A DNA stretch of 64,000 nucleotides from Thomasclavelia ramosa DSM 1402 (GTDB lineage: Bacteria > Bacillota_I > Bacilli_A > Erysipelotrichales > Coprobacillaceae), in contig NZ_CP036346.1 of assembly GCF_014131695.1 (NCBI RefSeq), positions 682,001 through 746,000 on the forward strand, read 5' to 3'. Positions 1 through 64,000 of this stretch are shown here, in pieces. The notes under the pieces were generated by a model. The model searched no databases and was not told the origin of the DNA. It worked only from the letters and a program-made list of their open reading frames with translations. Every line of letters begins with the position of its first letter. Positions within the stretch are counted from its first letter, which is position 1. Position numbers and translations under genes: made by a program.

Positions 1-1169
1 GAAGCAATCCGATTGAAAAAATCTTATCTTATCGTATGTTAGGCTTTAATGTAAATTTAGAGGCACTGTTTTTTGGGATACTAGTAATAGCAATTATTAT
101 TTTATGGCCTAAAAAATGGGGAAATATATTTCCGGCTTCATTAGCTGGAATTATTATTGCTTTGATTATTAATTTAGTATTTAAATTTAATGTAGCAGAG
201 GTCGGGAGTATTCCATCTACATTATTGCCTAAAGCTCGTTTGTCATTGAATAGTTTAAATTTAACAGCAATAACAAATCTAATTATTCCTGCATTTAGTA
301 TTGCTATGTTAGGAATGATTGAATCACTTTTATGCGGTGCTAGTGCTGGAAAAATGAAAAATGAAAAGTTAAATGCTGATCAAGAACTTTTTGCACAAGG
401 GATTGGTAATATGGTTATTCCTTTTTTTGGAGGTGTTCCTGCTACAGCTGCTATTGCTAGAACGAGTGTTGCGATTAAAGCTGGCGGTCAAACGCGTTTA
501 GTTAGTATTTTTCATGCAGCGGCTTTACTAATTTCAATGTTTGTTTTAGGTCCATTTATGTCAAGAATTCCTTTATCAGCTTTAGCCGGTGTGTTAATTA
601 TGACCGCCTGGAAAATGAATGAATGGCATGAAATTAAACAATTTTTTTCGAAACGAATAAAAACAAGTATGACACAATTCTTAGTAACAATGTTAGCGAC
701 CGTTGTATTTGACTTGACAGTTGCAATTGTAATTGGAGTGTTTATATCTATGATTTTATTTGTAATCAATAATTCTGATTTAGATATTGAAACAAGTGAT
801 ATTGAACCACAACGACTTGATAAGGAGTTAAATTATGATCATCAAAGGACTAAAGTAATTTATATGGCTGGTCCATTGTTTTTTGGAAATCAAGAACAAA
901 TAATTACAAAAGTTAATGAGATTTTAAATGAATGTAATAATATTATTTTTTCAATGCGTGGTGTACCTTCAATCGATGATTCAGGGATCCGGGAGTTTAT
1001 TGATGTAGTAGAATTATGTCGCCAAAATAATATTAATGTTTTATTTGCTGGAGTCCAAAAAAATGTAATGAAACAATTCAAGCGACATCATTTCGTAGAA
1101 TTAGCACAACCAAATAATTTTTGTTGGGATGTTATTAAAGCATTAGATAAAATTGAACAAAAAGGATAA
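1..1169 (+). CDS. SulP family anion transporter, C-terminal part (5' end outside window)
   Basis: The reading frame is open from base 3, before the first internal ATG at 36, so the gene begins upstream of the window. What is visible is the C-terminal half of a SulP/SLC26-type inner-membrane anion permease (sulfate, bicarbonate or similar). Several hydrophobic segments include the family's conserved stretch with PFFGGVPATAAIARTSV. A cytoplasmic STAS domain follows in the last ~110 residues (GPLFFGNQEQI ... SMRGVPSIDDSGIREF). The substrate cannot be told from sequence. A terminator follows immediately. Confidence 0.88.
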   Translation, partial: SNPIEKILSYRMLGFNVNLEALFFGILVIAIIILWPKKWGNIFPASLAGIIIALIINLVFKFNVAEVGSIPSTLLPKARLSLNSLNLTAITNLIIPAFSIAMLGMIESLLCGASAGKMKNEKLNADQELFAQGIGNMVIPFFGGVPATAAIARTSVAIKAGGQTRLVSIFHAAALLISMFVLGPFMSRIPLSALAGVLIMTAWKMNEWHEIKQFFSKRIKTSMTQFLVTMLATVVFDLTVAIVIGVFISMILFVINNSDLDIETSDIEPQRLDKELNYDHQRTKVIYMAGPLFFGNQEQIITKVNEILNECNNIIFSMRGVPSIDDSGIREFIDVVELCRQNNINVLFAGVQKNVMKQFKRHHFVELAQPNNFCWDVIKALDKIEQKG

Positions 1170-1198
1170 AAAAACTTGGATTTAACCAAGTTTTTTTT
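1169..1198. terminator. Bidirectional intrinsic terminator between SulP gene and APH gene
   Basis: A 9-bp stem AAAACTTGG / CCAAGTTTT with loop ATTTAA is followed by a T run on the + strand, with an A run on the other side. It can end the SulP transcript on + and the convergent phosphotransferase gene on -, whose last codons lie inside the stem. Confidence 0.85.
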
Positions 1199-2051
1199 CA
1201 TCTTTAATAATTTCATTGATTGTATATTGAGCATTTTCCGCACGTTCTGCTTCATCGCTATTATATGTGATCAGGGCCTTCCATAAAGCCCAGCCACAAG
1301 CACGATCAATCATCCCTTGATCTAGTTTTTTTAAGAATCGCTGTCGGCTTTCTTCTTCAAAAAAAGTCCAAGCCATTGCATAATCACAAGAAGGATCTCC
1401 AACACCTAAAACACCAAAATCAATTACTGCTGCTAATTTACCATTTTTAACAAGTAAATTGCCAGGGGCTATATCGCCATGAACCCAAACATTTAAATCA
1501 GATACTGATGCATTAAGGGCACGTTGCCAGATTTTCAGTAGCAGCTCAGTTGGTAAAACGGTTTTAAGATTTTCTAAAGCTTCGATTGTTTCATTGTGAT
1601 ATACTGCTAGATAACCACCACGATAATAGTTGTGAAGTCCTGCTTGAGGACCATTGGTTGTATCAATTTTCTGAAATTCTTTTAAGAATTTAGCTAGGTC
1701 ATCAGCAAATTCATTTAAATTATTAATGTTTTGCTTTGTTAAAGTATCACCTTCTATATATTTGTTGATTGACCAAGAAAATGGATATCCACAGCTTGGA
1801 TAACCTTTAGCTATTGGCGAAGAAATTGTCATGGTTAAATGTTTTTGGAGATAAGGTAGCCATGTAAGTTCTTTTTCAACTTGGGCTGCATAGCCTTTAC
1901 CACTAGGCAAACGGACAGTCATCTTTGATCCTAAATGAAATGTTCGATTATCATGTCCGCTTTTAGCGACTGGTTCAATTACTAAATCTTTCCATTGAGG
2001 AAATTGTTCATTAATTAAGTTTTGTACTAGTTTTTTATTAATTTCAATCAT
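1182..2051 (-). CDS. Aminoglycoside phosphotransferase (APH) family protein
   Basis: A 289-residue protein with the APH/choline-kinase fold, predicted to move a phosphate from ATP to a small hydroxylated substrate. The catalytic loop is VHGDIAPGNLL (Brenner H-x-D-x4-N pattern) and the metal-binding DFG is in AVIDFGVLGVGDPSCDYAMAW, both about two thirds along. The ATG at 2051 follows an AAAGGA site that lies inside the last codons of the chloramphenicol acetyltransferase remnant upstream, so the two were probably one transcript. APH-family members act on antibiotics or on unrelated sugars or amino alcohols; resistance is not demonstrated by sequence alone. Confidence 0.85.
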   Translation of the reverse strand: MIEINKKLVQNLINEQFPQWKDLVIEPVAKSGHDNRTFHLGSKMTVRLPSGKGYAAQVEKELTWLPYLQKHLTMTISSPIAKGYPSCGYPFSWSINKYIEGDTLTKQNINNLNEFADDLAKFLKEFQKIDTTNGPQAGLHNYYRGGYLAVYHNETIEALENLKTVLPTELLLKIWQRALNASVSDLNVWVHGDIAPGNLLVKNGKLAAVIDFGVLGVGDPSCDYAMAWTFFEEESRQRFLKKLDQGMIDRACGWALWKALITYNSDEAERAENAQYTINEIIKDEKKLG

Positions 2052-2055
2052 ATCA

Positions 2056-2490
2056 TTATTCCTTTATAAATTTATGTTCATTAATCATAATTTGTAATTC
2101 ATTAATAAAATGAGAAACATGGTAAGCACCACATAATTGATGATGTACTCTAATTGATAGTGATAGAAGAGTTTTATCATTTTGTTTGTAGTATTTACCA
2201 ATTGCGAAAATTGGTAATAAGTAATGTGGCTTATCATTAATTGTTAAAAAAACTCATTGAATGTTACCTAGGGTGGACAGGAAAAGTTAAATGAATTAAC
2301 AGATTCTTGTTTAGGAAATATTTTTTAATTTCACCGTAAGTTTTAAGATTATTTAAGTAATTTGGATAGAAATATTTAAATTTATAATTATATTCACTCC
2401 ATAGGATAGAAAAAGTTTCATCGTCGAAATGAAAAATAGTATAACTTAGATTCATTGTTTTATATGTTCCTAAAATTCCTTGATTTATAT
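2056..2490 (-). pseudogene. Decayed type A chloramphenicol acetyltransferase (CAT)
   Basis: On the minus strand, 2490-2264 encodes a CAT-like middle region (SYTIFH, ETFSILWSEYN, YLNNLKTYGEIKKYF). A different frame, about 2250-2056, encodes the C-terminal region (LLPIFAIGKYYKQNDKTLL, then VHHQLCGAYHVSHFINELQ). The frame is lost at the W/VTF segment and the following T7 run near 2237-2275. The hallmark HHxxCDGxH active-site motif reads HHQLCGAYH: the catalytic His remains, but the conserved Asp-Gly is Gly-Ala. About 85 N-terminal residues are missing or unrecognisable. I judge it non-functional. Its stop codon is 4 bp from the APH start, suggesting a former two-gene unit. Confidence 0.75.
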
Positions 2491-2648
2491 ATAGTTAGTT
2501 TTTCTATTTTAAGAAGGCTGATCTTCGTGTTCTAATCATATTTATTTACCTCGCTTTTCTTATATTCTATCAGATAGTAACCTAGAGTAAAAGTTTTTTC
2601 ACTTTAGTGTGAGTTTAGCAGGGGGCTTTAGGCTATTAAATAAATACA

Positions 2649-2680
2649 AAAAAGTTTGTAGATAACAATCGACAAACTTT
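2649..2680 (-). terminator. Terminator downstream of tRNA-Leu
   Basis: Inverted repeat AAAGTTTGT / ACAAACTTT with a ~12-nt loop, followed on the minus strand by a T run, starting 10 nt after the tRNA 3' end. Confidence 0.75.
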
Positions 2681-2690
2681 AAATTAATTA

Positions 2691-2775
2691 TGGTACAGGA
2701 AATGGGACTTGAACCCACACGAGAAAATCTCACTAGAACCTGAAACTAGCGCGTCTGCCATTCCGCCACTCCTGC
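2691..2775 (-). tRNA. tRNA-Leu(CAG)
   Basis: An 85-nt minus-strand gene with encoded CCA (2691-2693). It has the long variable arm of a class II tRNA, the D-arm start GTGGCGGAATGGCAGA, anticodon loop TTCAGGT (anticodon CAG) and T-arm GGGTTCAAGTCCC. The acceptor pairs GCAGGAG with TTCCTGT, including a G-U at the first pair. The 31:39 position is a U-U mismatch. Confidence 0.95.
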
Positions 2776-2779
2776 ATTA

Positions 2780-3176
2780 TTAATAAGTACAATAATTGTT
2801 GAGAAGATCTTGAGATAATTTGATTGCATGGAGGATAGTTAATATTGAGAAAAAAGAGTAAGCAAAAACATATGTTTTAAAAACAAAAACCATTACTAAA
2901 CCAATGAATCCTTCTACAAGAAATATAATTAAATAAATGTAAGGGAGGCAGGTTATTAAAAATGGTTTGCTAATGGCAATGTTTTTTAACAAACTGAATT
3001 TTTTTTAGTATTAGCAAGACAATATATAATCCATAGCTAGATATTGACCATAAAACTGTTCTAAAGATCAAATCAAAAAGAATTGTTTCTATTTTGAAAA
3101 AAGGATAGCACCAAATATAACCTAGACACATTATAATCAAATAAATACTGCTTAGTATTAATGCCTGTCTTTTCAT
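2780..3176 (-). pseudogene. Small four-helix membrane protein, apparently frameshifted
   Basis: Two minus-strand frames overlap. The first, 3176-2970 (68 codons), has a strong AGGAGG site before its ATG and two hydrophobic helices. The second, 2992-2780 (70 codons), has two more helices but only a TTG start and no ribosome binding site. Moving one base in the A8 run (T8 on +, 2999-3006) joins them into one ~135-residue four-helix protein, reading ...LLILKKFSLLKNIAISKP.... I therefore read this as one gene broken by a homopolymer indel, although two separate small proteins are possible. The family is not recognised. It stops 4 nt before tRNA-Leu. Confidence 0.5.
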
Positions 3177-3349
3177 TGGCTAGTCCTCCTAAAAGCTATA
3201 CATGATTGTGATATTTAATGACAGGTTAATCTAAATTAAAATAATTATTAAAGTCCTTTAATAATATTATTATACATCATTTAATTTGATTTGTTAATTA
3301 GTTAAACATTTTGTTATAATAAAAATAGTGAAAATGGAGGTTAGGTATA

Positions 3350-4789
3350 ATGGCTGTTTTAGACACAGAGATTTTAGTTAATTATTATTTTGAGGAAATT
3401 TGTAAAATTCCCCATGGCTCTTATAATGAAGAAAAGATTGCTGACTTTGTTGAAGCATTCGCGAAAGAAAAAGGTTTTAGATATCATCGGGATCACTTAA
3501 ATAATATTGTTATTTACAAAGAAGCTAGTCAAGGATATGAAAATCATGAAACACTGATGTTGGAAGCACATATGGATATGGTCAATGAAAAGAATAAAGA
3601 TAGTAATCATGATTTTGAACATGATCCATTAGATTTGTATCTTGAAGATGGCTATGTTAGTGCTAATGGGACGACATTAGGAGCAGATGATGGCTATGGA
3701 GTTGCTTATATGTTGGCAATCTTAAGTGATCCTAATGTTAAAAATCCACCTTTAGAGTGTGTTTTTACAGTTGCCGAAGAAGTTGGTCTTGATGGAGCGT
3801 TAGGTTTTGATGCAAGTTTATTAAAGGCGACAAGAATGATTGGGCTAGATAGTGAAAATGAAGGAGAAATTTGCACAACTTCATCAGGAGGCTGTGATGT
3901 AATGATTACTAAGGAATTATATTTTACTAGTAATGAAAATCCAACTTATACATTATTAATAAAAGGATTATCAGGAGGACATTCTGGAGGTGAAATTCAT
4001 CGCGGTAAAGGAAATGCCAATAAATTGGCTGCTCGAGTTATGTATGGTATGATCAAGGCAAATTTAGATATCCAGCTAGTGGATCTAAATGGTGGATTAA
4101 AAAATAATGCGATTCCCCGTGAATGTGCAATTGTTTTTGCTAGTACAAGTGATTTTAAGTTACTTCAGGAAGTGGCAGATGAGTATCAAGATTATTTTAG
4201 TGAAGAATTTGAAATTAGTGATCCTGGTGTTAAAGTTGAGTTATCATTAAATAATGATATTGCACAGCAAACGTTGAGTATAAAAGAATCAAAAGATATT
4301 ATAAAATTAATGATGGCAGCTAAGAGTGGTTTTGTCGAACGTTCATTAGTGATTGAAGATTTGACAACGGTTTCATTAAATATGGGTGTAGTATCAATTA
4401 AAGATAAACAATTAAAAATAGATTATTTACTACGTTCACCAATGAAAAGCGCTGTGATGAACATGGTTGATGAATTAGATATTATTGCAGATGCCTTTGG
4501 TGGCACAATTACTCCAGCAAATTATTATCCTGGTTGGAATTACGACCAACATTCAAAATTACGTGATTTATTTAAAGTATTTTATTTTAAACGTACTGGA
4601 GCAGAAGTAAAAGAAGTAGCTACTCATGGTGGACTAGAAACGGGAATCTTTAAAGGAAAGATGCCAGCGCTAGATATTATTACGATGGGTCCTAATATGG
4701 CAGACATCCACACTCCAGATGAACGTATGGAAGTTGCATCATTTGTAAATTGTTACGAAATATTAAAAGATTTTATTGCGACATTATAA
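3350..4789 (+). CDS. pepD: Cytosolic beta-alanyl-histidine (Xaa-His) dipeptidase, M20 family
   Basis: A 479-residue M20C metallopeptidase expected to hydrolyse Xaa-His and other unspecific dipeptides in the cytosol, feeding peptide-derived amino acids to metabolism. Metal-site motifs are in order and intact: LEAHMDMV (His74, Asp76), LGADDGYG (Asp113/114), VAEEVGLDG (Glu143/144), and the dimerisation-domain segment GGHSGGEIHRGKGNANK. Length is normal for PepD. The ATG at 3350 follows a GGAGG site. It is transcribed alone, with its own terminator right after the stop. Confidence 0.93.
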   Translation: MAVLDTEILVNYYFEEICKIPHGSYNEEKIADFVEAFAKEKGFRYHRDHLNNIVIYKEASQGYENHETLMLEAHMDMVNEKNKDSNHDFEHDPLDLYLEDGYVSANGTTLGADDGYGVAYMLAILSDPNVKNPPLECVFTVAEEVGLDGALGFDASLLKATRMIGLDSENEGEICTTSSGGCDVMITKELYFTSNENPTYTLLIKGLSGGHSGGEIHRGKGNANKLAARVMYGMIKANLDIQLVDLNGGLKNNAIPRECAIVFASTSDFKLLQEVADEYQDYFSEEFEISDPGVKVELSLNNDIAQQTLSIKESKDIIKLMMAAKSGFVERSLVIEDLTTVSLNMGVVSIKDKQLKIDYLLRSPMKSAVMNMVDELDIIADAFGGTITPANYYPGWNYDQHSKLRDLFKVFYFKRTGAEVKEVATHGGLETGIFKGKMPALDIITMGPNMADIHTPDERMEVASFVNCYEILKDFIATL

Positions 4790-4790
4790 A

Positions 4791-4812
4791 CCAAGTGTTA
4801 ACTTGGTTTTTT
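4791..4812 (+). terminator. Terminator of pepD
   Basis: Stem CCAAGT / ACTTGG with a GTTA loop and a T6 run, starting 2 nt after the pepD stop. Confidence 0.88.
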
Positions 4813-4897
4813 CATTCTTTGAAAAGGGATATTGTTGAAAAGTGGCGATAATAGGAATACAATAATATGAGTTATAATAGATAAAAGAGGGAAAATT

Positions 4898-6268
4898 ATG
4901 TTTAAAATGAAAGTTGATTTAACCAAAGATCCAATTTTAAAATCATTGTTGATCTTTGCGTTTCCATTATTTGTGGCTAATGTTTTTCAACAACTTTACA
5001 ATACCATGGATACGATGATCGTAGGAAACTTTTTAGGGGATACATCATTGGCGGCAATTGGAGCATGTGGTGCTATTTATGAATTATTAGTTGGTTTTGC
5101 TTTAGGGGTAGGAAATGGATTAAGTATTGTTACAGCACGAAGTTTTGGTGCTAAAGATGAGAACTTGTTAAAAAAATCAGTTGCGGGATCAATCGTAATA
5201 GGAATCTTGTTAACTATTATTTTAATGCTTTTTTCACAGTTTTGTTTATATCCGCTATTAGAATTATTAAATACACCAGCAAATATAATTAATGAGGCAT
5301 ATGATTATATTTTTATGATTACTATTTTTGTTGGGGTAATGTTTGCTTATAATTTGTGTGCTGGATTATTGCGAGCAATTGGCAATAGTGTAATGCCGCT
5401 TGTTTTTTTACTTATTTCTTCAGTCTTGAATGTAGGATTAGATTTATTATTTATTACTCAATTTAATATGGGAATTCAAGGTGCTGCTATTGCAACTGTT
5501 ATTGCTCAAGGAGTTTCGGCAATTCTTTGTTTTTATTATATTTATAAAAAATGTCCTATTTTGCTTCCTCACAAAGAGCATTTTAAAATTAGCAGGGAAC
5601 TATATCAAGAATTGGCAGGGCAAGGTTTTTCGATGGGATTAATGATGTCGATTGTTTCTACAGGAACTGTTATTTTGCAAACCGCCATCAACAAATTTGG
5701 TTATTTAATTATTGCTGGACATGTTACTGCTCGTAAATTAAATAGTTTTTGTATGATGCCTGCAGCAACATTGGGTCTAGCCCTATCTACTTTTGTTTCA
5801 CAAAATAAAGGGGCAAATCAAGGATTGCGAATTCGACAAGGGGTCCGTTATGCTAATTTAATTGCAGTAGGGTGGAGTGTTATTGCAACAGTTGTATTAT
5901 TCTTTATTGCCCCAACTCTAGTTCAATTATTGTCAGGGTCAAGTAGTGCAGTAGTAATTGATAATGGTTCATTATATTTAATGCTAAATGCTCCATTTTA
6001 TTGTATGTTAGGAATCTTATTGAATCTTAGAAATTCTTTACAGGGATTGGGGCGTAAGATTATTCCTTTAGTTTCAAGCATAATTGAATTTATTGGGAAA
6101 ATAGTATTTGTTTGGCTGTTTATTCCATTGTTAGGATATTTTGGGGTTATTATTTGTGAACCGGTAATTTGGTGTTGTATGTGTTTACAGTTAGCTTATT
6201 CTTTTTATCGGGATCCATACATTAAAGAATATAGAAATATTAAGAAAGAGGCTGTAACGGGTAAATAA
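4898..6268 (+). CDS. MATE family efflux transporter
   Basis: A 456-residue polytopic membrane protein of the MATE/MOP-flippase superfamily, normally an Na+ or H+ antiporter for cationic drugs. It has about 12 hydrophobic segments in two related halves. The N-terminal signature (FPLFVANVFQQLYNTMDTMIVG) and a second-half counterpart around GLMMSIVSTGTVILQ are present. It starts at ATG 4898 after an AAGAGGG site and has a terminator after a 65-bp gap. The drug substrate cannot be inferred. A second, more distant MATE gene lies at 58274. Confidence 0.9.
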   Translation: MFKMKVDLTKDPILKSLLIFAFPLFVANVFQQLYNTMDTMIVGNFLGDTSLAAIGACGAIYELLVGFALGVGNGLSIVTARSFGAKDENLLKKSVAGSIVIGILLTIILMLFSQFCLYPLLELLNTPANIINEAYDYIFMITIFVGVMFAYNLCAGLLRAIGNSVMPLVFLLISSVLNVGLDLLFITQFNMGIQGAAIATVIAQGVSAILCFYYIYKKCPILLPHKEHFKISRELYQELAGQGFSMGLMMSIVSTGTVILQTAINKFGYLIIAGHVTARKLNSFCMMPAATLGLALSTFVSQNKGANQGLRIRQGVRYANLIAVGWSVIATVVLFFIAPTLVQLLSGSSSAVVIDNGSLYLMLNAPFYCMLGILLNLRNSLQGLGRKIIPLVSSIIEFIGKIVFVWLFIPLLGYFGVIICEPVIWCCMCLQLAYSFYRDPYIKEYRNIKKEAVTGK

Positions 6269-6332
6269 TTATGTTGTGGTTTTGTCTTGTGCAAAAAGCA
6301 CTCTATGATGAACGCTTTTTCAGACTTTTGAC

Positions 6333-6367
6333 AAAGTGATACTCCAAAACGAGTATCGCTTTTTTTA
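6333..6367 (+). terminator. Terminator of the MATE gene
   Basis: Stem AAAGTGATACTC / GAGTATCGCTTT (one mismatch) around loop CAAAAC, followed by T7. Confidence 0.85.
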
Positions 6368-6423
6368 TATTGACTAACTTATAGAAAAATAGCGTTTTTG
6401 GATTACATACAGTGTTGTTCCCC

Positions 6424-6866
6424 TATCTTGCTATTATTTTTAGAATGTGATACGCAAAAATCATTAGTCCTTGATGCTGATTCTCCTTAAGACCTTTTTA
6501 CTCTTGTATATCTCAAATTGTGATGTTTTTTGCAATTCTATGGATTTAATTTGTATTTCCTATATCCTAACTTATTTGTAGCGCTGTATTCTAAAATCTT
6601 TATGTTGGGACATACATATTCATATTTTTTAATGTAGCTTTTTTTGTGATTGATCTTTTATATGGTGCATACATCTTTTGTTTGTTTTCTAATATCGTCT
6701 TACAAATTGTCAGTGTGATATATTCTGGATTTAAACATATATTTTTTGTCCTATCTTTATATTCTTCATTTAGTAACGCATACGTTGGAAAAACGATACA
6801 CTGTTATGCACGTTGCCTGTGACGCAATAGTTTAATCCAACCAATCTGTTTTTATCACAAAATGTT
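6424..6866 (-). pseudogene. IS1182-family transposase remnant (subtype A)
   Basis: On the minus strand, several frames carry consecutive pieces of an IS1182-type DDE transposase: FCDKNRLVGLNYCVTGNVHNSVSFF, then pieces reading EEYKDRTKNIC and ENKQKMYAPYKR, then KYEYVCPNIKILEYSATNK and GYRKYKLNP, and finally RYTRVK-KENQHQGLMIFAYHILK. Frames change repeatedly, stops intervene, about 70 residues before the C-terminus are deleted, and the N-terminal third is absent. It is a dead fossil. No terminal inverted repeats could be placed. Confidence 0.7.
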
Positions 6867-6890
6867 TGATGGGAATATACTATTCATATA

Positions 6891-7155
6891 GATATGCCGG
6901 GAAACCGTAACAGCTGTTTCAAAATAGATCTTGATGTAACATTTATGCATATAAAATACGATTACTATAAGCATACAAATGTATTTAAATCTGAATATAA
7001 TATCCAATTTGGGATAAGTGATGGAATTATAAGAATTATATATATCAGCGTAACGGTAATGATTTAAAAACATATATACCATCGATGAAAAATATGAAGC
7101 AATCTATGGAAAGCTTCCTAAAAGAACACCAGCAGGTGTAAAATTAGAGATATAA
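6891..7155 (+). pseudogene. IS1182-family transposase remnant (subtype B), opposite orientation
   Basis: On the plus strand, 6891 onward reads DMPGNRNSCFKIDLDVTFMH, then KSEYNIQFGISDGII. It then passes through two frame changes (YQRNGNDLKTYIP; then IDEKYEAIYGKLPKRTPAG) to a stop at 7155. This matches the region of IS1182-type transposases around the first catalytic Asp (pattern K-D-x-DAT-x-M ... GYN-Q ... NDL-TLIP). It starts 24 bp from the subtype A remnant and points the other way, so two different copies decayed next to each other. Confidence 0.6.
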
Positions 7156-7582
7156 ATTTTTTCAAAAATAAGGTAATTCTTTTAAAATGCGTCAAAAAAC
7201 AGTAAATTAATGAGGAAAAGACAGAGTAAAAAGGCTAAAATTTTATCATTTATTTTAATTTACAAAAAAAGAACTGTAATACTCTAAAATAGCTAAAAAA
7301 CTACACAATCATTACAGCCACTTTTTATCATATGTTTTTTTATAAAAAAATAACAATTCAATGCAATTAATTTTAGATAATTCCTTTGAATTAAAATGTT
7401 GTCATCTTAATTTGATGGTATTGGTAAAATTATTTTCTTTATATATATTTCTTAATTCTATTTTGATAATTTTGTTTTGAATATCAAACAAAATCTTATT
7501 ATATAAATTTACAACTTATTGAATATTAGTATAATTAAAGTATAAAGACATTTTCGTTGCACTGCTATTGCAAGGAGGTATG
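7156..7582. other. AT-rich gap, no gene seen
   Basis: About 430 bp of very AT-rich sequence after the transposase fossils. I see no coding signal with a ribosome binding site. The last part (TATAATTAAAG-like sequence near 7530-7545) may hold the promoter of the following small gene. Confidence 0.5.
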
Positions 7583-7876
7583 ATGTTTATGAATGATACC
7601 ATAAAAACAATTAATCACAAGATACAAGAAATGTCTTTTGAAGATTTAAGATTGATTTGCACAAAACATAGTATTGATATTTCAGATGGAAATCTCAATG
7701 CAATTTTGTCACTCATAAAAAATAATCCATCAACTATTATGTTTGCTGACTATCATCCAATTATCTATATTCAGATTTTGAATAAATTAGATGATAATAT
7801 TTTAAATATATTCAAGCCTCTAATAGAGAAGGATTATTTAATGCATGATATCAAAAAGTTGTGTAAAATCAATTAA
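7583..7876 (+). CDS. Small DUF2624-like cytosolic protein
   Basis: About 97 residues, soluble and helical. The pattern MSFEDLRLICTKHSIDIS...NLNAILSLIKNN followed by a helical tail resembles the short Bacillota DUF2624 family (helix, ‘L-x-A-K-x-Y-x-I-x-L’, helix), whose function is unknown. The strong GGAGG at 7574-7578 excludes the upstream TTG frame start. ATG 7583 (spacing 4) and ATG 7589 (spacing 10) are both possible. It is an isolated gene in the decayed island. The family call is by resemblance only. Confidence 0.6.
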   Translation: MFMNDTIKTINHKIQEMSFEDLRLICTKHSIDISDGNLNAILSLIKNNPSTIMFADYHPIIYIQILNKLDDNILNIFKPLIEKDYLMHDIKKLCKIN

Positions 7877-8790
7877 GGATTTATCATTTTGACGAAGAAT
7901 GTCTTTAGGTATGATAATAAATGATATATAATTTAATGCATATGACAATTTTAAAAATGTTGCAGTTTGACATTGTTTGAAATCATCAGATTCAGACTAA
8001 TTTGACTATCATCGATATGGAATACTAAGATAGAACTGAATAGTATAAAATAGTAGTTATCATTCCATATATTATATTAATCTAGCTTACAGATAAAGAA
8101 AAAATATTATGATTGTTATATCTGCTGCAAAAGCATCTTTAAAATTTGCTAACATTTTTATAATATAAAATTTCTCTTTAGATAAACAAAACTAAAGAGA
8201 TTTTTTGTTTTAATATTCTAAAAGCAGTAAATAAATACATATTTTGATAGAATACAATTGGCGGTAATATAATGTATGCAGCTGATTATTTATTAAAAAA
8301 GGATTGTAGCAATATGAGTTTTGTAGGCATACATAATACAAAAAAACAATATAGAGGATTGTATAGGATTAATACTTACTGCAAATATAAGCTATATTGA
8401 GTTCTTTTCTTTAATGCATAAAGCTATTAAAAAGAATATTACTGAGTATAATGATGGAATATATAATTTTATTGTTGATTTAATAGATGAAAATAATGAT
8501 TATTTTGTACAAAAAGTTCAAATAGATGCTAAGGATGATGCTCCGAGATTTTCAAATAAAGATTAGCTAATAGAAAATGGGACTAAAATTCTAAAACAGA
8601 AGATATTGAAATTAGTTGGGCTGTTTGGACTTGATGTAAAATATAATCTAGTTGAGCTCTCGATAAACACTCTAAACTTCTATCCAAAAACACAATATAT
8701 GAATAATTGCTAGTATAAAAGAACATGGAGCGCAGCTTCATCAAAACTAACTACATTTAAAATCATAAGAGCTCCTTTTTGATATAGCTG
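7877..8790. other. Decayed region with unrecognised coding remnants
   Basis: No intact gene. Plus-strand pieces that look like eroded coding sequence occur at about 8270-8395 (reads ...YLLKKDCSNMSFVGIHNTKK... to a stop) and 8358-8566 (ISYIEFFSLMHKAIKK, YNDGIYNFIVDLIDEN, VQIDAKDDAPRF, stop). I do not recognise the family. A separate hairpin (8172-8206) looks like a terminator. The stretch before 8172 shows nothing I can support. Confidence 0.45.
8172..8206 (+). terminator. Intrinsic terminator-like hairpin
   Basis: Stem TCTCTTTAG / CTAAAGAGA around a ~10-nt A-rich loop, followed by a T6 run. It may belong to the DUF2624-like gene ~300 bp upstream or to a lost gene. Confidence 0.6.
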
Positions 8791-9411
8791 TTAAACTAAG
8801 GTATTGTCATCCTCTATACTCATTGTATCCATTTGTTCTTTTGTGATACCATTTCTGTTTCCATATTTAATCCAATATTTTGTTGATGCTTTAATAAATA
8901 ATTTTGGGGTGAGCGGCATTGTTATATGGAGTGTTTTATAGTTTTTTGATAGGATTGAATTTGCTAATTTCTTTACTTTTCTTGTTACAAATATTTTGAA
9001 AGGGGTTTTTAGGATTGCTTCTCCACTACCAATTTTTAAAACAGATCCAAACTCACAATTTGTTTTCTTACAAAACAGCTCTATCATTTTAACTGCTAAA
9101 TCATTTTGTGTATATTCTAAAAATCCACAATTTATTATTACTGAAATTACTGGTTTTTTATCTGGTAAGTTGTTTTCAAGACTTTTAAGAAAATTTAAAA
9201 GTGTAGCAGGAATCCCGTCAGCATATAATGGAAAAACCAGTAACATATCGGAGAAATCATTCATTTTAGAACATAATTTATCATGATTTTGCTTTGTTAT
9301 ATTGTAATATTCAATGTCTTTATTATATTTTTTTGAAAAAATGTCTGCATAACATTTAGAATTTGATTTAGGTGCTCGCGGACTTCCGTTTAATATCACT
9401 ATTCGCTCCAT
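8791..9411 (-). CDS. Flavodoxin-fold NAD(P)H-dependent oxidoreductase
   Basis: A 206-residue protein starting MERIVILNGSPRAPKSNS, the phosphate-binding loop of NADPH-dependent FMN reductase/flavodoxin-like enzymes. A second FMN-contact segment follows (LLVFPLYADGIPATLLNFL). It should bind FMN and reduce quinones, nitro or azo compounds or another redox partner; the substrate is unknown. Its ATG overlaps the end of the upstream flavodoxin-like gene by 13 bp, so the two are translationally coupled. The tail after about residue 150 (TMPLTPKLFIKASTKYWIKYG) is typical of the family in anaerobes. Confidence 0.8.
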   Translation of the reverse strand: MERIVILNGSPRAPKSNSKCYADIFSKKYNKDIEYYNITKQNHDKLCSKMNDFSDMLLVFPLYADGIPATLLNFLKSLENNLPDKKPVISVIINCGFLEYTQNDLAVKMIELFCKKTNCEFGSVLKIGSGEAILKTPFKIFVTRKVKKLANSILSKNYKTLHITMPLTPKLFIKASTKYWIKYGNRNGITKEQMDTMSIEDDNTLV

Positions 9412-9911
9412 TTTATCATCTCCGTTTTCACAGTTTTTTCTAGGTTTTGTTCATTTGTAAATAATATTTTATAGTGTTTAAAATTCATGTTTTTAGCATT
9501 TCTTTCAACCAGAGCTTTAAATATCTCTTTTTCTTCAGTGTCTATTTCTCCATAGGCAATAATTGTAGCATTTTTCAATTCTACACTTCTTTGAACATGA
9601 TGTGTTTCTCCGTTTAGTATTCTAATAAATGCCTTTTGAATCGGAATTGCACGTTCAAGCATTGTCTTCATAGGGGTATCATAACCACCATATAATATTT
9701 TACTGATATAAATTAAATTATCACTCTTGGCAATGTACGGATATACTTTTGTTGCATCGTCACGTATAACACATTTCCCCGGTGTCTTAGTCCAACAGCC
9801 AAAGCATCCAGTGCAGTTAGCTATATTTAATGATGATAGATCTATAAATTTTGTATTAGAATGATCTGATACGTCAAGATTTAGATATTTATCACTTAAT
9901 ATTAATTTCAT
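9399..9911 (-). CDS. Flavodoxin family protein with Cys-rich motif
   Basis: A 170-residue protein. After a short strand it carries CTGCFGCWTKTPGKCVIRDD, the CxGCxxCW-K-PG-C motif of iron-sulfur flavoprotein/NADPH-FMN reductase-like proteins (four Cys at about residues 33-47), then the FMN-loop segment YISKILYGGYDTPMKTMLER. It is the first gene of a two-gene unit with the overlapping oxidoreductase at 8791-9411. Strong AGGAGG before the ATG at 9911. The N-terminal phosphate loop is reduced compared with classical flavodoxins. An electron-transfer role is inferred. Confidence 0.78.
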   Translation of the reverse strand: MKLILSDKYLNLDVSDHSNTKFIDLSSLNIANCTGCFGCWTKTPGKCVIRDDATKVYPYIAKSDNLIYISKILYGGYDTPMKTMLERAIPIQKAFIRILNGETHHVQRSVELKNATIIAYGEIDTEEKEIFKALVERNAKNMNFKHYKILFTNEQNLEKTVKTEMIKWSE

Positions 9912-10749
9912 TTTTACCTCCTTTTAAAAAATACTATAGCAATTGATAAAAATATATCCCATTATATTATTATGTCCCAAATATACTGAATAATTTTCCA
10001 AAATTAAAATAGTAAACTTACATTACAATTTAAACTTTTTCAGTACTTATTATAGCATGGTATTTATTTCTTGTCTTTTTTGATTATTTAGAAATTATAT
10101 AGTGAAAATAATATCAAAAAATCGTAATTATAGCGATAGTGGTAACATTACTCTTTGAGATAATTATAGAAAAAATAACTACCTTACTCACAAAAGAAAA
10201 AGATAGTTATTATATTAATCCCAAAATCCAAGAAATAATTGTTTATCAGCTGTATCGCTATTCATATACACTGTAATCTATATTTTAAATAAGATTAAAT
10301 ATCAAAATATATACTTAAAAATACATTATTTTTATTATCTTATAAATCTTATGGCATGTGATTTCAAACAAGTAATCAATTCCCCATTATATTCAAAGCC
10401 CCATATAAAAGGTATGTATCTTCTCCTTTATAATTTTTCTAATATATTAATGAATAATGTTTTTCTTAGGTACATACAAATTTATCTGTTTTTAATTGTA
10501 ATAAATTTTATAATTTCAAAATACATTTTAAATTAATAATAAATATGATATGGTAAAGAAGAATTACCATCTTAAAAATGGTTTTAAATATAAGTTTTAG
10601 GCAATTTTTCCTAACTTCTTGGAAACTTTTCTTACTTTCTTTTTAAATTTTTTAGAGGTCATTGCCGCATTTCCGGAGATAGTATTCATCTCCGAATTTA
10701 TTGTATCGTAATTCAACAAATACTTGTATTATAGATACCAGTATTTGCA
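9912..10749. other. AT-rich intergenic region
   Basis: About 840 bp between the flavodoxin pair and the OYE gene. It holds the minus-strand promoter area for the flavodoxin unit, an inverted repeat AATAACTA / TAGTTATT at about 10174-10218, and a short minus-strand frame (10689-10597) encoding a very Lys-rich 30-residue peptide without a good ribosome binding site. A 61-codon plus-strand frame at 10351 has no supporting signal. Nothing else is supported. Confidence 0.5.
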
Positions 10750-11745
10750 TTATTTTTGTTCCATTGCATTTTTTGCCCAACTATCATCTTTTAGAATAGC
10801 TCTACCAACACCAATTAAATCTGCTTTGTTTAATTGCAGTAGTTTTTCAGCATCCATGGCATTAGTTATTCCACCTGTCAAAATAACTGGAATAGAAACT
10901 TTTTCCATAATATGCTCTGTCATATCTGAAAAATATCCTGGCTCTTTATTCCATGGAATCATATAGCGATTTATTCCACCAGTTATATCAAGGATATCTA
11001 CACCATAACTTTCAAGCATTTGAGAGGCTTTAATGGAATCTTCAATTGTTGAGCCGCCAGCCATATAATCACACCCACCTAAGCGTAAAGCAATTGGGAA
11101 GTCTTCTCCAACTTCACTTCGAACTGCTTCAATAACTTCCTTATGAATTCTCAATCGACCTTCAAGTGTTGTACCAGTATATTCATCTGTTCTATGATTG
11201 GTTATTGGCGAATAGAACTGATTTAAAAGATATGCATGTGCAGAATGAATTTCTACCCCATCAAAACCTGCTAACTTTACGCGTCTGGCTGCATCAGCAA
11301 ATCTTTTTACTATATATTGAATCTGTTCTTTACTCAATTCTTCTGGTATTTCGATATTGGATTCTTTCATTGTTATTGGTATTGTATTACTTGCACTAAC
11401 AGTAGGTAATCCTGTTCCTCTTGCCATTGAACCGGCATGATTTATTTGAGCAAACGCCTTGCTTCCATTGTTATGAATTATATTTACCAATTGCTTTAAT
11501 CCTTTTATATCGCTATCCTTTGCTACTGACATTTGTTTAGGATTGGCCATTCCTTGAATATCAATGTAACTGTGTTCAGTAATGACTAATCCAATATATC
11601 CACCTTTTGTTTTCTTATCATAATAATCAAGAATTCTTTGACTTACTTCACCATCATTAGCACTTGATGTTGCCATTGGGGGCATTACTAATCTGTTTTT
11701 TAACGTCAATCCGTTGATTGAAATTGATTTATCTAAATTTCTCAT
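10750..11745 (-). CDS. Old Yellow Enzyme family NADH:flavin oxidoreductase
   Basis: An FMN-binding TIM-barrel oxidoreductase of about 331 residues that reduces activated alkenes using NAD(P)H. Visible family motifs are LKNRLVMPPMAT, the active-site region FAQINHAG, the substrate-binding HSAHAYLLNQFYSP plus N-x-R-x-D-x-Y-G-T-x-E-R, IALRLGG, and the C-terminal FMN phosphate site VILTGGI...DLIGVGRAIL. It is the short form: the Fe-S and Rossmann domains of 2,4-dienoyl-CoA reductases are absent. Three ATGs lie in a row; the third (11745) has the best spacing (8) from GGAG. A decayed HxlR regulator is divergent. Confidence 0.9.
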   Translation of the reverse strand: MRNLDKSISINGLTLKNRLVMPPMATSSANDGEVSQRILDYYDKKTKGGYIGLVITEHSYIDIQGMANPKQMSVAKDSDIKGLKQLVNIIHNNGSKAFAQINHAGSMARGTGLPTVSASNTIPITMKESNIEIPEELSKEQIQYIVKRFADAARRVKLAGFDGVEIHSAHAYLLNQFYSPITNHRTDEYTGTTLEGRLRIHKEVIEAVRSEVGEDFPIALRLGGCDYMAGGSTIEDSIKASQMLESYGVDILDITGGINRYMIPWNKEPGYFSDMTEHIMEKVSIPVILTGGITNAMDAEKLLQLNKADLIGVGRAILKDDSWAKNAMEQK

Positions 11746-11851
11746 CATCATTACTCCTTTTTTCTTTTTATTAAGTGTAATATAGCACTACCTTAACAAA
11801 AATAACAGTATGCACTTTTAGGTAAGATACTATCTAAAAGGAGAGTTTAAA

Positions 11852-12221
11852 ATGGAAGAAAAAATAAGTATAGATGTAAACAAATGGAGCAGTTAATTCA
11901 AAACCATCTTGAATATACAATGTCAATTATAGGTGGCAAATAGAAGATGAATATTTTATTTTAGCTTTGGAAAACTGAATTAATGCGATATAGTGAATTA
12001 AAACGTCCATTGGGGACTATATCACACAAAATGTTAAGTACACAATTAAAAGAACTCGAGGCTGATTATTTCATTATAAGAAAAGAATATCCTTAAATTT
12101 CTCCAAAAGTAGAATACTATCTTTCAAAGCGGGGGAGTCTTTAATGCCTGTTTTGCAGGAAATATGATATTGGGGTGATATGTATATAAATGATTTAATA
12201 AATAAGTATTTTAAATAGCTA
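11852..12221 (+). pseudogene. Decayed HxlR-type transcriptional regulator
   Basis: A plus-strand remnant in several frames reads like a winged-helix HxlR protein: MEEKISIDVNK, then a frame change to YTMSIIGGK(stop)KMNILF, then LWKTELMRYSELKR, GTISHKMLSTQLKELEAD, and IIRKEYP(stop)ISPKVEYYLSKRG. At least three stops and two frame changes make it non-functional. HxlR regulators commonly sit divergent to flavodoxin/OYE-type redox genes, and this one faces the OYE gene at 10750-11745, so it was probably its repressor or activator. Confidence 0.72.
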
Positions 12222-12622
12222 AAAACTGGACTCTTTGTTAGAATACTTTTGAGGTAAATCTATATGATAGCTAGCAGTTCTATTAAGAAAGGAAAGTGAT
12301 ATGAGCTTTGTAGGCATGAAGGGCTGATTGCTTTTTTTCATTTAACTGGTACAGTTTTTATTCTAGTATCACATTTCTTGAAAACCAACATAGAAAGTAT
12401 CGAAAAGAGAAATAATTATTTATAATAGTTAAAAATAAAGATATTTACATTACATTTATGAATATCCAAAAACAGTTGAAATAAAAAAGAGGTATAACCC
12501 CTCTAGAATAAATTTATTCTATTTAGTTACAGCCTATTTTTATATTATTAATAATATAAAAATAAGAATTAAGCAGCTTAAAGTAAAATAGATGGTATTA
12601 TATAAGTAAAAGGGGTGAAAAT
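12222..12622. other. Intergenic region without a supported gene
   Basis: Contains a 17-nt sequence shared with 8314-8330 (ATGAGYTTTGTAGGCAT at 12301-12317). It also has a hairpin-forming GAGGTATAACCCCTC followed by a second palindrome AGAATAAATTTATTCT near 12490-12525. The ribosome binding site of the following acetyltransferase (AAAAGGGG) lies at its end. No intact reading frame is convincing. Confidence 0.45.
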
Positions 12623-13156
12623 ATGGAAATAATTAAGTTAACATCTAATTTAACCTATTATCGTCAGCAGGCAGCTACATTATTGATTGAAGCATTTCCA
12701 TATGCATATAAAGATTGTGCCGAGCTAGAAATAACAAAATGTTTATCGACAAATAGAATAATGCTGGGGGCAGTTGAAAATGATATATTGATGGGGTTGG
12801 TTGGGGCTATTCCCCAGTATGGAATCACTGCTTGGGAATTGCATCCTTTGGCGGTTTCTAAAAAGTGGCAAGGTCAAGGTATTGGTACAAAGCTTTGTAC
12901 AGCATTAGAAAATGAGCTTAAGAATTGTGGCTGCTGTACCATTTATTTAGGCAGTGATGATGAATTTGATAAAACAACATTGGCTAATACTAATTTATTT
13001 GATGATCTATATTCAAAGATAAAAAATATTAGGAATCTTGAACGACATCCCTATGAGTTTTATCAAAAGATAGGATATCAAATAGTTGGGGTGATTCCTG
13101 ATGCCAATGGTTTAGGAAAACCAGATATTTGGTTAGCTAAGAGTTTAGTAAGATAG
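12623..13156 (+). CDS. AAC(6')-I-type aminoglycoside N-acetyltransferase (GNAT)
   Basis: A 177-residue GNAT-fold acetyltransferase. Features typical of the chromosomal AAC(6')-I group of Gram-positives are present: [21 protein letters not shown] (acetyl-CoA site Q-G-Q-G-I-G), [15 protein letters not shown], a D-LY-x-I-x-N segment, and the C-terminal [27 protein letters not shown]. Together these make the aminoglycoside 6'-N-acetyltransferase call stronger than a generic GNAT call. It is a single gene with AAGGGGTG ahead of ATG 12623. No nearby mobile element is intact, so it may be intrinsic. Resistance itself is untested. Confidence 0.82.
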   Translation: [177 protein letters not shown]

Positions 13157-13297
13157 GATGATGAAAAGATCAAAATATTTCATTTTGGTCTTTATTTTTT
13201 GGACTATTAAGATTGCATAAAGATTGATACGAGGGGTTGTTGAAACGAGTCAATTTGCTATAATTTAATTAATCAAGTCAGTCAAAGGGGTGATAAA

Positions 13298-13909
13298 ATG
13301 AACCAAAAATTCTTTGAATTAAACGAAGAAAAAAGACTGGCCATTATTAATGCAGGGTTAGAAGTATTTAGTAAAAATGATTATAAACATGCATTAACCG
13401 ATGATATTGCAGCCAAAGCGGGAATATCAAAGGGACTATTGTTTTATTATTTTCACAATAAACTAGAGTTGTATCAGTACTTAGCACAATATAGCGCTAG
13501 ACTAGTGATGAAGTTATTTGAAAAAATGAATATTATAGATGGTAAAGATTTTTTTGATGCAATTAAATTAGCAGTGTTAGGCAAAATGGAAATGATGTCT
13601 AAATATCCATATATTTATGGCTTTTCACTGCGCTATTACCAAAATCGTAAGGAAATAGTAGGAAATAGTTATGAACAATTATATGCAGAGGTAATAGCAT
13701 CATATAATTTAATTAAACGTGCTGATATTAGTAAGTTTAAAGCAGGAGTTGATCCTGAAGAAGTTTGGAACATAATTTATTGGATGTCGCAAGGATATAT
13801 GGATAGATATCAGGATTTAGAAAATGTTAATATGAAAGAGATTCAAGATGAGTATTTTAGATATTTGGATATTATAAAAGAGAATTTCTATCGGGAGGAA
13901 TTTATATGA
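13298..13909 (+). CDS. TetR/AcrR family transcriptional regulator
   Basis: A 203-residue regulator with an N-terminal helix-turn-helix: RLAIINAGLEVFSKNDYKHALTDDIAAKAGISKGLLFYYFHNKLEL, split by the usual TetR pattern. A variable ligand-binding helical domain follows. It ends in ATGA with the ABC ATPase start (4-nt overlap), so it is the first gene of a regulator-ATPase-permease operon and likely represses it in response to the exported compound. An extended -10 (TGCTATAAT) lies just upstream. Confidence 0.9.
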   Translation: MNQKFFELNEEKRLAIINAGLEVFSKNDYKHALTDDIAAKAGISKGLLFYYFHNKLELYQYLAQYSARLVMKLFEKMNIIDGKDFFDAIKLAVLGKMEMMSKYPYIYGFSLRYYQNRKEIVGNSYEQLYAEVIASYNLIKRADISKFKAGVDPEEVWNIIYWMSQGYMDRYQDLENVNMKEIQDEYFRYLDIIKENFYREEFI

Positions 13910-14799
13910 GTGTTGTTGAGATTAATGGTTTAACAAAAGATTATGGTAATGATAAAGGAATATTTGATGTCTCTTTTAAAATCGAAAAAGGTGAAGTTTT
14001 TGGCTTTTTAGGACCTAATGGTGCTGGAAAAACTACAACAATTAGACATTTGTTAGGGTTTATTATTCCTAAAGAAGGAACCTGTTTAATTGAAGGGATG
14101 GATTGTAGTAAGAAAATTGCAGAGATTCAAAAGAAGATTGGTTATATTCCAGGAGAAATTAATTTAATGGAGGAGGTTACTGGAATTCAGTTTATTAAAT
14201 TTATGGCTGAGTATCGGGGAATGAAGGATTTGGGGCGTGCTGAAGAAATAATTGAACGCTTTGATCTTGATCCTCATGTAAAAATCAAAAAGATGTCAAA
14301 AGGGATGAAACAAAAGATAGGTTTGGTAGTAGCTTTTATGCATGATCCAGCTGTTTTTATTTTAGATGAGCCAACTAGTGGACTTGATCCTTTAATGCAA
14401 AGTGAGTTTATTAATTTAATTATTGAAGAAAAGAAGCGTGGTAAGACTATTTTGATGTCCTCACATATGTTTGAAGAAGTAGAGAAAACATGTGATCGGG
14501 TAGGAATTATTCGTCAAGGACGAATGGTGAGTATTGAGGATATTGACACATTAAAGAAATCGAAACAAAAGATATATATAATAACATTTAAAAATCATCA
14601 AGATGCTTACAAATTTCAAAAAGAATCTTTTACAATTAGAAATGCTGATGATAATGTTGTTGAGGTTGTAATAAAGCATGAAATTAATGAATTGATCAGT
14701 TGTTTAAATAACTACGAATTAATGAATTTTGATATTGCACACCAAAGTTTAGAAGAAATTTTTATGCAATTTTATGGAGGAAATCAACATGTTCAATAA
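13906..14799 (+). CDS. ABC transporter ATP-binding protein
   Basis: A 297-residue ATPase of the ABC-2 (DrrA-like) exporter type. Walker A is GPNGAGKTT (about residue 38), Q-loop region is YIPGEINLM, signature is MSKGMKQKIG, Walker B is VFILDEPTSGLDP and the H-loop is SSH. The last ~80 residues are a typical accessory tail. It overlaps the TetR gene by 4 nt and the permease by 11 nt, so the three are co-translated. Together they should form an exporter, probably of a drug or peptide. Confidence 0.93.
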   Translation: MSVVEINGLTKDYGNDKGIFDVSFKIEKGEVFGFLGPNGAGKTTTIRHLLGFIIPKEGTCLIEGMDCSKKIAEIQKKIGYIPGEINLMEEVTGIQFIKFMAEYRGMKDLGRAEEIIERFDLDPHVKIKKMSKGMKQKIGLVVAFMHDPAVFILDEPTSGLDPLMQSEFINLIIEEKKRGKTILMSSHMFEEVEKTCDRVGIIRQGRMVSIEDIDTLKKSKQKIYIITFKNHQDAYKFQKESFTIRNADDNVVEVVIKHEINELISCLNNYELMNFDIAHQSLEEIFMQFYGGNQHVQ

Positions 14800-15589
14800 A
14801 GCGCTATTTAAATTAGAATGGAAATCTAATTATAAGATACTAGTTATTTTTTGTTTGATTTTGACAATGTATACAACGATCATGTTAGCAATGTATGATC
14901 CTAAGCTAGGAACAGCGCTAGAAACATTTGCTAAAAGTATGCCTGAAATAATGGCAATGGTAGGAATGAGTGGTACCCCGACAACACTGATTGATTTTCT
15001 CTCTACTTATTTATATGGTTTAATCATGATTGTTTTTCCTTTGATTTTTGGAATTTTACTAGCATTACGTTTAGTTGTTCGAAAAGTTGATAATGGTGTG
15101 ATGAGTTATTTATTATGTAGTGGCGTTGAGAGTAGATCTGTGTGGTTTACACAAATGCTGGTTATCATAACAAACTTATTTGTTTTAATTGCTTTTTGTA
15201 CAGGTTTAGGGCTTGGATGTAGTGCTTTGATGTTTCCTGGTGATTTGGATATTGGAGCTTATTTGGTTTTAAATTTAGGAGTTTTCATTTTACAGTTAAC
15301 ATTAACAGGAATTTGTTATATGTGTTCTTGTATTTTTAATGAGTACCGCTTAGCATCGTTATTTGGAGCGGGAATCCCGATAGTTTTTATTATGATTCAA
15401 ATGCTTTCGAATATGCAAGGAAGTATGGAAGGACTTAAATTTGCAACATTATTAACTTTATTTGATCCTCAAAAATTGATTAACGGTAATAATGAAGGTT
15501 ATTTAATGTTAGGAGGATTACTTGTAGTAATGATTGTTTGTTATGGGGGAGGTGGAATAATTTTTGACCGTAAAAGTATGTCTTTATAA
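14789..15589 (+). CDS. ABC-2 type transporter permease
   Basis: A 266-residue membrane protein with six hydrophobic helices, partner of the ATPase at 13906. Start chosen at ATG 14789, which follows GGAGG at 14776-14780 with correct spacing; an earlier ATG-like frame start lacks a site. The first helix (ILVIFCLILTMYTTIML) is followed by an extracytoplasmic segment and five clustered helices, as in ABC-2 permeases. A terminator follows directly. Confidence 0.88.
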   Translation: MFNKALFKLEWKSNYKILVIFCLILTMYTTIMLAMYDPKLGTALETFAKSMPEIMAMVGMSGTPTTLIDFLSTYLYGLIMIVFPLIFGILLALRLVVRKVDNGVMSYLLCSGVESRSVWFTQMLVIITNLFVLIAFCTGLGLGCSALMFPGDLDIGAYLVLNLGVFILQLTLTGICYMCSCIFNEYRLASLFGAGIPIVFIMIQMLSNMQGSMEGLKFATLLTLFDPQKLINGNNEGYLMLGGLLVVMIVCYGGGGIIFDRKSMSL

Positions 15590-15613
15590 AAATAACCGGT
15601 CCCGGTTATTTTT
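15590..15613 (+). terminator. Terminator of the TetR-ABC operon
   Basis: Stem AAATAACCGG / CCGGTTATTT with a minimal TC loop, followed by a T-rich tract. Confidence 0.82.
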
Positions 15614-15690
15614 ATGTGTCTAGACATTTAAAGAGAATTCCTTTTAATTAAGATATTTAATTGATATAATATAAAAAATGGAGGGAATTT

Positions 15691-16500
15691 ATGAAGAGAC
15701 ACGAGCAGTTGGGATTTAATTTTTTTAGATATTGTAATGAAAATCTTTCTAATACTAATGAATACAATATTGCTAGAATTATCATTGAACATATTGGTGA
15801 TATTAAAACCGTTTCATTAGAGCAGATTGCTCAAGAAGCAAATATTTCTATTGCTTCGGTTAGTCGCTTTGTTCAAAAGATAGGATACAGTTCTTTCCAG
15901 GATTTTAAAGATGGTTTAGACTATTTTATTCGTAATTTAAATATGGTAAGAACGGTATCTAATATGCAGCAGTTTATGCGTACATCATTGGATAATTTAG
16001 CTGATTCTTTATATGTTGAAGCTATCAGCAATCTTCGTCAGACAAAACTTAATTTGGACATGGAAAAACTTGTTGCTATAACCAAATTATTGCTTAATAG
16101 CCGTAGTGTTACATTTATTGGTGATACTCATGAAATGATTGACTTTTATACTGTGCAGTTAGATTTGGTGGCGAATGAAGTTCCTGCATATTTATTTGAT
16201 TTACAGGAATTTCAAGATATTCATAGTGATTTTTTTAAAGATGGAGATACTTTGGTTTTGTTAAATGTGTCCAATGATTTTTATAGTGAAATTCAAAAAC
16301 GAGTAGTAGAGAAAGCGAGTCAGAAGAATTTAAAACTTGTTGTTTTTGCTCAAGATGATTTAGCTGAGCAGAAAATATTTGATTATATTTATCAATATGG
16401 CATTCCTAAATCAATTAATGATGGCTATTATTCGTTATTTTATTTAAGTCAAATTATTTCTGAATTAATTTATAAAGTACGAGTAATAAAAAAATCGTAA
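15691..16500 (+). CDS. MurR/RpiR family transcriptional regulator
   Basis: 269 residues. The N-terminal RpiR helix-turn-helix (about residues 25-75) includes VSLEQIAQEANISIASVSRFVQKIGY. The C-terminal part occupies the place of the sugar-phosphate-binding SIS domain (ITKLLLNSRSVTFIGDTH ... DTLVLLNVSND), but the usual S-x-S-G-x-T loop is not preserved. No sugar gene is directly linked downstream, and the convergent neighbour is the esterase gene. The sugar ligand is unknown. Confidence 0.82.
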   Translation: MKRHEQLGFNFFRYCNENLSNTNEYNIARIIIEHIGDIKTVSLEQIAQEANISIASVSRFVQKIGYSSFQDFKDGLDYFIRNLNMVRTVSNMQQFMRTSLDNLADSLYVEAISNLRQTKLNLDMEKLVAITKLLLNSRSVTFIGDTHEMIDFYTVQLDLVANEVPAYLFDLQEFQDIHSDFFKDGDTLVLLNVSNDFYSEIQKRVVEKASQKNLKLVVFAQDDLAEQKIFDYIYQYGIPKSINDGYYSLFYLSQIISELIYKVRVIKKS

Positions 16501-16547
16501 GTTTGATATCTTTTTTGTTAAGAGATATCATGAACTTACGATTTTTA
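16491..16547. terminator. Long bidirectional terminator
   Basis: A near-perfect stem of about 21 bp (AAAATCGTAAGTTTGATATC pairs with GATATCATGAACTTACGATTTT, with one mismatch) flanks the end of the RpiR gene and ends 7 bp before the stop of the convergent esterase gene. It has T runs on both strands. Confidence 0.88.
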
Positions 16548-16553
16548 TTGTAT

Positions 16554-18005
16554 TTAGTAATGTTTTTTTATAACTACACCAGTTGTCACTGAGATGATGA
16601 TAAATAATCCAGCAACAGCAAGATTTAAATCGTCACCTGTTTTAGGTGCAGTAGTAGTATTTGTTGATGAAGCAGGTGTTTCTGGTTTAATAACAGGAGT
16701 TTCACTAGGCGTTTCTATCTTAACATCTTTAGTCCACAAGTGATCTTTTACAAAGTTAGTGAACGATTCACGCCAAACGTACCAGTCATGAGCACCATTT
16801 AAAATTTCTAATTTGTAATTGGTTAGATTTAATGTATTTAGCTTATCTACGAATCCAGTTGTAGTACGATCGCTCGCAGTATTATAACTATCATTCATTA
16901 AGGCCATATCGATGCAGCCAGCAGTAATATATAAGTTTGGTTGATCAAGATGTGCAACTTTACTTACATCAACTGGAACATTAGCTCCTGAAAAGCAGCC
17001 AAAATATCCAAATTGATCAGGATGGGTCTGGTATAAAGTCGTAGTTGTCATAGATCCCATTGATAATCCACAAAATGCCCGATCGTTTACTTCTTTTGAT
17101 ACATTGTAATGTGTTTCGATATAAGGCAAAATATTATTAAATAGGTTATTAATAATACGATCATAGTCCCAATTGAAGTATGTATTATCCATTGTAACAA
17201 CAATTGCTTCTTTAGTTAAACTATCAGCAATTAAATTATCCATGATATTTGGAACTGCACCAATAGTCATCCATTCTACCTCATTACCCCCGCCACCGTG
17301 AGAAACATAGATTGTTTTATATGTTTTATTAGCATCATAACCATTCGGTAGATAGATTCCTAAAGGTTGAGTAGTTCCATCTTCAGCTAAATAATTGACA
17401 AATGAGTAAGTACCTGTTTTACCATCGGTACGAGGGCTGATATATTCTTGTCCTTTAGTCTCACCATTACCTACATAAAATAGGCTCCATCCAGCATCTG
17501 AACCATCATTAGCAAGTGCGGGATTAGCAGGATCTTTGACATTAGTTTCACTACTGCCATCTGAATATTCAATATTGAAAGCATAAAAGTATTCATTTGC
17601 AGGTAAAGGGATCGTTACCTCAAAGATTTCATCTTCAATTTCAGTCATTGAATAATTTGCGGCATCACCATTAAGATTGTACCCTCCAGCGAACATTCCA
17701 TCTTGATATTGATAAGCATTATAACATGGGATATTAGCCCCGTCACCAGTATTTGCAAATGACTGTACTTCTTCGGGTTTATAAAATTGGAAACCACCGC
17801 TTACGCTAACATTTGTTGCATCACGCGCATCTTTATCTTTGTAAATGAAGGTTGCTGTATAGTCTGCTTCCCATTTTGGATTAGTATTTTTCTCTACCGT
17901 CACACCGGGTGTGTATGTTTGTTGTGCTGATAAAGGGGTGGCAACTATTCCTAGCATCATTGTAAGTGCTAATGATGATGTTGCGATTAAGTTTCTTGTT
18001 TTCAT
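16554..18005 (-). CDS. Secreted, wall-anchored carbohydrate esterase (esterase D/feruloyl-esterase type)
   Basis: About 483 residues from ATG 18005, which has GGAG at spacing 7; the ORF extends four codons further without a site. Order: signal peptide (LIATSSLALTMMLGIVATPLSA), an N-terminal beta-sandwich (~35-190) like the E-set domains before family-1 carbohydrate esterases, an alpha/beta-hydrolase domain with oxyanion segment VSHGGGGNE and nucleophile GLSMGS (Ser about 315), catalytic His in NGAHDWYVW, a Thr/Pro-rich linker, and APKTGDD plus hydrophobic helix plus KKHY, a sortase signal whose first residue is Ala instead of Leu. It probably de-esterifies plant or host glycans at the cell surface. 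A cre-like site lies upstream. Confidence 0.82.
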   Translation of the reverse strand: MKTRNLIATSSLALTMMLGIVATPLSAQQTYTPGVTVEKNTNPKWEADYTATFIYKDKDARDATNVSVSGGFQFYKPEEVQSFANTGDGANIPCYNAYQYQDGMFAGGYNLNGDAANYSMTEIEDEIFEVTIPLPANEYFYAFNIEYSDGSSETNVKDPANPALANDGSDAGWSLFYVGNGETKGQEYISPRTDGKTGTYSFVNYLAEDGTTQPLGIYLPNGYDANKTYKTIYVSHGGGGNEVEWMTIGAVPNIMDNLIADSLTKEAIVVTMDNTYFNWDYDRIINNLFNNILPYIETHYNVSKEVNDRAFCGLSMGSMTTTTLYQTHPDQFGYFGCFSGANVPVDVSKVAHLDQPNLYITAGCIDMALMNDSYNTASDRTTTGFVDKLNTLNLTNYKLEILNGAHDWYVWRESFTNFVKDHLWTKDVKIETPSETPVIKPETPASSTNTTTAPKTGDDLNLAVAGLFIIISVTTGVVIKKHY

Positions 18006-18123
18006 GATATTCTCCATTCAATCATATTTTGCAACTAGTTGTTTTAAACATATATGTTAATTGTATTATAAAAGTAAAAATTTGATATTTAAATCTTTTC
18101 TTGTGTAAATCACTTGATAAAAA

Positions 18124-18138
18124 TGTAAGCGTTTTACA
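18124..18138. promoter_or_regulatory. cre-like (CcpA) site between esterase and GGDEF-EAL genes
   Basis: TGTAAGCGTTTTACA is an inverted repeat TGTAA-N5-TTACA with the central GCG of catabolite-responsive elements. It is 119 bp upstream of the esterase start and 70 bp upstream of the divergent GGDEF-EAL start, so either or both could be under carbon control. Confidence 0.45.
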
Positions 18139-18207
18139 AAAAATGTAAAAATGAGGGCATTTGCTTGTTTTATCCTAATGATTAGCATATCATTAAGGTG
18201 ATAGGGT

Positions 18208-20055
18208 GTGATAGAGATGAGACTAAAGAGATTGGGGTTACCCGCTTTTTTATTAACATTAATACTATTATGCTCAATATCAGTTCACACTTTATATAAA
18301 ATTCGTGATTATGGGACATTGATTAATTATGTTGGGATTGTTCGTGGTGCGAGCCAGCGTTTGGTCAAATTAGAATTAACTGATCAGCCAAATGACGAAT
18401 TAAAAGATTATATTGATGAGATTCTTACAGAGTTAGATATGGGAGTTGGTAAATATAGTCTAATTAATCTTGATGATGAAGATTACCGGACAGATTTAAA
18501 TAAATTAAAAAATATTTGGGAAGCAATCCAAATGGATATAGTTCTAGTACGCGAAGGAAATGGTCATGAGAAACTGCTTAGTGATAGTGAAGATTTATTT
18601 GAGATAGCAAACGATACTGTCTTTGCAGTTGACTATTATACTACGACACAAAGTAATTATCTATTAATGATGTTGATGATTTTATCAGGAATTTCATTAG
18701 TGACATGGTCTATAATAATTATTTTTTATTTACGAAGCATGATAACATTGCAACGCAAAAATAATACTTTGAGTATCGTAGCTTACCGTGATAACTTGAC
18801 CGGGGTAAATAATCGACTTAAATTTGTTTTAGAGGCAAGAAATATTATTAAGAAAACAAAAGGTCAATTTGCTTTTTTGTATATTGATATAGAGCATTTT
18901 AAGTATATTAATGATGTCTTTGGATATCAATTTGGTGATAAAATATTAAAAAAGTATGCAGCTGTATTAGCAAATAGTATTGATAAAAATGAAACTTTTG
19001 CTCGAAATAATGCTGATAGTTTTATTATATTGCGTCATTATGAGAGTAAAGAAATGTTAAAACAAAAACAAATAGAAATTGATCAAATTTTGATTGATTA
19101 TGTAAAGAAAGCAAAGAATGGTTATCAAATCAGGCTTTGTTGTGGTATTTGCTGTTATGAAGATGTTATTGAAAAACTTACTATCGATGAGTACATTGAT
19201 CGTGCTATTTTTGCTCAAGATACTATAAAAAGAACTTCTGAAGAACACTATGCTTTTTATACTGAAGCAATTAGAAATAAATTGCATATGGAGAAAATGA
19301 TTGAAAATAGGATGCAAACAGCTTTAGACAATCAAGAATTTCTTGTATATTTGCAACCTAAAGTCAATATTAAAACTGGTAAAATCGCATGTGCAGAAGC
19401 ATTAGTTCGCTGGAAGAGTGAAGATAGATTGATTTATCCCGATCTGTTCATCCCTATTTTTGAAAAAAATATGCATATTAAGGAGATAGATAAATATGTA
19501 TATCGTGAAGTTTGTAGCTGGATTAGAAAACGAATTGATGAAGAGTTACCATGTTATCCTGTTTCGGTTAATGTATCTAAAGTGCAGTTTTACAATTCTA
19601 AATTTGTGAATGAGTATTACCAAATAAAACAAGAATTTGGTATTCCCGATCGAATGATTGAGATAGAATTCACTGAAAGTGTTGCTTTTGAAAGAACAGA
19701 TTTACTAATTAAAATTATTAATGATTTAAGAAATTATGGTTTTATTTGTTCTATGGATGATTTTGGAAAAGCGTATTCTTCATTAAATTTATTGAAAGAT
19801 CTACCAATAGATGTTTTAAAGTTGGATAGTGCTTTTTTTGAAGATTCAGATAATCCGGATAAAGTTAAATTAATTATTAAAGATATTATTAAGATGGTCA
19901 ATAATTTAGGAATTAAAACGGTTGCTGAAGGTGTAGAACAAGTTTCGCAGGTAGAATTTTTGCGTGAAGTAGGATGTGATTTGGTTCAGGGATATGTGTA
20001 CTATAAACCAATGCCTATAAATGAATATGAAAAATTGATTGATAAAAATAGTTAG
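18208..20055 (+). CDS. Membrane GGDEF-EAL protein: degenerate cyclase, likely active c-di-GMP phosphodiesterase
   Basis: 615 residues. Helix at about 10-28, extracytoplasmic sensor region (~30-150), second helix (~150-172), GGDEF domain (~185-345), EAL domain (~360-610). The GGDEF active-site loop reads NNADSF, so diguanylate cyclase activity is unlikely. The EAL domain keeps its metal and catalytic residues: AEALVRW, NVSKVQF, IEFTES, DDFGKAYSSL, LKLD, VAEGVE and QGY. It should therefore degrade c-di-GMP in response to an outside signal. GTG 18208 is preferred, with AAGGTGAT ahead of it; ATG 18217 is possible. Confidence 0.88.
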   Translation: MIEMRLKRLGLPAFLLTLILLCSISVHTLYKIRDYGTLINYVGIVRGASQRLVKLELTDQPNDELKDYIDEILTELDMGVGKYSLINLDDEDYRTDLNKLKNIWEAIQMDIVLVREGNGHEKLLSDSEDLFEIANDTVFAVDYYTTTQSNYLLMMLMILSGISLVTWSIIIIFYLRSMITLQRKNNTLSIVAYRDNLTGVNNRLKFVLEARNIIKKTKGQFAFLYIDIEHFKYINDVFGYQFGDKILKKYAAVLANSIDKNETFARNNADSFIILRHYESKEMLKQKQIEIDQILIDYVKKAKNGYQIRLCCGICCYEDVIEKLTIDEYIDRAIFAQDTIKRTSEEHYAFYTEAIRNKLHMEKMIENRMQTALDNQEFLVYLQPKVNIKTGKIACAEALVRWKSEDRLIYPDLFIPIFEKNMHIKEIDKYVYREVCSWIRKRIDEELPCYPVSVNVSKVQFYNSKFVNEYYQIKQEFGIPDRMIEIEFTESVAFERTDLLIKIINDLRNYGFICSMDDFGKAYSSLNLLKDLPIDVLKLDSAFFEDSDNPDKVKLIIKDIIKMVNNLGIKTVAEGVEQVSQVEFLREVGCDLVQGYVYYKPMPINEYEKLIDKNS

Positions 20056-20192
20056 CCCATATGAATGATATGTATCATTTGTAGGGGCTGTTTTATTAAA
20101 AGATGAATTTAATTACTTTTTTTACATATGATTAATATAAATAATAGTTATTCACTTAAAAATAATTATAATAATATTTGTAATTTAAAAAA

Positions 20193-20206
20193 TGTAAGCG
20201 TATACT
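20193..20206. promoter_or_regulatory. cre-like site upstream of the FtsX-type ABC operon
   Basis: TGTAAGCGTATACT matches the catabolite-responsive pattern TGWAARCGYTWNCW at all but one position and lies 40 bp before the permease start. Confidence 0.35.
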
Positions 20207-20245
20207 TAAAGTAGATAAAGAATTTAGTGAAGGGAGGATTTGGAA

Positions 20246-21580
20246 ATGATTACATTTATTAAAAAAATTATTTCCGGGCAGAAAAAACTGTATTTAGGGA
20301 TATTAGCAGTTTTATCACTGTTATCATCATTCGAATTCATTTCGGTTGTGATGTATTCAACTAGTAATATTGAAGTGGATTTTGCAAATGGCTATATTCT
20401 GCAGTTAGTCACAGGAATTGTAATCATGATTGCATTTGCATTGACCTTGTTTGTGAATAATTACATTATTAATAATAAAAACGAGGAGTTTTCATTATTA
20501 CTGCTTTGTGGTCGAAATATGAAGCAGATAATTCGCTATATTTTAATTCAATTTGGATTGCTATTTCTAATTTCCTATGCGCTTGGATTTTTAATTGGCT
20601 GGGGTTGGGTTTATATGTATAGTGCTATTTATGATGCTGTGATTACAGTTGACCTAACGAATATTTTAATTATTTATGGCGCTTTATTCTTAACAAAAAT
20701 GATCTATGTGGTCGTTATTGATATGGGAAAATTTATGAGGATCAAAACTGATATTGCTGGCTATATGAATCATGTGCCACGAAAAACAACTAATTTTAAT
20801 CCATTTAAATTAATGTCAAGTGGTTTAGCTTTAAAGGGGGAAAAGCCAAAAACTATTGATATGCTTCCAAAAGGAAAAATATTATCAACAATACTAGGAA
20901 TATTACTAATATATATAGGTTTTACGCCAATGTTAAGATCAATTGAAAATAATAATTTACCTACTTATTTTGCTTTTTCATTATTAGGTGAGGTCCTCAT
21001 CATTGATAATACATTTCCTTTATTATTTGACTTATTGCATAATAAAGTCTTACTAAAATCAAAGAACTGGATCATATCACTTAGTAATCTAAAAGATCTT
21101 ACTGACGTAATGACAGCAATGATCAATATTTCAGCTGTTGTTGTACCAATAATTATTAGTTTCTTATTCTTGCAGTCAGTTTCGATTGACGTGCAAAATG
21201 CAATGATGATGAGTTTTTTTGCATTAATGGCGTCAATGTTCCTTTGTTTTATTATTCGCTTTATGATCTATTTGCCAACCCGAGCTTCAGTAATTGCAAC
21301 AATGCGGGCTTTAGGTTACAACAAAAAAAGTATTTTTAAGATTCATTACCAAGAGATGATGCTGTTTATTATTTTAATTGTGATATTCCCAATTGTTATG
21401 TATGGATCCTTATTATATCAAAGTTATTTAGTTAATATGATTACTTACAATACTTTTATCACAATGATTGCAATTTATATTATTTTATATACATTTATGT
21501 CAATATATATGATCGTCAGTTATCGTAAATTAATCAAGGAGGTGTACGATGATGTCAGATATCTTAATCACGGCGAATAA
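20246..21580 (+). CDS. FtsX-type ABC transporter permease
   Basis: About 444 residues. A helix at ~15-40 is followed by a cluster of helices (~55-160), a middle soluble stretch, and three more helices at the C-terminus (~290-430). This is the arrangement of FtsX/BceB-like permeases of peptide-sensing or lipid-extracting transporters, although shorter than BceB. ATG 20246 is chosen: GGGAGG lies 9 nt upstream, while TTG 20240 is too close. The end overlaps the ATPase start by 32 nt, so they are one unit. Confidence 0.8.
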   Translation: MITFIKKIISGQKKLYLGILAVLSLLSSFEFISVVMYSTSNIEVDFANGYILQLVTGIVIMIAFALTLFVNNYIINNKNEEFSLLLLCGRNMKQIIRYILIQFGLLFLISYALGFLIGWGWVYMYSAIYDAVITVDLTNILIIYGALFLTKMIYVVVIDMGKFMRIKTDIAGYMNHVPRKTTNFNPFKLMSSGLALKGEKPKTIDMLPKGKILSTILGILLIYIGFTPMLRSIENNNLPTYFAFSLLGEVLIIDNTFPLLFDLLHNKVLLKSKNWIISLSNLKDLTDVMTAMINISAVVVPIIISFLFLQSVSIDVQNAMMMSFFALMASMFLCFIIRFMIYLPTRASVIATMRALGYNKKSIFKIHYQEMMLFIILIVIFPIVMYGSLLYQSYLVNMITYNTFITMIAIYIILYTFMSIYMIVSYRKLIKEVYDDVRYLNHGE

Positions 21581-22934
21581 TATTAGTAAAATATATGATC
21601 AGGATATTTTATTAAAACGTGGCGCTAATTTTTATGCATTGCGAAATGTCGATTTCATCTTAGAGGAAGGGGATTTTATTAGTGTTATGGGGCCAAGTGG
21701 TTCCGGAAAATCAACATTATTAAATTGTTTATCAACATTAGATGAAGTAAGTAGTGGAGCAGTTAAAATATTTAATCGTTTTGTCGGTGAGATGAATGAT
21801 GCTGAACTAAGTGACTATCGTAATCGATATTTGGGATTCATTTTTCAAAATCACAATTTAGTTCCATCATTATCTGTTTTTGACAATATTGCTACACCTT
21901 TGATTTTAAATGAAGTTTCTCCACAAGAAATTAAGGAACGCGTTAATGAGATTGGTGAACGCTTAAATATTAGCCATACTCTATATAAAAAGCCAAATGA
22001 ATGTTCTGGTGGAGAACGGCAGCGTGTTGCTATTGCTAGAGCAATAGTAACGAAGCCAAAAATTGTTGTTTGTGATGAACCAACAGGGAATCTGGATTCT
22101 AAAAATTCACATGAAGTACTAGAAATCTTAAGAGAACTGAATCAACAAGGAACCTCAATTATCTTAGTAACTCATGATAATATGATTGCCAGTTATGCAA
22201 AGAAATTTCTTTATTTACGTGATGGACAAATTATTAATCGGATTGATTGTCAAAATGGCAGTCAAGTTGATTTTTTTAATGAGATTGTTAAGATAACAAC
22301 ACAGGATAGTTTATTAAAATTGTTTAATCCTCAAAATAATCTTAAAAAGGAATCTAAAAAAGAATTTCAAGAGAGGGAAATAAAAAATTCTGTTGGCGAA
22401 AAAACAGAAGATAGGAAGAATGAAAATACTACCAGTCAAGTAAAAGTTGAGACGTTTGAGCCCAAAAAATCTACTACTGCACGATTGATTGTTTATGCAA
22501 TTTTTGATGGATTGGAATATGATGAAGCGTCTGCATTACGTAATCGTGTTTTAAATTTCGATAAGGATGCTGTCAGGTTCAATAATACTAATTATGAGGA
22601 GATTGAAATTCCTTACGGTGAAATTAAGAGTACAAAAATCTCAATGTGTTCAAGATCAATAATTTCATGGCCGATGCCAGAATTTAGATTTTATCTTGAT
22701 TTAGATATAATTACTAAAGATAATAATATATGTCGCTTTGAAGTGTTAAATCAAAGAAATGCATTAAGTTTATTTGATACATTGGAGAATCATCAAATTG
22801 TAATGGAGGATCCTTATGGAATTGTAACATTGTATCGTAGTAAGCCGGATGATTTAGTACGTCATCGCTACCTTTTATATAATTTCAAAAAAATTGCTAA
22901 AGAATATAATCTTGATAACCCAAGAAATTTATAA
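21549..22934 (+). CDS. ABC transporter ATPase with unusual C-terminal extension
   Basis: 461 residues. Residues ~1-235 are a MacB/BceA-type ATPase: Walker A GPSGSGKST, signature CSGGERQRVAIARA, Walker B IVVCDEPTGNLD, H-loop VTHD. Then comes a charged Lys/Glu-rich linker (~258-300) and an extra ~160-residue domain of alternating hydrophobic strands (AVRFNNTNYEEIEIPYGEI, FRFYLDLDIITKDNNICRFEV), which looks like a PH-like fold but is not recognised. Most ATPases of this type stop near 250 residues. The start has AAGGAGGTG upstream, inside the permease gene. Confidence 0.85.
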   Translation: MMSDILITANNISKIYDQDILLKRGANFYALRNVDFILEEGDFISVMGPSGSGKSTLLNCLSTLDEVSSGAVKIFNRFVGEMNDAELSDYRNRYLGFIFQNHNLVPSLSVFDNIATPLILNEVSPQEIKERVNEIGERLNISHTLYKKPNECSGGERQRVAIARAIVTKPKIVVCDEPTGNLDSKNSHEVLEILRELNQQGTSIILVTHDNMIASYAKKFLYLRDGQIINRIDCQNGSQVDFFNEIVKITTQDSLLKLFNPQNNLKKESKKEFQEREIKNSVGEKTEDRKNENTTSQVKVETFEPKKSTTARLIVYAIFDGLEYDEASALRNRVLNFDKDAVRFNNTNYEEIEIPYGEIKSTKISMCSRSIISWPMPEFRFYLDLDIITKDNNICRFEVLNQRNALSLFDTLENHQIVMEDPYGIVTLYRSKPDDLVRHRYLLYNFKKIAKEYNLDNPRNL

Positions 22935-23002
22935 AGGTAGTCAGCAGCTAATAAAATAAGATTAAAAAAATATTGAATTGATAGGATAGAAATATATTTG
23001 AT

Positions 23003-23032
23003 ACTAGGTATACTCTTATACCTAGTTTTTTT
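23003..23032 (+). terminator. Terminator of the FtsX-type ABC operon
   Basis: Stem ACTAGGTATA / TATACCTAGT around CTCT, followed by T7. Confidence 0.88.
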
Positions 23033-23109
23033 ATGATTATTATCTAACTAATGGGGTATAATAAGATATAATTTTCATATAATTTAGTATTAGTGAAGGA
23101 GGAATTTAG

Positions 23110-23490
23110 TTGCCAGAACATAAGCTAATTTCTTTGTGCTTAGAAACCTCAGATAGAATAGTCGTGAATGTAACGTTGTTGAAAGAAGCGTCTCATTATA
23201 AAATGAGGACAGAGTATTTAAAAGAAGATGATAAAATCAAAGAAACTAATGATGAAGTAGCAAGAAATCTTGTTTATCAGCTTTTTGGTAATCTAGAAAT
23301 AGCTGATTTTGAAGGGTTAAATGATCTAGAAACTAATTCTATTGGTAGTTTAAAAGTCTATTATGGTAGTCATGATTATTTGGAAAGACATTTTGACCAA
23401 GAAACTTTAAAGAAGTCAAATGAGTTAAAAGAAGTAATTATTTCTTTATTAGAATTTGTAGATAATAGTATTGATAAGCAAATGTTTTGA
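23110..23490 (+). CDS. Conserved hypothetical protein (126 residues)
   Basis: A soluble alpha/beta-looking protein without a family I recognise. The start is TTG 23110, supported by GAAGGAGGA with a 6-7 nt spacing and no ATG nearby. Two strands at the N-terminus (KLISLCLETSDRIVVNVTLL) are followed by mostly helical sequence, ending LLEFVDNSIDKQMF. It stands alone between two terminators, 130 bp ahead of the PurF-like gene. No function is proposed. Confidence 0.6.
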   Translation: MPEHKLISLCLETSDRIVVNVTLLKEASHYKMRTEYLKEDDKIKETNDEVARNLVYQLFGNLEIADFEGLNDLETNSIGSLKVYYGSHDYLERHFDQETLKKSNELKEVIISLLEFVDNSIDKQMF

Positions 23491-23496
23491 TATTTT

Positions 23497-23519
23497 ACCT
23501 GTTATTATAACAGGTTTTT
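23497..23519 (+). terminator. Terminator after the 126-residue hypothetical gene
   Basis: Perfect stem ACCTGTTA / TAACAGGT with a 2-3 nt loop and T5, 7 nt after the stop codon. Confidence 0.85.
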
Positions 23520-23621
23520 CTTTATTTCCTGGGCAATATTTTAGCGAAAATAAGATTAAATATAGGAAATTTGTTACAAATAAGATACAATGGGTGTATA
23601 AAGTTTGGAGGATAGATATAA

Positions 23622-25040
23622 ATGAGTGGATTTTTTGGTGTTGCATCAAAAGAAAGTTGCGTTTTAGATTTGTTTTTTGGGATTGATTATCATTCCCATT
23701 TAGGAACAAGACGAGGAGGAATGGCAGTTCATGGAAATAATGGTTTTCAAAGATCGATTCATAACATTCAAAACTCGCCGTTTCGAACTAAATTTGAAAA
23801 AGATATAGAAGAATTTGAAGGAAACTTAGGAATTGGTTGTATTTCTGATAATGAAGCACAACCGTTGTTGGTTAGATCCCACGTAGGATCTTTTGCCATT
23901 ACAACAGTAGGTAGAATTAATAACTTGGAAGAGTTAAAAGATGATTGTTTTGCTAAAGGGGCAACTCATTTCTTGGAAATGAGTTCGGGTGAAGTCAATC
24001 CTACAGAATTAGTAGCGGCATTGATTAGTCAAAAGGATAGTATCGTAGAAGGAATTAAATATGTTCAAGACGTTGTTAAAGGCTCAATGAGTATTATGAT
24101 ATTAACATCTGAAGGAATTTATGCTTCACGTGATAAATTAGGAAGAACACCAGTGATTATTGGGGAAAAACCAGAAGGATATTGTGCGACATTTGAAAGT
24201 AGTGCATTTTTAAATTTAGGATATCATCATTATCGTGATCTTGGACCAGGGGAAATTGTTTTCATGACACCAAGTAAAATTGAAGTTAAACAAGGTCCTG
24301 GAGATAAAATGAAAATTTGTTCATTCTTATGGGTTTATTATGGATATCCAACATCAACTTATGAGGGAATCAATGTTGAATGTATGCGTAATCGTTGTGG
24401 TAATTTATTAGCAAAACGTGATGATGTACAGCCAGATAGCGTTGCTGGGGTACCGGATTCAGGAATTGCCCATGCAGTAGGTTATTCAAATGTTTCAGGT
24501 ATTCCCTTTGCTCGTCCATTTATCAAATATACACCGACTTGGCCACGGTCATTTATGCCATCTAGTCAAAGTCAAAGAAATATGATTGCTAAGATGAAAT
24601 TAATTCCGGTTAAAGAATTAATTAAAAATAAAAGTTTATTATTGATTGATGATTCAATTGTTCGGGGAACACAATTAGGTGAAACAACAGAATTTTTATA
24701 TGAAAGTGGGGCTAAAGAAGTTCATGTTCGTCCTGCCTGTCCCCCAATCATGTTCGGGTGTAAATATTTAAATTTTTCACGCTCTAGTTCAGAATTAGAT
24801 TTAGTGACTCGTCGTGTTATCCAAAAACTAGAAGGTGATAATGTTAGTGATGAGATTTTAAAAGAATACGCTGACCCAGATAGTGAAAGATATAAAAATA
24901 TGTGTGAGGAAATTCGTCGCCGCTCTAAATTTACATCATTGCGTTATCATCGTTTAGATGACATGATCGAATCAATCGGTTTAGATAAATGTAAATTATG
25001 TACATATTGTTGGGATGGGAAAGAAGATGAGGATTGCTAA
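23622..25040 (+). CDS. Amidophosphoribosyltransferase (PurF) paralogue with Ser in place of the catalytic Cys
   Basis: 472 residues with both PurF domains: N-terminal nucleophile glutaminase-like domain (~1-240; HLGTRRGGMAVHG, NLGIGCISDNEAQP) and C-terminal phosphoribosyltransferase domain with the PRPP loop LLIDDSIVRGTQLGET and PACPPIMFGC. Family members begin M-C-G, where the Cys after Met removal is the glutamine-cleaving nucleophile. This one begins MSGFFGVAS, so glutamine use should be lost or altered while ammonia- or PRPP-dependent chemistry may remain. A CKLCTYCW cluster ends the protein. It stands alone, not in a pur operon. Start is ATG 23622 after GGAGG. Confidence 0.85.
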   Translation: MSGFFGVASKESCVLDLFFGIDYHSHLGTRRGGMAVHGNNGFQRSIHNIQNSPFRTKFEKDIEEFEGNLGIGCISDNEAQPLLVRSHVGSFAITTVGRINNLEELKDDCFAKGATHFLEMSSGEVNPTELVAALISQKDSIVEGIKYVQDVVKGSMSIMILTSEGIYASRDKLGRTPVIIGEKPEGYCATFESSAFLNLGYHHYRDLGPGEIVFMTPSKIEVKQGPGDKMKICSFLWVYYGYPTSTYEGINVECMRNRCGNLLAKRDDVQPDSVAGVPDSGIAHAVGYSNVSGIPFARPFIKYTPTWPRSFMPSSQSQRNMIAKMKLIPVKELIKNKSLLLIDDSIVRGTQLGETTEFLYESGAKEVHVRPACPPIMFGCKYLNFSRSSSELDLVTRRVIQKLEGDNVSDEILKEYADPDSERYKNMCEEIRRRSKFTSLRYHRLDDMIESIGLDKCKLCTYCWDGKEDEDC

Positions 25041-25052
25041 GCAATCCTTTTT
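25031..25052 (+). terminator. Terminator overlapping the stop codon of the PurF-like gene
   Basis: Stem GGATTGC / GCAATCC whose loop is the TAA stop codon itself, followed by T5. Confidence 0.88.
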
Positions 25053-25065
25053 GTGAGGCATGATA

Positions 25066-25851
25066 ATGCAGCATTTATATGAAGTTGTTGAAACTAGCTT
25101 TAAATATCCTATTAAGATTTGGAATCATCAGTTTAATCGCAGTAAAGTAATGAAGCCGCATTGGCATGACGAAATAGAGTTAATTTATTGTAATCAAGGT
25201 TCTTTTGAACTATCAGTGAATGGGGAAAAGAAGTTTGTTAATACTAAGCAGTTAGTATTGATTAATAGTAATAGTATTCATAGATTAAGATTTTTAGAGG
25301 ATCAAACGAAAATAATAACATTACTTTTATCAACTGAGTTATTTGATGAATTTAAACTGGTACAATGTGAATTTGATTTATCTTTAATAAAGGATCAAGA
25401 GCAATTAGAACAGCTAATTATTTATTTAGGTGATCATCTTGATCAAGAAACTTTAGTTATACATAATCGAATGATGCAAATATATGAGCTGCTGCTGGAA
25501 GAATGTAGTGTTTATAAGTTGGCAATCACAAAAAAGAAACTACCGATAATTAAACAAATCGTCACTTATATTGAACAGCATTATGATGATGAATTGAGTT
25601 TGACGATTTTAGCTAATCATTTTCATTTTAGTGAGGTTTATTTATCAAGAATGTTTAAGGAAAAGACGGGGATTACATTATTATCTTATATTAATAAAAT
25701 TCGTTTAAATCATGCTTATAATGATTTGATGAATACTAGTCTCACAATTAATGAAATTGCATTAAATCATGGGTTTAAAAATGTGAAAGCATTTAATAAA
25801 ATATTTAAAGAATATTATCACGATATTCCTTCAAAATATCGAAAAGGTTAA
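25066..25851 (+). CDS. AraC family transcriptional regulator
   Basis: About 261 residues: N-terminal cupin sensing domain (MKPHWHDEIELIYCNQGSF, ~residues 28-90) and C-terminal double helix-turn-helix (HFSEVYLSRMFKEKTG ... LTINEIALNHGFKNVKAFNKIFKEYYHDIPSKYRK split by the family spacing). It lies 77 bp before an alpha-glucosidase gene on the same strand, so it is a likely activator of that gene in response to a sugar. ATG 25066 is preferred over 25060 because of its distance from TGAGG. Confidence 0.87.
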   Translation: MQHLYEVVETSFKYPIKIWNHQFNRSKVMKPHWHDEIELIYCNQGSFELSVNGEKKFVNTKQLVLINSNSIHRLRFLEDQTKIITLLLSTELFDEFKLVQCEFDLSLIKDQEQLEQLIIYLGDHLDQETLVIHNRMMQIYELLLEECSVYKLAITKKKLPIIKQIVTYIEQHYDDELSLTILANHFHFSEVYLSRMFKEKTGITLLSYINKIRLNHAYNDLMNTSLTINEIALNHGFKNVKAFNKIFKEYYHDIPSKYRKG

Positions 25852-25928
25852 AATTTTGCCTATTATAGTATAAAAGGGCCAAGATTTTGACCTTTTGTTA
25901 TGTTTAAATATAAAAGAGGTGAAGGATA

Positions 25929-27572
25929 ATGCAAAAAAGTTGGTGGCAGGAGGCTGCTGTTTATCAGATTTATCCGCGGAGTTTTCAAGATAGTAATAAC
26001 GATGGGATTGGAGACTTGCAGGGAATTATCAGTCGTTTAGATTATATTAAAAATTTAGGGGTTGATGTTATTTGGTTATGTCCAGTATATCAATCACCAA
26101 ATTATGATAATGGTTATGATATTAGTGATTATCAGGATATTATGGCTGATTTTGGAACAATGGCTGATTTTGAAGAATTATTGAAACAAGCACATCAAAA
26201 AGGTTTAAAAATTATTATGGATCTAGTTGTAAATCATACTTCATTTAAGCATCGCTGGTTTGTTGAAAGCCGTAAATCTAAAGATAATGAGTATCGTGAT
26301 TATTATATTTGGCGTGAGGGGAAAAATGATCAACCGCCTAATCTTCAGCAATCGGTTTTTGAGGGATCAGCCTGGCAATATGATGAAGATACAGAAATGT
26401 ATTATTTACATTTATATACAAAGGAACAACCTGATTTGAATTGGGAAAATGAAAAAGTTAGAAATGAAGTATATAAAATGATGGAGTGGTGGCTAGACAA
26501 AGGTATCGATGGTTTTAGGATGGATGTTATTAACCAAATATCTAAAGATTTTGAAAAAATGGATAAAGCCATTATTAATGATCCGCATATGTATGAAATT
26601 ATTTCTAATGGACCACGAGTACATGAATTTCTTCAAGAGATGCATGATCGTGTTTTAGCTAAATATGATACGATGACAGTGGGAGAAACAGCTGATGTTA
26701 GTGTAGAAGATGCTCTATTATATGTAGGGTTTGATCGTCGTGAATTGAAGATGATTTTTCAGTTTGAACATATGTCGTTAGATAAAGGACCAAATTTAAC
26801 TTATCAGCGTCCTAAATTAGCAGATTTAAAAGTAGTTTTTGAACGGTGGCAAACAGGTTTGAATGGTAAAGCATGGAATGCTTTATATTGGGATAATCAT
26901 GACCGCCCACGTGCAGTTTCTAAATATGGTGATGATTCAACCCCTTTTTATCTTGAAAAATCTGCGAAAATGCTAGCATTATTCATGTTTTGGATGCAAG
27001 GAACACCATATATTTATCAAGGTGAAGAAATTGGAATGACAAATGCATATTATCAATCAATGACACAGTATCGCGATGTTGATGCATTAAATAAGTATGA
27101 AGTTTTTAAACAGAATTATGATGAAGAAACGATCATTGCTTATTTTGGTAAACGTTCCCGTGATAATGCTCGGATGCCAATACCGTGGGATAACAGTAGG
27201 TTTGGAGGTTTTAGTATTGTTCAGCCGTGGCTCGCTCCAAGTCAAAAATATACAAATATTACAGTTGAAAACGCTTTAAAAGACCCTAACTCGGTATATT
27301 ATTTTTATCGTGATCTACTGCGATTAAGAAAAGAATATGAGGTATTGATCTATGGTGACTATCAGCAGCTTTTAAAAGAACATCTCCAAGTTTATGCTTA
27401 TCGAAGAACATTAAACGAACAACAGGTTATAGTTATTTGTAATTATAGTAAAGATGAAGTGGAAATAGATTTAGAATTTATTCAAGGAACTTTGCTGATT
27501 AGTAATTATGAAGATGATTTAAAACAAATATTAAGAAGCTATGAAGCAAAAGCTTATTTGGCAGGGAAGTAA
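25929..27572 (+). CDS. GH13 alpha-glucosidase, oligo-1,6-glucosidase type
   Basis: 547 residues, cytoplasmic (no signal peptide). GH13 regions are clear: DLVVNHTS, GFRMDVIN (nucleophile Asp199), VGETADV (acid/base Glu253) and WDNHDRPR (Asp325). The N-terminus WWQEAAVYQIYPRSFQDSNNDGIGDL and the QPDLNWENEKVR segment place it in the oligo-1,6-glucosidase/trehalose-6-P hydrolase/maltase group. Residue 200 after the nucleophile is Val, which in the studied enzymes goes with alpha-1,6 specificity (isomaltose, dextran-derived oligosaccharides). It follows the AraC gene. Confidence 0.9.
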   Translation: MQKSWWQEAAVYQIYPRSFQDSNNDGIGDLQGIISRLDYIKNLGVDVIWLCPVYQSPNYDNGYDISDYQDIMADFGTMADFEELLKQAHQKGLKIIMDLVVNHTSFKHRWFVESRKSKDNEYRDYYIWREGKNDQPPNLQQSVFEGSAWQYDEDTEMYYLHLYTKEQPDLNWENEKVRNEVYKMMEWWLDKGIDGFRMDVINQISKDFEKMDKAIINDPHMYEIISNGPRVHEFLQEMHDRVLAKYDTMTVGETADVSVEDALLYVGFDRRELKMIFQFEHMSLDKGPNLTYQRPKLADLKVVFERWQTGLNGKAWNALYWDNHDRPRAVSKYGDDSTPFYLEKSAKMLALFMFWMQGTPYIYQGEEIGMTNAYYQSMTQYRDVDALNKYEVFKQNYDEETIIAYFGKRSRDNARMPIPWDNSRFGGFSIVQPWLAPSQKYTNITVENALKDPNSVYYFYRDLLRLRKEYEVLIYGDYQQLLKEHLQVYAYRRTLNEQQVIVICNYSKDEVEIDLEFIQGTLLISNYEDDLKQILRSYEAKAYLAGK

Positions 27573-27586
27573 ACTTCCCTTTTTTA
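27564..27586 (+). terminator. Terminator of the GH13 gene
   Basis: Stem GGGAAGT / ACTTCCC overlapping the TAA stop, followed by T6. Confidence 0.88.
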
Positions 27587-27639
27587 CTTGCTTAAATTTT
27601 TGAATAATCATAAAATAAGATTATATAGAGGAGATAATT

Positions 27640-28008
27640 ATGTTGGAATGTTTAGCAGTTGGAATTGGTGGCTTTATTGGTGCTGTATCAAGATATTTAA
27701 TGGGATTAATTATAATTAAAGATACTACTTTTCCTTTTATGACTATGATGATCAATATCATTGGGGCATTTGTAATTGGATTAGTTGTAGCGTTAGCAAG
27801 TAAGTATAATCTTGAATCACGCTGGATTTTATTTTTGAAAACTGGGGTATGTGGCGGCTTTACAACATTTTCAACTTTTTCACTAGAAAGTATGAATCTG
27901 CTTAGTGATGGTAAGTTTTTGATGGCGGGAGGATATATTTTACTGAGTGTTAGCTTATGTTTATTATTTGTTTATTTAGGAAATTTATGTGTCAAAGTGT
28001 TATTATAA
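27640..28008 (+). CDS. crcB: Fluoride channel CrcB/FluC
   Basis: 122 residues, four membrane helices, a dual-topology fluoride-exporting channel subunit. Visible signatures: GGFIGAVSRYLMG near the N-terminus, TMMINIIGAFVIGL, and the GxxGGFTTFSTFS motif (FKTGVCGGFTTFSTFS-like), which forms the Na+ and Phe-box sites. No fluoride riboswitch is visible in the 67 bp ahead of it. ATG 27640 follows AGAGGAG. Confidence 0.93.
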   Translation: MLECLAVGIGGFIGAVSRYLMGLIIIKDTTFPFMTMMINIIGAFVIGLVVALASKYNLESRWILFLKTGVCGGFTTFSTFSLESMNLLSDGKFLMAGGYILLSVSLCLLFVYLGNLCVKVLL

Positions 28009-28035
28009 TGATACGAGGATAAGGGGGCTGAGAAA

Positions 28036-28890
28036 ATGAATATATTTAGTCGATTGGATAATTTAACAGATTTAACTACCAATGAACAGACTTTAGTTGA
28101 TTATATGAAAAATAATCCAGAACGCTTTATTAATATGAGTGCTGATGAAATTAGTGCTGCTTGCTTTATTTCAATACCAACGATTTATCGTCTGTGTAAA
28201 AAACTAGAGCTTAATGGTTTAGCACAGCTTAAAGTAATGGTATCAACATCAATAAGAGATTATTTGAAAGAAAAGAAAACAATTGATTATAACTATCCAT
28301 TTTCACAAAATGAGACGCAGTATCAGATTACAATGAAAATGAAAGAATTATACGAGCAGACTTTGATTGCCTCGAATAATCTAATTGACTTGGATCAATT
28401 ACGACTGATTGCTTCAGCTCTAAAAAATGCTCAGTTCATCGATATGTACACTTCAGCTGGTAATCTTTACTTTGTTGAAAACTTTAAGTTTCAAATGTCA
28501 GAAATCGGTCGTTTTGTTAATGTTCCGGTTGAAGAATATCAACAGCTTTTAGCAGCTGCCTCAAGTGACAAGGAACATATTGCAATTGTTGTTAGCTTTG
28601 AAGGACGGGGAATGATTGTTGACAAAATTGTTAAATTGTTGAAAAAGAACAATACTCCAATCATATTAATTTCTTCAACGACGCTAAAGTCATTAGTTAG
28701 TCTTTGTGATTATAATCTTTACTTAAGTCCATATGAAAATCATTATAATAAGATTTCTTCATTTTCAACAAGGTTATCATTACTTTATTTGTTAGATTGC
28801 ATTTATACATGTTATTTTAAATTAGACTATGATAAAAATGTTAAATATAAAACAGAAACATATTTGAAAATGACAAACCATGACGAATGA
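28036..28890 (+). CDS. MurR/RpiR family transcriptional regulator
   Basis: 284 residues. N-terminal RpiR helix-turn-helix (residues ~30-70, MSADEISAACFISIPTIYRL plus CKKLELNG), then a SIS domain (SALKNAQFIDMYTSAGN ... HIAIVVSFEGRGMIVDKI, ~125-250) that should bind a sugar phosphate. It lies 27 bp after crcB. A strong AAGGGGG site precedes the ATG. No sugar catabolic gene is adjacent, except possibly the GH13 gene upstream. Confidence 0.85.
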   Translation: MNIFSRLDNLTDLTTNEQTLVDYMKNNPERFINMSADEISAACFISIPTIYRLCKKLELNGLAQLKVMVSTSIRDYLKEKKTIDYNYPFSQNETQYQITMKMKELYEQTLIASNNLIDLDQLRLIASALKNAQFIDMYTSAGNLYFVENFKFQMSEIGRFVNVPVEEYQQLLAAASSDKEHIAIVVSFEGRGMIVDKIVKLLKKNNTPIILISSTTLKSLVSLCDYNLYLSPYENHYNKISSFSTRLSLLYLLDCIYTCYFKLDYDKNVKYKTETYLKMTNHDE

Positions 28891-28926
28891 ATGTAACGAT
28901 TATAACAGGATTGTTTTAAATTAAAA

Positions 28927-28963
28927 AGAAACATTGAAAAAATATTTTCAATGTTTCTTTTTT
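28927..28963 (+). terminator. Terminator of the first RpiR gene
   Basis: Stem AGAAACATTGAAAA / TTTTCAATGTTTCT with loop AATA, then T6. Confidence 0.88.
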
Positions 28964-29039
28964 AATATCGCCTGACAACAAAGATTGTTATAGTATAAGT
29001 GTAGAAAAGTAAATATTTGCTTGAAGGGAGAATTGTGTT

Positions 29040-29822
29040 ATGGGTGATGTATTGTTATCAAGAATTATTAAGTATTTAAATGGCACTTTATTTTATGACG
29101 GTTACTATCAATTTTGTACTTTTGTAATTGCAAATTATCATCGAATGATTGAATATACATTTGCACAAGTTTGTAAAGAAAGTGATCTTGATCCACGAAC
29201 GATCCTAGGATTTTTAAATTATCTTGGTTTTGATAACTATGAGGACTTTCATCGTAAGCTGGTAGCTGATGATATTTTACGTAATGACCAAATTCGAGCA
29301 AGATTATTAAGTATGAGTTATCGTGATTTATTCAGATTGATTGAAGTAAATGATTATGATATTTTTATGGATAATATTGTTTCTATATGCCATGATATAT
29401 ATGATGCTGATCGAGTAATTATTGTTGGAGGACTGTTTCCAACTAGTATTGCTGTTGAATTTCAAACTGATTTAATTACATTAGGTAAAAATGTGGTTCA
29501 ATATCATGCTTATGATCCAAATATTAAATTTGATGAAAATGATTTTGTAGTATTCTTTTCATCTACTGGGCGTTCATTAAGAGATTTCTTAGCGAAAAAA
29601 TCTTTAGGGCACTTAAGCAAGAGTAAGACATTATTGATTACCCAAAATCAACTACTTGAGAATGAGAACTTAAGTTGTATTAAGTATTTCTTTAGTTTAC
29701 CGGGTAAGTTTGATGGAATTAGTTTTAATTATCAAATTATGGCAATCTTAGATTTAATTAGAATTATTTATTATCAAGAGTATTTTGTTGAATATACAGA
29801 AGAGGCATTGGAATCAAGATAG
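29040..29822 (+). CDS. RpiR-like transcriptional regulator
   Basis: 260 residues. N-terminal helix-turn-helix with the weakened pattern MIEYTFAQVCKESDLDPRTI followed by GFLNYLGFDNYEDFHRKL, and a SIS-like C-terminal domain (DADRVIIVGGLFPTSIAVEFQ, FVVFFSSTGRSLRDFL keeps an SSTG loop). It is more divergent than the RpiR gene just upstream and has its own promoter region. Target genes are unknown. Confidence 0.75.
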   Translation: MGDVLLSRIIKYLNGTLFYDGYYQFCTFVIANYHRMIEYTFAQVCKESDLDPRTILGFLNYLGFDNYEDFHRKLVADDILRNDQIRARLLSMSYRDLFRLIEVNDYDIFMDNIVSICHDIYDADRVIIVGGLFPTSIAVEFQTDLITLGKNVVQYHAYDPNIKFDENDFVVFFSSTGRSLRDFLAKKSLGHLSKSKTLLITQNQLLENENLSCIKYFFSLPGKFDGISFNYQIMAILDLIRIIYYQEYFVEYTEEALESR

Positions 29823-29866
29823 ATTGTAGAAAAAAATAAAAATAATTGAAGATTATTAATAAACTA

Positions 29867-29895
29867 TTGACATCATTTTATATCCGTTTTATGAT
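29867..29895 (+). promoter_or_regulatory. Promoter of the trpS leader
   Basis: TTGACA (29867-29872), 17-nt spacer, TATGAT (29890-29895); transcription should start a few bases later, at the T-box 5' end. Confidence 0.75.
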
Positions 29896-29901
29896 TTTAA
29901 G

Positions 29902-30128
29902 TATAGTAAATTCGATAATCTAGGAAGAGTAAACAGCTAATCTTTATTTAAGAGACTTGGTGGCTGGTGAGAGCCAAGATAAAGATACTGATGAATGGGC
30001 CTGGTTAGAAGCAAAATGAAACTTAACTGGAGTAGTGGCGCCGTGCTTTTCGCGTTAAGAAAAACAGACATGATGGTGTCTTACAAGGTGGCATAATGGT
30101 TTTTATCCTTGAGGATAAAAGCCTTTTT
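29902..30128 (+). promoter_or_regulatory. tRNA-Trp T-box leader of trpS
   Basis: A T-box transcription-attenuation leader. Stem I shows AGAGACTTGGTGGCTGGTGA with GAGAGCCAAG downstream. The specifier is UGG at 30028-30030 in AACTGGAGTAG, the usual specifier-A-GUAG context. The antiterminator bulge has UGGC (30089-30092), which pairs with the GCCA end of tRNA-Trp (discriminator G), agreeing with the specifier. A terminator (GGTTTTTATCC / GGATAAAAGCC, T6, about 30098-30128) competes with it. Uncharged tRNA-Trp should permit trpS transcription. Confidence 0.9.
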
Positions 30129-30153
30129 TATTTAATCAAAGAAGGAGATTTAT

Positions 30154-31227
30154 ATGAAAAATATTATTTTAACAGGCGATCGTCCAACAGGAAGATTACA
30201 TTTAGGACATTATGTTGGTTCCCTAAGACGACGAGTGGAATTACAAAACTCAGGAGAATTTGATGAAATTTTTATTATGATTGCTGATTCTCAGGCTTTA
30301 ACAGATAATGCTGATAACCCTGAAAAAGTCCGACGAAATATTTTAGAGGTTGCTTTAGATTATTTATCAGTTGGTTTAGATCCTGAAAAAACCACAATGT
30401 TTATTCAATCTCAAGTACCAGCATTATTTGAGTTTACGGCTTATTATATGAATTTAGTTACAGTTTCAAGATTACAACGTAATCCAACGATCAAGGAGGA
30501 AATAAAACAGCGTGGATTCGAAACAAGTATTCCAGTTGGTTTTTTAAATTATCCGGTTTCTCAAGCTGCCGATATCACAGCTTTTGATGCCACTTGTGTT
30601 CCTGTTGGTGAAGATCAAATGCCGTTAATTGAGCAGACTAAAGAAATTGTTCACAGTTTTAATCGGATTTATGGTGATGTTTTGGTAGATCCAAAAATTA
30701 TGTTGGCTGAAAATGAAGTTTGTCAAAGATTGCCGGGAACAGATGGCAAAGCAAAAATGTCAAAGTCAATTGGAAATTGTATTTATCTTGCGGATACTAG
30801 TGAAGATGTTCGGAAAAAGGTAATGAGTATGTATACAGATCCAAATCATTTAAAAGTTGAAGATCCGGGAACCGTTGAGGGAAATACAGTGTTTACTTAT
30901 TTGGATTGTTTTTGCAAAGATGAATATTTTGAAAAATATTTACCTGATTATAAAAATCTTGATGAATTAAAAGAGCATTATCGTCGTGGTGGTTTAGGTG
31001 ATGTTAAAATAAAAAAATTTTTATTTAATGTTTTAGAAGAAACATTAAATCCAATTAGAGAAAGAAGAGCTGTTTTACAAGCTGATATTGCTGCTGTTAT
31101 GAAAGTGTTAGAAGATGGTTGTGTTAAAGCTAATGAAAAAGCGAATGCAACACTTAAACGTGCTAAAGATGCAATGAAGATCAATTATTTTGATGATAAG
31201 GATAATATTACTGAATATTTTAAATAA
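30154..31227 (+). CDS. trpS: Tryptophanyl-tRNA synthetase
   Basis: 357 residues, class Ic synthetase attaching Trp to tRNA-Trp. HIGH motif HLGHYVGSL (residues 16-24), KMSKS in [12 protein letters not shown], and the Trp-pocket segments [10 protein letters not shown] and [11 protein letters not shown]. Start ATG 30154 has GAAGGAG at correct spacing, after the T-box terminator. Transcribed alone with a terminator following. Confidence 0.96.
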
Positions 31228-31246
31228 AAGCCGAATAGGCTTTTTT
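31226..31246 (+). terminator. Terminator of trpS
   Basis: Stem AAAAGCC / GGCTTTT with loop GAATA and a T6 run, right after the stop. Confidence 0.88.
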
Positions 31247-31300
31247 GTTTGAGGTTTGTTTGGTAAAATATTGGAAGAATATGGAAATTGAGGTACGATA

Positions 31301-32385
31301 ATGAATTTTTTTATATTAATAATGCTTATTTTGTGCTTGATTGGCTTGATTGACAAGATCTTGAATAATAAGTTGGGACTAGTAGCTGCTTTTGATAAAG
31401 GGATGGATTCGATGGGTGGAATTGCCATGAGTATGATTGGGTTTTATTGTATCGCAATTACATTGATTCAAAATAATGTAGATGTGATTACTAAAATAAG
31501 TGCCGATTCATCATTAGATCCATCAATTGTTATTGGGAGTATTCTTGCACCTGATATGGGTGGGTTTTCAATTGTTTCGGGACTTGGTAATAGTACTTTT
31601 TTGATTTTTTCAGGGGTTATTTTGACTGCAACATTAGGACAAACAATTAGTTTTCAATTACCAATTTTTTTAGCATCTTTAAAAAGGAAGATTTAAATCC
31701 ATTTATTAGTGGATTAGTTTATGGGATTTTAAGTTTACCAATAATTCTAGTGGCAGTTGCCTGGTATTTACAAATTCCTAATTTATTAATTAACTTATTA
31801 CCAATAATTATACTTTGTGTTATCTTGGTAATTGCTCTATATGTTTCTTATGATAAAACCATTTTTGTTTTAACATTATTTGGTTATTTGATTAGAATTA
31901 TTAGTATCTTGTTGTTTGGAATGGTTGTTTTACAGCTGTTTTTTGATACATTGCCTTTTACTACAACTGCTTTAATTAGTGATGCAATGGTAATTGTTTT
32001 ACGGATGTGCATTGTTGTGTGCGGATCAATGATTTTAAGCGATTTGATTATTAAACGTTTTTCACGAATGATTTTCATGATTGGTCAAAAGTTGGGTGTC
32101 AATAGTGCTAGTGTGATAGGACTACTATTAAGCCTTGGGACAAGCATTGCAATGATTCCATTGTTTTCACAAATGGATCGTAAAGGGAAGATGATGAATG
32201 CCGCTTTTAGTGTAAGTGGAGCTTATGTTTTAGGGGGACAGCTAGGATTCATTTCTAGTGTAGTCGATGGTAATGGCGTCATAATCTATATGATTAGTAA
32301 GATAATCGCAGGTTTACTGGCAATTGTTTTTGTATTGATATTTTATCGAGAGGAAAAAGTGTCAGTGGATGCGATGGAAAAATAA
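31301..32385 (+). pseudogene. eutH: EutH-like ethanolamine permease, frameshifted
   Basis: Codons 1-131 (31301-31696) and a second frame (about 31682-32385) together make one ~360-residue polytopic membrane protein of the EutH type (GSILAPDMGGFSIVSGLGN; later GLLLSLGTSIAMIPLFSQMD and AYVLGGQLGF). The frame breaks at TTAAAAAGG (31680-31688): one more A gives ...ASLKKEDLNPFISG..., restoring the natural protein. It is either a recent pseudogene, a homopolymer sequencing error, or a slippage site. No other eut genes are seen. It runs into the HD-domain gene with a 17-bp overlap. Confidence 0.75.
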
Positions 32386-32995
32386 GTTGAATAATATTGC
32401 AGGAGTAAATAATGAAGGTTTTATTGAAATTATAAGTAATTGTTTGAATTATGTTGATTCGCGATTGATTGATCATGGTTTACGAGTAGCTAATATGACA
32501 TATCGTATGCTTGAGGCTCAAAATAGTCATGAACAAAAGTACTTGCAAGATGTTTTTATGTTAGCAATGCTACATGATATTGGAGCATATAAGACAGAAA
32601 AAATTGATCAAATGTTTATTTTTGAGACAAAAAATATATGGCAACATGCTATTTATGGTTATTTGTTCATAAAGAACTTTTCACCACTAGATAAATTGGC
32701 ACCTGCTATTCTTTATCATCATCTTGATTATCAAAAAATGATTTATATTGATGACGAAATTAAAAATATCTCTCAGATTATTAATTTGTGTGATCGAATT
32801 GATGTATTTTTACAAACTTCAAATGATTATAGCATGCTTAAAGATTACTTAGATAAGGAGTCAGGAACTAGATTTGTAGAAAATTTGGTTACTACTCTTT
32901 ATTGGCAGGTTGATCAAGTCTATCAATTTACAACTAATCCATTTTCAAAATGGCAAAAAGTAACTAGTTTAAATATTTCGCTTTCATTAGAATAG
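32369..32995 (+). CDS. HD-domain protein, N-terminal half of a tandem HD protein ended by an in-frame TAG
   Basis: 208 residues with HD phosphohydrolase features: H in IDHGLRVANMTYRM, HDIGAYK (metal HD), HAIYGYLF and YHHLDYQ. It ends at TAG 32993-32995. The next codon opens the same reading frame into an HD-GYP domain with no ribosome binding site of its own, so I read both parts as one former ~444-residue protein. The C-terminal 30 residues before the stop look like a linker, not a natural end. Start ATG 32369 overlaps eutH and has only a weak site. Confidence 0.7.
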   Translation: MRWKNKLNNIAGVNNEGFIEIISNCLNYVDSRLIDHGLRVANMTYRMLEAQNSHEQKYLQDVFMLAMLHDIGAYKTEKIDQMFIFETKNIWQHAIYGYLFIKNFSPLDKLAPAILYHHLDYQKMIYIDDEIKNISQIINLCDRIDVFLQTSNDYSMLKDYLDKESGTRFVENLVTTLYWQVDQVYQFTTNPFSKWQKVTSLNISLSLE

Positions 32996-33703
32996 TTGGA
33001 TAGTTATTTAAATATGTTAGTTTCTCTAATTGATTTTCGTAGTTATTTTACAGTTACACATACTATTACCACATGCACGATATCTTTAGAGTTAGCAAGA
33101 TTATTAAGCTTAAGTTCTGAACAGACAAAAAAGATCTATTATGGTGCAATGATGCACGATCTTGGTAAAATTGGAATTCCAATTGAAATATTAGAATATC
33201 CGGGTCAACTGACTCAAGAGCAAATGATAATAATGCGTAGTCATGTTCTTAAAACAAGAGAATTATTAGAAGAAAAAATAGATCAAGAAATTTTAGAAAT
33301 TGCGTGTCGGCATCATGAAAAACTGAATGGTTCAGGTTATCCGCATAGTTTATGGGAAAACCAGTTGACTCAAGAGCAGCGGATTGTAGCAATAAGTGAT
33401 ATTGTAAGTGCACTATGTGGAAAGCGCAGTTATAAAACTTCTTTTAGTAAAGAAAAGACTTGTGAAATTTTAAATCAAATGGCACAAGCAGGAGAAATAG
33501 ACTCAATGATCGTTGCTCAAGTAATTGATAACTACGATTTAATCGAGGGAAAAATCTGGAAAGAGGCTGCGGCAGTTTTAGAAAAGTATAATACTATTAT
33601 TAGTGATCTATTGAACAGAAAACAAGAGTTGATTGAAGCAAAATGGCTATATTTAGTTTTTCGATATTCAAAAACTGGAATTGTCAATTTAAAAATTGAT
33701 TGA
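32996..33703 (+). CDS. HD-GYP domain, C-terminal half after the in-frame TAG
   Basis: 235 codons in the same frame as the gene before it. HD-GYP signatures: H in TVTHTITTCTIS, MMHDLGKIGIP, HVLKTRELL, CRHHEKLNGSGYP (GYP motif) and AISDIVSALCGKRSYK. Such domains usually hydrolyse c-di-GMP. The first possible starts are TTG 32996 and ATG 33014, neither with a Shine-Dalgarno sequence, so independent translation is doubtful. Together with the EAL protein at 18208 it would be a second c-di-GMP-degrading module in the window if expressed. Confidence 0.7.
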   Translation: MDSYLNMLVSLIDFRSYFTVTHTITTCTISLELARLLSLSSEQTKKIYYGAMMHDLGKIGIPIEILEYPGQLTQEQMIIMRSHVLKTRELLEEKIDQEILEIACRHHEKLNGSGYPHSLWENQLTQEQRIVAISDIVSALCGKRSYKTSFSKEKTCEILNQMAQAGEIDSMIVAQVIDNYDLIEGKIWKEAAAVLEKYNTIISDLLNRKQELIEAKWLYLVFRYSKTGIVNLKID

Positions 33704-33803
33704 TGAAGTATTCTTCTTTTGGAAGGATATTTTTTCTTTTGTTGAAAAAGAACTGATAATATCAAGTAATATTGTAAAATAAAGAAAAATAAGGAGGGTG
33801 TTT

Positions 33804-34439
33804 ATGGCAAAAAGGTTAGGATTATATTTTTTAGGGATATTGATTTTAGGATTTGGAATTGTCTTAAATACAAAAACTGGTTTAGGGGTTGCAGCAATTA
33901 ATTCAGTTCCATTTGGAATTAGTGAAATGACTAATTTATCATTAGGGATGGCAACAACTATTTTATATATTATTTTTGTTGGAGTGCAATTATTGATTTA
34001 TCAGAAATTAGATTTTAAAGTTTTATTACAAATTCCATTTTCTTATTTTATGGGATATGTTTTAGATTTTTATAATAACTTATTAAATTTTACAGTTACT
34101 TCATTACCTGTTGCATTAGTTCTATTAGCGATTGCTATTTTAGCTACTGCTTTAGGAGCATATGTTGTTGTAATGTTAGATTTAATTCCTAATCCTGCTG
34201 ATGGTATGGTCAAAGCATTAAGCCAGGTGATTGACAAAGAGTTTGGTAAGACAAAATTATTATTTGATTGTGGAATGATGCTTGTCACAATTATTACTAC
34301 ATACTGTTTGGCGGGGAAAATTATTGGAATTGGGATAGGAACAATATTATCTGCTGGATTTATTGGCCAAATTATTGTGATTTATAATCGTTATTTCACA
34401 AAACATTTAACATTGATTGTTGAAAATAGTCGAGCGTGA
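33804..34439 (+). CDS. YczE/YyaS/YitT-like integral membrane protein
   Basis: About 211 residues with five or six hydrophobic helices, starting MAKRLGLYFLGILILGFGIVLN and containing TGLGVAAINSVPFGIS, the conserved region of the YczE/YitT-like membrane family. The biochemical function is unknown. ATG 33804 is chosen because GGAGGG lies at the right distance; the frame's earlier GTG at 33798 is too close. It stands alone. Confidence 0.78.
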   Translation: MAKRLGLYFLGILILGFGIVLNTKTGLGVAAINSVPFGISEMTNLSLGMATTILYIIFVGVQLLIYQKLDFKVLLQIPFSYFMGYVLDFYNNLLNFTVTSLPVALVLLAIAILATALGAYVVVMLDLIPNPADGMVKALSQVIDKEFGKTKLLFDCGMMLVTIITTYCLAGKIIGIGIGTILSAGFIGQIIVIYNRYFTKHLTLIVENSRA

Positions 34440-34537
34440 TAATTATTTATAAATCCCTTTTATCTTCTCAATATAAAGGCGTTACTTCAATAATATAATT
34501 TGTTATAATAGTTTATATAGAACTGAGGAGATAAAAG

Positions 34538-36079
34538 ATGAATGGATATCAATTGAGGATAGATGTGGAGGGGTGTGCGGATCCTATATGGCGGCGTATT
34601 AAAATACCTGCAATAATTAGTTTTGAAGATCTGCATCAGTTAATCCAAACTTTATTTGGTTTTGAAGATTATCATCTATATGAATTTAGGATCAAGGAAT
34701 TAGGGATCTGGATTCCTGGTGGTGAAACAGATATTGAAAATCAGATAAATGATGACGTTGAGATAGTTGATAATCTTGAACGGATTGCGGATTATTTAAA
34801 AAAAGAAATGGTAATTTACTACCATTATGACTTTGGTGATGATTGGCAACTTTTAATTACGGTTGAACAAGAGTTAGAGGGCGTTGAGCACTATCCTGTT
34901 GTAGTTGAATTTTGTGGTAATAATTTGATAGAGGATTGTGGGGGAATTGAACGTTATCAAGAAATTATATTAAGTCGAGATGATCTGGATATTAATTTTG
35001 ATCTAGAAGATATTAATAGTTGTTTATCATTGTTAGGGGTTGATGAAATATTAAATAATAGCCCGTTAAAAAATGAGTTTATTGAAATTTTAGAGCAGTT
35101 AAAAGAATTAGTGAAGAAACGTGAGTTTACTGATAATCAAGTGATTAAACTAGTATCTAACCAAACTACATATTGGGTTATTTTAAAAACATTAGAAGGT
35201 TATGTGATTGAATTATTTGAAACTTATAATGATCTTTTAGAGGGTTTTTATAATCTTGCTAATGAAGGAATAAATAATGCATTTTGCAACTGCTGGACTA
35301 TTTTATTATCTGAACAGGAACTTGATTTTGATGTGGCATTAGATGAGGATAACTATTTGGCTGCTTTTCGTAATGAAGCGGGATATATTCCATGCTTATT
35401 AGAAGTTGAGGAAGCAAGGGTAATTTTAGAATTATTAAAAGAATTTGCAAATGGGATTAAAGAAGATCAAAATCGTAGTGAGTCTGATGAAATTATTGAA
35501 ATATATGTTGAAGATGGTAAATTTAAGGAGAGTGCTATTTTTGTTCATGAACCACAAATTGACTTAAATCGCTATGATTTTGGCTATTTAGGTGAACATG
35601 AGCTTGAAACTAAGCGTGAAAATACAGAACGTTTATGTGTTGATGTTGTCTGTTTACCAATGACTAATACAGATAAAACCAATGAGTTAAATGTTTATGC
35701 CGTAATTGCCGGAGAAAGCGATTATTTAATTAAAGAAGTTGATTTTCCTAGTTTACAAATTATTGGTGAAGCTTTAATTGATGGATTGCTTGAATATGCT
35801 AATCGTTATGGTAAACCACAACGAATCGTAGTAAATAATTTAAATGTTCTTTTCTTAGTCTTGAATTTTATTAGTCAATATGATATTGATTATTTTGAAG
35901 ATGAGATAACGCTAGAAATTGAAGGGGCGATAATGGATGCTTTTGGCCTTGAAACTGCTGATGAGGCATTTAATGATCCTTTTATTCAAGAATTGTTGGA
36001 GCAGTTAGATGGTAAAAGTGAAGAAGAAATTGAAGAAAAAATAAATGAGATATTAGCTAATATGGAGCTGCTAAACTAA
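34538..36079 (+). CDS. pRiA4b ORF-3-like protein with long C-terminal region
   Basis: 513 residues. The N-terminal ~190 match the plasmid pRiA4b ORF-3 family: YQLRIDVEGCADPIWRRIKIP, TFEDLHQLI-like region, FGFEDYHLYEF, HYDFGDDWQLLI, and CGGIERYQEI. This family is common near mobile elements but its function is unknown. Residues ~200-513 are acidic, repeat-like alpha/beta sequence without a family I recognise. No transposase is adjacent here. ATG 34538 has GAGGAG upstream. Confidence 0.75.
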   Translation: MNGYQLRIDVEGCADPIWRRIKIPAIISFEDLHQLIQTLFGFEDYHLYEFRIKELGIWIPGGETDIENQINDDVEIVDNLERIADYLKKEMVIYYHYDFGDDWQLLITVEQELEGVEHYPVVVEFCGNNLIEDCGGIERYQEIILSRDDLDINFDLEDINSCLSLLGVDEILNNSPLKNEFIEILEQLKELVKKREFTDNQVIKLVSNQTTYWVILKTLEGYVIELFETYNDLLEGFYNLANEGINNAFCNCWTILLSEQELDFDVALDEDNYLAAFRNEAGYIPCLLEVEEARVILELLKEFANGIKEDQNRSESDEIIEIYVEDGKFKESAIFVHEPQIDLNRYDFGYLGEHELETKRENTERLCVDVVCLPMTNTDKTNELNVYAVIAGESDYLIKEVDFPSLQIIGEALIDGLLEYANRYGKPQRIVVNNLNVLFLVLNFISQYDIDYFEDEITLEIEGAIMDAFGLETADEAFNDPFIQELLEQLDGKSEEEIEEKINEILANMELLN

Positions 36080-36179
36080 TCTTTGAGGGATAATAGTTTA
36101 GGGTTTGGAAATAATATAAGCATCATATTAGTAAAATTAGAATATTAGGTTTATACTAAAAGTGATTTAGGAGGCTGTG

Positions 36180-37379
36180 ATGATGAATTGTATTAGAGAA
36201 GTAAATGAGAATGTTTATTGGATTGGCGGGAATGATCGTCGCTTAAGTTTATTTGAAAATATTTTTCCAATTCCAAGGGGAATTTCATATAATGCTTATG
36301 TTGTGTTAGATGAAAAGACCATTTTATTAGATACGGTTGATTGGTCGATTGGACACTTATTTTTTGATAATCTTGAAACAGCATTGCAAGGAAGATCATT
36401 GGATTATATTGTTATTAATCATATGGAGCCTGATCATTGTGCATGTTTAAAAGAAGTGATAAATCGTTATCCTGAAGTCGTGATTGTAGGAAATGCTAAA
36501 ACATTTACAATGATTGATCAATTTTTTGGGATTGAGATCAATAAGTTAGTAGTTAAAGAGAATGATACTTTAACTACAGGAAAACACACTTTTACTTTTG
36601 TGATGGCACCACTCGTACATTGGCCAGAAGTAATGGTGACATACGATAGTTATGATAAAACATTATATAGTGCTGATGCTTTTGGAACATTTGGAGCATT
36701 AGACGGAGCTTTATTTAATGATGAAGTTGATTTTGAACATGAATGGCTTGATGATGCTAGGAGATATTATGCTAATATCGTTGGAAAATATGGACCACAA
36801 GTTCAAATGTTATTAAAAAAAGCTAGTAGTTTAGAAATTGCCACAATTTGTCCGCTTCATGGACCTGTATGGCGTAATAATATTGATTACATAGTTAGCA
36901 AATATGATTGTTGGTCTAAATATGAACCAGAAGAAAAAGGTGTTGTTTTAGCTTATGGTTCGATCTATGGTAATACTGAAAATGTAATGGAAATAATTGC
37001 TTCAAAATTGAAGCAAGCCGGGGTAAAAAATGTTAGAATGTATGACGTATCTAAAGTGCATGTTTCTAATTTAATTAGTGAAGTGTTCCATTATAGTCAT
37101 TTGATTTTAGCAGCGCCAACATATAATAGTGGAATTTTTCCACCAATGGAAAACTTCCTTAGTGATATGATTGCTTTATCATTAAAGAAAAGAAGTGTAG
37201 CGTTATTAGAAAATGGAACATGGGGAGCATTATGCGCAAAACACATGCGTACTAAATTAGAGACGATGAAGGATATGGAAATCATCAACGAACCAATCAC
37301 AATTAAGTCAACTTTGAAAACTGAGCAAGTGGATGATATTGATAATTTAGTTACTACAATAGTTGCTTCAATTGGATAA
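36180..37379 (+). CDS. A-type flavodiiron protein (FprA)
   Basis: About 399 residues: N-terminal metallo-beta-lactamase-like diiron domain (~1-250) with INHMEPDHC (H-x-E-x-D-H), LVHWPEVMVTYD, LYSADAFGTFG and CPLHGPVWR iron ligands, then a flavodoxin domain (~250-395) with FMN loop YGSIYGNTENV and AAPTYNSGIFPP. In anaerobes these cytosolic enzymes reduce O2 to water or NO to N2O using rubredoxin or reduced flavin. GGAGG at 36170-36174 serves ATG 36180 or 36183. A DUF3793 gene, often linked to flavodoxin/iron genes, is convergent. Confidence 0.92.
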   Translation: MMNCIREVNENVYWIGGNDRRLSLFENIFPIPRGISYNAYVVLDEKTILLDTVDWSIGHLFFDNLETALQGRSLDYIVINHMEPDHCACLKEVINRYPEVVIVGNAKTFTMIDQFFGIEINKLVVKENDTLTTGKHTFTFVMAPLVHWPEVMVTYDSYDKTLYSADAFGTFGALDGALFNDEVDFEHEWLDDARRYYANIVGKYGPQVQMLLKKASSLEIATICPLHGPVWRNNIDYIVSKYDCWSKYEPEEKGVVLAYGSIYGNTENVMEIIASKLKQAGVKNVRMYDVSKVHVSNLISEVFHYSHLILAAPTYNSGIFPPMENFLSDMIALSLKKRSVALLENGTWGALCAKHMRTKLETMKDMEIINEPITIKSTLKTEQVDDIDNLVTTIVASIG

Positions 37380-37382
37380 TAG

Positions 37383-37414
37383 AAAGCCGGTGATCATTAT
37401 GATCAGGCTTTTTT
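37383..37414. terminator. Terminator after the flavodiiron gene
   Basis: Stem AAAGCC-GTGATCA / TGATCA-GGCTTT (small bulge) with a T6 run on +, 3 nt after the stop codon. Confidence 0.78.
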
Positions 37415-37457
37415 ATTATGAGACAAAAAGGCACGTGCTATTGAAATGGTTATGATT

Positions 37458-38015
37458 TTAAACATGGGCTAATAATTGTTCAATTCGTTCTCCTTGACAA
37501 AAACGTCTTTTTAATTCTTGTGTGCATTTTTTATATCGGTCAAAAGTACAGAGGGTTTGGGGAACATGGCTATATACTTTCCAATATCCAATATATTTAT
37601 AATCAGCACCGTTGATAAACCCTTTAACATCAGTCAAAGGGTACCCCAAAAACAAACCGATTTCATGAGGAAATTCACTACTATTCATTCTAATCTTTAG
37701 CCAATTTATTAGACTGTCGATATCTTGATAAGGGTAATGATAATTATTTAGAACAGCTCTAAATTTATGGTTATTAAAAAGGTTATTTAATTTTTCTTTT
37801 TGATAAACATAAATCATTTTTGAATTATTATTTTCATGAATAATCGAAATGTATATTCCTCTTTGATTGCATAGTTGGTTGTAATAATTTAAACACTCTT
37901 CTAATTCATTGAACTCATTGCTAATATTAAAAATATTTCCAGCTTTCATTTTTAATAAAGTAGGACTACAAAAAGTAACAAGTTTAGATTCAAATAATAA
38001 TGCAGTTGATGGCAT
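37458..38015 (-). CDS. DUF3793 family protein
   Basis: 185 residues. The pattern near the N-terminus (LVTFCSPTLLKMKAGNIF), the YVYQKEKLNNL segment, and the hallmark HEIGLFLGYPLTDVKGFI followed by YIGYWKVYS and a Cys-rich helix (FDRYKKCTQELKRRFCQG) match DUF3793, a family of unknown function in anaerobic Bacillota, often beside iron uptake and flavodoxin genes. AAAGGAGTG precedes ATG 38015. An inverted repeat sits in its promoter region. Convergent with the flavodiiron gene. Confidence 0.85.
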   Translation of the reverse strand: MPSTALLFESKLVTFCSPTLLKMKAGNIFNISNEFNELEECLNYYNQLCNQRGIYISIIHENNNSKMIYVYQKEKLNNLFNNHKFRAVLNNYHYPYQDIDSLINWLKIRMNSSEFPHEIGLFLGYPLTDVKGFINGADYKYIGYWKVYSHVPQTLCTFDRYKKCTQELKRRFCQGERIEQLLAHV

Positions 38016-38030
38016 ATAATCACTCCTTTT

Positions 38031-38056
38031 ATATGGTTAGCTATGACTAACTATAT
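38031..38056. promoter_or_regulatory. Inverted repeat (operator candidate) upstream of DUF3793
   Basis: ATATGGTTAG-CTATGA-CTAACTATAT, ten-base arms with one mismatch, 15-40 bp upstream of the DUF3793 start. The TTAG...CTAA core resembles sites of DtxR/MarR-type repressors; the regulator is not identified. Confidence 0.45.
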
Positions 38057-38196
38057 AAAAGATATCATAAATATAAGGTGATTTCAATTGTTTTTGTAAG
38101 AAGCTTGTTAATGGAGTTAAAATTATTATTAAGTTTAAATAATTAAAATTATAAGATTAAATTTCTTTATTTGAAAATAAATATTGACTCATTAAT

Positions 38197-38225
38197 TTGA
38201 CGGAGAATACACCTAAGTATATACT
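38197..38225 (+). promoter_or_regulatory. Promoter of the fructose operon
   Basis: TTGACG (38197-38202), 17-nt spacer, TATACT (38220-38225), about 35 bp before the fruK ATG. A second TTGACT lies at 38184. Confidence 0.72.
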
Positions 38226-38263
38226 AAGAGTGGATTAAAAATTAACTTAAGGAGAAAATTAAG

Positions 38264-39175
38264 ATGATATATACAGTAACGTTAAACCCAGCAATTGATT
38301 ATGTAATTAAAGTAGATAATTTTGAAACCGGAATTGTCAATAGAACAAAACAAGAAAACATGTTTTTTGGTGGTAAAGGAATTAATGTTTCTAACGTTTT
38401 AAAAACTTTAGGTGAAAAAAGTACGGCGTTAGGATTTATCGCAGGATTTACTGGCAAAGCAATCAAAGAGGGATTAGAAGCTAAAGGATTAAAAACTGAT
38501 TTTGTTGAAGTTGCCGGATTATCAAGAATCAACGTGAAGATGAAATCTGATAATGAAACTGAAATTAATGGGATGGGACCACAAATTAAAGATGCACAAG
38601 TTCAAGCATTATTAGGTAAGTTAGATAATTTAAAAGATGGTGATATTCTAGTTTTATCTGGAAGTATTCCAGGCAGTATGCCGGATGATATATATGAAAA
38701 AATTATGGAATATGTAAAATCAAAAAATGTTTTGATCGTAGTCGATGCAACTAATAATTTATTGATGAACTGTCTAAAGCATCATCCATTTTTGATTAAG
38801 CCAAATAATCATGAATTAGCTGAAATTTTTAATGTTGAAATTAAAAATAAAGAAGATGTCGTTGTTTATGCTAAGAAATTACAAACAATGGGAGCTAAAA
38901 ATGTGTTAGTTTCGATGGCTGGAGATGGAGCAGTATTAGTCGATCAAAATAATGATGTACATATAACATCTGCTCCTAAAGGTGAGGTTAAAAATTCAGT
39001 TGGAGCGGGTGATAGTATGGTCGCTGGATTTATTTACGGTTATATTAAGACAAATGATTTCAAAACGGCTTTAAAACAGGCTACAGCTACTGGTAGTGCA
39101 ACTGCATTCAGTGAAGATTTGGCATCAAAAGAAAAAATAGATGAATTATTAAAAACAATAAGTGAGGATGAATAA
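38264..39175 (+). CDS. fruK: 1-phosphofructokinase
   Basis: 303 residues, PfkB-family kinase turning fructose 1-phosphate into fructose 1,6-bisphosphate. Motifs: TVTLNPAIDYVI at the start, GGKGINVSNVLKTLG, LSGSIPGSMP, and the C-terminal anion-hole/base motif VGAGDSMVAGF. The gene order fruK-fruA and the 1-nt overlap (TAATG) with the EII gene favour 1-phosphofructokinase over tagatose-6-P kinase. No FruR (DeoR) gene precedes it. AAGGAG site before ATG 38264. Confidence 0.93.
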   Translation: MIYTVTLNPAIDYVIKVDNFETGIVNRTKQENMFFGGKGINVSNVLKTLGEKSTALGFIAGFTGKAIKEGLEAKGLKTDFVEVAGLSRINVKMKSDNETEINGMGPQIKDAQVQALLGKLDNLKDGDILVLSGSIPGSMPDDIYEKIMEYVKSKNVLIVVDATNNLLMNCLKHHPFLIKPNNHELAEIFNVEIKNKEDVVVYAKKLQTMGAKNVLVSMAGDGAVLVDQNNDVHITSAPKGEVKNSVGAGDSMVAGFIYGYIKTNDFKTALKQATATGSATAFSEDLASKEKIDELLKTISEDE

Positions 39176-41061
39176 TGAAAATTACAGATTTATTATGTCT
39201 GCAGGGAATTGATATGAATGGGGAAGTTGCTAATAAAGAAGAAGCGATCGATCACTTAGTTGATTTAATGGTGGGTACTGGAAATATTAGTGATAAACTA
39301 GCCTTTAAAAAAGGTATTTTAGCTCGCGAAGCTCAAAGTACAACGGGAATTGGAGAAGGAATTGCAATCCCGCATGCCCAAGTAGCAGCAGTAAAAAAAC
39401 CTGGACTAGCAGTAATGATAGTTAAAGATGGTGTGGATTATCAATCATTAGATAGTCAACCAGCACGGTTGTTTTTTATGATTGCAGCACCAGTTGATGG
39501 TGGTAACATTCATTTGGAAACATTAGCAAGATTATCCGGGATGTTAATGGATAATGATTTTAAAGAAAACTTAATTAATGCTAGTGATGCAGTGGAATTT
39601 TTAAGATTAATTGATGATAAAGAAAATGAAATAGTGAAAGTAAAAGAAGAAACTGACGGTACTAATTATGAAGTTTTAGCAGTTACCGCATGTCCTACTG
39701 GAATTGCTCATACTTTTATGGCAGCAGAAAGTTTAGAAGCAAAAGCTAAAGAAATGAACATATTATTTAAAGTAGAGACAAATGGGGCAACAGGGCCTAA
39801 AAATGTTCTTACGGCTGAAGAAATCAGTAAGGCACGATGTATTATTGTGGCAGCAGATAAACAAGTGGAGATGTCACGTTTTGATGGTCGGCCTGTAATT
39901 ATAACTAAAGTAGCTGATGGAATTAATAAAGCAGAGGAGTTATTGTCGCAAGCAATAAATGGTAATGTAGAAATTTATCATCATCAAGGAGATAAAGTGG
40001 TTAGTAGTTCTGCCAATGAGGGAATTTGGCGAAAATTATATACCCAATTGACAGATGCTTTAAGTAAAATATTGCCAATCATTATTGGATCGGGTGCATT
40101 GATTTCAATTGCTTCATTAGCAGCAAGTTATAATTTATTTGGAATCAAACAAATTTATGATAGTATTTGGCTAAGTAACAGTTATATTCTGGGGATAACC
40201 GTTAATGGGATGATCGTTGCTTTATTTGCTGGCTTTATTGGTCAGGCAATTGCAAGTCAGCAGGGATTTGCAGTAGCTCTTGCTGGCGGGGCTGCAATGT
40301 TATTAAATAATATGTATCTACAAAATATGCCTAGTCCTGGTATTTTAGGTGCAATCATAGCGGGCTTTATTGGTGGATATGTTGTAATTTTATTACAAAA
40401 AATTTGTCGTAAATTGCCAGAATGTTTAGATGGTATAAAGCCAACAGTAATATATCCGATTTTTGGGGTCATGATTACGGGTGTTTTATCATATTTGATT
40501 AGTCCTTATGTTGGAAGTCTAAATCAGACTATTAGTGTATTTATTGGTAGTATGGATATTGTTTATAAACTAATTTTAGGAGTTATTGTTGGGGGAATGA
40601 TGTCTGTTGACATGGGTGGCCCAGTTAATAAAATTGCTTATCTTTTTGGAATAGCTCAAATTGTTGAAGGTAACTTTGATGTTATGGCTGCTGTAATGGC
40701 CGGCGGAATGGTACCGCCATTAGCAATTGCAATTAGTACAACTTTCTTTAGAAATAAATTTACATTAACTGAACGTAAACTAGGTTGTCAAAATTACTTA
40801 AAAGGCTTAATGTTTATTTCTGAAGGGACAATTCCTTTTGTTCAAAAAGACCCCCGCTTAGTAACATTAGCTTGCATTGTTGCTTCAGCAGTAGCTGGTG
40901 GTTTTTCAATGCTTTATAATTGTGGAATTAGAATTCCTCATGGTGGAATCTTTGTATTACCATTAATAGCGCATCCCTTTAGATATATTGTTGCTTTATT
41001 AGCAGGAAGTCTTTGTGGAGCTGTTATTTATGGATTCTTTAAAGAAATTGGAGAAGAATGA
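39175..41061 (+). CDS. fruA: PTS fructose-specific EIIABC
   Basis: 628 residues carrying three PTS domains in the order IIA (~1-145, phospho-His in GIAIPHAQ), IIB (~165-265, phospho-Cys in VTACPTGIAHTFMAAE) and membrane IIC (~295-620, with GGMMSVDMGGPVNK and GTIPFVQKDP). It imports fructose as fructose 1-phosphate, the substrate of the fruK product encoded just ahead. The length and domain order are typical of Bacillota FruA. Confidence 0.95.
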   Translation: MKITDLLCLQGIDMNGEVANKEEAIDHLVDLMVGTGNISDKLAFKKGILAREAQSTTGIGEGIAIPHAQVAAVKKPGLAVMIVKDGVDYQSLDSQPARLFFMIAAPVDGGNIHLETLARLSGMLMDNDFKENLINASDAVEFLRLIDDKENEIVKVKEETDGTNYEVLAVTACPTGIAHTFMAAESLEAKAKEMNILFKVETNGATGPKNVLTAEEISKARCIIVAADKQVEMSRFDGRPVIITKVADGINKAEELLSQAINGNVEIYHHQGDKVVSSSANEGIWRKLYTQLTDALSKILPIIIGSGALISIASLAASYNLFGIKQIYDSIWLSNSYILGITVNGMIVALFAGFIGQAIASQQGFAVALAGGAAMLLNNMYLQNMPSPGILGAIIAGFIGGYVVILLQKICRKLPECLDGIKPTVIYPIFGVMITGVLSYLISPYVGSLNQTISVFIGSMDIVYKLILGVIVGGMMSVDMGGPVNKIAYLFGIAQIVEGNFDVMAAVMAGGMVPPLAIAISTTFFRNKFTLTERKLGCQNYLKGLMFISEGTIPFVQKDPRLVTLACIVASAVAGGFSMLYNCGIRIPHGGIFVLPLIAHPFRYIVALLAGSLCGAVIYGFFKEIGEE

Positions 41062-41062
41062 T

Positions 41063-41833
41063 ATGAAATATATATTTTTTGATATCGATGGAACTTTGAC
41101 GGATAATACAACTGGAAAAATTGTTCCAAGTGCCCAAGAAGCCCTAGATAAATTACAAGAAAATGGTAATTTTGTAGCTATTGCAACGGGACGCGCTTAT
41201 TATAAAGCTAAAAACTTTCTTAAAGAAGTTGGTTTAAATAATATGGTTTGTAATGGTGGTAATGGTCTTGTCATAAATCATCAGTTAGTAAAAAATGCAC
41301 CATTGGATCGGCAAAAAGCATTGGCTGTTATTGATGAAGCAGAAAATTTAGGCTATGGAATCCTAATAGCTCCATTTGATAGTATTGATGTATACAGTAA
41401 AAATACGTTATTTTTAAAACAAGCAGGTTATCGAAAAGAACCAACACGTTATACAATTGATAGTGAAATAAATTATCATAATTTAGAAAATATTTATAAA
41501 ATTTATATTTCTATTCCAGCTAGTGAAGAAACACGATTAACATTAAAAGATACGTTAGGTTCATTACGTTTTGAACAAGAATATTTAATGTTTCAGCCAG
41601 ATGATAAAAAGCAGGGAATAGTTGATATGATTGCGATGATAAAAGGAAATATTGATGATGTTGTAGTATTTGGAGATGATTATAATGATCTTGTTATGTT
41701 TGATGAACGTTTCTATCGAATTGCGATGGGTAATGCCTGTGATGAATTAAAAGCTAAAGCGGATTATATAACTGATCGCAATACTAGTGATGGAATTTAT
41801 AATGCTTGTAGGGTGCATGGTTGGATCAAATAA
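41063..41833 (+). CDS. Cof-type HAD-superfamily phosphatase
   Basis: About 256 residues. HAD motifs: I FFDIDGTLTD (nucleophile Asp), II IATGRA, III the Lys before GIVDMI, IV VVFGDDYNDLVMF. The cap between motifs II and III is the large IIB type, so a sugar-phosphate or FMN-type phosphatase is likely. Start ATG 41063 has GGAGAAG upstream and lies 1 nt after the fruA stop; the frame's earlier codons inside fruA are not used. As third gene of the fructose operon, it may remove excess sugar phosphate. Confidence 0.88.
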   Translation: MKYIFFDIDGTLTDNTTGKIVPSAQEALDKLQENGNFVAIATGRAYYKAKNFLKEVGLNNMVCNGGNGLVINHQLVKNAPLDRQKALAVIDEAENLGYGILIAPFDSIDVYSKNTLFLKQAGYRKEPTRYTIDSEINYHNLENIYKIYISIPASEETRLTLKDTLGSLRFEQEYLMFQPDDKKQGIVDMIAMIKGNIDDVVVFGDDYNDLVMFDERFYRIAMGNACDELKAKADYITDRNTSDGIYNACRVHGWIK

Positions 41834-41871
41834 TCGAAGGATAAAATTTCTAATTATTTGTTTTAGATTAG

Positions 41872-41906
41872 TTCACATTTAATTCATAGAGTGATGCTAG
41901 GATAAT
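41872..41906 (+). promoter_or_regulatory. sRNA copy 1 promoter with hexamer direct repeat
   Basis: TTCACA-N5-TTCATA (41872-41888), an 11-bp-period direct repeat, lies 12 nt before a -10 GATAAT (41901-41906). No good -35 exists, so activation by an OmpR/PhoP-type response regulator bound in place of the -35 is plausible. The arrangement resembles Pho boxes. Confidence 0.55.
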
Positions 41907-41909
41907 AGT

Positions 41910-42042
41910 GTCGAAAGACAAACCATAATAATATGTAAAATATATTAATCCCCTCATATATGTTTTACAACCTGAATGATGGATGATTCCCTCTCCCAAA
42001 AACTCATCCATCCTATAAGGAGTCTCCCCTGGCTCCTTTTTT
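41910..42042 (+). ncRNA. Small RNA copy 1 with three C-rich hairpin loops
   Basis: Predicted ~133-nt transcript. 5' GTC-GAAA-GAC tetraloop hairpin (41910-41919). Hairpin 1 (41934-41969) has a 12-bp stem and loop containing CCCC. Hairpin 2 (41978-42012) has a perfect 9-bp stem GATGGATGA / TCATCCATC and loop with CCCTCTCCC. Hairpin 3 (42017-42038) has an 8-bp stem AAGGAGTC / GGCTCCTT, loop TCCCCT, then T6 as terminator. Exposed C-rich loops are the mark of sRNAs that pair with Shine-Dalgarno sequences. No coding frame. Confidence 0.82.
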
Positions 42043-42061
42043 ATTTTAAAAAATTATACGG

Positions 42062-42096
42062 TTCACATTTAATTCATAGAGCGGTGCTAGGATAAT
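42062..42096 (+). promoter_or_regulatory. sRNA copy 2 promoter with hexamer direct repeat
   Basis: The same TTCACA-N5-TTCATA (42062-42078) and GATAAT (42091-42096) as copy 1. The box and -10 are unchanged, while two bases between them differ. Confidence 0.55.
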
Positions 42097-42099
42097 AGT

Positions 42100-42233
42100 G
42101 TCGAAAGACAAACCATAATAATATGTAAAATATATTAATCCCCTCATATATATTTTACAACTTAAATGATGGATGATTCCCTCTCCCAAAAACTCATCCA
42201 TCCTATAAGGAGTCTCCCCTGGCTCCTTTTTTT
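42100..42233 (+). ncRNA. Small RNA copy 2 with three C-rich hairpin loops
   Basis: Same layout as copy 1. In hairpin 1 the eighth stem pair is U-A here and U-G in copy 1, so the helix is kept in both. The three loops are identical to copy 1. The terminator has T7. The transcript is expected to end about 65 bp before the PHP-hydrolase start, so it is independent of that gene. Confidence 0.82.
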
Positions 42234-42297
42234 ATTTTATTACTGTACTTTTTTTTAAGAATTGCATATAATCATAAAAAAAGAAGGGGTGATAAAG

Positions 42298-43086
42298 ATG
42301 ATTGACGGACATATGCATTTAGAATATGGGGATCTAAATAAAGAATATGTATTAAAGTTTGTTGATGCAGCTGTTAAAAAAGGTTTGACAAAGATTCAAA
42401 TTTTAGATCACACACATCGTTTTAAAGAGTTTGAAGAGATTTATACAGAATTAAAAGAAGAGCCATTGCAAAAAAAATGGCTAGAGAATAAAGCAATGAA
42501 ATTTAAGGATACTTTAGATGATTATGATAAATTAATTGAGGAAGTTAAAGCATTAGATTTGCCGATTGAAGTTACATTTGGTTTAGAAGTATGCTACGTG
42601 CCTAAACATGAAAAGAAGATTGGAGAAGTATTAGCTAACCATAATTATGATTTTGTTGTTGGGGCAATACACTCAATTAATGGCAGATTATATGACATGA
42701 ATTTCTCTAAAGATATTTTATGGAATAAATTTGATGTTGATGATATTTATCGTGATTATTATGAATTGATTTTTTCATTGGTTAAGTCTGATTTATTTAC
42801 GCAATTAGCACATCCAGATACAATAAAAATGTTTAATTATTATCCAACCTATGATTTAACACCAACTTATCATCAGTTAGCTGATTTGTTGGTTGAACAT
42901 AATGTAAAAGCTGAAAATAATACAGGATGTTATTATCGTTATAATCATAAAGATATGGGATTAAGCGAAGAATTGTTAAAGATATTAAAAGAACATGGAG
43001 TATCGATGATTACAGCAAGTGATGCTCATCAACCAGATCATGTTGGAACTAACATTGCTGATATTTATGAAAAGACGATGTTATAA
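42298..43086 (+). CDS. PHP-domain phosphoesterase (histidinol-phosphatase-like)
   Basis: About 262 residues, PHP fold. Metal-site motifs: DGHMHLEYG (start), LDHTHRFKEF, LEVCYVP, AIHSING, AHPDTIK and SDAHQPDHVG. Members hydrolyse histidinol phosphate or other phosphoesters in the cytosol. No histidine genes are nearby, so the substrate is open. ATG 42298 after AAGGGGTGA is chosen; an upstream in-frame ATG at 42262 lacks a site. Confidence 0.85.
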   Translation: MIDGHMHLEYGDLNKEYVLKFVDAAVKKGLTKIQILDHTHRFKEFEEIYTELKEEPLQKKWLENKAMKFKDTLDDYDKLIEEVKALDLPIEVTFGLEVCYVPKHEKKIGEVLANHNYDFVVGAIHSINGRLYDMNFSKDILWNKFDVDDIYRDYYELIFSLVKSDLFTQLAHPDTIKMFNYYPTYDLTPTYHQLADLLVEHNVKAENNTGCYYRYNHKDMGLSEELLKILKEHGVSMITASDAHQPDHVGTNIADIYEKTML

Positions 43087-43119
43087 TTATAAATTAAATT
43101 TTATTAGTTAAACAGAAGC

Positions 43120-43148
43120 GATAGTTTGTTGATTATTGTTTCTGTTTT
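43120..43148 (+). terminator. Terminator of the PHP gene
   Basis: Stem AAACAGAA / TTCTGTTT with a ~13-nt loop, followed by a T-rich tract. Confidence 0.6.
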
Positions 43149-43288
43149 AATTTTATCGTATTACGATTATAAAAATGGATTTATCACTGCTGACGATGTA
43201 AGATGCAAAGAATCCCTAAATAATTAGCCATTTATAGCATTCTAACTTTCCCTATGCCATAATTTTTACTCGAGGAGGAAAATATAGA

Positions 43289-43894
43289 ATGGAATATAAC
43301 AAATATGGATATATACGGGTATCAAGTAAAGACCAAAATGTTGATAGGCAGATTACAGCTTTAAAAGAGGTTGGACTTACAGGGAGCCAGCTTTATATTG
43401 ATTATCAGTCCGGTAAAGATTTTAATCGTCCTCATTATCAAAAACTTCTTCAGGTTTTAAAACAGGGAGATATTTTATACATTAAATCAATTGATCGTCT
43501 TGGACGTGATTATGATGAAATCATTGAACAGTGGCGTTATATTGTCAAGAAAATCGGAGTAGATATTGTGGTAATTGATTTTCCTTTATTAGATACACGT
43601 GAAAAGCATGATGGAATTACGGGTAAATTTATTGCAGACTTAGTATTGCAAGTGCTTTCTTATGTTGCTCAAATAGAACGCGAAAATACACGTCAAAGAC
43701 AAGCCGAGGGAATTCGTGAAGCTAAACGTAGAGGCGTACGATTTGGAAGACCAAAATTAACGATTCCCGACGATTTTGAAGAAATTTATTATTTATGGCG
43801 AAAAAATGTAATCAGCAAAGCTGAAGCTTCGCGTCGTTTAAGTACAAATAATCATACCTTTACTAGATGGGTAAAGGATTATGAATCAATATAA
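43289..43894 (+). CDS. Serine recombinase (resolvase/invertase family)
   Basis: 201 residues. Catalytic Ser in YGYIRVSSKDQNVDRQ (about residue 13), then YIKSIDRLGRDYDE with the active-site Arg pair, the long E-helix (ERENTRQRQAEGIREAKRRG), and a C-terminal Hin-like helix-turn-helix (KAEASRRLSTNNHTFTRWVK). Small resolvase/invertase size. No transposase, invertible repeat or res site is obvious around it. AGGAGG precedes ATG 43289 (a few bases further than usual), and a terminator follows. Confidence 0.9.
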   Translation: MEYNKYGYIRVSSKDQNVDRQITALKEVGLTGSQLYIDYQSGKDFNRPHYQKLLQVLKQGDILYIKSIDRLGRDYDEIIEQWRYIVKKIGVDIVVIDFPLLDTREKHDGITGKFIADLVLQVLSYVAQIERENTRQRQAEGIREAKRRGVRFGRPKLTIPDDFEEIYYLWRKNVISKAEASRRLSTNNHTFTRWVKDYESI

Positions 43895-43910
43895 ATAAAG
43901 TTATTTAAGT

Positions 43911-43950
43911 AAAAACAGGAAAAAATGTAGACCTTTTTTCCTGTTTTTTT
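43911..43950 (+). terminator. Terminator of the recombinase gene
   Basis: Stem AAAAACAGGAAAAAA / TTTTTTCCTGTTTTT with loop TGTAGACC; U tract included. Confidence 0.88.
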
Positions 43951-44188
43951 CAATCATAATATTTGTGAAAATTAAGAAAATATCTTATTTAAGTTTGTTT
44001 ATTTAATTATATATTCTATGTGAGAAAAAGTCTACTTTGCTTCCTAAAAAGAAATACTTTATATTACAAAACACTTGAATACAAACCCTGATATTTGTAT
44101 TCGTAAACAATATTTAATTATTTTCAAGTTTACAGAAAATAAAGTATGTTTTAATGTAATGACTTGAATGGTGGAAAGGATAAAAGAA

Positions 44189-44659
44189 GTGGAAAGAATT
44201 ATTATTAGAAAAGATATGATTTTAACAACTATTCTTATTTTATCCATAATTCCATTTTCATTAATTATGATAAGCATTCCAATAGTAGCTTCAGGATTTA
44301 TTTCGAATGTATCATCAGCTATAATGATATTTTGTTTATTTATATTTGGGGTGCTAGAGTTCTTTTCTTTGGTAATTGTAATAGTTGGAACTATTGAATT
44401 ATTAGAATTGATATTTTTTGGAATGAAAAAGTTTGTAATTGATAAAGATGGTATCACTTCTTATAGGCTATGGAAAAAAGTGATTTTATGGCAGAAGGTT
44501 GCGGAAATTCAGCTGCACCATGAGCCTTTTTATTTTCTGATAATTCTTGAAAAGAATGGTAAGAATATGGAAATAAATCTAGCTAGTGCTTCGTTAATGA
44601 TTTCAGAACAAGAGATATATCAGTATTGTTTAAAAAAGTGGAAGATTGCACAAAAATAA
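44189..44659 (+). CDS. Small membrane protein with C-terminal PH-like region
   Basis: About 156 residues. Two hydrophobic helices (TILILSIIPFSLIMISIPIVA and MIFCLFIFGVLEFFSLVIVI split by a short loop), then a ~75-residue soluble part with strands (FVIDKDGITSYRLWKKVILWQKVAEI ... PFYFLIILEKNGKNMEINL) that resembles bacterial PH-like/YcxB-type domains. GTG 44189 with AAAGGA at spacing 9 is preferred; ATG 44168 has no site. Function unknown. Confidence 0.6.
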   Translation: MERIIIRKDMILTTILILSIIPFSLIMISIPIVASGFISNVSSAIMIFCLFIFGVLEFFSLVIVIVGTIELLELIFFGMKKFVIDKDGITSYRLWKKVILWQKVAEIQLHHEPFYFLIILEKNGKNMEINLASASLMISEQEIYQYCLKKWKIAQK

Positions 44660-44661
44660 AA

Positions 44662-44703
44662 TAATTAAAAAGATTATTATTTTATGTAATAATCTTTTTA
44701 ATT
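44662..44703. terminator. Bidirectional terminator between the small membrane protein and vanW genes
   Basis: A 17-bp perfect stem AATTAAAAAGATTATTA / TAATAATCTTTTTAATT with a 7-nt loop; A/T runs on both sides. Confidence 0.85.
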
Positions 44704-44747
44704 ATAGAAAAAGGTGGAAAAATTCCACCAGTATTTAATTTAAGATT

Positions 44748-46376
44748 CTACGATGTTTCATTATTGGGAATGGTAGGCGTTTCTGGTTGTGCTGGAGTTG
44801 TAGGTTCAGTTGGTGCAGGCGTAGCTGGTTCAGTTATTTTCATAGTACCTCTTAAAATAATTTCCTCATGTCCTTTATATACACTATATGCTTCTTCATT
44901 TGATGAAATTAAATTGCCATTAGCATCATAAACATAACGCCATGATTTTGCTTTACTACCTGGAGTTCCTTTTTGTTTTACTTTTGTCTGTCCTTCGGGT
45001 AATGTAGGATCGTCTTCATATTTAGTATTATAATTAGTTGAAGCAAGTTTTTGACTTTTTAGCTCAACACGAATATTATTAACATTAGTACCTAAAATTT
45101 TAGTTGTTAGACGACTATTTTCATAAGAAGCGATGATCTTAATAGGATAAGCCTGGTCATTTTTAAATTTAAAATCAGGGCCACCCCAAGATACTGTAGC
45201 ATCACGACCGATTGGAACATAGCCAGAAACAAAAGTATGATTAGTCCGCTCAGTAATCTTTAGATTAGCGTACAATACAGCATTATACAAAGTTGATGAT
45301 GTCTGACAGATTCCACCTCCAACTTCTTGCACAGTCTCTCCATTTAAATAGGCTGCAGCTTCACCGAAACCATTTTCTTTCGTTCTTTTGCCAACAACAT
45401 TATTATAAGAGAATTCCTCACCTGGCAATAAAATAACTCCATTGCATTTATCACCAGAAAGTTTAACATTATTTTTACGAACTGAAGTACCGCTGACGTT
45501 AGTCGCATATTCACCTAAAACATCTTTAAATAAATTTTGTTCTAACATTTCTTTGGTTATTTCAGGTTTAATGATCGTAGCATTTAGGGTAAACTGTTTA
45601 CCTTCAGTAGTTTTATTGTATTTAGCAACAGCATCTTCTAAATCAAATTTAGCACCTACTTGGCTATCGATGATTTCATAATTGTTATTTTTATCTAGAG
45701 TAGCATTTTTAGCTTCCTTTGATAAATTTTCATGAATTAGTTTTATTTCTTCATCATTAAGTTTATGTTCTACTGGAGAATATTTAATTTTCCCTTTAAA
45801 ATCATAATTATTTAATGCCTTATTAATTGTATTGAAAACTGATTCTAATTCTGCTGTTTTACCGGATTTTCCTTTAGTGAAAATAATTTTATCATCTTTA
45901 AGTTCATAGTTAGTAGGAGTCAAAGTACTATAATTTAGAATTTGACTATTAGTAATTTTTTCATTTAAAAGATCTTTATTTTTTATTTTTACCCCAACTG
46001 TATAATCATGATTAAACAAATAGTTATATCCTCGTCTGAAGAATGAACTATTAGACTGTTTAGAAATTTTATCTACAGCTTTTTTACTATCGAATGTAAG
46101 ATTATCAGTTAAATCAACTGGGTATTCTTGTTGATCGAGTAATAAAGTTAAAGTAGGGGGATTTAAATCATTTTGATATTGTTGTTCTATAGCCTTACGT
46201 GCTTCTTCTTTATTCATATTACCAACTTTAATACCATTGATAGTTGTATTTGAAACAAAATTGTCTCCCCCTGTTACTAAACATAAAATAAGGTATAGTA
46301 TAAGGGCAGCTAGGATGACGAGGCCACCAATAACAAAGTAAGCTTGTTTTTTCAATTTTAGTTTTTTTCTTTTCAT
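44748..46376 (-). CDS. VanW family cell-envelope protein
   Basis: 542 residues. Cytoplasmic basic start (MKRKKLKLKKQ), one membrane anchor (~13-35), a putative peptidoglycan-binding PG_binding_4-like region (~40-290, with INGIKVGNMNKEEA), then the VanW domain (~300-440: VILLPGEEFSYNNVVGKRT, GGGICQTSSTLYNAVL, ERTNHTFVSGYVPIGRDATV, DFKFKN) and a Pro/Thr-rich tail (APTEPTTPAQPETPTIP). VanW function is unsettled; the gene is not in a vancomycin-resistance cluster here. A wall-associated role is inferred. Confidence 0.9.
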   Translation of the reverse strand: MKRKKLKLKKQAYFVIGGLVILAALILYLILCLVTGGDNFVSNTTINGIKVGNMNKEEARKAIEQQYQNDLNPPTLTLLLDQQEYPVDLTDNLTFDSKKAVDKISKQSNSSFFRRGYNYLFNHDYTVGVKIKNKDLLNEKITNSQILNYSTLTPTNYELKDDKIIFTKGKSGKTAELESVFNTINKALNNYDFKGKIKYSPVEHKLNDEEIKLIHENLSKEAKNATLDKNNNYEIIDSQVGAKFDLEDAVAKYNKTTEGKQFTLNATIIKPEITKEMLEQNLFKDVLGEYATNVSGTSVRKNNVKLSGDKCNGVILLPGEEFSYNNVVGKRTKENGFGEAAAYLNGETVQEVGGGICQTSSTLYNAVLYANLKITERTNHTFVSGYVPIGRDATVSWGGPDFKFKNDQAYPIKIIASYENSRLTTKILGTNVNNIRVELKSQKLASTNYNTKYEDDPTLPEGQTKVKQKGTPGSKAKSWRYVYDANGNLISSNEEAYSVYKGHEEIILRGTMKITEPATPAPTEPTTPAQPETPTIPNNETS

Positions 46377-46541
46377 TTTTTCTCTCCTATATGTACCTTT
46401 TCATCATATCTTAGAAATGTATTTAATTCAATTTATTTTATCGTAAATGTAGTTAAAATATCGTGAATTTATCAAATGTTCCAGCATATAATGAAACTGA
46501 TAATTACTAAGAAAAATAGCTTTTTTATGAAACGATGTATA

Positions 46542-46553
46542 ATTGTATACAAT
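46542..46553. promoter_or_regulatory. Palindromic operator 1 upstream of serC
   Basis: Perfect palindrome ATTGTATACAAT, identical to a second copy at 46581. The centres are 39 bp apart. TTGTATACAA palindromes are typical of GntR/FadR-type repressors. Confidence 0.65.
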
Positions 46554-46568
46554 TTTTTACAAAATCCC

Positions 46569-46597
46569 TTTACAAATTAGATTGTATACAATATAAT
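46569..46597 (+). promoter_or_regulatory. serC-serA promoter
   Basis: TTTACA (46569-46574), 17-nt spacer, TATAAT (46592-46597). Operator 2 occupies the spacer and touches the -10, so its binding protein should block RNA polymerase. Confidence 0.78.
46581..46592. promoter_or_regulatory. Palindromic operator 2 overlapping the serC promoter
   Basis: Second exact ATTGTATACAAT, lying between -35 and -10. With operator 1 on the other side of the -35 it forms a pair suited to cooperative or looping repression. Confidence 0.68.
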
Positions 46598-46630
46598 AGA
46601 CTTCACATACAAGAAAGGAAAGGTATATAT

Positions 46631-47716
46631 ATGACTGAAAAGAGAGTACTGAATTTTTCTGCAGGTCCTTCAATGTTGCCTGAGCCAGTTTTAGAAAAAG
46701 CTGCTAAACAAATGTTGAACTATGAAAATAGTGGGATGAGTGTTATGGAGATGAGTCATAGATCCTCTTCCTACTTAGACATTTTTGAAAAAACAAAAGG
46801 GTTATTAAAGAAAGTAATGAATATCCCTGATGATTACAAAATTGTGTTTATCCAAGGGGGAGCAACACAACAATTTTCAATGGTTCCATTAAACTTATTA
46901 AAAAATGGTAAAGCTGATTATGTTGTAACTGGAGCTTTTAGTAAAAAAGCTGCAGCCGAAGCAAAAAAATTTGGGGAAATTAATATTGCTTATGACGGAA
47001 GTGAAAACAATTTTAAACATATTCCAACTCAAGACGAATTGAAATTAGATCCTGAAGCATCTTATGTTCATTTATGTGCAAATAATACAATTTACGGAAC
47101 TGAATGGAAATATATTCCAGAAACTAATGGTGTTCCTGTAATTGCGGATATGTCATCAAATATTTTATCAAAACCAGTGGATGTTTCAAAGTTTGGAATG
47201 ATTTATGCAGGTGCACAAAAAAATATGGGGATCGCTGGATTAGGAGTAGCAATTATTAAAGAAGATTTATTACAAAAAGTTGCTGCGACAACACCAGTAT
47301 TATTAGATTATAAATTGATGATTGAAAATGATTCAATGTATAATACTCCGCCGGCTTATGCGATTTATGTATTAGGACTAGTTTTGGAATGGATCGATAG
47401 TATGGGTGGACTTGAAGTTATGCAAGAAAGAAATATTAAAAAAGCTAATCTTCTTTATGATTATCTTGATAGTAGTGATTTCTATATCGCACATAGTGAT
47501 AAAGATAATCGTTCTTTAATGAATGTTACTTTTACTACACCAAACAAAGATCTTGATGCTAAGTTTGTTAAGGAAAGTATTGCCGCGGGTATGACTAATT
47601 TAAAAGGTCACCGTTCAGTTGGGGGAATTAGAGCATCTATCTATAATGCTATGTCATTAGAAGGTGTTGAAAAATTAGTTGCTTTCATGAGAGATTTTGA
47701 AGCAGCGAACAAATAG
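46631..47716 (+). CDS. serC: Phosphoserine aminotransferase
   Basis: 361 residues from ATG 46631 (AAGGAAAGG upstream); the longer open frame back to 46535 lies over the promoter and is not coding. PLP class V aminotransferase making 3-phosphoserine from 3-phosphohydroxypyruvate. Motifs: NFSAGPSMLPEPVL at the N-terminus, VIADMSSNILSKPVD, PLP-lysine in YAGAQKNMGIAG, and KGHRSVGGIRASIYNA at the C-terminus. First gene of the serine-biosynthesis pair with serA 10 bp downstream. Confidence 0.95.
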   Translation: MTEKRVLNFSAGPSMLPEPVLEKAAKQMLNYENSGMSVMEMSHRSSSYLDIFEKTKGLLKKVMNIPDDYKIVFIQGGATQQFSMVPLNLLKNGKADYVVTGAFSKKAAAEAKKFGEINIAYDGSENNFKHIPTQDELKLDPEASYVHLCANNTIYGTEWKYIPETNGVPVIADMSSNILSKPVDVSKFGMIYAGAQKNMGIAGLGVAIIKEDLLQKVAATTPVLLDYKLMIENDSMYNTPPAYAIYVLGLVLEWIDSMGGLEVMQERNIKKANLLYDYLDSSDFYIAHSDKDNRSLMNVTFTTPNKDLDAKFVKESIAAGMTNLKGHRSVGGIRASIYNAMSLEGVEKLVAFMRDFEAANK

Positions 47717-47726
47717 GAGAATAATT

Positions 47727-48890
47727 ATGTATAACATAAAATTATTAAATAAAATATCTAAAGTAGGATTAGATGGATTTGACGAAAATTATGCTTATAG
47801 CGAAGAAATGACTAATGAAGATGCTATTTTGGTTAGATCAGCTTCTTTACATGAATATGATTTTGGGGAAAATCTAAAAGCTATTGCAAGAGCAGGAGCA
47901 GGAGTAAATAATATTCCACTTGATGATTGTAGTGAAAAAGGAATTGTTGTATTTAATACACCGGGAGCAAATGCTAACGCTGTTAAAGAACTTGTATTAT
48001 GTGGATTATTTCTCTCTTCAAGAAAAATTGTTGAAAGTATTCGTTGGATTGATGGTCTAAAAGACGATCAGGATATTGCTAAAACAGCAGAAAAAGGTAA
48101 AAGTAATTTTGTTGGACCAGAAATTGAAGGAAAAACTTTAGGGGTAATTGGCTTAGGTGCTATTGGAGTAAATGTTGCCAATGCAGCTATTAAATTAGGA
48201 ATGAAAGTAAAAGGTTATGATCCGTATATTGGCGTAAATGCGGCCTGGGCTTTATCTAAGCATGCTCGTCATGCAGCTTCTTTAGAAGAAATTTATCAAG
48301 AATGTGACTATATTACAATCCATGTACCTAGTACTAAAGAAACAAAAGGTTTCATGAACAAAGAAGCATTTGCACAGATGAAAACCGGTGTCAGAATTTT
48401 AAATTTTGCTCGTGGTGATTTAGTTAATAATGAAGATTTATTAGCTAATGTTGCAAGCGGTAAAATTAATAAATATATTAGTGATTTCGCTGCACCAGAA
48501 TTAATTGGACAAGAAAATATTATTATTCTTCCACATTTGGGTGCAAGTACACCAGAATCAGAAGATAATTGTGCAAAGATGGCGGTTGAAGAAGTTTGTG
48601 AATATTTAGAAAACGGAAATATCATTAATTCAGTAAACTTCCCAGGAGTCAATCAAGCAAGAATGTCTAAAACAAGATTATGTATTATTAATAAAAATGT
48701 TCCTAATATTTTAGCAAATATTTCTAAATTATTTGCTGATCATAATTTGAATATTGAAAATATGGTTAATCGCTCTCGTGGTGAATATGCATATACACTA
48801 ATTGATACAAATGATGAAGTTCGACCTGATATTATTGAGCGGATTGAGTCGGCAAATGGAATTATTAATGTCCGTGCTATAATTGATTAA
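47727..48890 (+). CDS. serA: D-3-phosphoglycerate dehydrogenase
   Basis: 387 residues. NAD-dependent oxidation of 3-phosphoglycerate, the committed step to serine. Hydroxyacid dehydrogenase motifs: ARAGAGVNNIPLDDC, NAD loop GVIGLGAIGVNVAN, catalytic Arg in ILNFARGDLVN, catalytic His in ILPHLGASTPESE. The ~70 C-terminal residues form a short ACT-like domain (NVPNILANISKLFADHNLNIENM), so serine feedback is possible. ATG 47727 has AGGAG. Co-transcribed with serC. Confidence 0.94.
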   Translation: MYNIKLLNKISKVGLDGFDENYAYSEEMTNEDAILVRSASLHEYDFGENLKAIARAGAGVNNIPLDDCSEKGIVVFNTPGANANAVKELVLCGLFLSSRKIVESIRWIDGLKDDQDIAKTAEKGKSNFVGPEIEGKTLGVIGLGAIGVNVANAAIKLGMKVKGYDPYIGVNAAWALSKHARHAASLEEIYQECDYITIHVPSTKETKGFMNKEAFAQMKTGVRILNFARGDLVNNEDLLANVASGKINKYISDFAAPELIGQENIIILPHLGASTPESEDNCAKMAVEEVCEYLENGNIINSVNFPGVNQARMSKTRLCIINKNVPNILANISKLFADHNLNIENMVNRSRGEYAYTLIDTNDEVRPDIIERIESANGIINVRAIID

Positions 48891-48899
48891 TAATGATTA

Positions 48900-48932
48900 A
48901 ATACTTATCTGATTATAGATAAGTATTTTTTA
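48900..48932 (+). terminator. Terminator of serC-serA
   Basis: Stem AATACTTATCT / AGATAAGTATT with loop GATTAT, followed by T5. Confidence 0.9.
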
Positions 48933-49031
48933 TTTAGTTGATTTTTATAAATAGTTTTATTGACAAAGATTGTAAAATACTGAGGTTTGACATATACTAA
49001 AAGTATATAAATTAGTTAAGGGAAAGATATA

Positions 49032-50456
49032 ATGAAAAAAATTAAAAATTTAACTATAGGAAATAAGATTGTAATTGTATCAGTATTACTAGTCATAATA
49101 GTTGGTGGAGTAGCAACATATTTTTTAACCCGCTCACCGATAGTCTTTAAAGCGGATATTATCAAAGTCGAGATTAATGATAGTTATGATGTGATGAAAA
49201 ATATCGCAAGCGTACGCAATGGAAATATTAAAGATGTAAAGGCTGATATTTCTAAAATAGATTATAATAAGTTGGGAAGATATCCAGTAATCTATATATA
49301 TAAAGATAAAAAATATGAAGCAACGATCGAGATAGTTGATACTAAAAAACCACAGTTTGATGTTGTTGATCTTGATATTGATTTAGGAATGAAAGTTGAT
49401 CCTGCAAGTATGGCAACAAATATTAATGATGCAACAAAAACTGAAGTTTCTTTTAAAGAAGATTATGATTTTAGTAAAGAGGGAACTGTTGAAGTAATTA
49501 TTCAGGTTAAGGATAAAGGAAATAATGTAACTGAAAAGAAGGGAAAAGTCAAGGTTACTAAAGATAGTGAGCCACCCCAAATTACAGGGTTAGAGCCTTT
49601 GACGATCGTGATAGGGGCAAAAACAGATTATAATAGTGGTGTCAGCATTAGTGATAACCGTGATCCCGAACCAAAATTAACGGTTGATTCTAGTAATGTG
49701 AATATTCAAAAAGAGGGGACTTATACACTTATTTATATAGGGATAGATCGTTCTGGAAACAAAATAGAAAAGCAGCGTGAAATTAAAGTAGTTGAAAAGA
49801 AAGCAATTGGAAGCAATAATCAAACAAGTGATAAAATCGTTTATTTAACTTTTGATGATGGTCCATCAGCTAATACCCAAAAGATTTTAGATATTTTAGA
49901 TGTTTATGGAGCAAAGGCGACATTCTTTGTTACTGGGAATAATAAACCTTATAATCATTTAATTAAAACTGCTCATGATAAAGGACATACAATAGCGTTG
50001 CATACATATAGTCATGACTATAAAACTGTTTATGCTTCACCAGAAGCTTATTTTGACGATTTAACAAAAGTCGGTAATATGGTGAAGGATATAATTGGGT
50101 TTGTACCCAAATATGTACGCTTTCCTGGAGGTTCTTCAAATACGGTATCACGTAAATATTGTCCAGGTATTATGACTGTATTGTCAAGGGAATTAATCAA
50201 TCGCGGTTATCAATATTATGATTGGAATGGCGATTCTACAGATGCTTCAGGAAATAATGTAGCAGTCAGCAAGTTAATTGCTAATGCTACTGCAAGTAAA
50301 GCTAATAATATTAATATTCTATTTCATGATACAGCTGCCAAATCAACAACTGTTCAGGCTTTACCGGCAATAATTGAAAATTATAAAGCACGTGGTTATC
50401 GCTTTGAGGCAATTACAGATAGTTCGTTTGTGCCGCATCAAGGAATTAACAACTAA
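49032..50456 (+). CDS. Membrane-anchored polysaccharide deacetylase with Ig-like repeats
   Basis: 474 residues. One N-terminal membrane anchor (IVIVSVLLVIIVGGVATYFL), two or three Ig-like/DUF5011 beta domains (~35-255; TYTLIYIGIDRSGNKIEK is the typical end of one), then a NodB deacetylase domain (~265-465). Catalytic motifs: YLTFDDGPSANT (Asp pair), HTYSHDY (metal His), RFPGGSSN, DWNGDSTDASG and LFHDTAAKSTTV. It probably deacetylates peptidoglycan or another wall glycan outside the cell. Single gene. Confidence 0.9.
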   Translation: MKKIKNLTIGNKIVIVSVLLVIIVGGVATYFLTRSPIVFKADIIKVEINDSYDVMKNIASVRNGNIKDVKADISKIDYNKLGRYPVIYIYKDKKYEATIEIVDTKKPQFDVVDLDIDLGMKVDPASMATNINDATKTEVSFKEDYDFSKEGTVEVIIQVKDKGNNVTEKKGKVKVTKDSEPPQITGLEPLTIVIGAKTDYNSGVSISDNRDPEPKLTVDSSNVNIQKEGTYTLIYIGIDRSGNKIEKQREIKVVEKKAIGSNNQTSDKIVYLTFDDGPSANTQKILDILDVYGAKATFFVTGNNKPYNHLIKTAHDKGHTIALHTYSHDYKTVYASPEAYFDDLTKVGNMVKDIIGFVPKYVRFPGGSSNTVSRKYCPGIMTVLSRELINRGYQYYDWNGDSTDASGNNVAVSKLIANATASKANNINILFHDTAAKSTTVQALPAIIENYKARGYRFEAITDSSFVPHQGINN

Positions 50457-50479
50457 TTTTTGATATATATGATTGGTAA

Positions 50480-50508
50480 TTGACAATTAATTTTGGAAGT
50501 GCTATCAT
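50480..50508 (+). promoter_or_regulatory. Promoter of the beta-glucoside operon
   Basis: TTGACA (50480-50485), 17-nt spacer, TATCAT (50503-50508). The start would be just ahead of RAT 1. Confidence 0.78.
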
Positions 50509-50517
50509 AAAATTACA

Positions 50518-50548
50518 AAGATTGTTACTATTCAATTAGGCTAAACTT
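50518..50548 (+). promoter_or_regulatory. RAT 1: ribonucleic antiterminator upstream of bglG
   Basis: The AGATTGTTACTA ... TAGGCTAAACTT pattern follows LicT/SacT-type RAT elements (GGATTGTTACTG...GCAGGCAAAACC). Its 3' half overlaps the 5' arm of the next terminator, as needed for a switch. Confidence 0.72.
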
Positions 50549-50595
50549 TGATGGATATATATTTCTTATATATATTATTTGAGTTTGGCTTTTTC
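50538..50595 (+). terminator. Attenuation terminator 1 upstream of bglG
   Basis: Imperfect long stem (AGGCTAAACT pairs with AGTTTGGCTT; AT-rich centre ATATATATTTCTTATATATA), followed by T5. It is exclusive with RAT 1. Confidence 0.65.
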
Positions 50596-50617
50596 TATGC
50601 AAAAAAGGAGGTGTCTT

Positions 50618-51432
50618 ATGATAATTCATAAAATTATTAATAATAATATTGTAAGCTCACTTGACGAAAATCATAATGAAATTATTCTTATGGGAAGAGG
50701 TATTGCATATCAAAAATCACGGGGAGAAGTTGTTCTAGATGAAATGATTGAAAAACAATTTTATTTAAAAAATGATAAACAAAACAATCGCTTCCTTGAA
50801 TTGATTAAGGATATTCCAGTCAATGTTCTTAATGTTACTGATGAAATTATTGATTTTGCACGGAAAGGATTGGATAAAGAGTTAAATGATGGAATATATA
50901 TAACTCTTACTGATCATATAAACTATGCTATAGAGAGATATTTACAAGGAATTAATGTTCAAAATCCGCTTTTATGGGAGATTAGGCAATTTTATCAAGA
51001 GGAATATAAGATCGCAGCAGAAGCTTTGAAAATAATTAACCAAAAATTAATGGTTAATTTATCAGAAGATGAAGTTGGTTTTATTGCTCTACATTTTGTC
51101 AATGCTGAACTTAATAGTGAAATGGAAGAAGTAACTCAAATTACCAAAATTATTCAAGAAATACTTAATATTGTGAGATATCATTTGATGAGGATTCTCT
51201 AGACTATCATCGTTTTGTGACACATTTAAAGTTTTTTGCAAAGCGGCTGATGTTTGGTGAAAAAGAAGCTAAAAGAGATGATATATTATTTGACATCGTT
51301 ATTGAAAGATATCCAGAAGCATTTGAATGTGTAAAAAATATAGAAAAACATGTTCAAAAAATTTATAAAAAAGATTTAAGTCAGGCGGAAAAATTGTATT
51401 TAACTTTGCATATTGCAAGATTAAAATATTAG
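50618..51432 (+). pseudogene. BglG/LicT family transcriptional antiterminator, frameshifted
   Basis: ATG 50618 (AAAAGGAGG upstream) opens an RNA-binding CAT domain (MIIHKIINNNIVSSLDENHNE), PRD1 (~70-170, with the phosphorylatable-His region LTDHINYAIER and GFIALHFVNAEL) and then loses frame near 51180. One more T in TCATTTGATGAGG would give YHFDEDSLDYHRFVTHLKFF and continue into PRD2 (51217-51432: FFAKRLMFG, LTLHIARLKY). As written, only CAT plus PRD1 would be made. RATs and PTS genes around it are intact, so the role as regulator of the downstream beta-glucoside genes is clear. Confidence 0.85.
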
Positions 51433-51460
51433 GATTGTTATTGCTTTGGCAAGCTAAACC
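51432..51460 (+). promoter_or_regulatory. RAT 2: ribonucleic antiterminator upstream of the PTS gene
   Basis: GGATTGTTATTG-CTTTG-GCAAGCTAAACC is close to the LicT consensus. It starts at the bglG stop codon and overlaps the 5' arm of the next terminator. Confidence 0.85.
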
Positions 51461-51508
51461 TAGAATAAAAACATGATTGAATACATGTTTTATTCTAGGT
51501 TATTTTAT
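51457..51508 (+). terminator. Attenuation terminator 2 upstream of the PTS gene
   Basis: Stem AACCTAGAATAAAA-ACATG / CATGT-TTTATTCTAGGTT, followed by a T-rich tract. Its 5' arm shares AACC with RAT 2. Confidence 0.88.
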
Positions 51509-51523
51509 TAGGAGGAGAAAAAA

Positions 51524-53356
51524 ATGAAATATGAAAAATTAGCAAGATTTATTATAAAAAATGTTGGTGGCGAAAAAAATATAAATATAGTACAGCATTG
51601 TGCTACTAGGTTAAGATTTGAATTAAAAGATGAGGAGAAAGTAAATAAAGTAAACTTAGAAAATAGTTCAGAAATTCTTCAAGTGTTATTTTCGGGTGGA
51701 CAGTGTCAAGTGGTTATTGGTACCCATGTTGCTGATGTATATAAAGCAATCTTGGCAACAGCTAAAATAAGTACTGTAAAGGAACAGTCAAATAAAAATA
51801 AGAAATTATTGGATAAGATATTTGCATTATTTTCAGGCATATTTACACCATTTGTTCCTGTTATGGCAGGAGCAGGTGTATTGAGAGGATTGTTAACCAT
51901 ATTTACTAGTATGGGAATATTAACAACTGAAAGTGGAACATATATGATTTTATATGCTGCCGCAGATGCAATCTTGTATTTTATGCCGTTCTATTTAGCG
52001 ATTAGTGCATCACGGTACTTTAAAATAGATGAATTTATAGGAGTCACTTTAGCTGGAACAATGTTATATCCAACCTTATTGACAGCTTTTAGTGAAGGTG
52101 CAAAGTTATCTTTCTTAGGACTTGATGTGATTTTAATTAAATATGCATCTTCTGTAGTACCGATTATTGTTGCAGTATATGCTGCATCATTATTGGATAG
52201 GCTGATTCGTGATAGACTGCCTTCAATAATTAGAAGTTTTGTTACTCCATTGATTGATTTAATTATTATGGCTCCATTATCATTATTAGCAATTGGACCA
52301 GTAGTGACATTTTTAACAAATGTTTTTACAGATGGATTATTAGCAGTTTATAGTTTCAATCCAATTATTTTTGGATTTATATTTTGTGCATGTTGGCAGC
52401 CATTAGTTATTTTTGGTTTACATCGTGGATTTATTCCTGTCAATTTAAATAATCTTGCAACAACTGGTAGAGATGCATTGTTAGCAATGACGATGCCATC
52501 AGCATTTGCACAAACTGGTGCTGCATTAGGGATTGCTTTTAAATCAAAAAATAAAAATTTTAAATCGGTTGCAGCAGCAAATGTAATTCCCTCAGTTTTA
52601 GGAATTACAGAACCACTGATTTATGGAACTACTTTGAAGGCTAAAAAAGCTTTTTTCATGGCATGTCTAATGAGTGGTTTCGGGGGTGCAGTTGTTGGTG
52701 GGGCTGGATGCTATACGACGGGGTTGCCAGCAGGTGGAATTTTATCATTACCATTGTTTGCTGAACATGGGTTTGTATGGTATATTGCCGGTTTATTAAT
52801 TTCATTTATTGGAACTTTAGTATTAGTATTATTATTTTGGAAAGATGAATTTGTTGAAAAAAATGATGATGTAATCAAGGAAACTGATCAACTGCTTGAG
52901 GTTGATACCGAGATATTAGGTGCTGTAGGGACTGGTAAAGTATTGCCGTTAGAAATAGTAAATGACAGTACTTTTAGTTCGTTAGCATTAGGAAATGGGG
53001 TTGCTATTATTCCTGATGAAGGGAAATTATATGCTCCCTGTGATGCTAAGATCGTTGCTGTATTTCCGACTAATCATGCAATTGGGTTAAGGTCAATATT
53101 AGGAGCAGAAATATTATTACATGTAGGAATTGATACAGTTAAAATGGAGGGAAAAGGTTTTTATGCTTTTGTAAAAGAAGGTGATATGGTCAAGAAAGGA
53201 CAATTATTACTAGATTTTAACATTGATGAAATCAACCATGCGGGATATGATCCAACTATTATTGTTATTGTAACAAATACTAATCATTATAATAAAGTCG
53301 AGCTGTTAAATATGAATACAGTAGTAAATAATGATGATATTTTGCGATTGGAGTAA
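51524..53356 (+). CDS. PTS beta-glucoside EIIBCA
   Basis: 610 residues in BglP order: IIB (~1-85, phospho-Cys in VQHCATRLRF), membrane IIC (~105-455), IIA (~480-610, phospho-His in LHVGIDTVKMEGKGF, with DEGKLYAPCDAKI). It takes up aryl-beta-glucosides, cellobiose or similar with phosphorylation. The neighbour encodes the matching 6-phospho-beta-glucosidase. Expression should need RAT 2 antitermination by the bglG product, which is broken here. AGGAGG before ATG 51524. Confidence 0.94.
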   Translation: MKYEKLARFIIKNVGGEKNINIVQHCATRLRFELKDEEKVNKVNLENSSEILQVLFSGGQCQVVIGTHVADVYKAILATAKISTVKEQSNKNKKLLDKIFALFSGIFTPFVPVMAGAGVLRGLLTIFTSMGILTTESGTYMILYAAADAILYFMPFYLAISASRYFKIDEFIGVTLAGTMLYPTLLTAFSEGAKLSFLGLDVILIKYASSVVPIIVAVYAASLLDRLIRDRLPSIIRSFVTPLIDLIIMAPLSLLAIGPVVTFLTNVFTDGLLAVYSFNPIIFGFIFCACWQPLVIFGLHRGFIPVNLNNLATTGRDALLAMTMPSAFAQTGAALGIAFKSKNKNFKSVAAANVIPSVLGITEPLIYGTTLKAKKAFFMACLMSGFGGAVVGGAGCYTTGLPAGGILSLPLFAEHGFVWYIAGLLISFIGTLVLVLLFWKDEFVEKNDDVIKETDQLLEVDTEILGAVGTGKVLPLEIVNDSTFSSLALGNGVAIIPDEGKLYAPCDAKIVAVFPTNHAIGLRSILGAEILLHVGIDTVKMEGKGFYAFVKEGDMVKKGQLLLDFNIDEINHAGYDPTIIVIVTNTNHYNKVELLNMNTVVNNDDILRLE

Positions 53357-53397
53357 GAGATCATAAATCAATAATAGAGAAAGGAAAGGTGTTCGGT

Positions 53398-54840
53398 ATG
53401 TGTGAATTAGATAAAGATTTTCTGTGGGGTGGTGCAAGTGCTGCCAATCAAATGGAAGGTGGATATGACCTTGATGGGCGTGGAATGTCAATAGCCGATG
53501 TTTTTATGTTTTATGAAAAGAAGGAACGTCATTTAGCTAAAAAGGAATTAACCATTGAAGAAATTAAAAAACTTAAAGAAAATAAAAGTAATAATTTTCC
53601 CAAAAGAAGGGGGAATGATTTTTATCATCATTATCAAGAGGATATTGCTTTACTGGCTAAAATGGGAATTAAAGCTTTTAGAATGTCATTTAGCTGGTCG
53701 AGAATTTTCCCACGAGGGGACGAGAAAGAACCCAATAAAGCAGGACTGAAATTTTATGACAATATTATTAATGAATTACTTAAATATAAAATTGAACCAA
53801 TTATAACTTTATCTCACTTTGAAACACCACTAGTTATTGCGACTGAATATGGTGGCTGGTGTAATAAAGAAGTCATTAAATTTTTTCAAACATATTGTTA
53901 TACAGTTTTTACACATTTTAAAGGACGAATAAAATATTGGATGTCATTTAACGAGATCAATGCGGCATTAGAAATACCATTTAAAGGTTCAGCAGTTCCC
54001 TTTAGTCAAGATCAATTATATGAAACACGAGTGCATCAGGGACTGTATAACCAGTTTTTAGCAAGTGCATTAGTAACTAGAGAGCTAAAAAGAATTGATA
54101 AAACTGCTAAAATGGGTTGTATGATCGCTTCATTTACAACTTATCCAGCAAGCTGTGATCCGCATGATATTCTTAAAGCAATGAGAGCAAATCAAGAATA
54201 TTATTTATACGCAGATGTTCAGGCTAATGGGAATTATCCTAACTGGTATTTAAAAAATTTAGAAAAAAGAGATATTCATTTAAATTTCTCAAAAGAAGAA
54301 TTAGACATAATCAAAAATAATACAGTTGATTACATATCTTTTAGTTATTATTTATCATTAGTAGCATCTCATGACCCTGCTAGAAAAGTAGGGGAAGGTA
54401 ATTTAAAAGGTGGTGTTGAAAATCCATATTTGGAAAAATCAGATTGGGGTTGGGCTATTGATCCAATTGGTTTAAGAATTACAATGAATGAGATATACTA
54501 CCGTTATAATTTACCTATTTTGATTAGTGAAAATGGTTTTGGTGCTAATGATATTTTGACTGTAGACAATCAGATTCATGATGAATATCGAATTAAGTAT
54601 CTTCAAAAACATATTAATGAGTTAAAGAAGGCAATTGAGTTGGATGGAGTCATATGCTTAGGATATTTGAGCTGGTCACCAATTGATATGATAAGTGCAG
54701 GTACTTCAGAGATGAATAAGCGATATGGTTACATTTATGTTGACTACGATGATTATGGAAATGGAAGTGGAAAGAGATATTTAAAAGATAGTTTTTATTG
54801 GTATCAAAAGGTTATTGCTAGTAATGGAAAAGTCTTATAA
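53398..54840 (+). CDS. 6-phospho-beta-glucosidase, GH1
   Basis: 480 residues. GH1 signatures: FLWGGASAANQMEGG at the start, acid/base Glu in MSFNEINAALE, nucleophile Glu in LPILISENGFGAND, and the phosphate-binding C-terminal KRYGYIYVDYDDYGNGSGKRYLKDS. The acid/base motif reads NEIN instead of the usual NEP/NEIN variants of phospho-beta-glucosidases. Hydrolyses the phosphorylated beta-glucosides made by the EIIBCA. ATG 53398 is favoured by spacing from GGAAAGG over the frame's GTG at 53389. Confidence 0.93.
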   Translation: MCELDKDFLWGGASAANQMEGGYDLDGRGMSIADVFMFYEKKERHLAKKELTIEEIKKLKENKSNNFPKRRGNDFYHHYQEDIALLAKMGIKAFRMSFSWSRIFPRGDEKEPNKAGLKFYDNIINELLKYKIEPIITLSHFETPLVIATEYGGWCNKEVIKFFQTYCYTVFTHFKGRIKYWMSFNEINAALEIPFKGSAVPFSQDQLYETRVHQGLYNQFLASALVTRELKRIDKTAKMGCMIASFTTYPASCDPHDILKAMRANQEYYLYADVQANGNYPNWYLKNLEKRDIHLNFSKEELDIIKNNTVDYISFSYYLSLVASHDPARKVGEGNLKGGVENPYLEKSDWGWAIDPIGLRITMNEIYYRYNLPILISENGFGANDILTVDNQIHDEYRIKYLQKHINELKKAIELDGVICLGYLSWSPIDMISAGTSEMNKRYGYIYVDYDDYGNGSGKRYLKDSFYWYQKVIASNGKVL

Positions 54841-54847
54841 TAATTAT

Positions 54848-54884
54848 AAAAATGACAAGAACAAACAGTCCTTGTCATTTTTTA
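54848..54884. terminator. Terminator between the GH1 and deacetylase genes
   Basis: Stem AAAATGACAAG / CTTGTCATTTT with a 10-nt loop and T6, reaching into the convergent deacetylase stop. Confidence 0.85.
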
Positions 54885-55685
54885 TTCAACGATCCATTTA
54901 AAATAGAACATTGGCATTTTACTAAACATTAGATATCGTGGTAACAAGTACTTATCATCATGATAGGTCATCGTTCTATTTTGGTTATAACCAAAAGCTA
55001 ATGAAACATTAGCTTTTATCAATGCTTCATTAGCATTGTCACATGTTCGACCATATGGAAAGGCAAAGTATTTACTAGAAACAATATTTTCATTTTGTTT
55101 AAAATCATTGATTATTTCTTGTGTGGATAATGTTTCAATTAGTTTGGTATTAGGATATTTAGTGTTATGATGAAGATTATAAGAATGTGAATAGTATTCA
55201 ACATATTCGTCATTTACTAAATCACTTTTTCTTAAGTATTGATGCTTATAAGGGTTTTGGCTATTTTTTACTGTAGTTTTATAGCCAATAACAAAACAAG
55301 TAGCTTTAAAATTATATTTTTCTAAAATAGGTTTAACAACTGTTTTAAAGTTTAATAAGCCATCATCAAAGGTAAGAGCAACACTTTTTTTGGGTAGTGG
55401 TGTATGATTTTGATAATAATCGTTGATTTCATCCATTGTTAAGGTATGATAATTATTTTGATTTAAATACTTCATCTGAGCTTCAAATTCACTCAATGAC
55501 ATACAGTATGGATAATTAGCAAAGTATTTTTCTTTATCTTTATCTTCGAGGACACCATGATAACCTAGGATTGGTAAACCATCAATATTTTGATAATGAA
55601 TGATAACATCTTTTCCAATCCAAAGGGAACCTAAGACTAAGTAGAACGATAATATAAATAAAAACATTTTTGTGATATTCTTCAT
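54882..55685 (-). CDS. Polysaccharide deacetylase family protein
   Basis: 267 residues. N-terminal membrane anchor (MFLFILSFYLVLGSLWIG), then a NodB domain: ILGYHGVLED, metal/catalytic VALTFDDGLLNF, YYSHSYNLHH, and AFPYGRTCDNANEALIKANV. This arrangement is that of IcaB/PgaB-like surface glycan deacetylases. ATG 55685 has GGAG at good spacing; the frame extends seven codons further without a site. Not closely linked to the deacetylase at 49032 in sequence. Confidence 0.87.
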   Translation of the reverse strand: MKNITKMFLFILSFYLVLGSLWIGKDVIIHYQNIDGLPILGYHGVLEDKDKEKYFANYPYCMSLSEFEAQMKYLNQNNYHTLTMDEINDYYQNHTPLPKKSVALTFDDGLLNFKTVVKPILEKYNFKATCFVIGYKTTVKNSQNPYKHQYLRKSDLVNDEYVEYYSHSYNLHHNTKYPNTKLIETLSTQEIINDFKQNENIVSSKYFAFPYGRTCDNANEALIKANVSLAFGYNQNRTMTYHDDKYLLPRYLMFSKMPMFYFKWIVE

Positions 55686-55792
55686 AAACTTCTCCATGAA
55701 TATCATTATAATATAAATTATATTATTTAAAAGAAAATATTTTAATTTAATCTAAAAATGGATAGATAGCATATAACTATCTATCCATAAAC

Positions 55793-56980
55793 TTATGCAA
55801 TATGACCTTTATGTTTATCGATTTCATCAAAACAATGAGAACGAGAAATCATTAAGAAAGCAATGACAAAAGGAATCAAACAAATTCCGAACATTATAAA
55901 ACTTCCCCAAATTTCATAAACTACTCCAAAAATGTAACCATAAATGGCTTTACCAATTGATAGTGTCGCATTAAGTAATGTAATAGCGGTTCCTAAAACT
56001 GCGGGATCAACGGAATTTCGAATATAGGTTAAACTTGCTACAGTTGCGATGGCAACGCCGATGCAATGTACGATGCTTATTGCTAAAAAAGCATATTGAT
56101 TGGGAATAAAAGCATATACCCCAAAGCGAAGCATCATTGATACACAGGCAATCAAATAGAATTTTTTAAAGCCGGTTTTATTAAGAACTTTGATTGCAAT
56201 CATCAAGAATGCAACTTCGGGTAAAACTGTTGCAAAAGTCATCCAGCTTATTGCTGAGGCACCACTATTTAAAGTAACAGTTAAGTGATTTCCGCCATAT
56301 GTCATAGCAGAATCGACAACTGTTGACATTAATAGTTGTAAAAATAGAATAAATAAGAAGTTTTTATTAGTTAGAAGTTCTTTAAAACTCCCTTTTTTTA
56401 CTTTAACTTCTTCACCATCTTCTTTCTTTCCATCATCTTTAGGAAAGCCGAAGGAAATCGAGAAAGCCAAGATTAATAAAACGGCATATGTTGCAAACAT
56501 TGCTCCATCAAGACCAAAAAGATCAGCTAAAAATCCTACAGCCATTCCTGCCAGCATATACCCTAATGAGCCCATTCCTCTAATAGAACCATAGTTACCA
56601 CCAGTTTTATGGCAGTAATTAGTTGCCAGCGTGTCGGCCATCGGCATTGTTCCTAGTCGTGATACTTCAAGTGCGATTGCACAAACTACGATAGCAGGAT
56701 AAACAGCGGCTTTATAATAGAAGTAAAGTACTACTAGTGCAGCCATAATTGATAACTTTAATAGTGCACTATATTTTCTGGTCTTATCACCAACGACCCC
56801 CCAAATAGGAATCACGCATACCCCTAAAACAAGACTGATGGCTGTAATTAAGCCAATTTGTGAACCGCTTAAGCCGGCATTTTTTTCTAAATAAGTATTA
56901 ATGTAGGGAATAAAAGAGCCAATCGCGCCCAAATAGATTAAATAAAAAGCTTTAAATGATAAACTAAAACGATCTTTCAT
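55793..56980 (-). CDS. MFS transporter (LacY/MFS_1-like)
   Basis: 395 residues with 12 hydrophobic helices. The first region FYLIYLGAIGSFIPYINTYLEK and the loop IWGVVGDKTRKYSALLK (MFS motif A variant) place it among MFS_1-like/NHS-LacY-type permeases. A charged loop between helices 6 and 7 (PKDDGKKEDGEEVKVKKG) is usual for the superfamily. Substrate unknown. Starts at ATG 56980 with AGGGAGG. Confidence 0.87.
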   Translation of the reverse strand: MKDRFSLSFKAFYLIYLGAIGSFIPYINTYLEKNAGLSGSQIGLITAISLVLGVCVIPIWGVVGDKTRKYSALLKLSIMAALVVLYFYYKAAVYPAIVVCAIALEVSRLGTMPMADTLATNYCHKTGGNYGSIRGMGSLGYMLAGMAVGFLADLFGLDGAMFATYAVLLILAFSISFGFPKDDGKKEDGEEVKVKKGSFKELLTNKNFLFILFLQLLMSTVVDSAMTYGGNHLTVTLNSGASAISWMTFATVLPEVAFLMIAIKVLNKTGFKKFYLIACVSMMLRFGVYAFIPNQYAFLAISIVHCIGVAIATVASLTYIRNSVDPAVLGTAITLLNATLSIGKAIYGYIFGVVYEIWGSFIMFGICLIPFVIAFLMISRSHCFDEIDKHKGHIA

Positions 56981-57127
56981 ATAGTGTGTTGTCCTCCCTT
57001 AGTTATCTTTTATTATACCGCAAATATAAGCACTATCATAAATGTTTCATGAATATGAAAAAATAAATTGTATAGACTATTTATTTGGTATAGTATAATT
57101 ATATAAAATATAGAAAAGAGGATAATT

Positions 57128-57892
57128 ATGGTAAAGCAGTTATTGATACGTGGTGATGATTTAGGATATAGCGAAGCAGTGACATTGGGGATGATTTCAG
57201 CACATCGAAAGGGATTGGTAAATAGTGTTGCTTTGATGGTTAATATGCCGTATGCAAAAGAAGCAATTAAATTAGCAAAGCAGTGTCCAAATCTGTGTTT
57301 AGGATTACATGTTAATGTAACTAATGGATATGCATTAGCACCAAAAGAGATGATTCCTAGTCTAGTTGATGAACACGGGATATTTTTATCGAGTACGATT
57401 CGTCGAGCACAAATAAAAAATAATGAACCATTATTTAGTGAGGAAGATGCTTACATCGAAGCTAAGTATCAAATTGAAAAATATATTGAATTAGTTGGCC
57501 AATTGCCTGAGTACATTGATTTACACGTTTTAGAAGTAGAACCATTGATTAATGCAGTGGTAAGAATTTATCATGAATATAATGTTCCAGTATGTTATTA
57601 CGGAATGGACTTGGAGCAGGGGATTATTGATCAGACAATGAAACAATATGATTATTATGAAGAACATGATCATGACTTTGAAAATATGTTCATTGATGGT
57701 TATTATCAAATTAAAGAAGGTTTGAATATTTTAGTAACACATCCTGGTTTTATTGATTATGATGTGGCGACTACTTCTTCGATGTTAAAAGAAAGATTAT
57801 ATGATTATTCACTCGTAACAAGTGAAAAGTTAAAACAGTGGCTTCGTGATAATGAAATAGAAGTAATCTCATTTAGAGATGTAAAGAAATAA
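57128..57892 (+). CDS. ChbG/HpnK (YdjC) family carbohydrate deacetylase
   Basis: 254 residues. YdjC-family signatures: LLIRGDDLGYSEAVTLGMISAHRKG (metal Asp pair), LGLHVNVTNGY (metal His), YIDLHVLEV, and VTHPGFIDYD. In the studied chitooligosaccharide deacetylase the equivalent is DDFG and H-x-H; here VLEVE follows the His, which differs slightly. Predicted to remove acetyl groups from N-acetylated oligosaccharides in the cytosol. Single gene with terminator. Confidence 0.88.
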   Translation: MVKQLLIRGDDLGYSEAVTLGMISAHRKGLVNSVALMVNMPYAKEAIKLAKQCPNLCLGLHVNVTNGYALAPKEMIPSLVDEHGIFLSSTIRRAQIKNNEPLFSEEDAYIEAKYQIEKYIELVGQLPEYIDLHVLEVEPLINAVVRIYHEYNVPVCYYGMDLEQGIIDQTMKQYDYYEEHDHDFENMFIDGYYQIKEGLNILVTHPGFIDYDVATTSSMLKERLYDYSLVTSEKLKQWLRDNEIEVISFRDVKK

Positions 57893-57919
57893 GAACCATT
57901 ACCCCATGGTTCTTATTTT
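57891..57919 (+). terminator. Terminator of the ChbG-like gene
   Basis: Stem AAGAACCAT / ATGGTTCTT with loop TACCCC, then T-rich tract. Confidence 0.9.
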
Positions 57920-58273
57920 TTATCATCTTTTTATTGAAACAAAATTATGAATAAGATTTATAATGTTTAGCAAATTTCATAAATCAATGATTTCTTATAA
58001 ATTATAAGTATGATTTTTTGTTGATTAAGCCAAAATAGCTTAATTCAACAAGTTATACAAATATTATTATTATCAAAGAGAATATGAATAAAAAAGAAAT
58101 GATAATTCTGCCAAGTTTTTTAATAATTGAAAAAAATATATATCAATGTGTTGATATATGAATGAGTATTTAAAATGATGTAAATTAGATAATCTTTTAA
58201 AGAATTGAATTATCTTTGAAATTTGTTATAATTACTCATTGGATATTTAAAATAGATGAAGGGAGTAATTAAA
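57920..58273. other. Intergenic region with one operator-like palindrome
   Basis: About 350 bp, very AT-rich, no coding signal. Contains the hairpin TTAAGC-CAAAATA-GCTTAA (about 58026-58043) and the perfect palindrome at 58138-58159, plus the ribosome binding site of the MATE gene. Confidence 0.6.
58138..58159. promoter_or_regulatory. Palindromic operator candidate upstream of the second MATE gene
   Basis: ATATATCAA-TGTG-TTGATATAT, perfect 9-bp arms, about 115 bp before the MATE start. The size suits a dimeric repressor of MarR, TetR or ArsR type; no regulator gene is adjacent. Confidence 0.5.
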
Positions 58274-59638
58274 GTGAAAAAGAAAAAAGAGGCTGATTTA
58301 GGTAAAGATAGCTTAGGTCCATTATTATTAAAATTAGCTTTACCCGCTATTTTAGCACAAATAATAAATGTGTTATATAATATGGTTGACCGCATGTATA
58401 TTGGACATATCCCCAAAGTAGGGCCTAGTGCATTAACGGGGGTTGGAGTAACAATGCCTGTTATTATGGCTATTTCAGCATTTGCCGCTTTAGTTAGTAT
58501 GGGAGGTGCTCCCCGAGCATCAATCATGTTAGGCCGTGGTGAACACCCAAAAGCTGAAAAGATTCTTGGTAACTGTACTGTGATGTTAGTAATTATGGCA
58601 ATTATCTTGACAGCTGTTTTTTTAATCTGGGGTGAACCGATTTTAATGGTCTTTGGAGCTAGTGAAGCAACTATTGGTTATGCGCTTGATTATATGAGAA
58701 TTTATGCCTTAGGTACAATTTTTGTTCAATTGGCTTTGGGGTTAAATGCGTTTATTAATGCTCAAGGGTATGCTAAGATTGGGATGATTACAGTTGCAAT
58801 TGGAGCTTTATGCAATATTGTGCTTGATCCAATTTTTATTTTTAGTATGTCAATGGGGGTAAAGGGTGCTGCTTTAGCAACTATTATTTCTCAAGCGATA
58901 TCTTCTATCTTTGTTGTTTATTTTTTAACAAGTAAGCGTAGCGGCTTAAGAATAAAATTAGATAATTTAAAATTAGATTTTCAAGTCATCTTACCATGTT
59001 TAGCATTAGGGCTATCACCGTTTATTATGCAGTTTACAGAAAGTGTCATCTCAGTATGTTTTAATACTTCATTATTAAAATATGGTGGAGATATCGCGGT
59101 AGGTTCAATGACTATTTTGACTAGCGTGATGCAGTTTTCAATGTTACCGTTACAAGGGCTTACTCAAGGAGCTCAGCCAATTATTAGTTTTAATTATGGT
59201 GCTGAAAATATTGATCGAGTAAAGCGCGCTTTTAAACTTTTATTAAAAATCTCATTATCTTATTCAATGCTCTTATGGGCAGTAGCGATGTTTATACCAG
59301 ATACTTTTATTTATATTTTCACAAGTCATGGAGAACTGGCGACGTATACACGTTGGGCGATTCGTATTTATATGGCCGCTTCAGGAATTTTTGGAATTCA
59401 GATTGCTTGTCAACAAACTTTCATTGCTATTGGAAATGCTAAAACATCAGTATTTTTAGCCGTTCTAAGAAAGGTTTTAGTTTTAATACCATTGATTTTT
59501 ATTTTACCAATGTTTATAGAAAATCAAGCATTTGCAGTATTTTTAGCAGAGCCAATCGCTGATACGATTGCAGTTAGTGTTACAGCCACATTATTTTATC
59601 AAACGTATAAACGTTTAGGAAAAGAAACAAAAGCATAA
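58274..59638 (+). CDS. MATE family efflux transporter
   Basis: About 454 residues, 12 hydrophobic helices. MATE signature LALPAILAQIINVLYNMVDRMYIGHI near the start (in two pieces), and FVYFL/PLQGLTQGAQPIISFNYGA in the second half, which is characteristic of the MepA/NorM-like clade (‘GLxQGxQPIxSFNYGA’). GTG 58274 with AAGGGAG at spacing 8 is preferred over ATG 58256, which lies upstream of that site. Likely multidrug or cationic compound exporter, from a different clade than the gene at 4898. Confidence 0.9.
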   Translation: MKKKKEADLGKDSLGPLLLKLALPAILAQIINVLYNMVDRMYIGHIPKVGPSALTGVGVTMPVIMAISAFAALVSMGGAPRASIMLGRGEHPKAEKILGNCTVMLVIMAIILTAVFLIWGEPILMVFGASEATIGYALDYMRIYALGTIFVQLALGLNAFINAQGYAKIGMITVAIGALCNIVLDPIFIFSMSMGVKGAALATIISQAISSIFVVYFLTSKRSGLRIKLDNLKLDFQVILPCLALGLSPFIMQFTESVISVCFNTSLLKYGGDIAVGSMTILTSVMQFSMLPLQGLTQGAQPIISFNYGAENIDRVKRAFKLLLKISLSYSMLLWAVAMFIPDTFIYIFTSHGELATYTRWAIRIYMAASGIFGIQIACQQTFIAIGNAKTSVFLAVLRKVLVLIPLIFILPMFIENQAFAVFLAEPIADTIAVSVTATLFYQTYKRLGKETKA

Positions 59639-59644
59639 AATGAA

Positions 59645-59679
59645 AAAAAGATTAGGAAAGCAAATTCCCTAATCTTTTA
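59645..59679. terminator. Bidirectional terminator between MATE and bioY
   Basis: Stem AAAAGATTAGG / CCTAATCTTTT with a ~12-nt loop; T runs on both strands. It overlaps the bioY C-terminal codons. Confidence 0.8.
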
Positions 59680-60193
59680 TTATATTCTTAAATTTATTTG
59701 TTAAGGCTGCTGCAATAAAGATTTTAAGTACATCACCAGGTAAAAAAGGCAGGACGCAAATAATTAATGAAGCACTAAAACTCATCTTCATTATATACAT
59801 AAACCATAAAGTTCCAATTAAATAACAAATTATTGTTCCGAGTATTAAAGCGCCAAACTTAAAAATAGTGGTACTTCGATAATGGACAAGGTAACTGATT
59901 ATTAAAGCTGTAATTGGAAAACTAAATATATAGCCACCAGTTGGTCCTAATATAGTACTTAAACCGGCACTAAAGCCGCTATAGACAGGCAGGCCGATGG
60001 CTCCCATTAAAATATATATCAAGGAACTAATGAAAGCTATTTTAGGTTTTAACACCAGACCAATTAAATAAATCCCGAGTGTTTGTAAAGTGATTGGGAC
60101 TAGACTTGGTAAGGTAAATCGAATTTGTGCCAAGATTGCAGTGATACATGCAAACATTGAACAATATATCATGTTTTTTACTTTGAGATTCAA
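59669..60193 (-). CDS. bioY: Biotin transporter substrate-binding subunit BioY
   Basis: 174 residues, six helices, the S component of an ECF biotin importer that would share the general EcfAAT module (not in this window). BioY signatures: FTLPSLVPITLQTLGIYL, GLPVYSGFSAGLSTILGPTGGYIFSFP (in two segments) and the C-terminal LPFLPGDVLKIFIAAAL. The start is TTG 60193, given AGGAGG at 6-nt spacing; the first ATG lies at 60172. No BirA operator is recognised upstream. Confidence 0.92.
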   Translation of the reverse strand: MNLKVKNMIYCSMFACITAILAQIRFTLPSLVPITLQTLGIYLIGLVLKPKIAFISSLIYILMGAIGLPVYSGFSAGLSTILGPTGGYIFSFPITALIISYLVHYRSTTIFKFGALILGTIICYLIGTLWFMYIMKMSFSASLIICVLPFLPGDVLKIFIAAALTNKFKNIIKD

Positions 60194-60233
60194 ACTAATT
60201 CCTCCTAGGAGGATTCTAGCAAACTTTAGTTAA

Positions 60234-61511
60234 TTATACAAGCGTATATAGTAGTAAAGCGATTAAATATTCTTCTAAAAAAATATTACTAATTAAAGTT
60301 GTTTCGATTTCTTCGTTATTATTTAATGAGTGATAAAAAGCACAAATAGCATCTTTACTGCTTAATTTTTTTATTTTGGAGAAGAGTTCTTTAATAGGTA
60401 TGTCGACAAACCGTTTTTCTAAAATATCATAGCGTTCCTGATATTCTTCTTTAAAAGTGTTAAATATTTCGTGACACACTTCATTTAGATCATAAAGAAG
60501 ATCACTTTGATAGTGATAATGATCCATAGTGATTTCAACCGCTCGAACAAAGTAATCTTCGGTTGTTAGTTCCTTTAAATAAGTATTATTCTTTAGCAGA
60601 TCACTCAAGGGAGTTGAACTGCTGGTAATTGTTTTACTAACAACATTTTTATTTATGCTATCTTCATAGTTTAAAATTAAACGATAGAATTTATGGGCTA
60701 ATTCGTGATTGATTTCAAAATTTTTAAAGTTATAACGATAGCCTTTTAGCTGGTTAAATTTTTTTAAAGTATCGTGATAGCCAAGTTTAATCCGCCAATC
60801 AAGAATTTCGCGACCAAAATCAAGAAATCCGCCAAGATCATAGCTAGGACGAATAAATATGATATCAGGACGATCGAGGAAATAATCATGAGTAGCATCT
60901 TGATTTAATTCAATTGCAATAATTTTATCAGCACCCATTTTTAACGCTAGCGAAATAGGAAGATTATCATAATAACCACCATCGATATAACCTTGTTTAT
61001 CAATATGATGCACTGGAAAAGCGGGAAAACATGAAGCTGAAGCAATTGCATATTCAATGGCTGGTACAGGCTTCATTTCTTCTTTAGTTATTTCGATAGG
61101 AGTCAATTTAGGATATTTTACAGCTACAACACCATAATCTATTTTATTATTAAAGGCTTTTTCTTCATTATAAAGAGCATGGAGAATGTTTTTTAAAGGA
61201 GTGATATCAGCACCTTTTTCATTGATATATGATTTAAAAAAAGGTTTGATTAAATTGGTTTGTGAAAGCATTGAGTCAATTGAAAAATTAAAATTGACAG
61301 GATCCTCTAAAACTTCACTAATTGTGATTTCATCCCATAATCGATAAAGAGTGTTATAATCTTCTTGAACGACTAATAGGCCATTGAGAGCTCCAATCGA
61401 AGTTCCGGTTACTAGATCAAAATCATAGCCCAATTCTTTTAATGCTTTAATACAGCCGGCTTGATAAGCTCCCTTAGAACCTCCGCCTGCTAAAACTAAT
61501 CCACGTTTCAT
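60234..61511 (-). CDS. Patatin-like phospholipase
   Basis: 425 residues. Patatin domain in the first ~215 residues: oxyanion loop LVLAGGGSKGAYQAG, nucleophile GTSIGALNG (Ser about 40), and catalytic DGG in YIDGGYYDNLPISLAL. A ~200-residue helical C-terminal part (LKKFNQLKGYRYNFKNF ... YDLNEVCHEIFNTFKEEYQ) is not recognised. No signal peptide, so a cytosolic or peripheral lipid hydrolase. It is 40 bp upstream of bioY on the same strand and may be co-transcribed. Confidence 0.88.
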   Translation of the reverse strand: MKRGLVLAGGGSKGAYQAGCIKALKELGYDFDLVTGTSIGALNGLLVVQEDYNTLYRLWDEITISEVLEDPVNFNFSIDSMLSQTNLIKPFFKSYINEKGADITPLKNILHALYNEEKAFNNKIDYGVVAVKYPKLTPIEITKEEMKPVPAIEYAIASASCFPAFPVHHIDKQGYIDGGYYDNLPISLALKMGADKIIAIELNQDATHDYFLDRPDIIFIRPSYDLGGFLDFGREILDWRIKLGYHDTLKKFNQLKGYRYNFKNFEINHELAHKFYRLILNYEDSINKNVVSKTITSSSTPLSDLLKNNTYLKELTTEDYFVRAVEITMDHYHYQSDLLYDLNEVCHEIFNTFKEEYQERYDILEKRFVDIPIKELFSKIKKLSSKDAICAFYHSLNNNEEIETTLISNIFLEEYLIALLLYTLV

Positions 61512-61546
61512 TTTTAGTCACCTCATTTCAATTATACGCGCGAACA

Positions 61547-61573
61547 AATAAAAATCCACCAATCAGTGGATTT
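61547..61573 (-). terminator. Terminator of the aminotransferase gene
   Basis: Stem AAATCCAC / GTGGATTT with loop CAATCA, next to the stop codon, with a T-rich tract on the minus strand. Confidence 0.75.
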
Positions 61574-62762
61574 ATTTACATAATTCATATGTTAGTTTAC
61601 CTAACTTAGCAATACCTGTTTCTATTTGCTCCATTGTTGCACTAGTAAAAGATAATCTAAAACCATTCATTTTATCACGTCTGTTAACGGCAAAAGTTTC
61701 CTCATTTACAATTGCGATATGCATAGTGGTAGCTCTATTCAAAAAAGTCCTAGCATCAGCATATTTTGGAAGTTCAAACCATACGAACATACCACCTTCT
61801 GGGGTAGTGAATTTTACATCAGGATGAAAAGTTTTTTTCATCATTTCAACCATAAATGTACTTTTCTTGCCATATACAGATTGTAAATGAGCAAGATGCT
61901 TATCCATATCAACTGTTTCTAAAAAGCGTGCAATTACATGTTGTGACCAATTAGTTACGGCTCCAGCACTAGCCCCTTTAAGAATATTAAATTTATCAAT
62001 AATTTCTTTATTCGCAATTATTGTTCCAAGCCGGATACCCGGAGAAATGATTTTTGATAGGCTTGCACAGTAAACAACGATTCCTTCAGTATCGATTGAT
62101 TTTAAAGTCGGGATGGTTTTACCTTTAAAACGCAATGTGCCATATGGATTATCTTCAAGAATGATGATATTATACTTTAAACATAAGTCATATATAGCTC
62201 TTCTTTTTTCTAGTGAAGTAGTGATACAGGTAGGATTTTGGAAAGTAGGAATAATATATAGTAGTTTGGGGGCAGGAGTGCTTTGCATTGCTTCTTCTAA
62301 TAATCCTAAATTCATTCCATCACTTTCAACAGGCACACCAAGCAGTTTAGCATCATTGCTAATAAATCCATTCAGCGCTCCGACAAATGTAGGATCTTCG
62401 ACAATGATACTTTCTCCTGGGTTTAAAAATACTTTGGCAGCCATTTCCAGTCCTTCTCCTGAGCCGGAAGTAACCATTAGATCATCATTTTCTGTAAAAA
62501 TTTTTTCTTGACGATTAAAGAAAGCTTTTAATGCCTTTTTTAATGGTGGATAAGTGGTACCTCTGGAATATTGCAAGATAGTATAAATATCTTCCTTAAG
62601 AACATCTTGTGAAATCTTTTGAATATCATTAGCTGGAAAAGCATCGTTATCAGGAAAGCCCGGTGAGAAGTTGATCATATCGGGTCCCGCTGCTTTTTCT
62701 AGTACAGCGCGAATACCACTTGGAGTAATGTTATTAAATCTAGCTGCAAATGTATATTTCAT
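61572..62762 (-). CDS. PLP-dependent aminotransferase (class I/II, 2-aminoadipate/MocR-like)
   Basis: 396 residues from ATG 62762 (AAAGGAGG upstream); the frame's 11 earlier codons have no site. Fold-type I aminotransferase: MINFSPGFPDNDAFPA, SGSGEGLEMAAKVFLNPGE, IPTFQNPTC, ILEDNPYG, PLP-lysine in YCASLSKIISPGIRLG, and FRLSFTSA near the end. The N-terminal lead FAARFNNITPSGIRAVLEKA is that of the LysN/ARO8-like group without the MocR DNA-binding domain. Divergent from ridA, a biologically meaningful neighbour. Confidence 0.9.
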   Translation of the reverse strand: MKYTFAARFNNITPSGIRAVLEKAAGPDMINFSPGFPDNDAFPANDIQKISQDVLKEDIYTILQYSRGTTYPPLKKALKAFFNRQEKIFTENDDLMVTSGSGEGLEMAAKVFLNPGESIIVEDPTFVGALNGFISNDAKLLGVPVESDGMNLGLLEEAMQSTPAPKLLYIIPTFQNPTCITTSLEKRRAIYDLCLKYNIIILEDNPYGTLRFKGKTIPTLKSIDTEGIVVYCASLSKIISPGIRLGTIIANKEIIDKFNILKGASAGAVTNWSQHVIARFLETVDMDKHLAHLQSVYGKKSTFMVEMMKKTFHPDVKFTTPEGGMFVWFELPKYADARTFLNRATTMHIAIVNEETFAVNRRDKMNGFRLSFTSATMEQIETGIAKLGKLTYELCK

Positions 62763-62920
62763 AGTCGTGCTATCCTCCTTTTGTATTGTCAACATTATAG
62801 CAAAGAATTGTAATAAGTCAATAATAAATTATCACAGTGATAAAAATAGCAATATTTTAATTAATAAAACTTTAAAAATAGTGATTATTTGTTTATAATG
62901 ATTTAAGGAGGATATTAAAG

Positions 62921-63295
62921 ATGAAAAATGTAGTAAAAACAGATAAAGCACCTGGAGCTATCGGACCATATAGCCAGGGAATTAATGTTGGTGATATGTA
63001 TTTCTTTTCAGGACAAATTCCATTAGTACCAGAAACAGGGGAAATGCCTGAAGGAATTGAAGCACAAGCTCATCAATCATTAAAGAATGTTCAAGGATTA
63101 TTAGAAAGCCAAGGTTTAACATTTGCAAATGTTATTAAAACAACTGTATTTTTAGATAATATGGATGATTTTGTTACTGTAAATGACATTTATGCTCAAT
63201 ATTTTGTTGAACCATTCCCAGCTCGTAGTGCTGTAGAAGTAGCTAAATTACCTAAAGGGGCTTTAATTGAAGTAGAAGTTATTGCAACTAAATAA
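62921..63295 (+). CDS. ridA: RidA family reactive-intermediate deaminase
   Basis: 124 residues, full length for RidA/YjgF/TdcF. Motifs: APGAIGPYSQGINVGDMYFFSGQ (split by the family's P-Y-S-Q), KTTVFLDNMDDFVTVN, and the active-site Arg in FPARSAVEVAKLPKGALIEVE. It hydrolyses 2-aminoacrylate and related enamines released by PLP enzymes, protecting aminotransferases. It is divergent from a PLP aminotransferase 158 bp away. AAGGAGG upstream of ATG 62921. Confidence 0.95.
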   Translation: MKNVVKTDKAPGAIGPYSQGINVGDMYFFSGQIPLVPETGEMPEGIEAQAHQSLKNVQGLLESQGLTFANVIKTTVFLDNMDDFVTVNDIYAQYFVEPFPARSAVEVAKLPKGALIEVEVIATK

Positions 63296-63303
63296 TTATA
63301 AAA

Positions 63304-63377
63304 GAGCTTAAGTTATTGTATTGAACCTTAAAAATCTAACGATTGCAGGTTGATGCATAATACTTAAGTTTTTTTAT
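63304..63377 (+). terminator. Long imperfect terminator after ridA
   Basis: CTTAAGT-ATTGTATTGAACCT pairs imperfectly with AGGTTGATGCATAATACTTAAG, followed by T7. The helix is unusually long (~20 bp with bulges). Confidence 0.7.
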
Positions 63378-63381
63378 GAAG

Positions 63382-63412
63382 TTGACCAAAAATTGACAAA
63401 CTTAAGTATAAT
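63382..63412 (+). promoter_or_regulatory. Promoter with hexamer direct repeat for the response regulator
   Basis: TTGACC-N5-TTGACA (63382-63398), then 8 nt and TATAAT (63407-63412). Read as a -35/-10 pair, the first hexamer gives a 19-nt spacer. The 11-bp repeat also has the form of an OmpR-family binding box, so autoregulation is possible. Confidence 0.5.
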
Positions 63413-63438
63413 AAAAATAACTATAGGGGGAAAAAACA

Positions 63439-64000
63439 ATGTATAAGATTCTTATGATTGATGATGAAAGAGACATTTTAGAAATGCTGGCATTACAATT
63501 TCAATCTGAAGGATATTTAGTTTATTTAGCTAATGATGCTAATGAAGCTTTAAAACAATTATCAGTTTTACCTGACCTTATTTTATTAGATATCAATATG
63601 CCGGAGATGAATGGTTTAGAATTATGTACGATGATTCGGGAACATGTGAATTGCCCGATTATATTTTTAACAGCACGAATTTCTAGTCGGGATATGATCA
63701 ATGGTTTAATGCTGGGAGGCGATGATTATATTACAAAACCATTTTCGATGGATGAACTTTTCGCAAGAGTTCAAGCTCATTTACGTCGTGAAAAACGCAG
63801 CTCCCATAAATCACGAGGACATTTTACTAGGGAACTGATTATTGATTATAGTCAAAGAACCGTAATTATTAAAAATAAAAAAATTGATTTTTCTAATAAG
63901 GAGTTTGAAATTATTAAATTATTATCTATGAATGCTGGTCAAATATTTGATCGTGAAAAAATTTATGAAGTAGTATGGGGCTTTGAAGCTAATGGTGATA
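63439..64000 (+). CDS. OmpR-family response regulator (3' end outside window)
   Basis: The open frame begins at ATG 63439 (AGGGGG upstream) and runs off the window with 187 codons visible. Receiver domain: acidic pair in LMIDDERDI, phospho-Asp in LILLDINMPEMNGLE (about residue 53), Thr in IIFLTARIS, Lys in DDYITKPFSMDEL. The winged-helix effector domain begins near residue 130 (IDYSQRTVIIKNKKIDFSNKEFEIIKLL split by the usual wing) and is cut in VVWGFEANGD. A sensor kinase gene is expected next. Confidence 0.93.
   Translation, partial: MYKILMIDDERDILEMLALQFQSEGYLVYLANDANEALKQLSVLPDLILLDINMPEMNGLELCTMIREHVNCPIIFLTARISSRDMINGLMLGGDDYITKPFSMDELFARVQAHLRREKRSSHKSRGHFTRELIIDYSQRTVIIKNKKIDFSNKEFEIIKLLSMNAGQIFDREKIYEVVWGFEANGD

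Follow-up and report, generated by a model that had tools for sequence, protein, structure and literature searches.

Two near-identical units stand side by side in the genome of Thomasclavelia ramosa DSM 1402, and the question is what they encode and what their products would do. An earlier note on this DNA read them as a duplicated small RNA (sRNA) gene whose C-rich loops may repress several mRNAs. We analyzed the surrounding 64,000 nucleotides, called the window here, together with related genomes. At a probability of about 0.72, we favor the reading that the units are tandem genes for a trans-acting, anti-Shine-Dalgarno sRNA that belongs to a multicopy family and would be driven by a response regulator.

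Layout and fold of the tandem units

The units occupy positions 41871-42047 and 42061-42237. They are 177 nt each and 96% identical, and they form a direct repeat with a spacing of 190, as the earlier note had described. The copies differ at 7 positions within the repeat, and the C-rich loops do not differ at all. The neighbors named in the note are in place, with one gene added: from left to right we found the fructose operon (38264-41061), a HAD hydrolase gene, the sRNA pair and the PHP hydrolase gene. Each unit consists of GTTCACATTTAATTCATA, 9 bases, TAGGAT and a predicted transcript of ~130 nt. The order within the transcript is a 5' hairpin (GUC-GAAA-GAC), hairpin 1 (loop AAUCCCCUCA), hairpin 2 (loop UUCCCUCUCCC) and a terminator with a CCCC loop. 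The features are as follows.

41872-41888, plus strand: copy 1 putative regulator box TTCACA-TTTAA-TTCATA, an 11-bp direct repeat (near-invariant in 10 homologous units; exact genome matches; composite promoter ~tenfold enriched in 43 genomes)
41898-41903, plus strand: copy 1 -10 element TAGGAT, with TGC just before it (box-N9-TAnnnT geometry common to the family; conserved in the alignment)
41909-42047, plus strand: copy 1 predicted small RNA with an inferred start, ~130 nt (fold z -7.1; covariance models)
41910-41919, plus strand: copy 1 5'-terminal hairpin GUC-GAAA-GAC (fold; invariant within the genus; covaries between classes as helix 1)
41934-41969, plus strand: copy 1 hairpin 1, loop AAUCCCCUCA (fold, genus conservation, covariation)
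41978-42012, plus strand: copy 1 hairpin 2, loop UUCCCUCUCCC (stem covaries, loop fixed)
42017-42038, plus strand: copy 1 intrinsic terminator, CCCC in loop (terminator prediction; helix 4 covaries)
42062-42078, plus strand: copy 2 putative regulator box TTCACA-TTTAA-TTCATA (alignment conservation; exact genome matches)
42088-42093, plus strand: copy 2 -10 element TAGGAT (alignment conservation; exact promoter matches)
42099-42237, plus strand: copy 2 predicted small RNA (fold z -7.5; covariance models; 7 differences from copy 1)
42124-42159, plus strand: copy 2 hairpin 1 (fold)
42168-42202, plus strand: copy 2 hairpin 2 (fold)
42207-42228, plus strand: copy 2 intrinsic terminator (terminator prediction)

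Each unit thus has the -10 element and the terminator that had been assigned to it. The two terminator-like sites lie on the sRNA strand, where 0.1 are expected per region. No consensus sigma-70 promoter was found at the units because the -35 hexamer is absent. A direct repeat, TTCAYA-N5-TTCATA, lies nine bases before the -10 element of each copy and was overlooked in the earlier note.

Each copy folds at -34.1 kcal/mol, compared with -15.2 and -13.7 kcal/mol for shuffled sequences (z -7.1 and -7.5). All four C runs have an unpaired probability of 1.00 in the fold ensemble, and the second loop spans 17 nt. The earlier description of three hairpins with C-tract loops holds for the exposure of the C runs, but it missed the additional 5'-terminal hairpin, and the third loop is that of the terminator itself. 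The CCCC of this third loop is lost in one species (G006). We propose that the 5' hairpin, the two hairpins and the terminator would together keep the C-rich sequences unpaired. The 5' hairpin and the terminator probably also make the sRNAs stable.

Conservation and covariation

BLAST found just these two close copies in the T. ramosa genome and one copy, 88-92% identical, in each of the other Thomasclavelia genomes examined (8/8). Among these nine genomes, only that of T. ramosa has two copies at the site. BLAST matches in other genera were absent except for one (L011), which we rejected as chance. In an alignment of 10 units, the promoter box is nearly invariant and the C tracts of the hairpin loops are invariant; linkers and tails vary. 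The single copy in each relative and the conserved alignment indicate that the duplication is recent and that the RNA itself is older.

The earlier note had proposed a covariance search starting from both copies, and such searches showed that the hairpins are conserved in relatives. A first model, built from ten genus copies, found relatives in many genera of the bacterial family and a second tandem pair in the T. ramosa genome. A second model was searched in 316 genomes of one order. It matched 29 of the 43 that belong to the family and 1 of the 273 others. The lone outside match (G256) is nearly identical to the G006 copy and lies on a 4.1-kb contig of a 79%-complete bin; we take it as probably misbinned. 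We also rejected a weak match of the second model at window positions 27489-27589, which covers the end of an amylase-family gene plus a terminator. In one relative (G039; L170 1156-1441, minus strand), the sRNA terminator is followed immediately by a group II intron.

The relatives fall into classes with one plan: the box, a 5' TGTC..GAC hairpin, a hairpin with CCCCUCUCCC or a similar sequence, and a terminator that often has a CCCC loop. Between classes, the stems change by compensatory mutation and the loop CCCUCUCCC is fixed. Among 27 distinct rows of hairpin 2, which were selected for possession of a stem, the eight inner pairs are 99.5% paired, compared with 64% when arms are swapped across rows; the loop hardly varies. 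An alignment of 27 copies has changes on both sides in 27 of 32 pairs, with 95.4% of cells paired. It scores 0.489 for covariation, whereas shuffled partners score 0.145 and slid partners at most 0.104. The alignment had been fitted to the structure, which inflates this result somewhat.

Two further loci of the T. ramosa genome carry RNAs of this kind, bringing its number to at least 5 (two tandem pairs plus L370).

G000:C1:2778524-2778815, minus strand: second tandem pair, also from this sRNA family (L203), upstream of pyrG
G000:C1:322288, minus strand: further short RNA (L370; L375 is of the same type) with a 5' hairpin, unpaired CCCUCCC and a terminator, preceded by a one-mismatch box

The one-mismatch box driving L370/L375-type RNAs is conserved in eight Thomasclavelia genomes. 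Upstream of pyrG, sRNAs were seen in other genera as well (L236, L237, L238, L241 and L306).

Proposed pairing with Shine-Dalgarno sequences

The C-rich loops would pair with G-rich Shine-Dalgarno regions and block the translation of several mRNAs, and the adjacent second copy would raise the dose. We predicted targets in ~464 kb with 405 gene starts, about a seventh of the genome, with starts chosen for having a Shine-Dalgarno sequence. Predicted binding of the three loops is stronger at gene starts than at internal sequence, but shuffled loops of equal composition score almost as high and are exceeded only slightly. Pairing is therefore plausible but unspecific at this level, and we single out no target from the predicted candidates. 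The complementarity that the earlier note proposed is real; it is mostly a matter of composition and says little about specific targets.

The RNAs might instead act as protein sponges or decoys, and fixed loops on changing stems would also fit a protein-binding site. CsrA-type sponges show GGA in their loops, whereas the loops here show C runs. The authors who described LhrC of Listeria speculate on a protein-binding role for that sRNA, but C-rich runs are the usual anti-Shine-Dalgarno motif of low-GC Gram-positive sRNAs (PMC4132741). We consider a sponge function unlikely and retain base pairing as the preferred mode of action.

A promoter box shared across the family

We searched the 43 family genomes for the composite promoter pattern TTCAYA-N5-TTCAYA-N(8-11)-TAnnnT, with the reversed pattern as a control. 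The pattern gave 218 matches and its reverse 21, a roughly tenfold enrichment in which a few sites are counted twice owing to the variable gap. In the nine Thomasclavelia genomes, sites that match exactly at the fixed gap are nearly all promoters of the sRNAs at the two loci. Genes behind the box in other genera include groES-groEL, mreB and those for a membrane zinc metallopeptidase and a cation ATPase; we assigned these gene names from the sequence.

The loci examined contain 95 distinct box promoters, 43 of which lead to short terminated non-coding transcripts. Among these predicted transcripts, many of which were first found with RNA models, 95% have a C run of at least 3 and 86% have two or more, compared with 57% and 20% of shuffles. 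On the other strand the values are 5% and 0%. For 13 of the 43 the box search was the only source, and C runs are present in 12 of these.

The groES-groEL promoters of several genera (L226, L255, L261, L262, L303 and L304) combine the same box (GTTCAYATTCAGTTCAYA) with a CIRCE-type-looking repeat, TTAGCA..GAGTGCTAA. This arrangement suggests dual control of the chaperonin. A TTAACATATAGTTCACA box also precedes a gene for a small flavodoxin-like protein (L371, G000:C1:1155372), with counterparts in several Thomasclavelia genomes.

Candidate regulators of the box

The geometry of the box is typical of an OmpR-type response regulator such as CiaR. Such a regulator would bind the direct repeat TTCAYA-N5-TTCATA in each gene's own promoter, in place of a -35 element, and a stress that activates it would turn on all sRNA copies at once. 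The T. ramosa genome encodes 19 OmpR-type regulators, and L287 is the best of the 19 against CssR. Its DNA-binding domain shares 55% identity over 86 residues with the solved Bacillus subtilis CssR (7cx5_A), and the next best shares 46% over 71. Judged by this domain, L287 is a CssR orthologue. The CssR-type candidate gene lies at genome position 2859627, and a counterpart of L287 was matched in 43/43 family genomes.

The published CssR half-site is TTTTCACA (PMC6749698). The core of the sRNA box (TTCACA/TTCATA) agrees with it, but the preceding bases differ (GTTCACA). We did not find the sRNA-type box in the htrA upstream region in Thomasclavelia, and upstream of cssR we found only a TTCACA pair spaced by 10 bp, in other genera. 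We put the prediction that a CssR-type protein reads the box at slightly less than even odds, and it remains the best candidate. Induction would then come from envelope or protein-folding stress.

Against CssR, a response regulator of another kind is encoded in one box-driven operon (L293). None of the 19 OmpR-type genes of T. ramosa is preceded by a clear box, and we rejected autoregulation of the genome's own regulator. The two-component system immediately before htrA (L340 and L285; G000:C1:1007510-1010269) is L285 and not the CssR orthologue; htrA itself lacks the TTCAYA repeat.

PhoP boxes resemble an 11-bp direct repeat of the TTNAYA type, and the genome has a pst locus. The box could thus be read by the phosphate regulator PhoP, which would make the RNAs, otherwise as described, phosphate-starvation sRNAs. 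A well-conserved box of the TTTACATAAACTTAACA type lies upstream of pstS in Thomasclavelia (L191-L198) and is a probable PhoP box. It has T or A where the sRNA box, TTCACATTTAATTCATA, has C, and the two are unlike. The sRNA-type box moreover precedes groESL and mreB in relatives. Given this TTTACATAAACTTAACA sequence at the genus's pst locus, PhoP is quite unlikely to be the regulator, and we rejected a Pho box after this comparison with the genus's own pst promoter.

Comparison with known small RNAs

The earlier note had also suggested an Rfam search. No sRNA family reached its gathering score for the window sRNAs or for nineteen loci of relatives, and LhrC was absent even among permissive matches. 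The best sub-threshold scores were those of the alphaproteobacterial ar14 (23.2 bits; gathering 58.8) and Atu_C8 (18.4 bits; gathering 50). These lie far under the gathering scores and come from unrelated hosts; we take the matches as chance or convergence.

In Listeria monocytogenes, lhrC1-4 lie at one locus and lhrC5 lies elsewhere, and the promoter of each depends on a response regulator, LisR, for which that study knew of no consensus (PMC4132741). Target binding by LhrC involves three UCCC sites, located in loops and in a single-stranded stretch (PMC4132741). The Thomasclavelia sRNAs are likewise multicopy, have a response-regulator-type box for each copy and expose several C runs (four, at probability 1.00). 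They differ in their host family, their promoter repeat, a hairpin layout that includes a 5' hairpin, and the absence of an Rfam match.

The csRNAs of the streptococcal CiaRH regulon occur in several copies per genome and have an unpaired anti-Shine-Dalgarno sequence and an intrinsic terminator (PMC3091779). The unpaired sequence of a csRNA is complementary to the Shine-Dalgarno sequence and the start codon. The CiaR box consists of two direct hexamer repeats, TTTAAG-N5-TTTAAG, ~10 bp before the -10 element (PMC3091779). The Thomasclavelia sRNAs share two direct hexamers 5 bp apart before the -10 element, unpaired C runs and an intrinsic terminator. However, their conserved box is TTCAYA-N5-TTCATA and not the CiaR sequence NTTAAG-N5-TTTAAG, their C runs lie in hairpin loops of covarying stems, and they have no Rfam match.

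The comparison with RsaE in the earlier note is sound in that RsaE/RoxS is a low-GC Gram-positive sRNA with a similar C-rich unpaired motif. The sRNAs here are distinguished by a multicopy family, a response-regulator-type box and stem-loop presentation, and no Rfam match links the two. Because every copy has such a box and the RNAs belong to a multicopy family, RsaE is a less apt comparison than LhrC and the csRNAs. By anatomy, the Thomasclavelia sRNAs match LhrC and the csRNAs and would work like them; by promoter box and Rfam, they belong to neither.

Other readings of the locus

The units lie between two operons on the same strand, where a leader or terminator acting in cis on the PHP hydrolase gene or on the fructose operon might also lie. 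Each of them has its own promoter box and terminator, however, and two stand in a row. The same two genes flank the sRNA in G005, but the neighbor in G006 is different, and relatives elsewhere adjoin quite diverse genes, among them pyrG and a release-factor gene. A cis-acting role is very unlikely.

That the units encode a small protein is highly improbable: ATGATGGATGAT, which both copies contain (in copy 2 from 42166), could open a short frame, but neither unit has an ORF of at least 10 aa with a Shine-Dalgarno sequence, the alignment shows short frames shifted between species by changes in loop length, and the ATG is missing in other classes of the family. The earlier claim that no reading frame is conserved was correct, and we rejected the coding reading on the absence of a Shine-Dalgarno sequence and of a conserved frame. 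A mobile or repetitive element with no role in regulation would fit two near-identical adjacent copies, which only this genome has, but we rejected this equally remote reading because there are just two such copies, relatives are single-copy, phages and plasmids give no match, and loops and promoter are near-invariant on covarying stems.

Implications for the family

The positions 41871-42237 are best read as two tandem genes for a trans-acting sRNA, local members of a multicopy family. The earlier description stands: the RNA gene is duplicated, non-coding and terminated, its C-loop hairpins are conserved, and no Rfam family reaches threshold. In Rfam and the literature searched, neither of which is complete, we found no sRNA of this gut-bacterial group. 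The sRNA family is large and apparently undescribed. Beside LhrC and the csRNAs, it is a third multicopy set of C-loop sRNAs that is apparently driven by a two-component system, and we detected no sequence kinship to either.

More tentatively, with the odds somewhat against it, a single stress response regulator, conserved throughout the bacterial family, might have sRNAs as its main output. This species would have at least 5 per genome, in several classes that retain the C-rich loop but swap the stem. Envelope or protein-folding stress would then lead to broad translational repression, and related genera would have added groESL and mreB to the same box.
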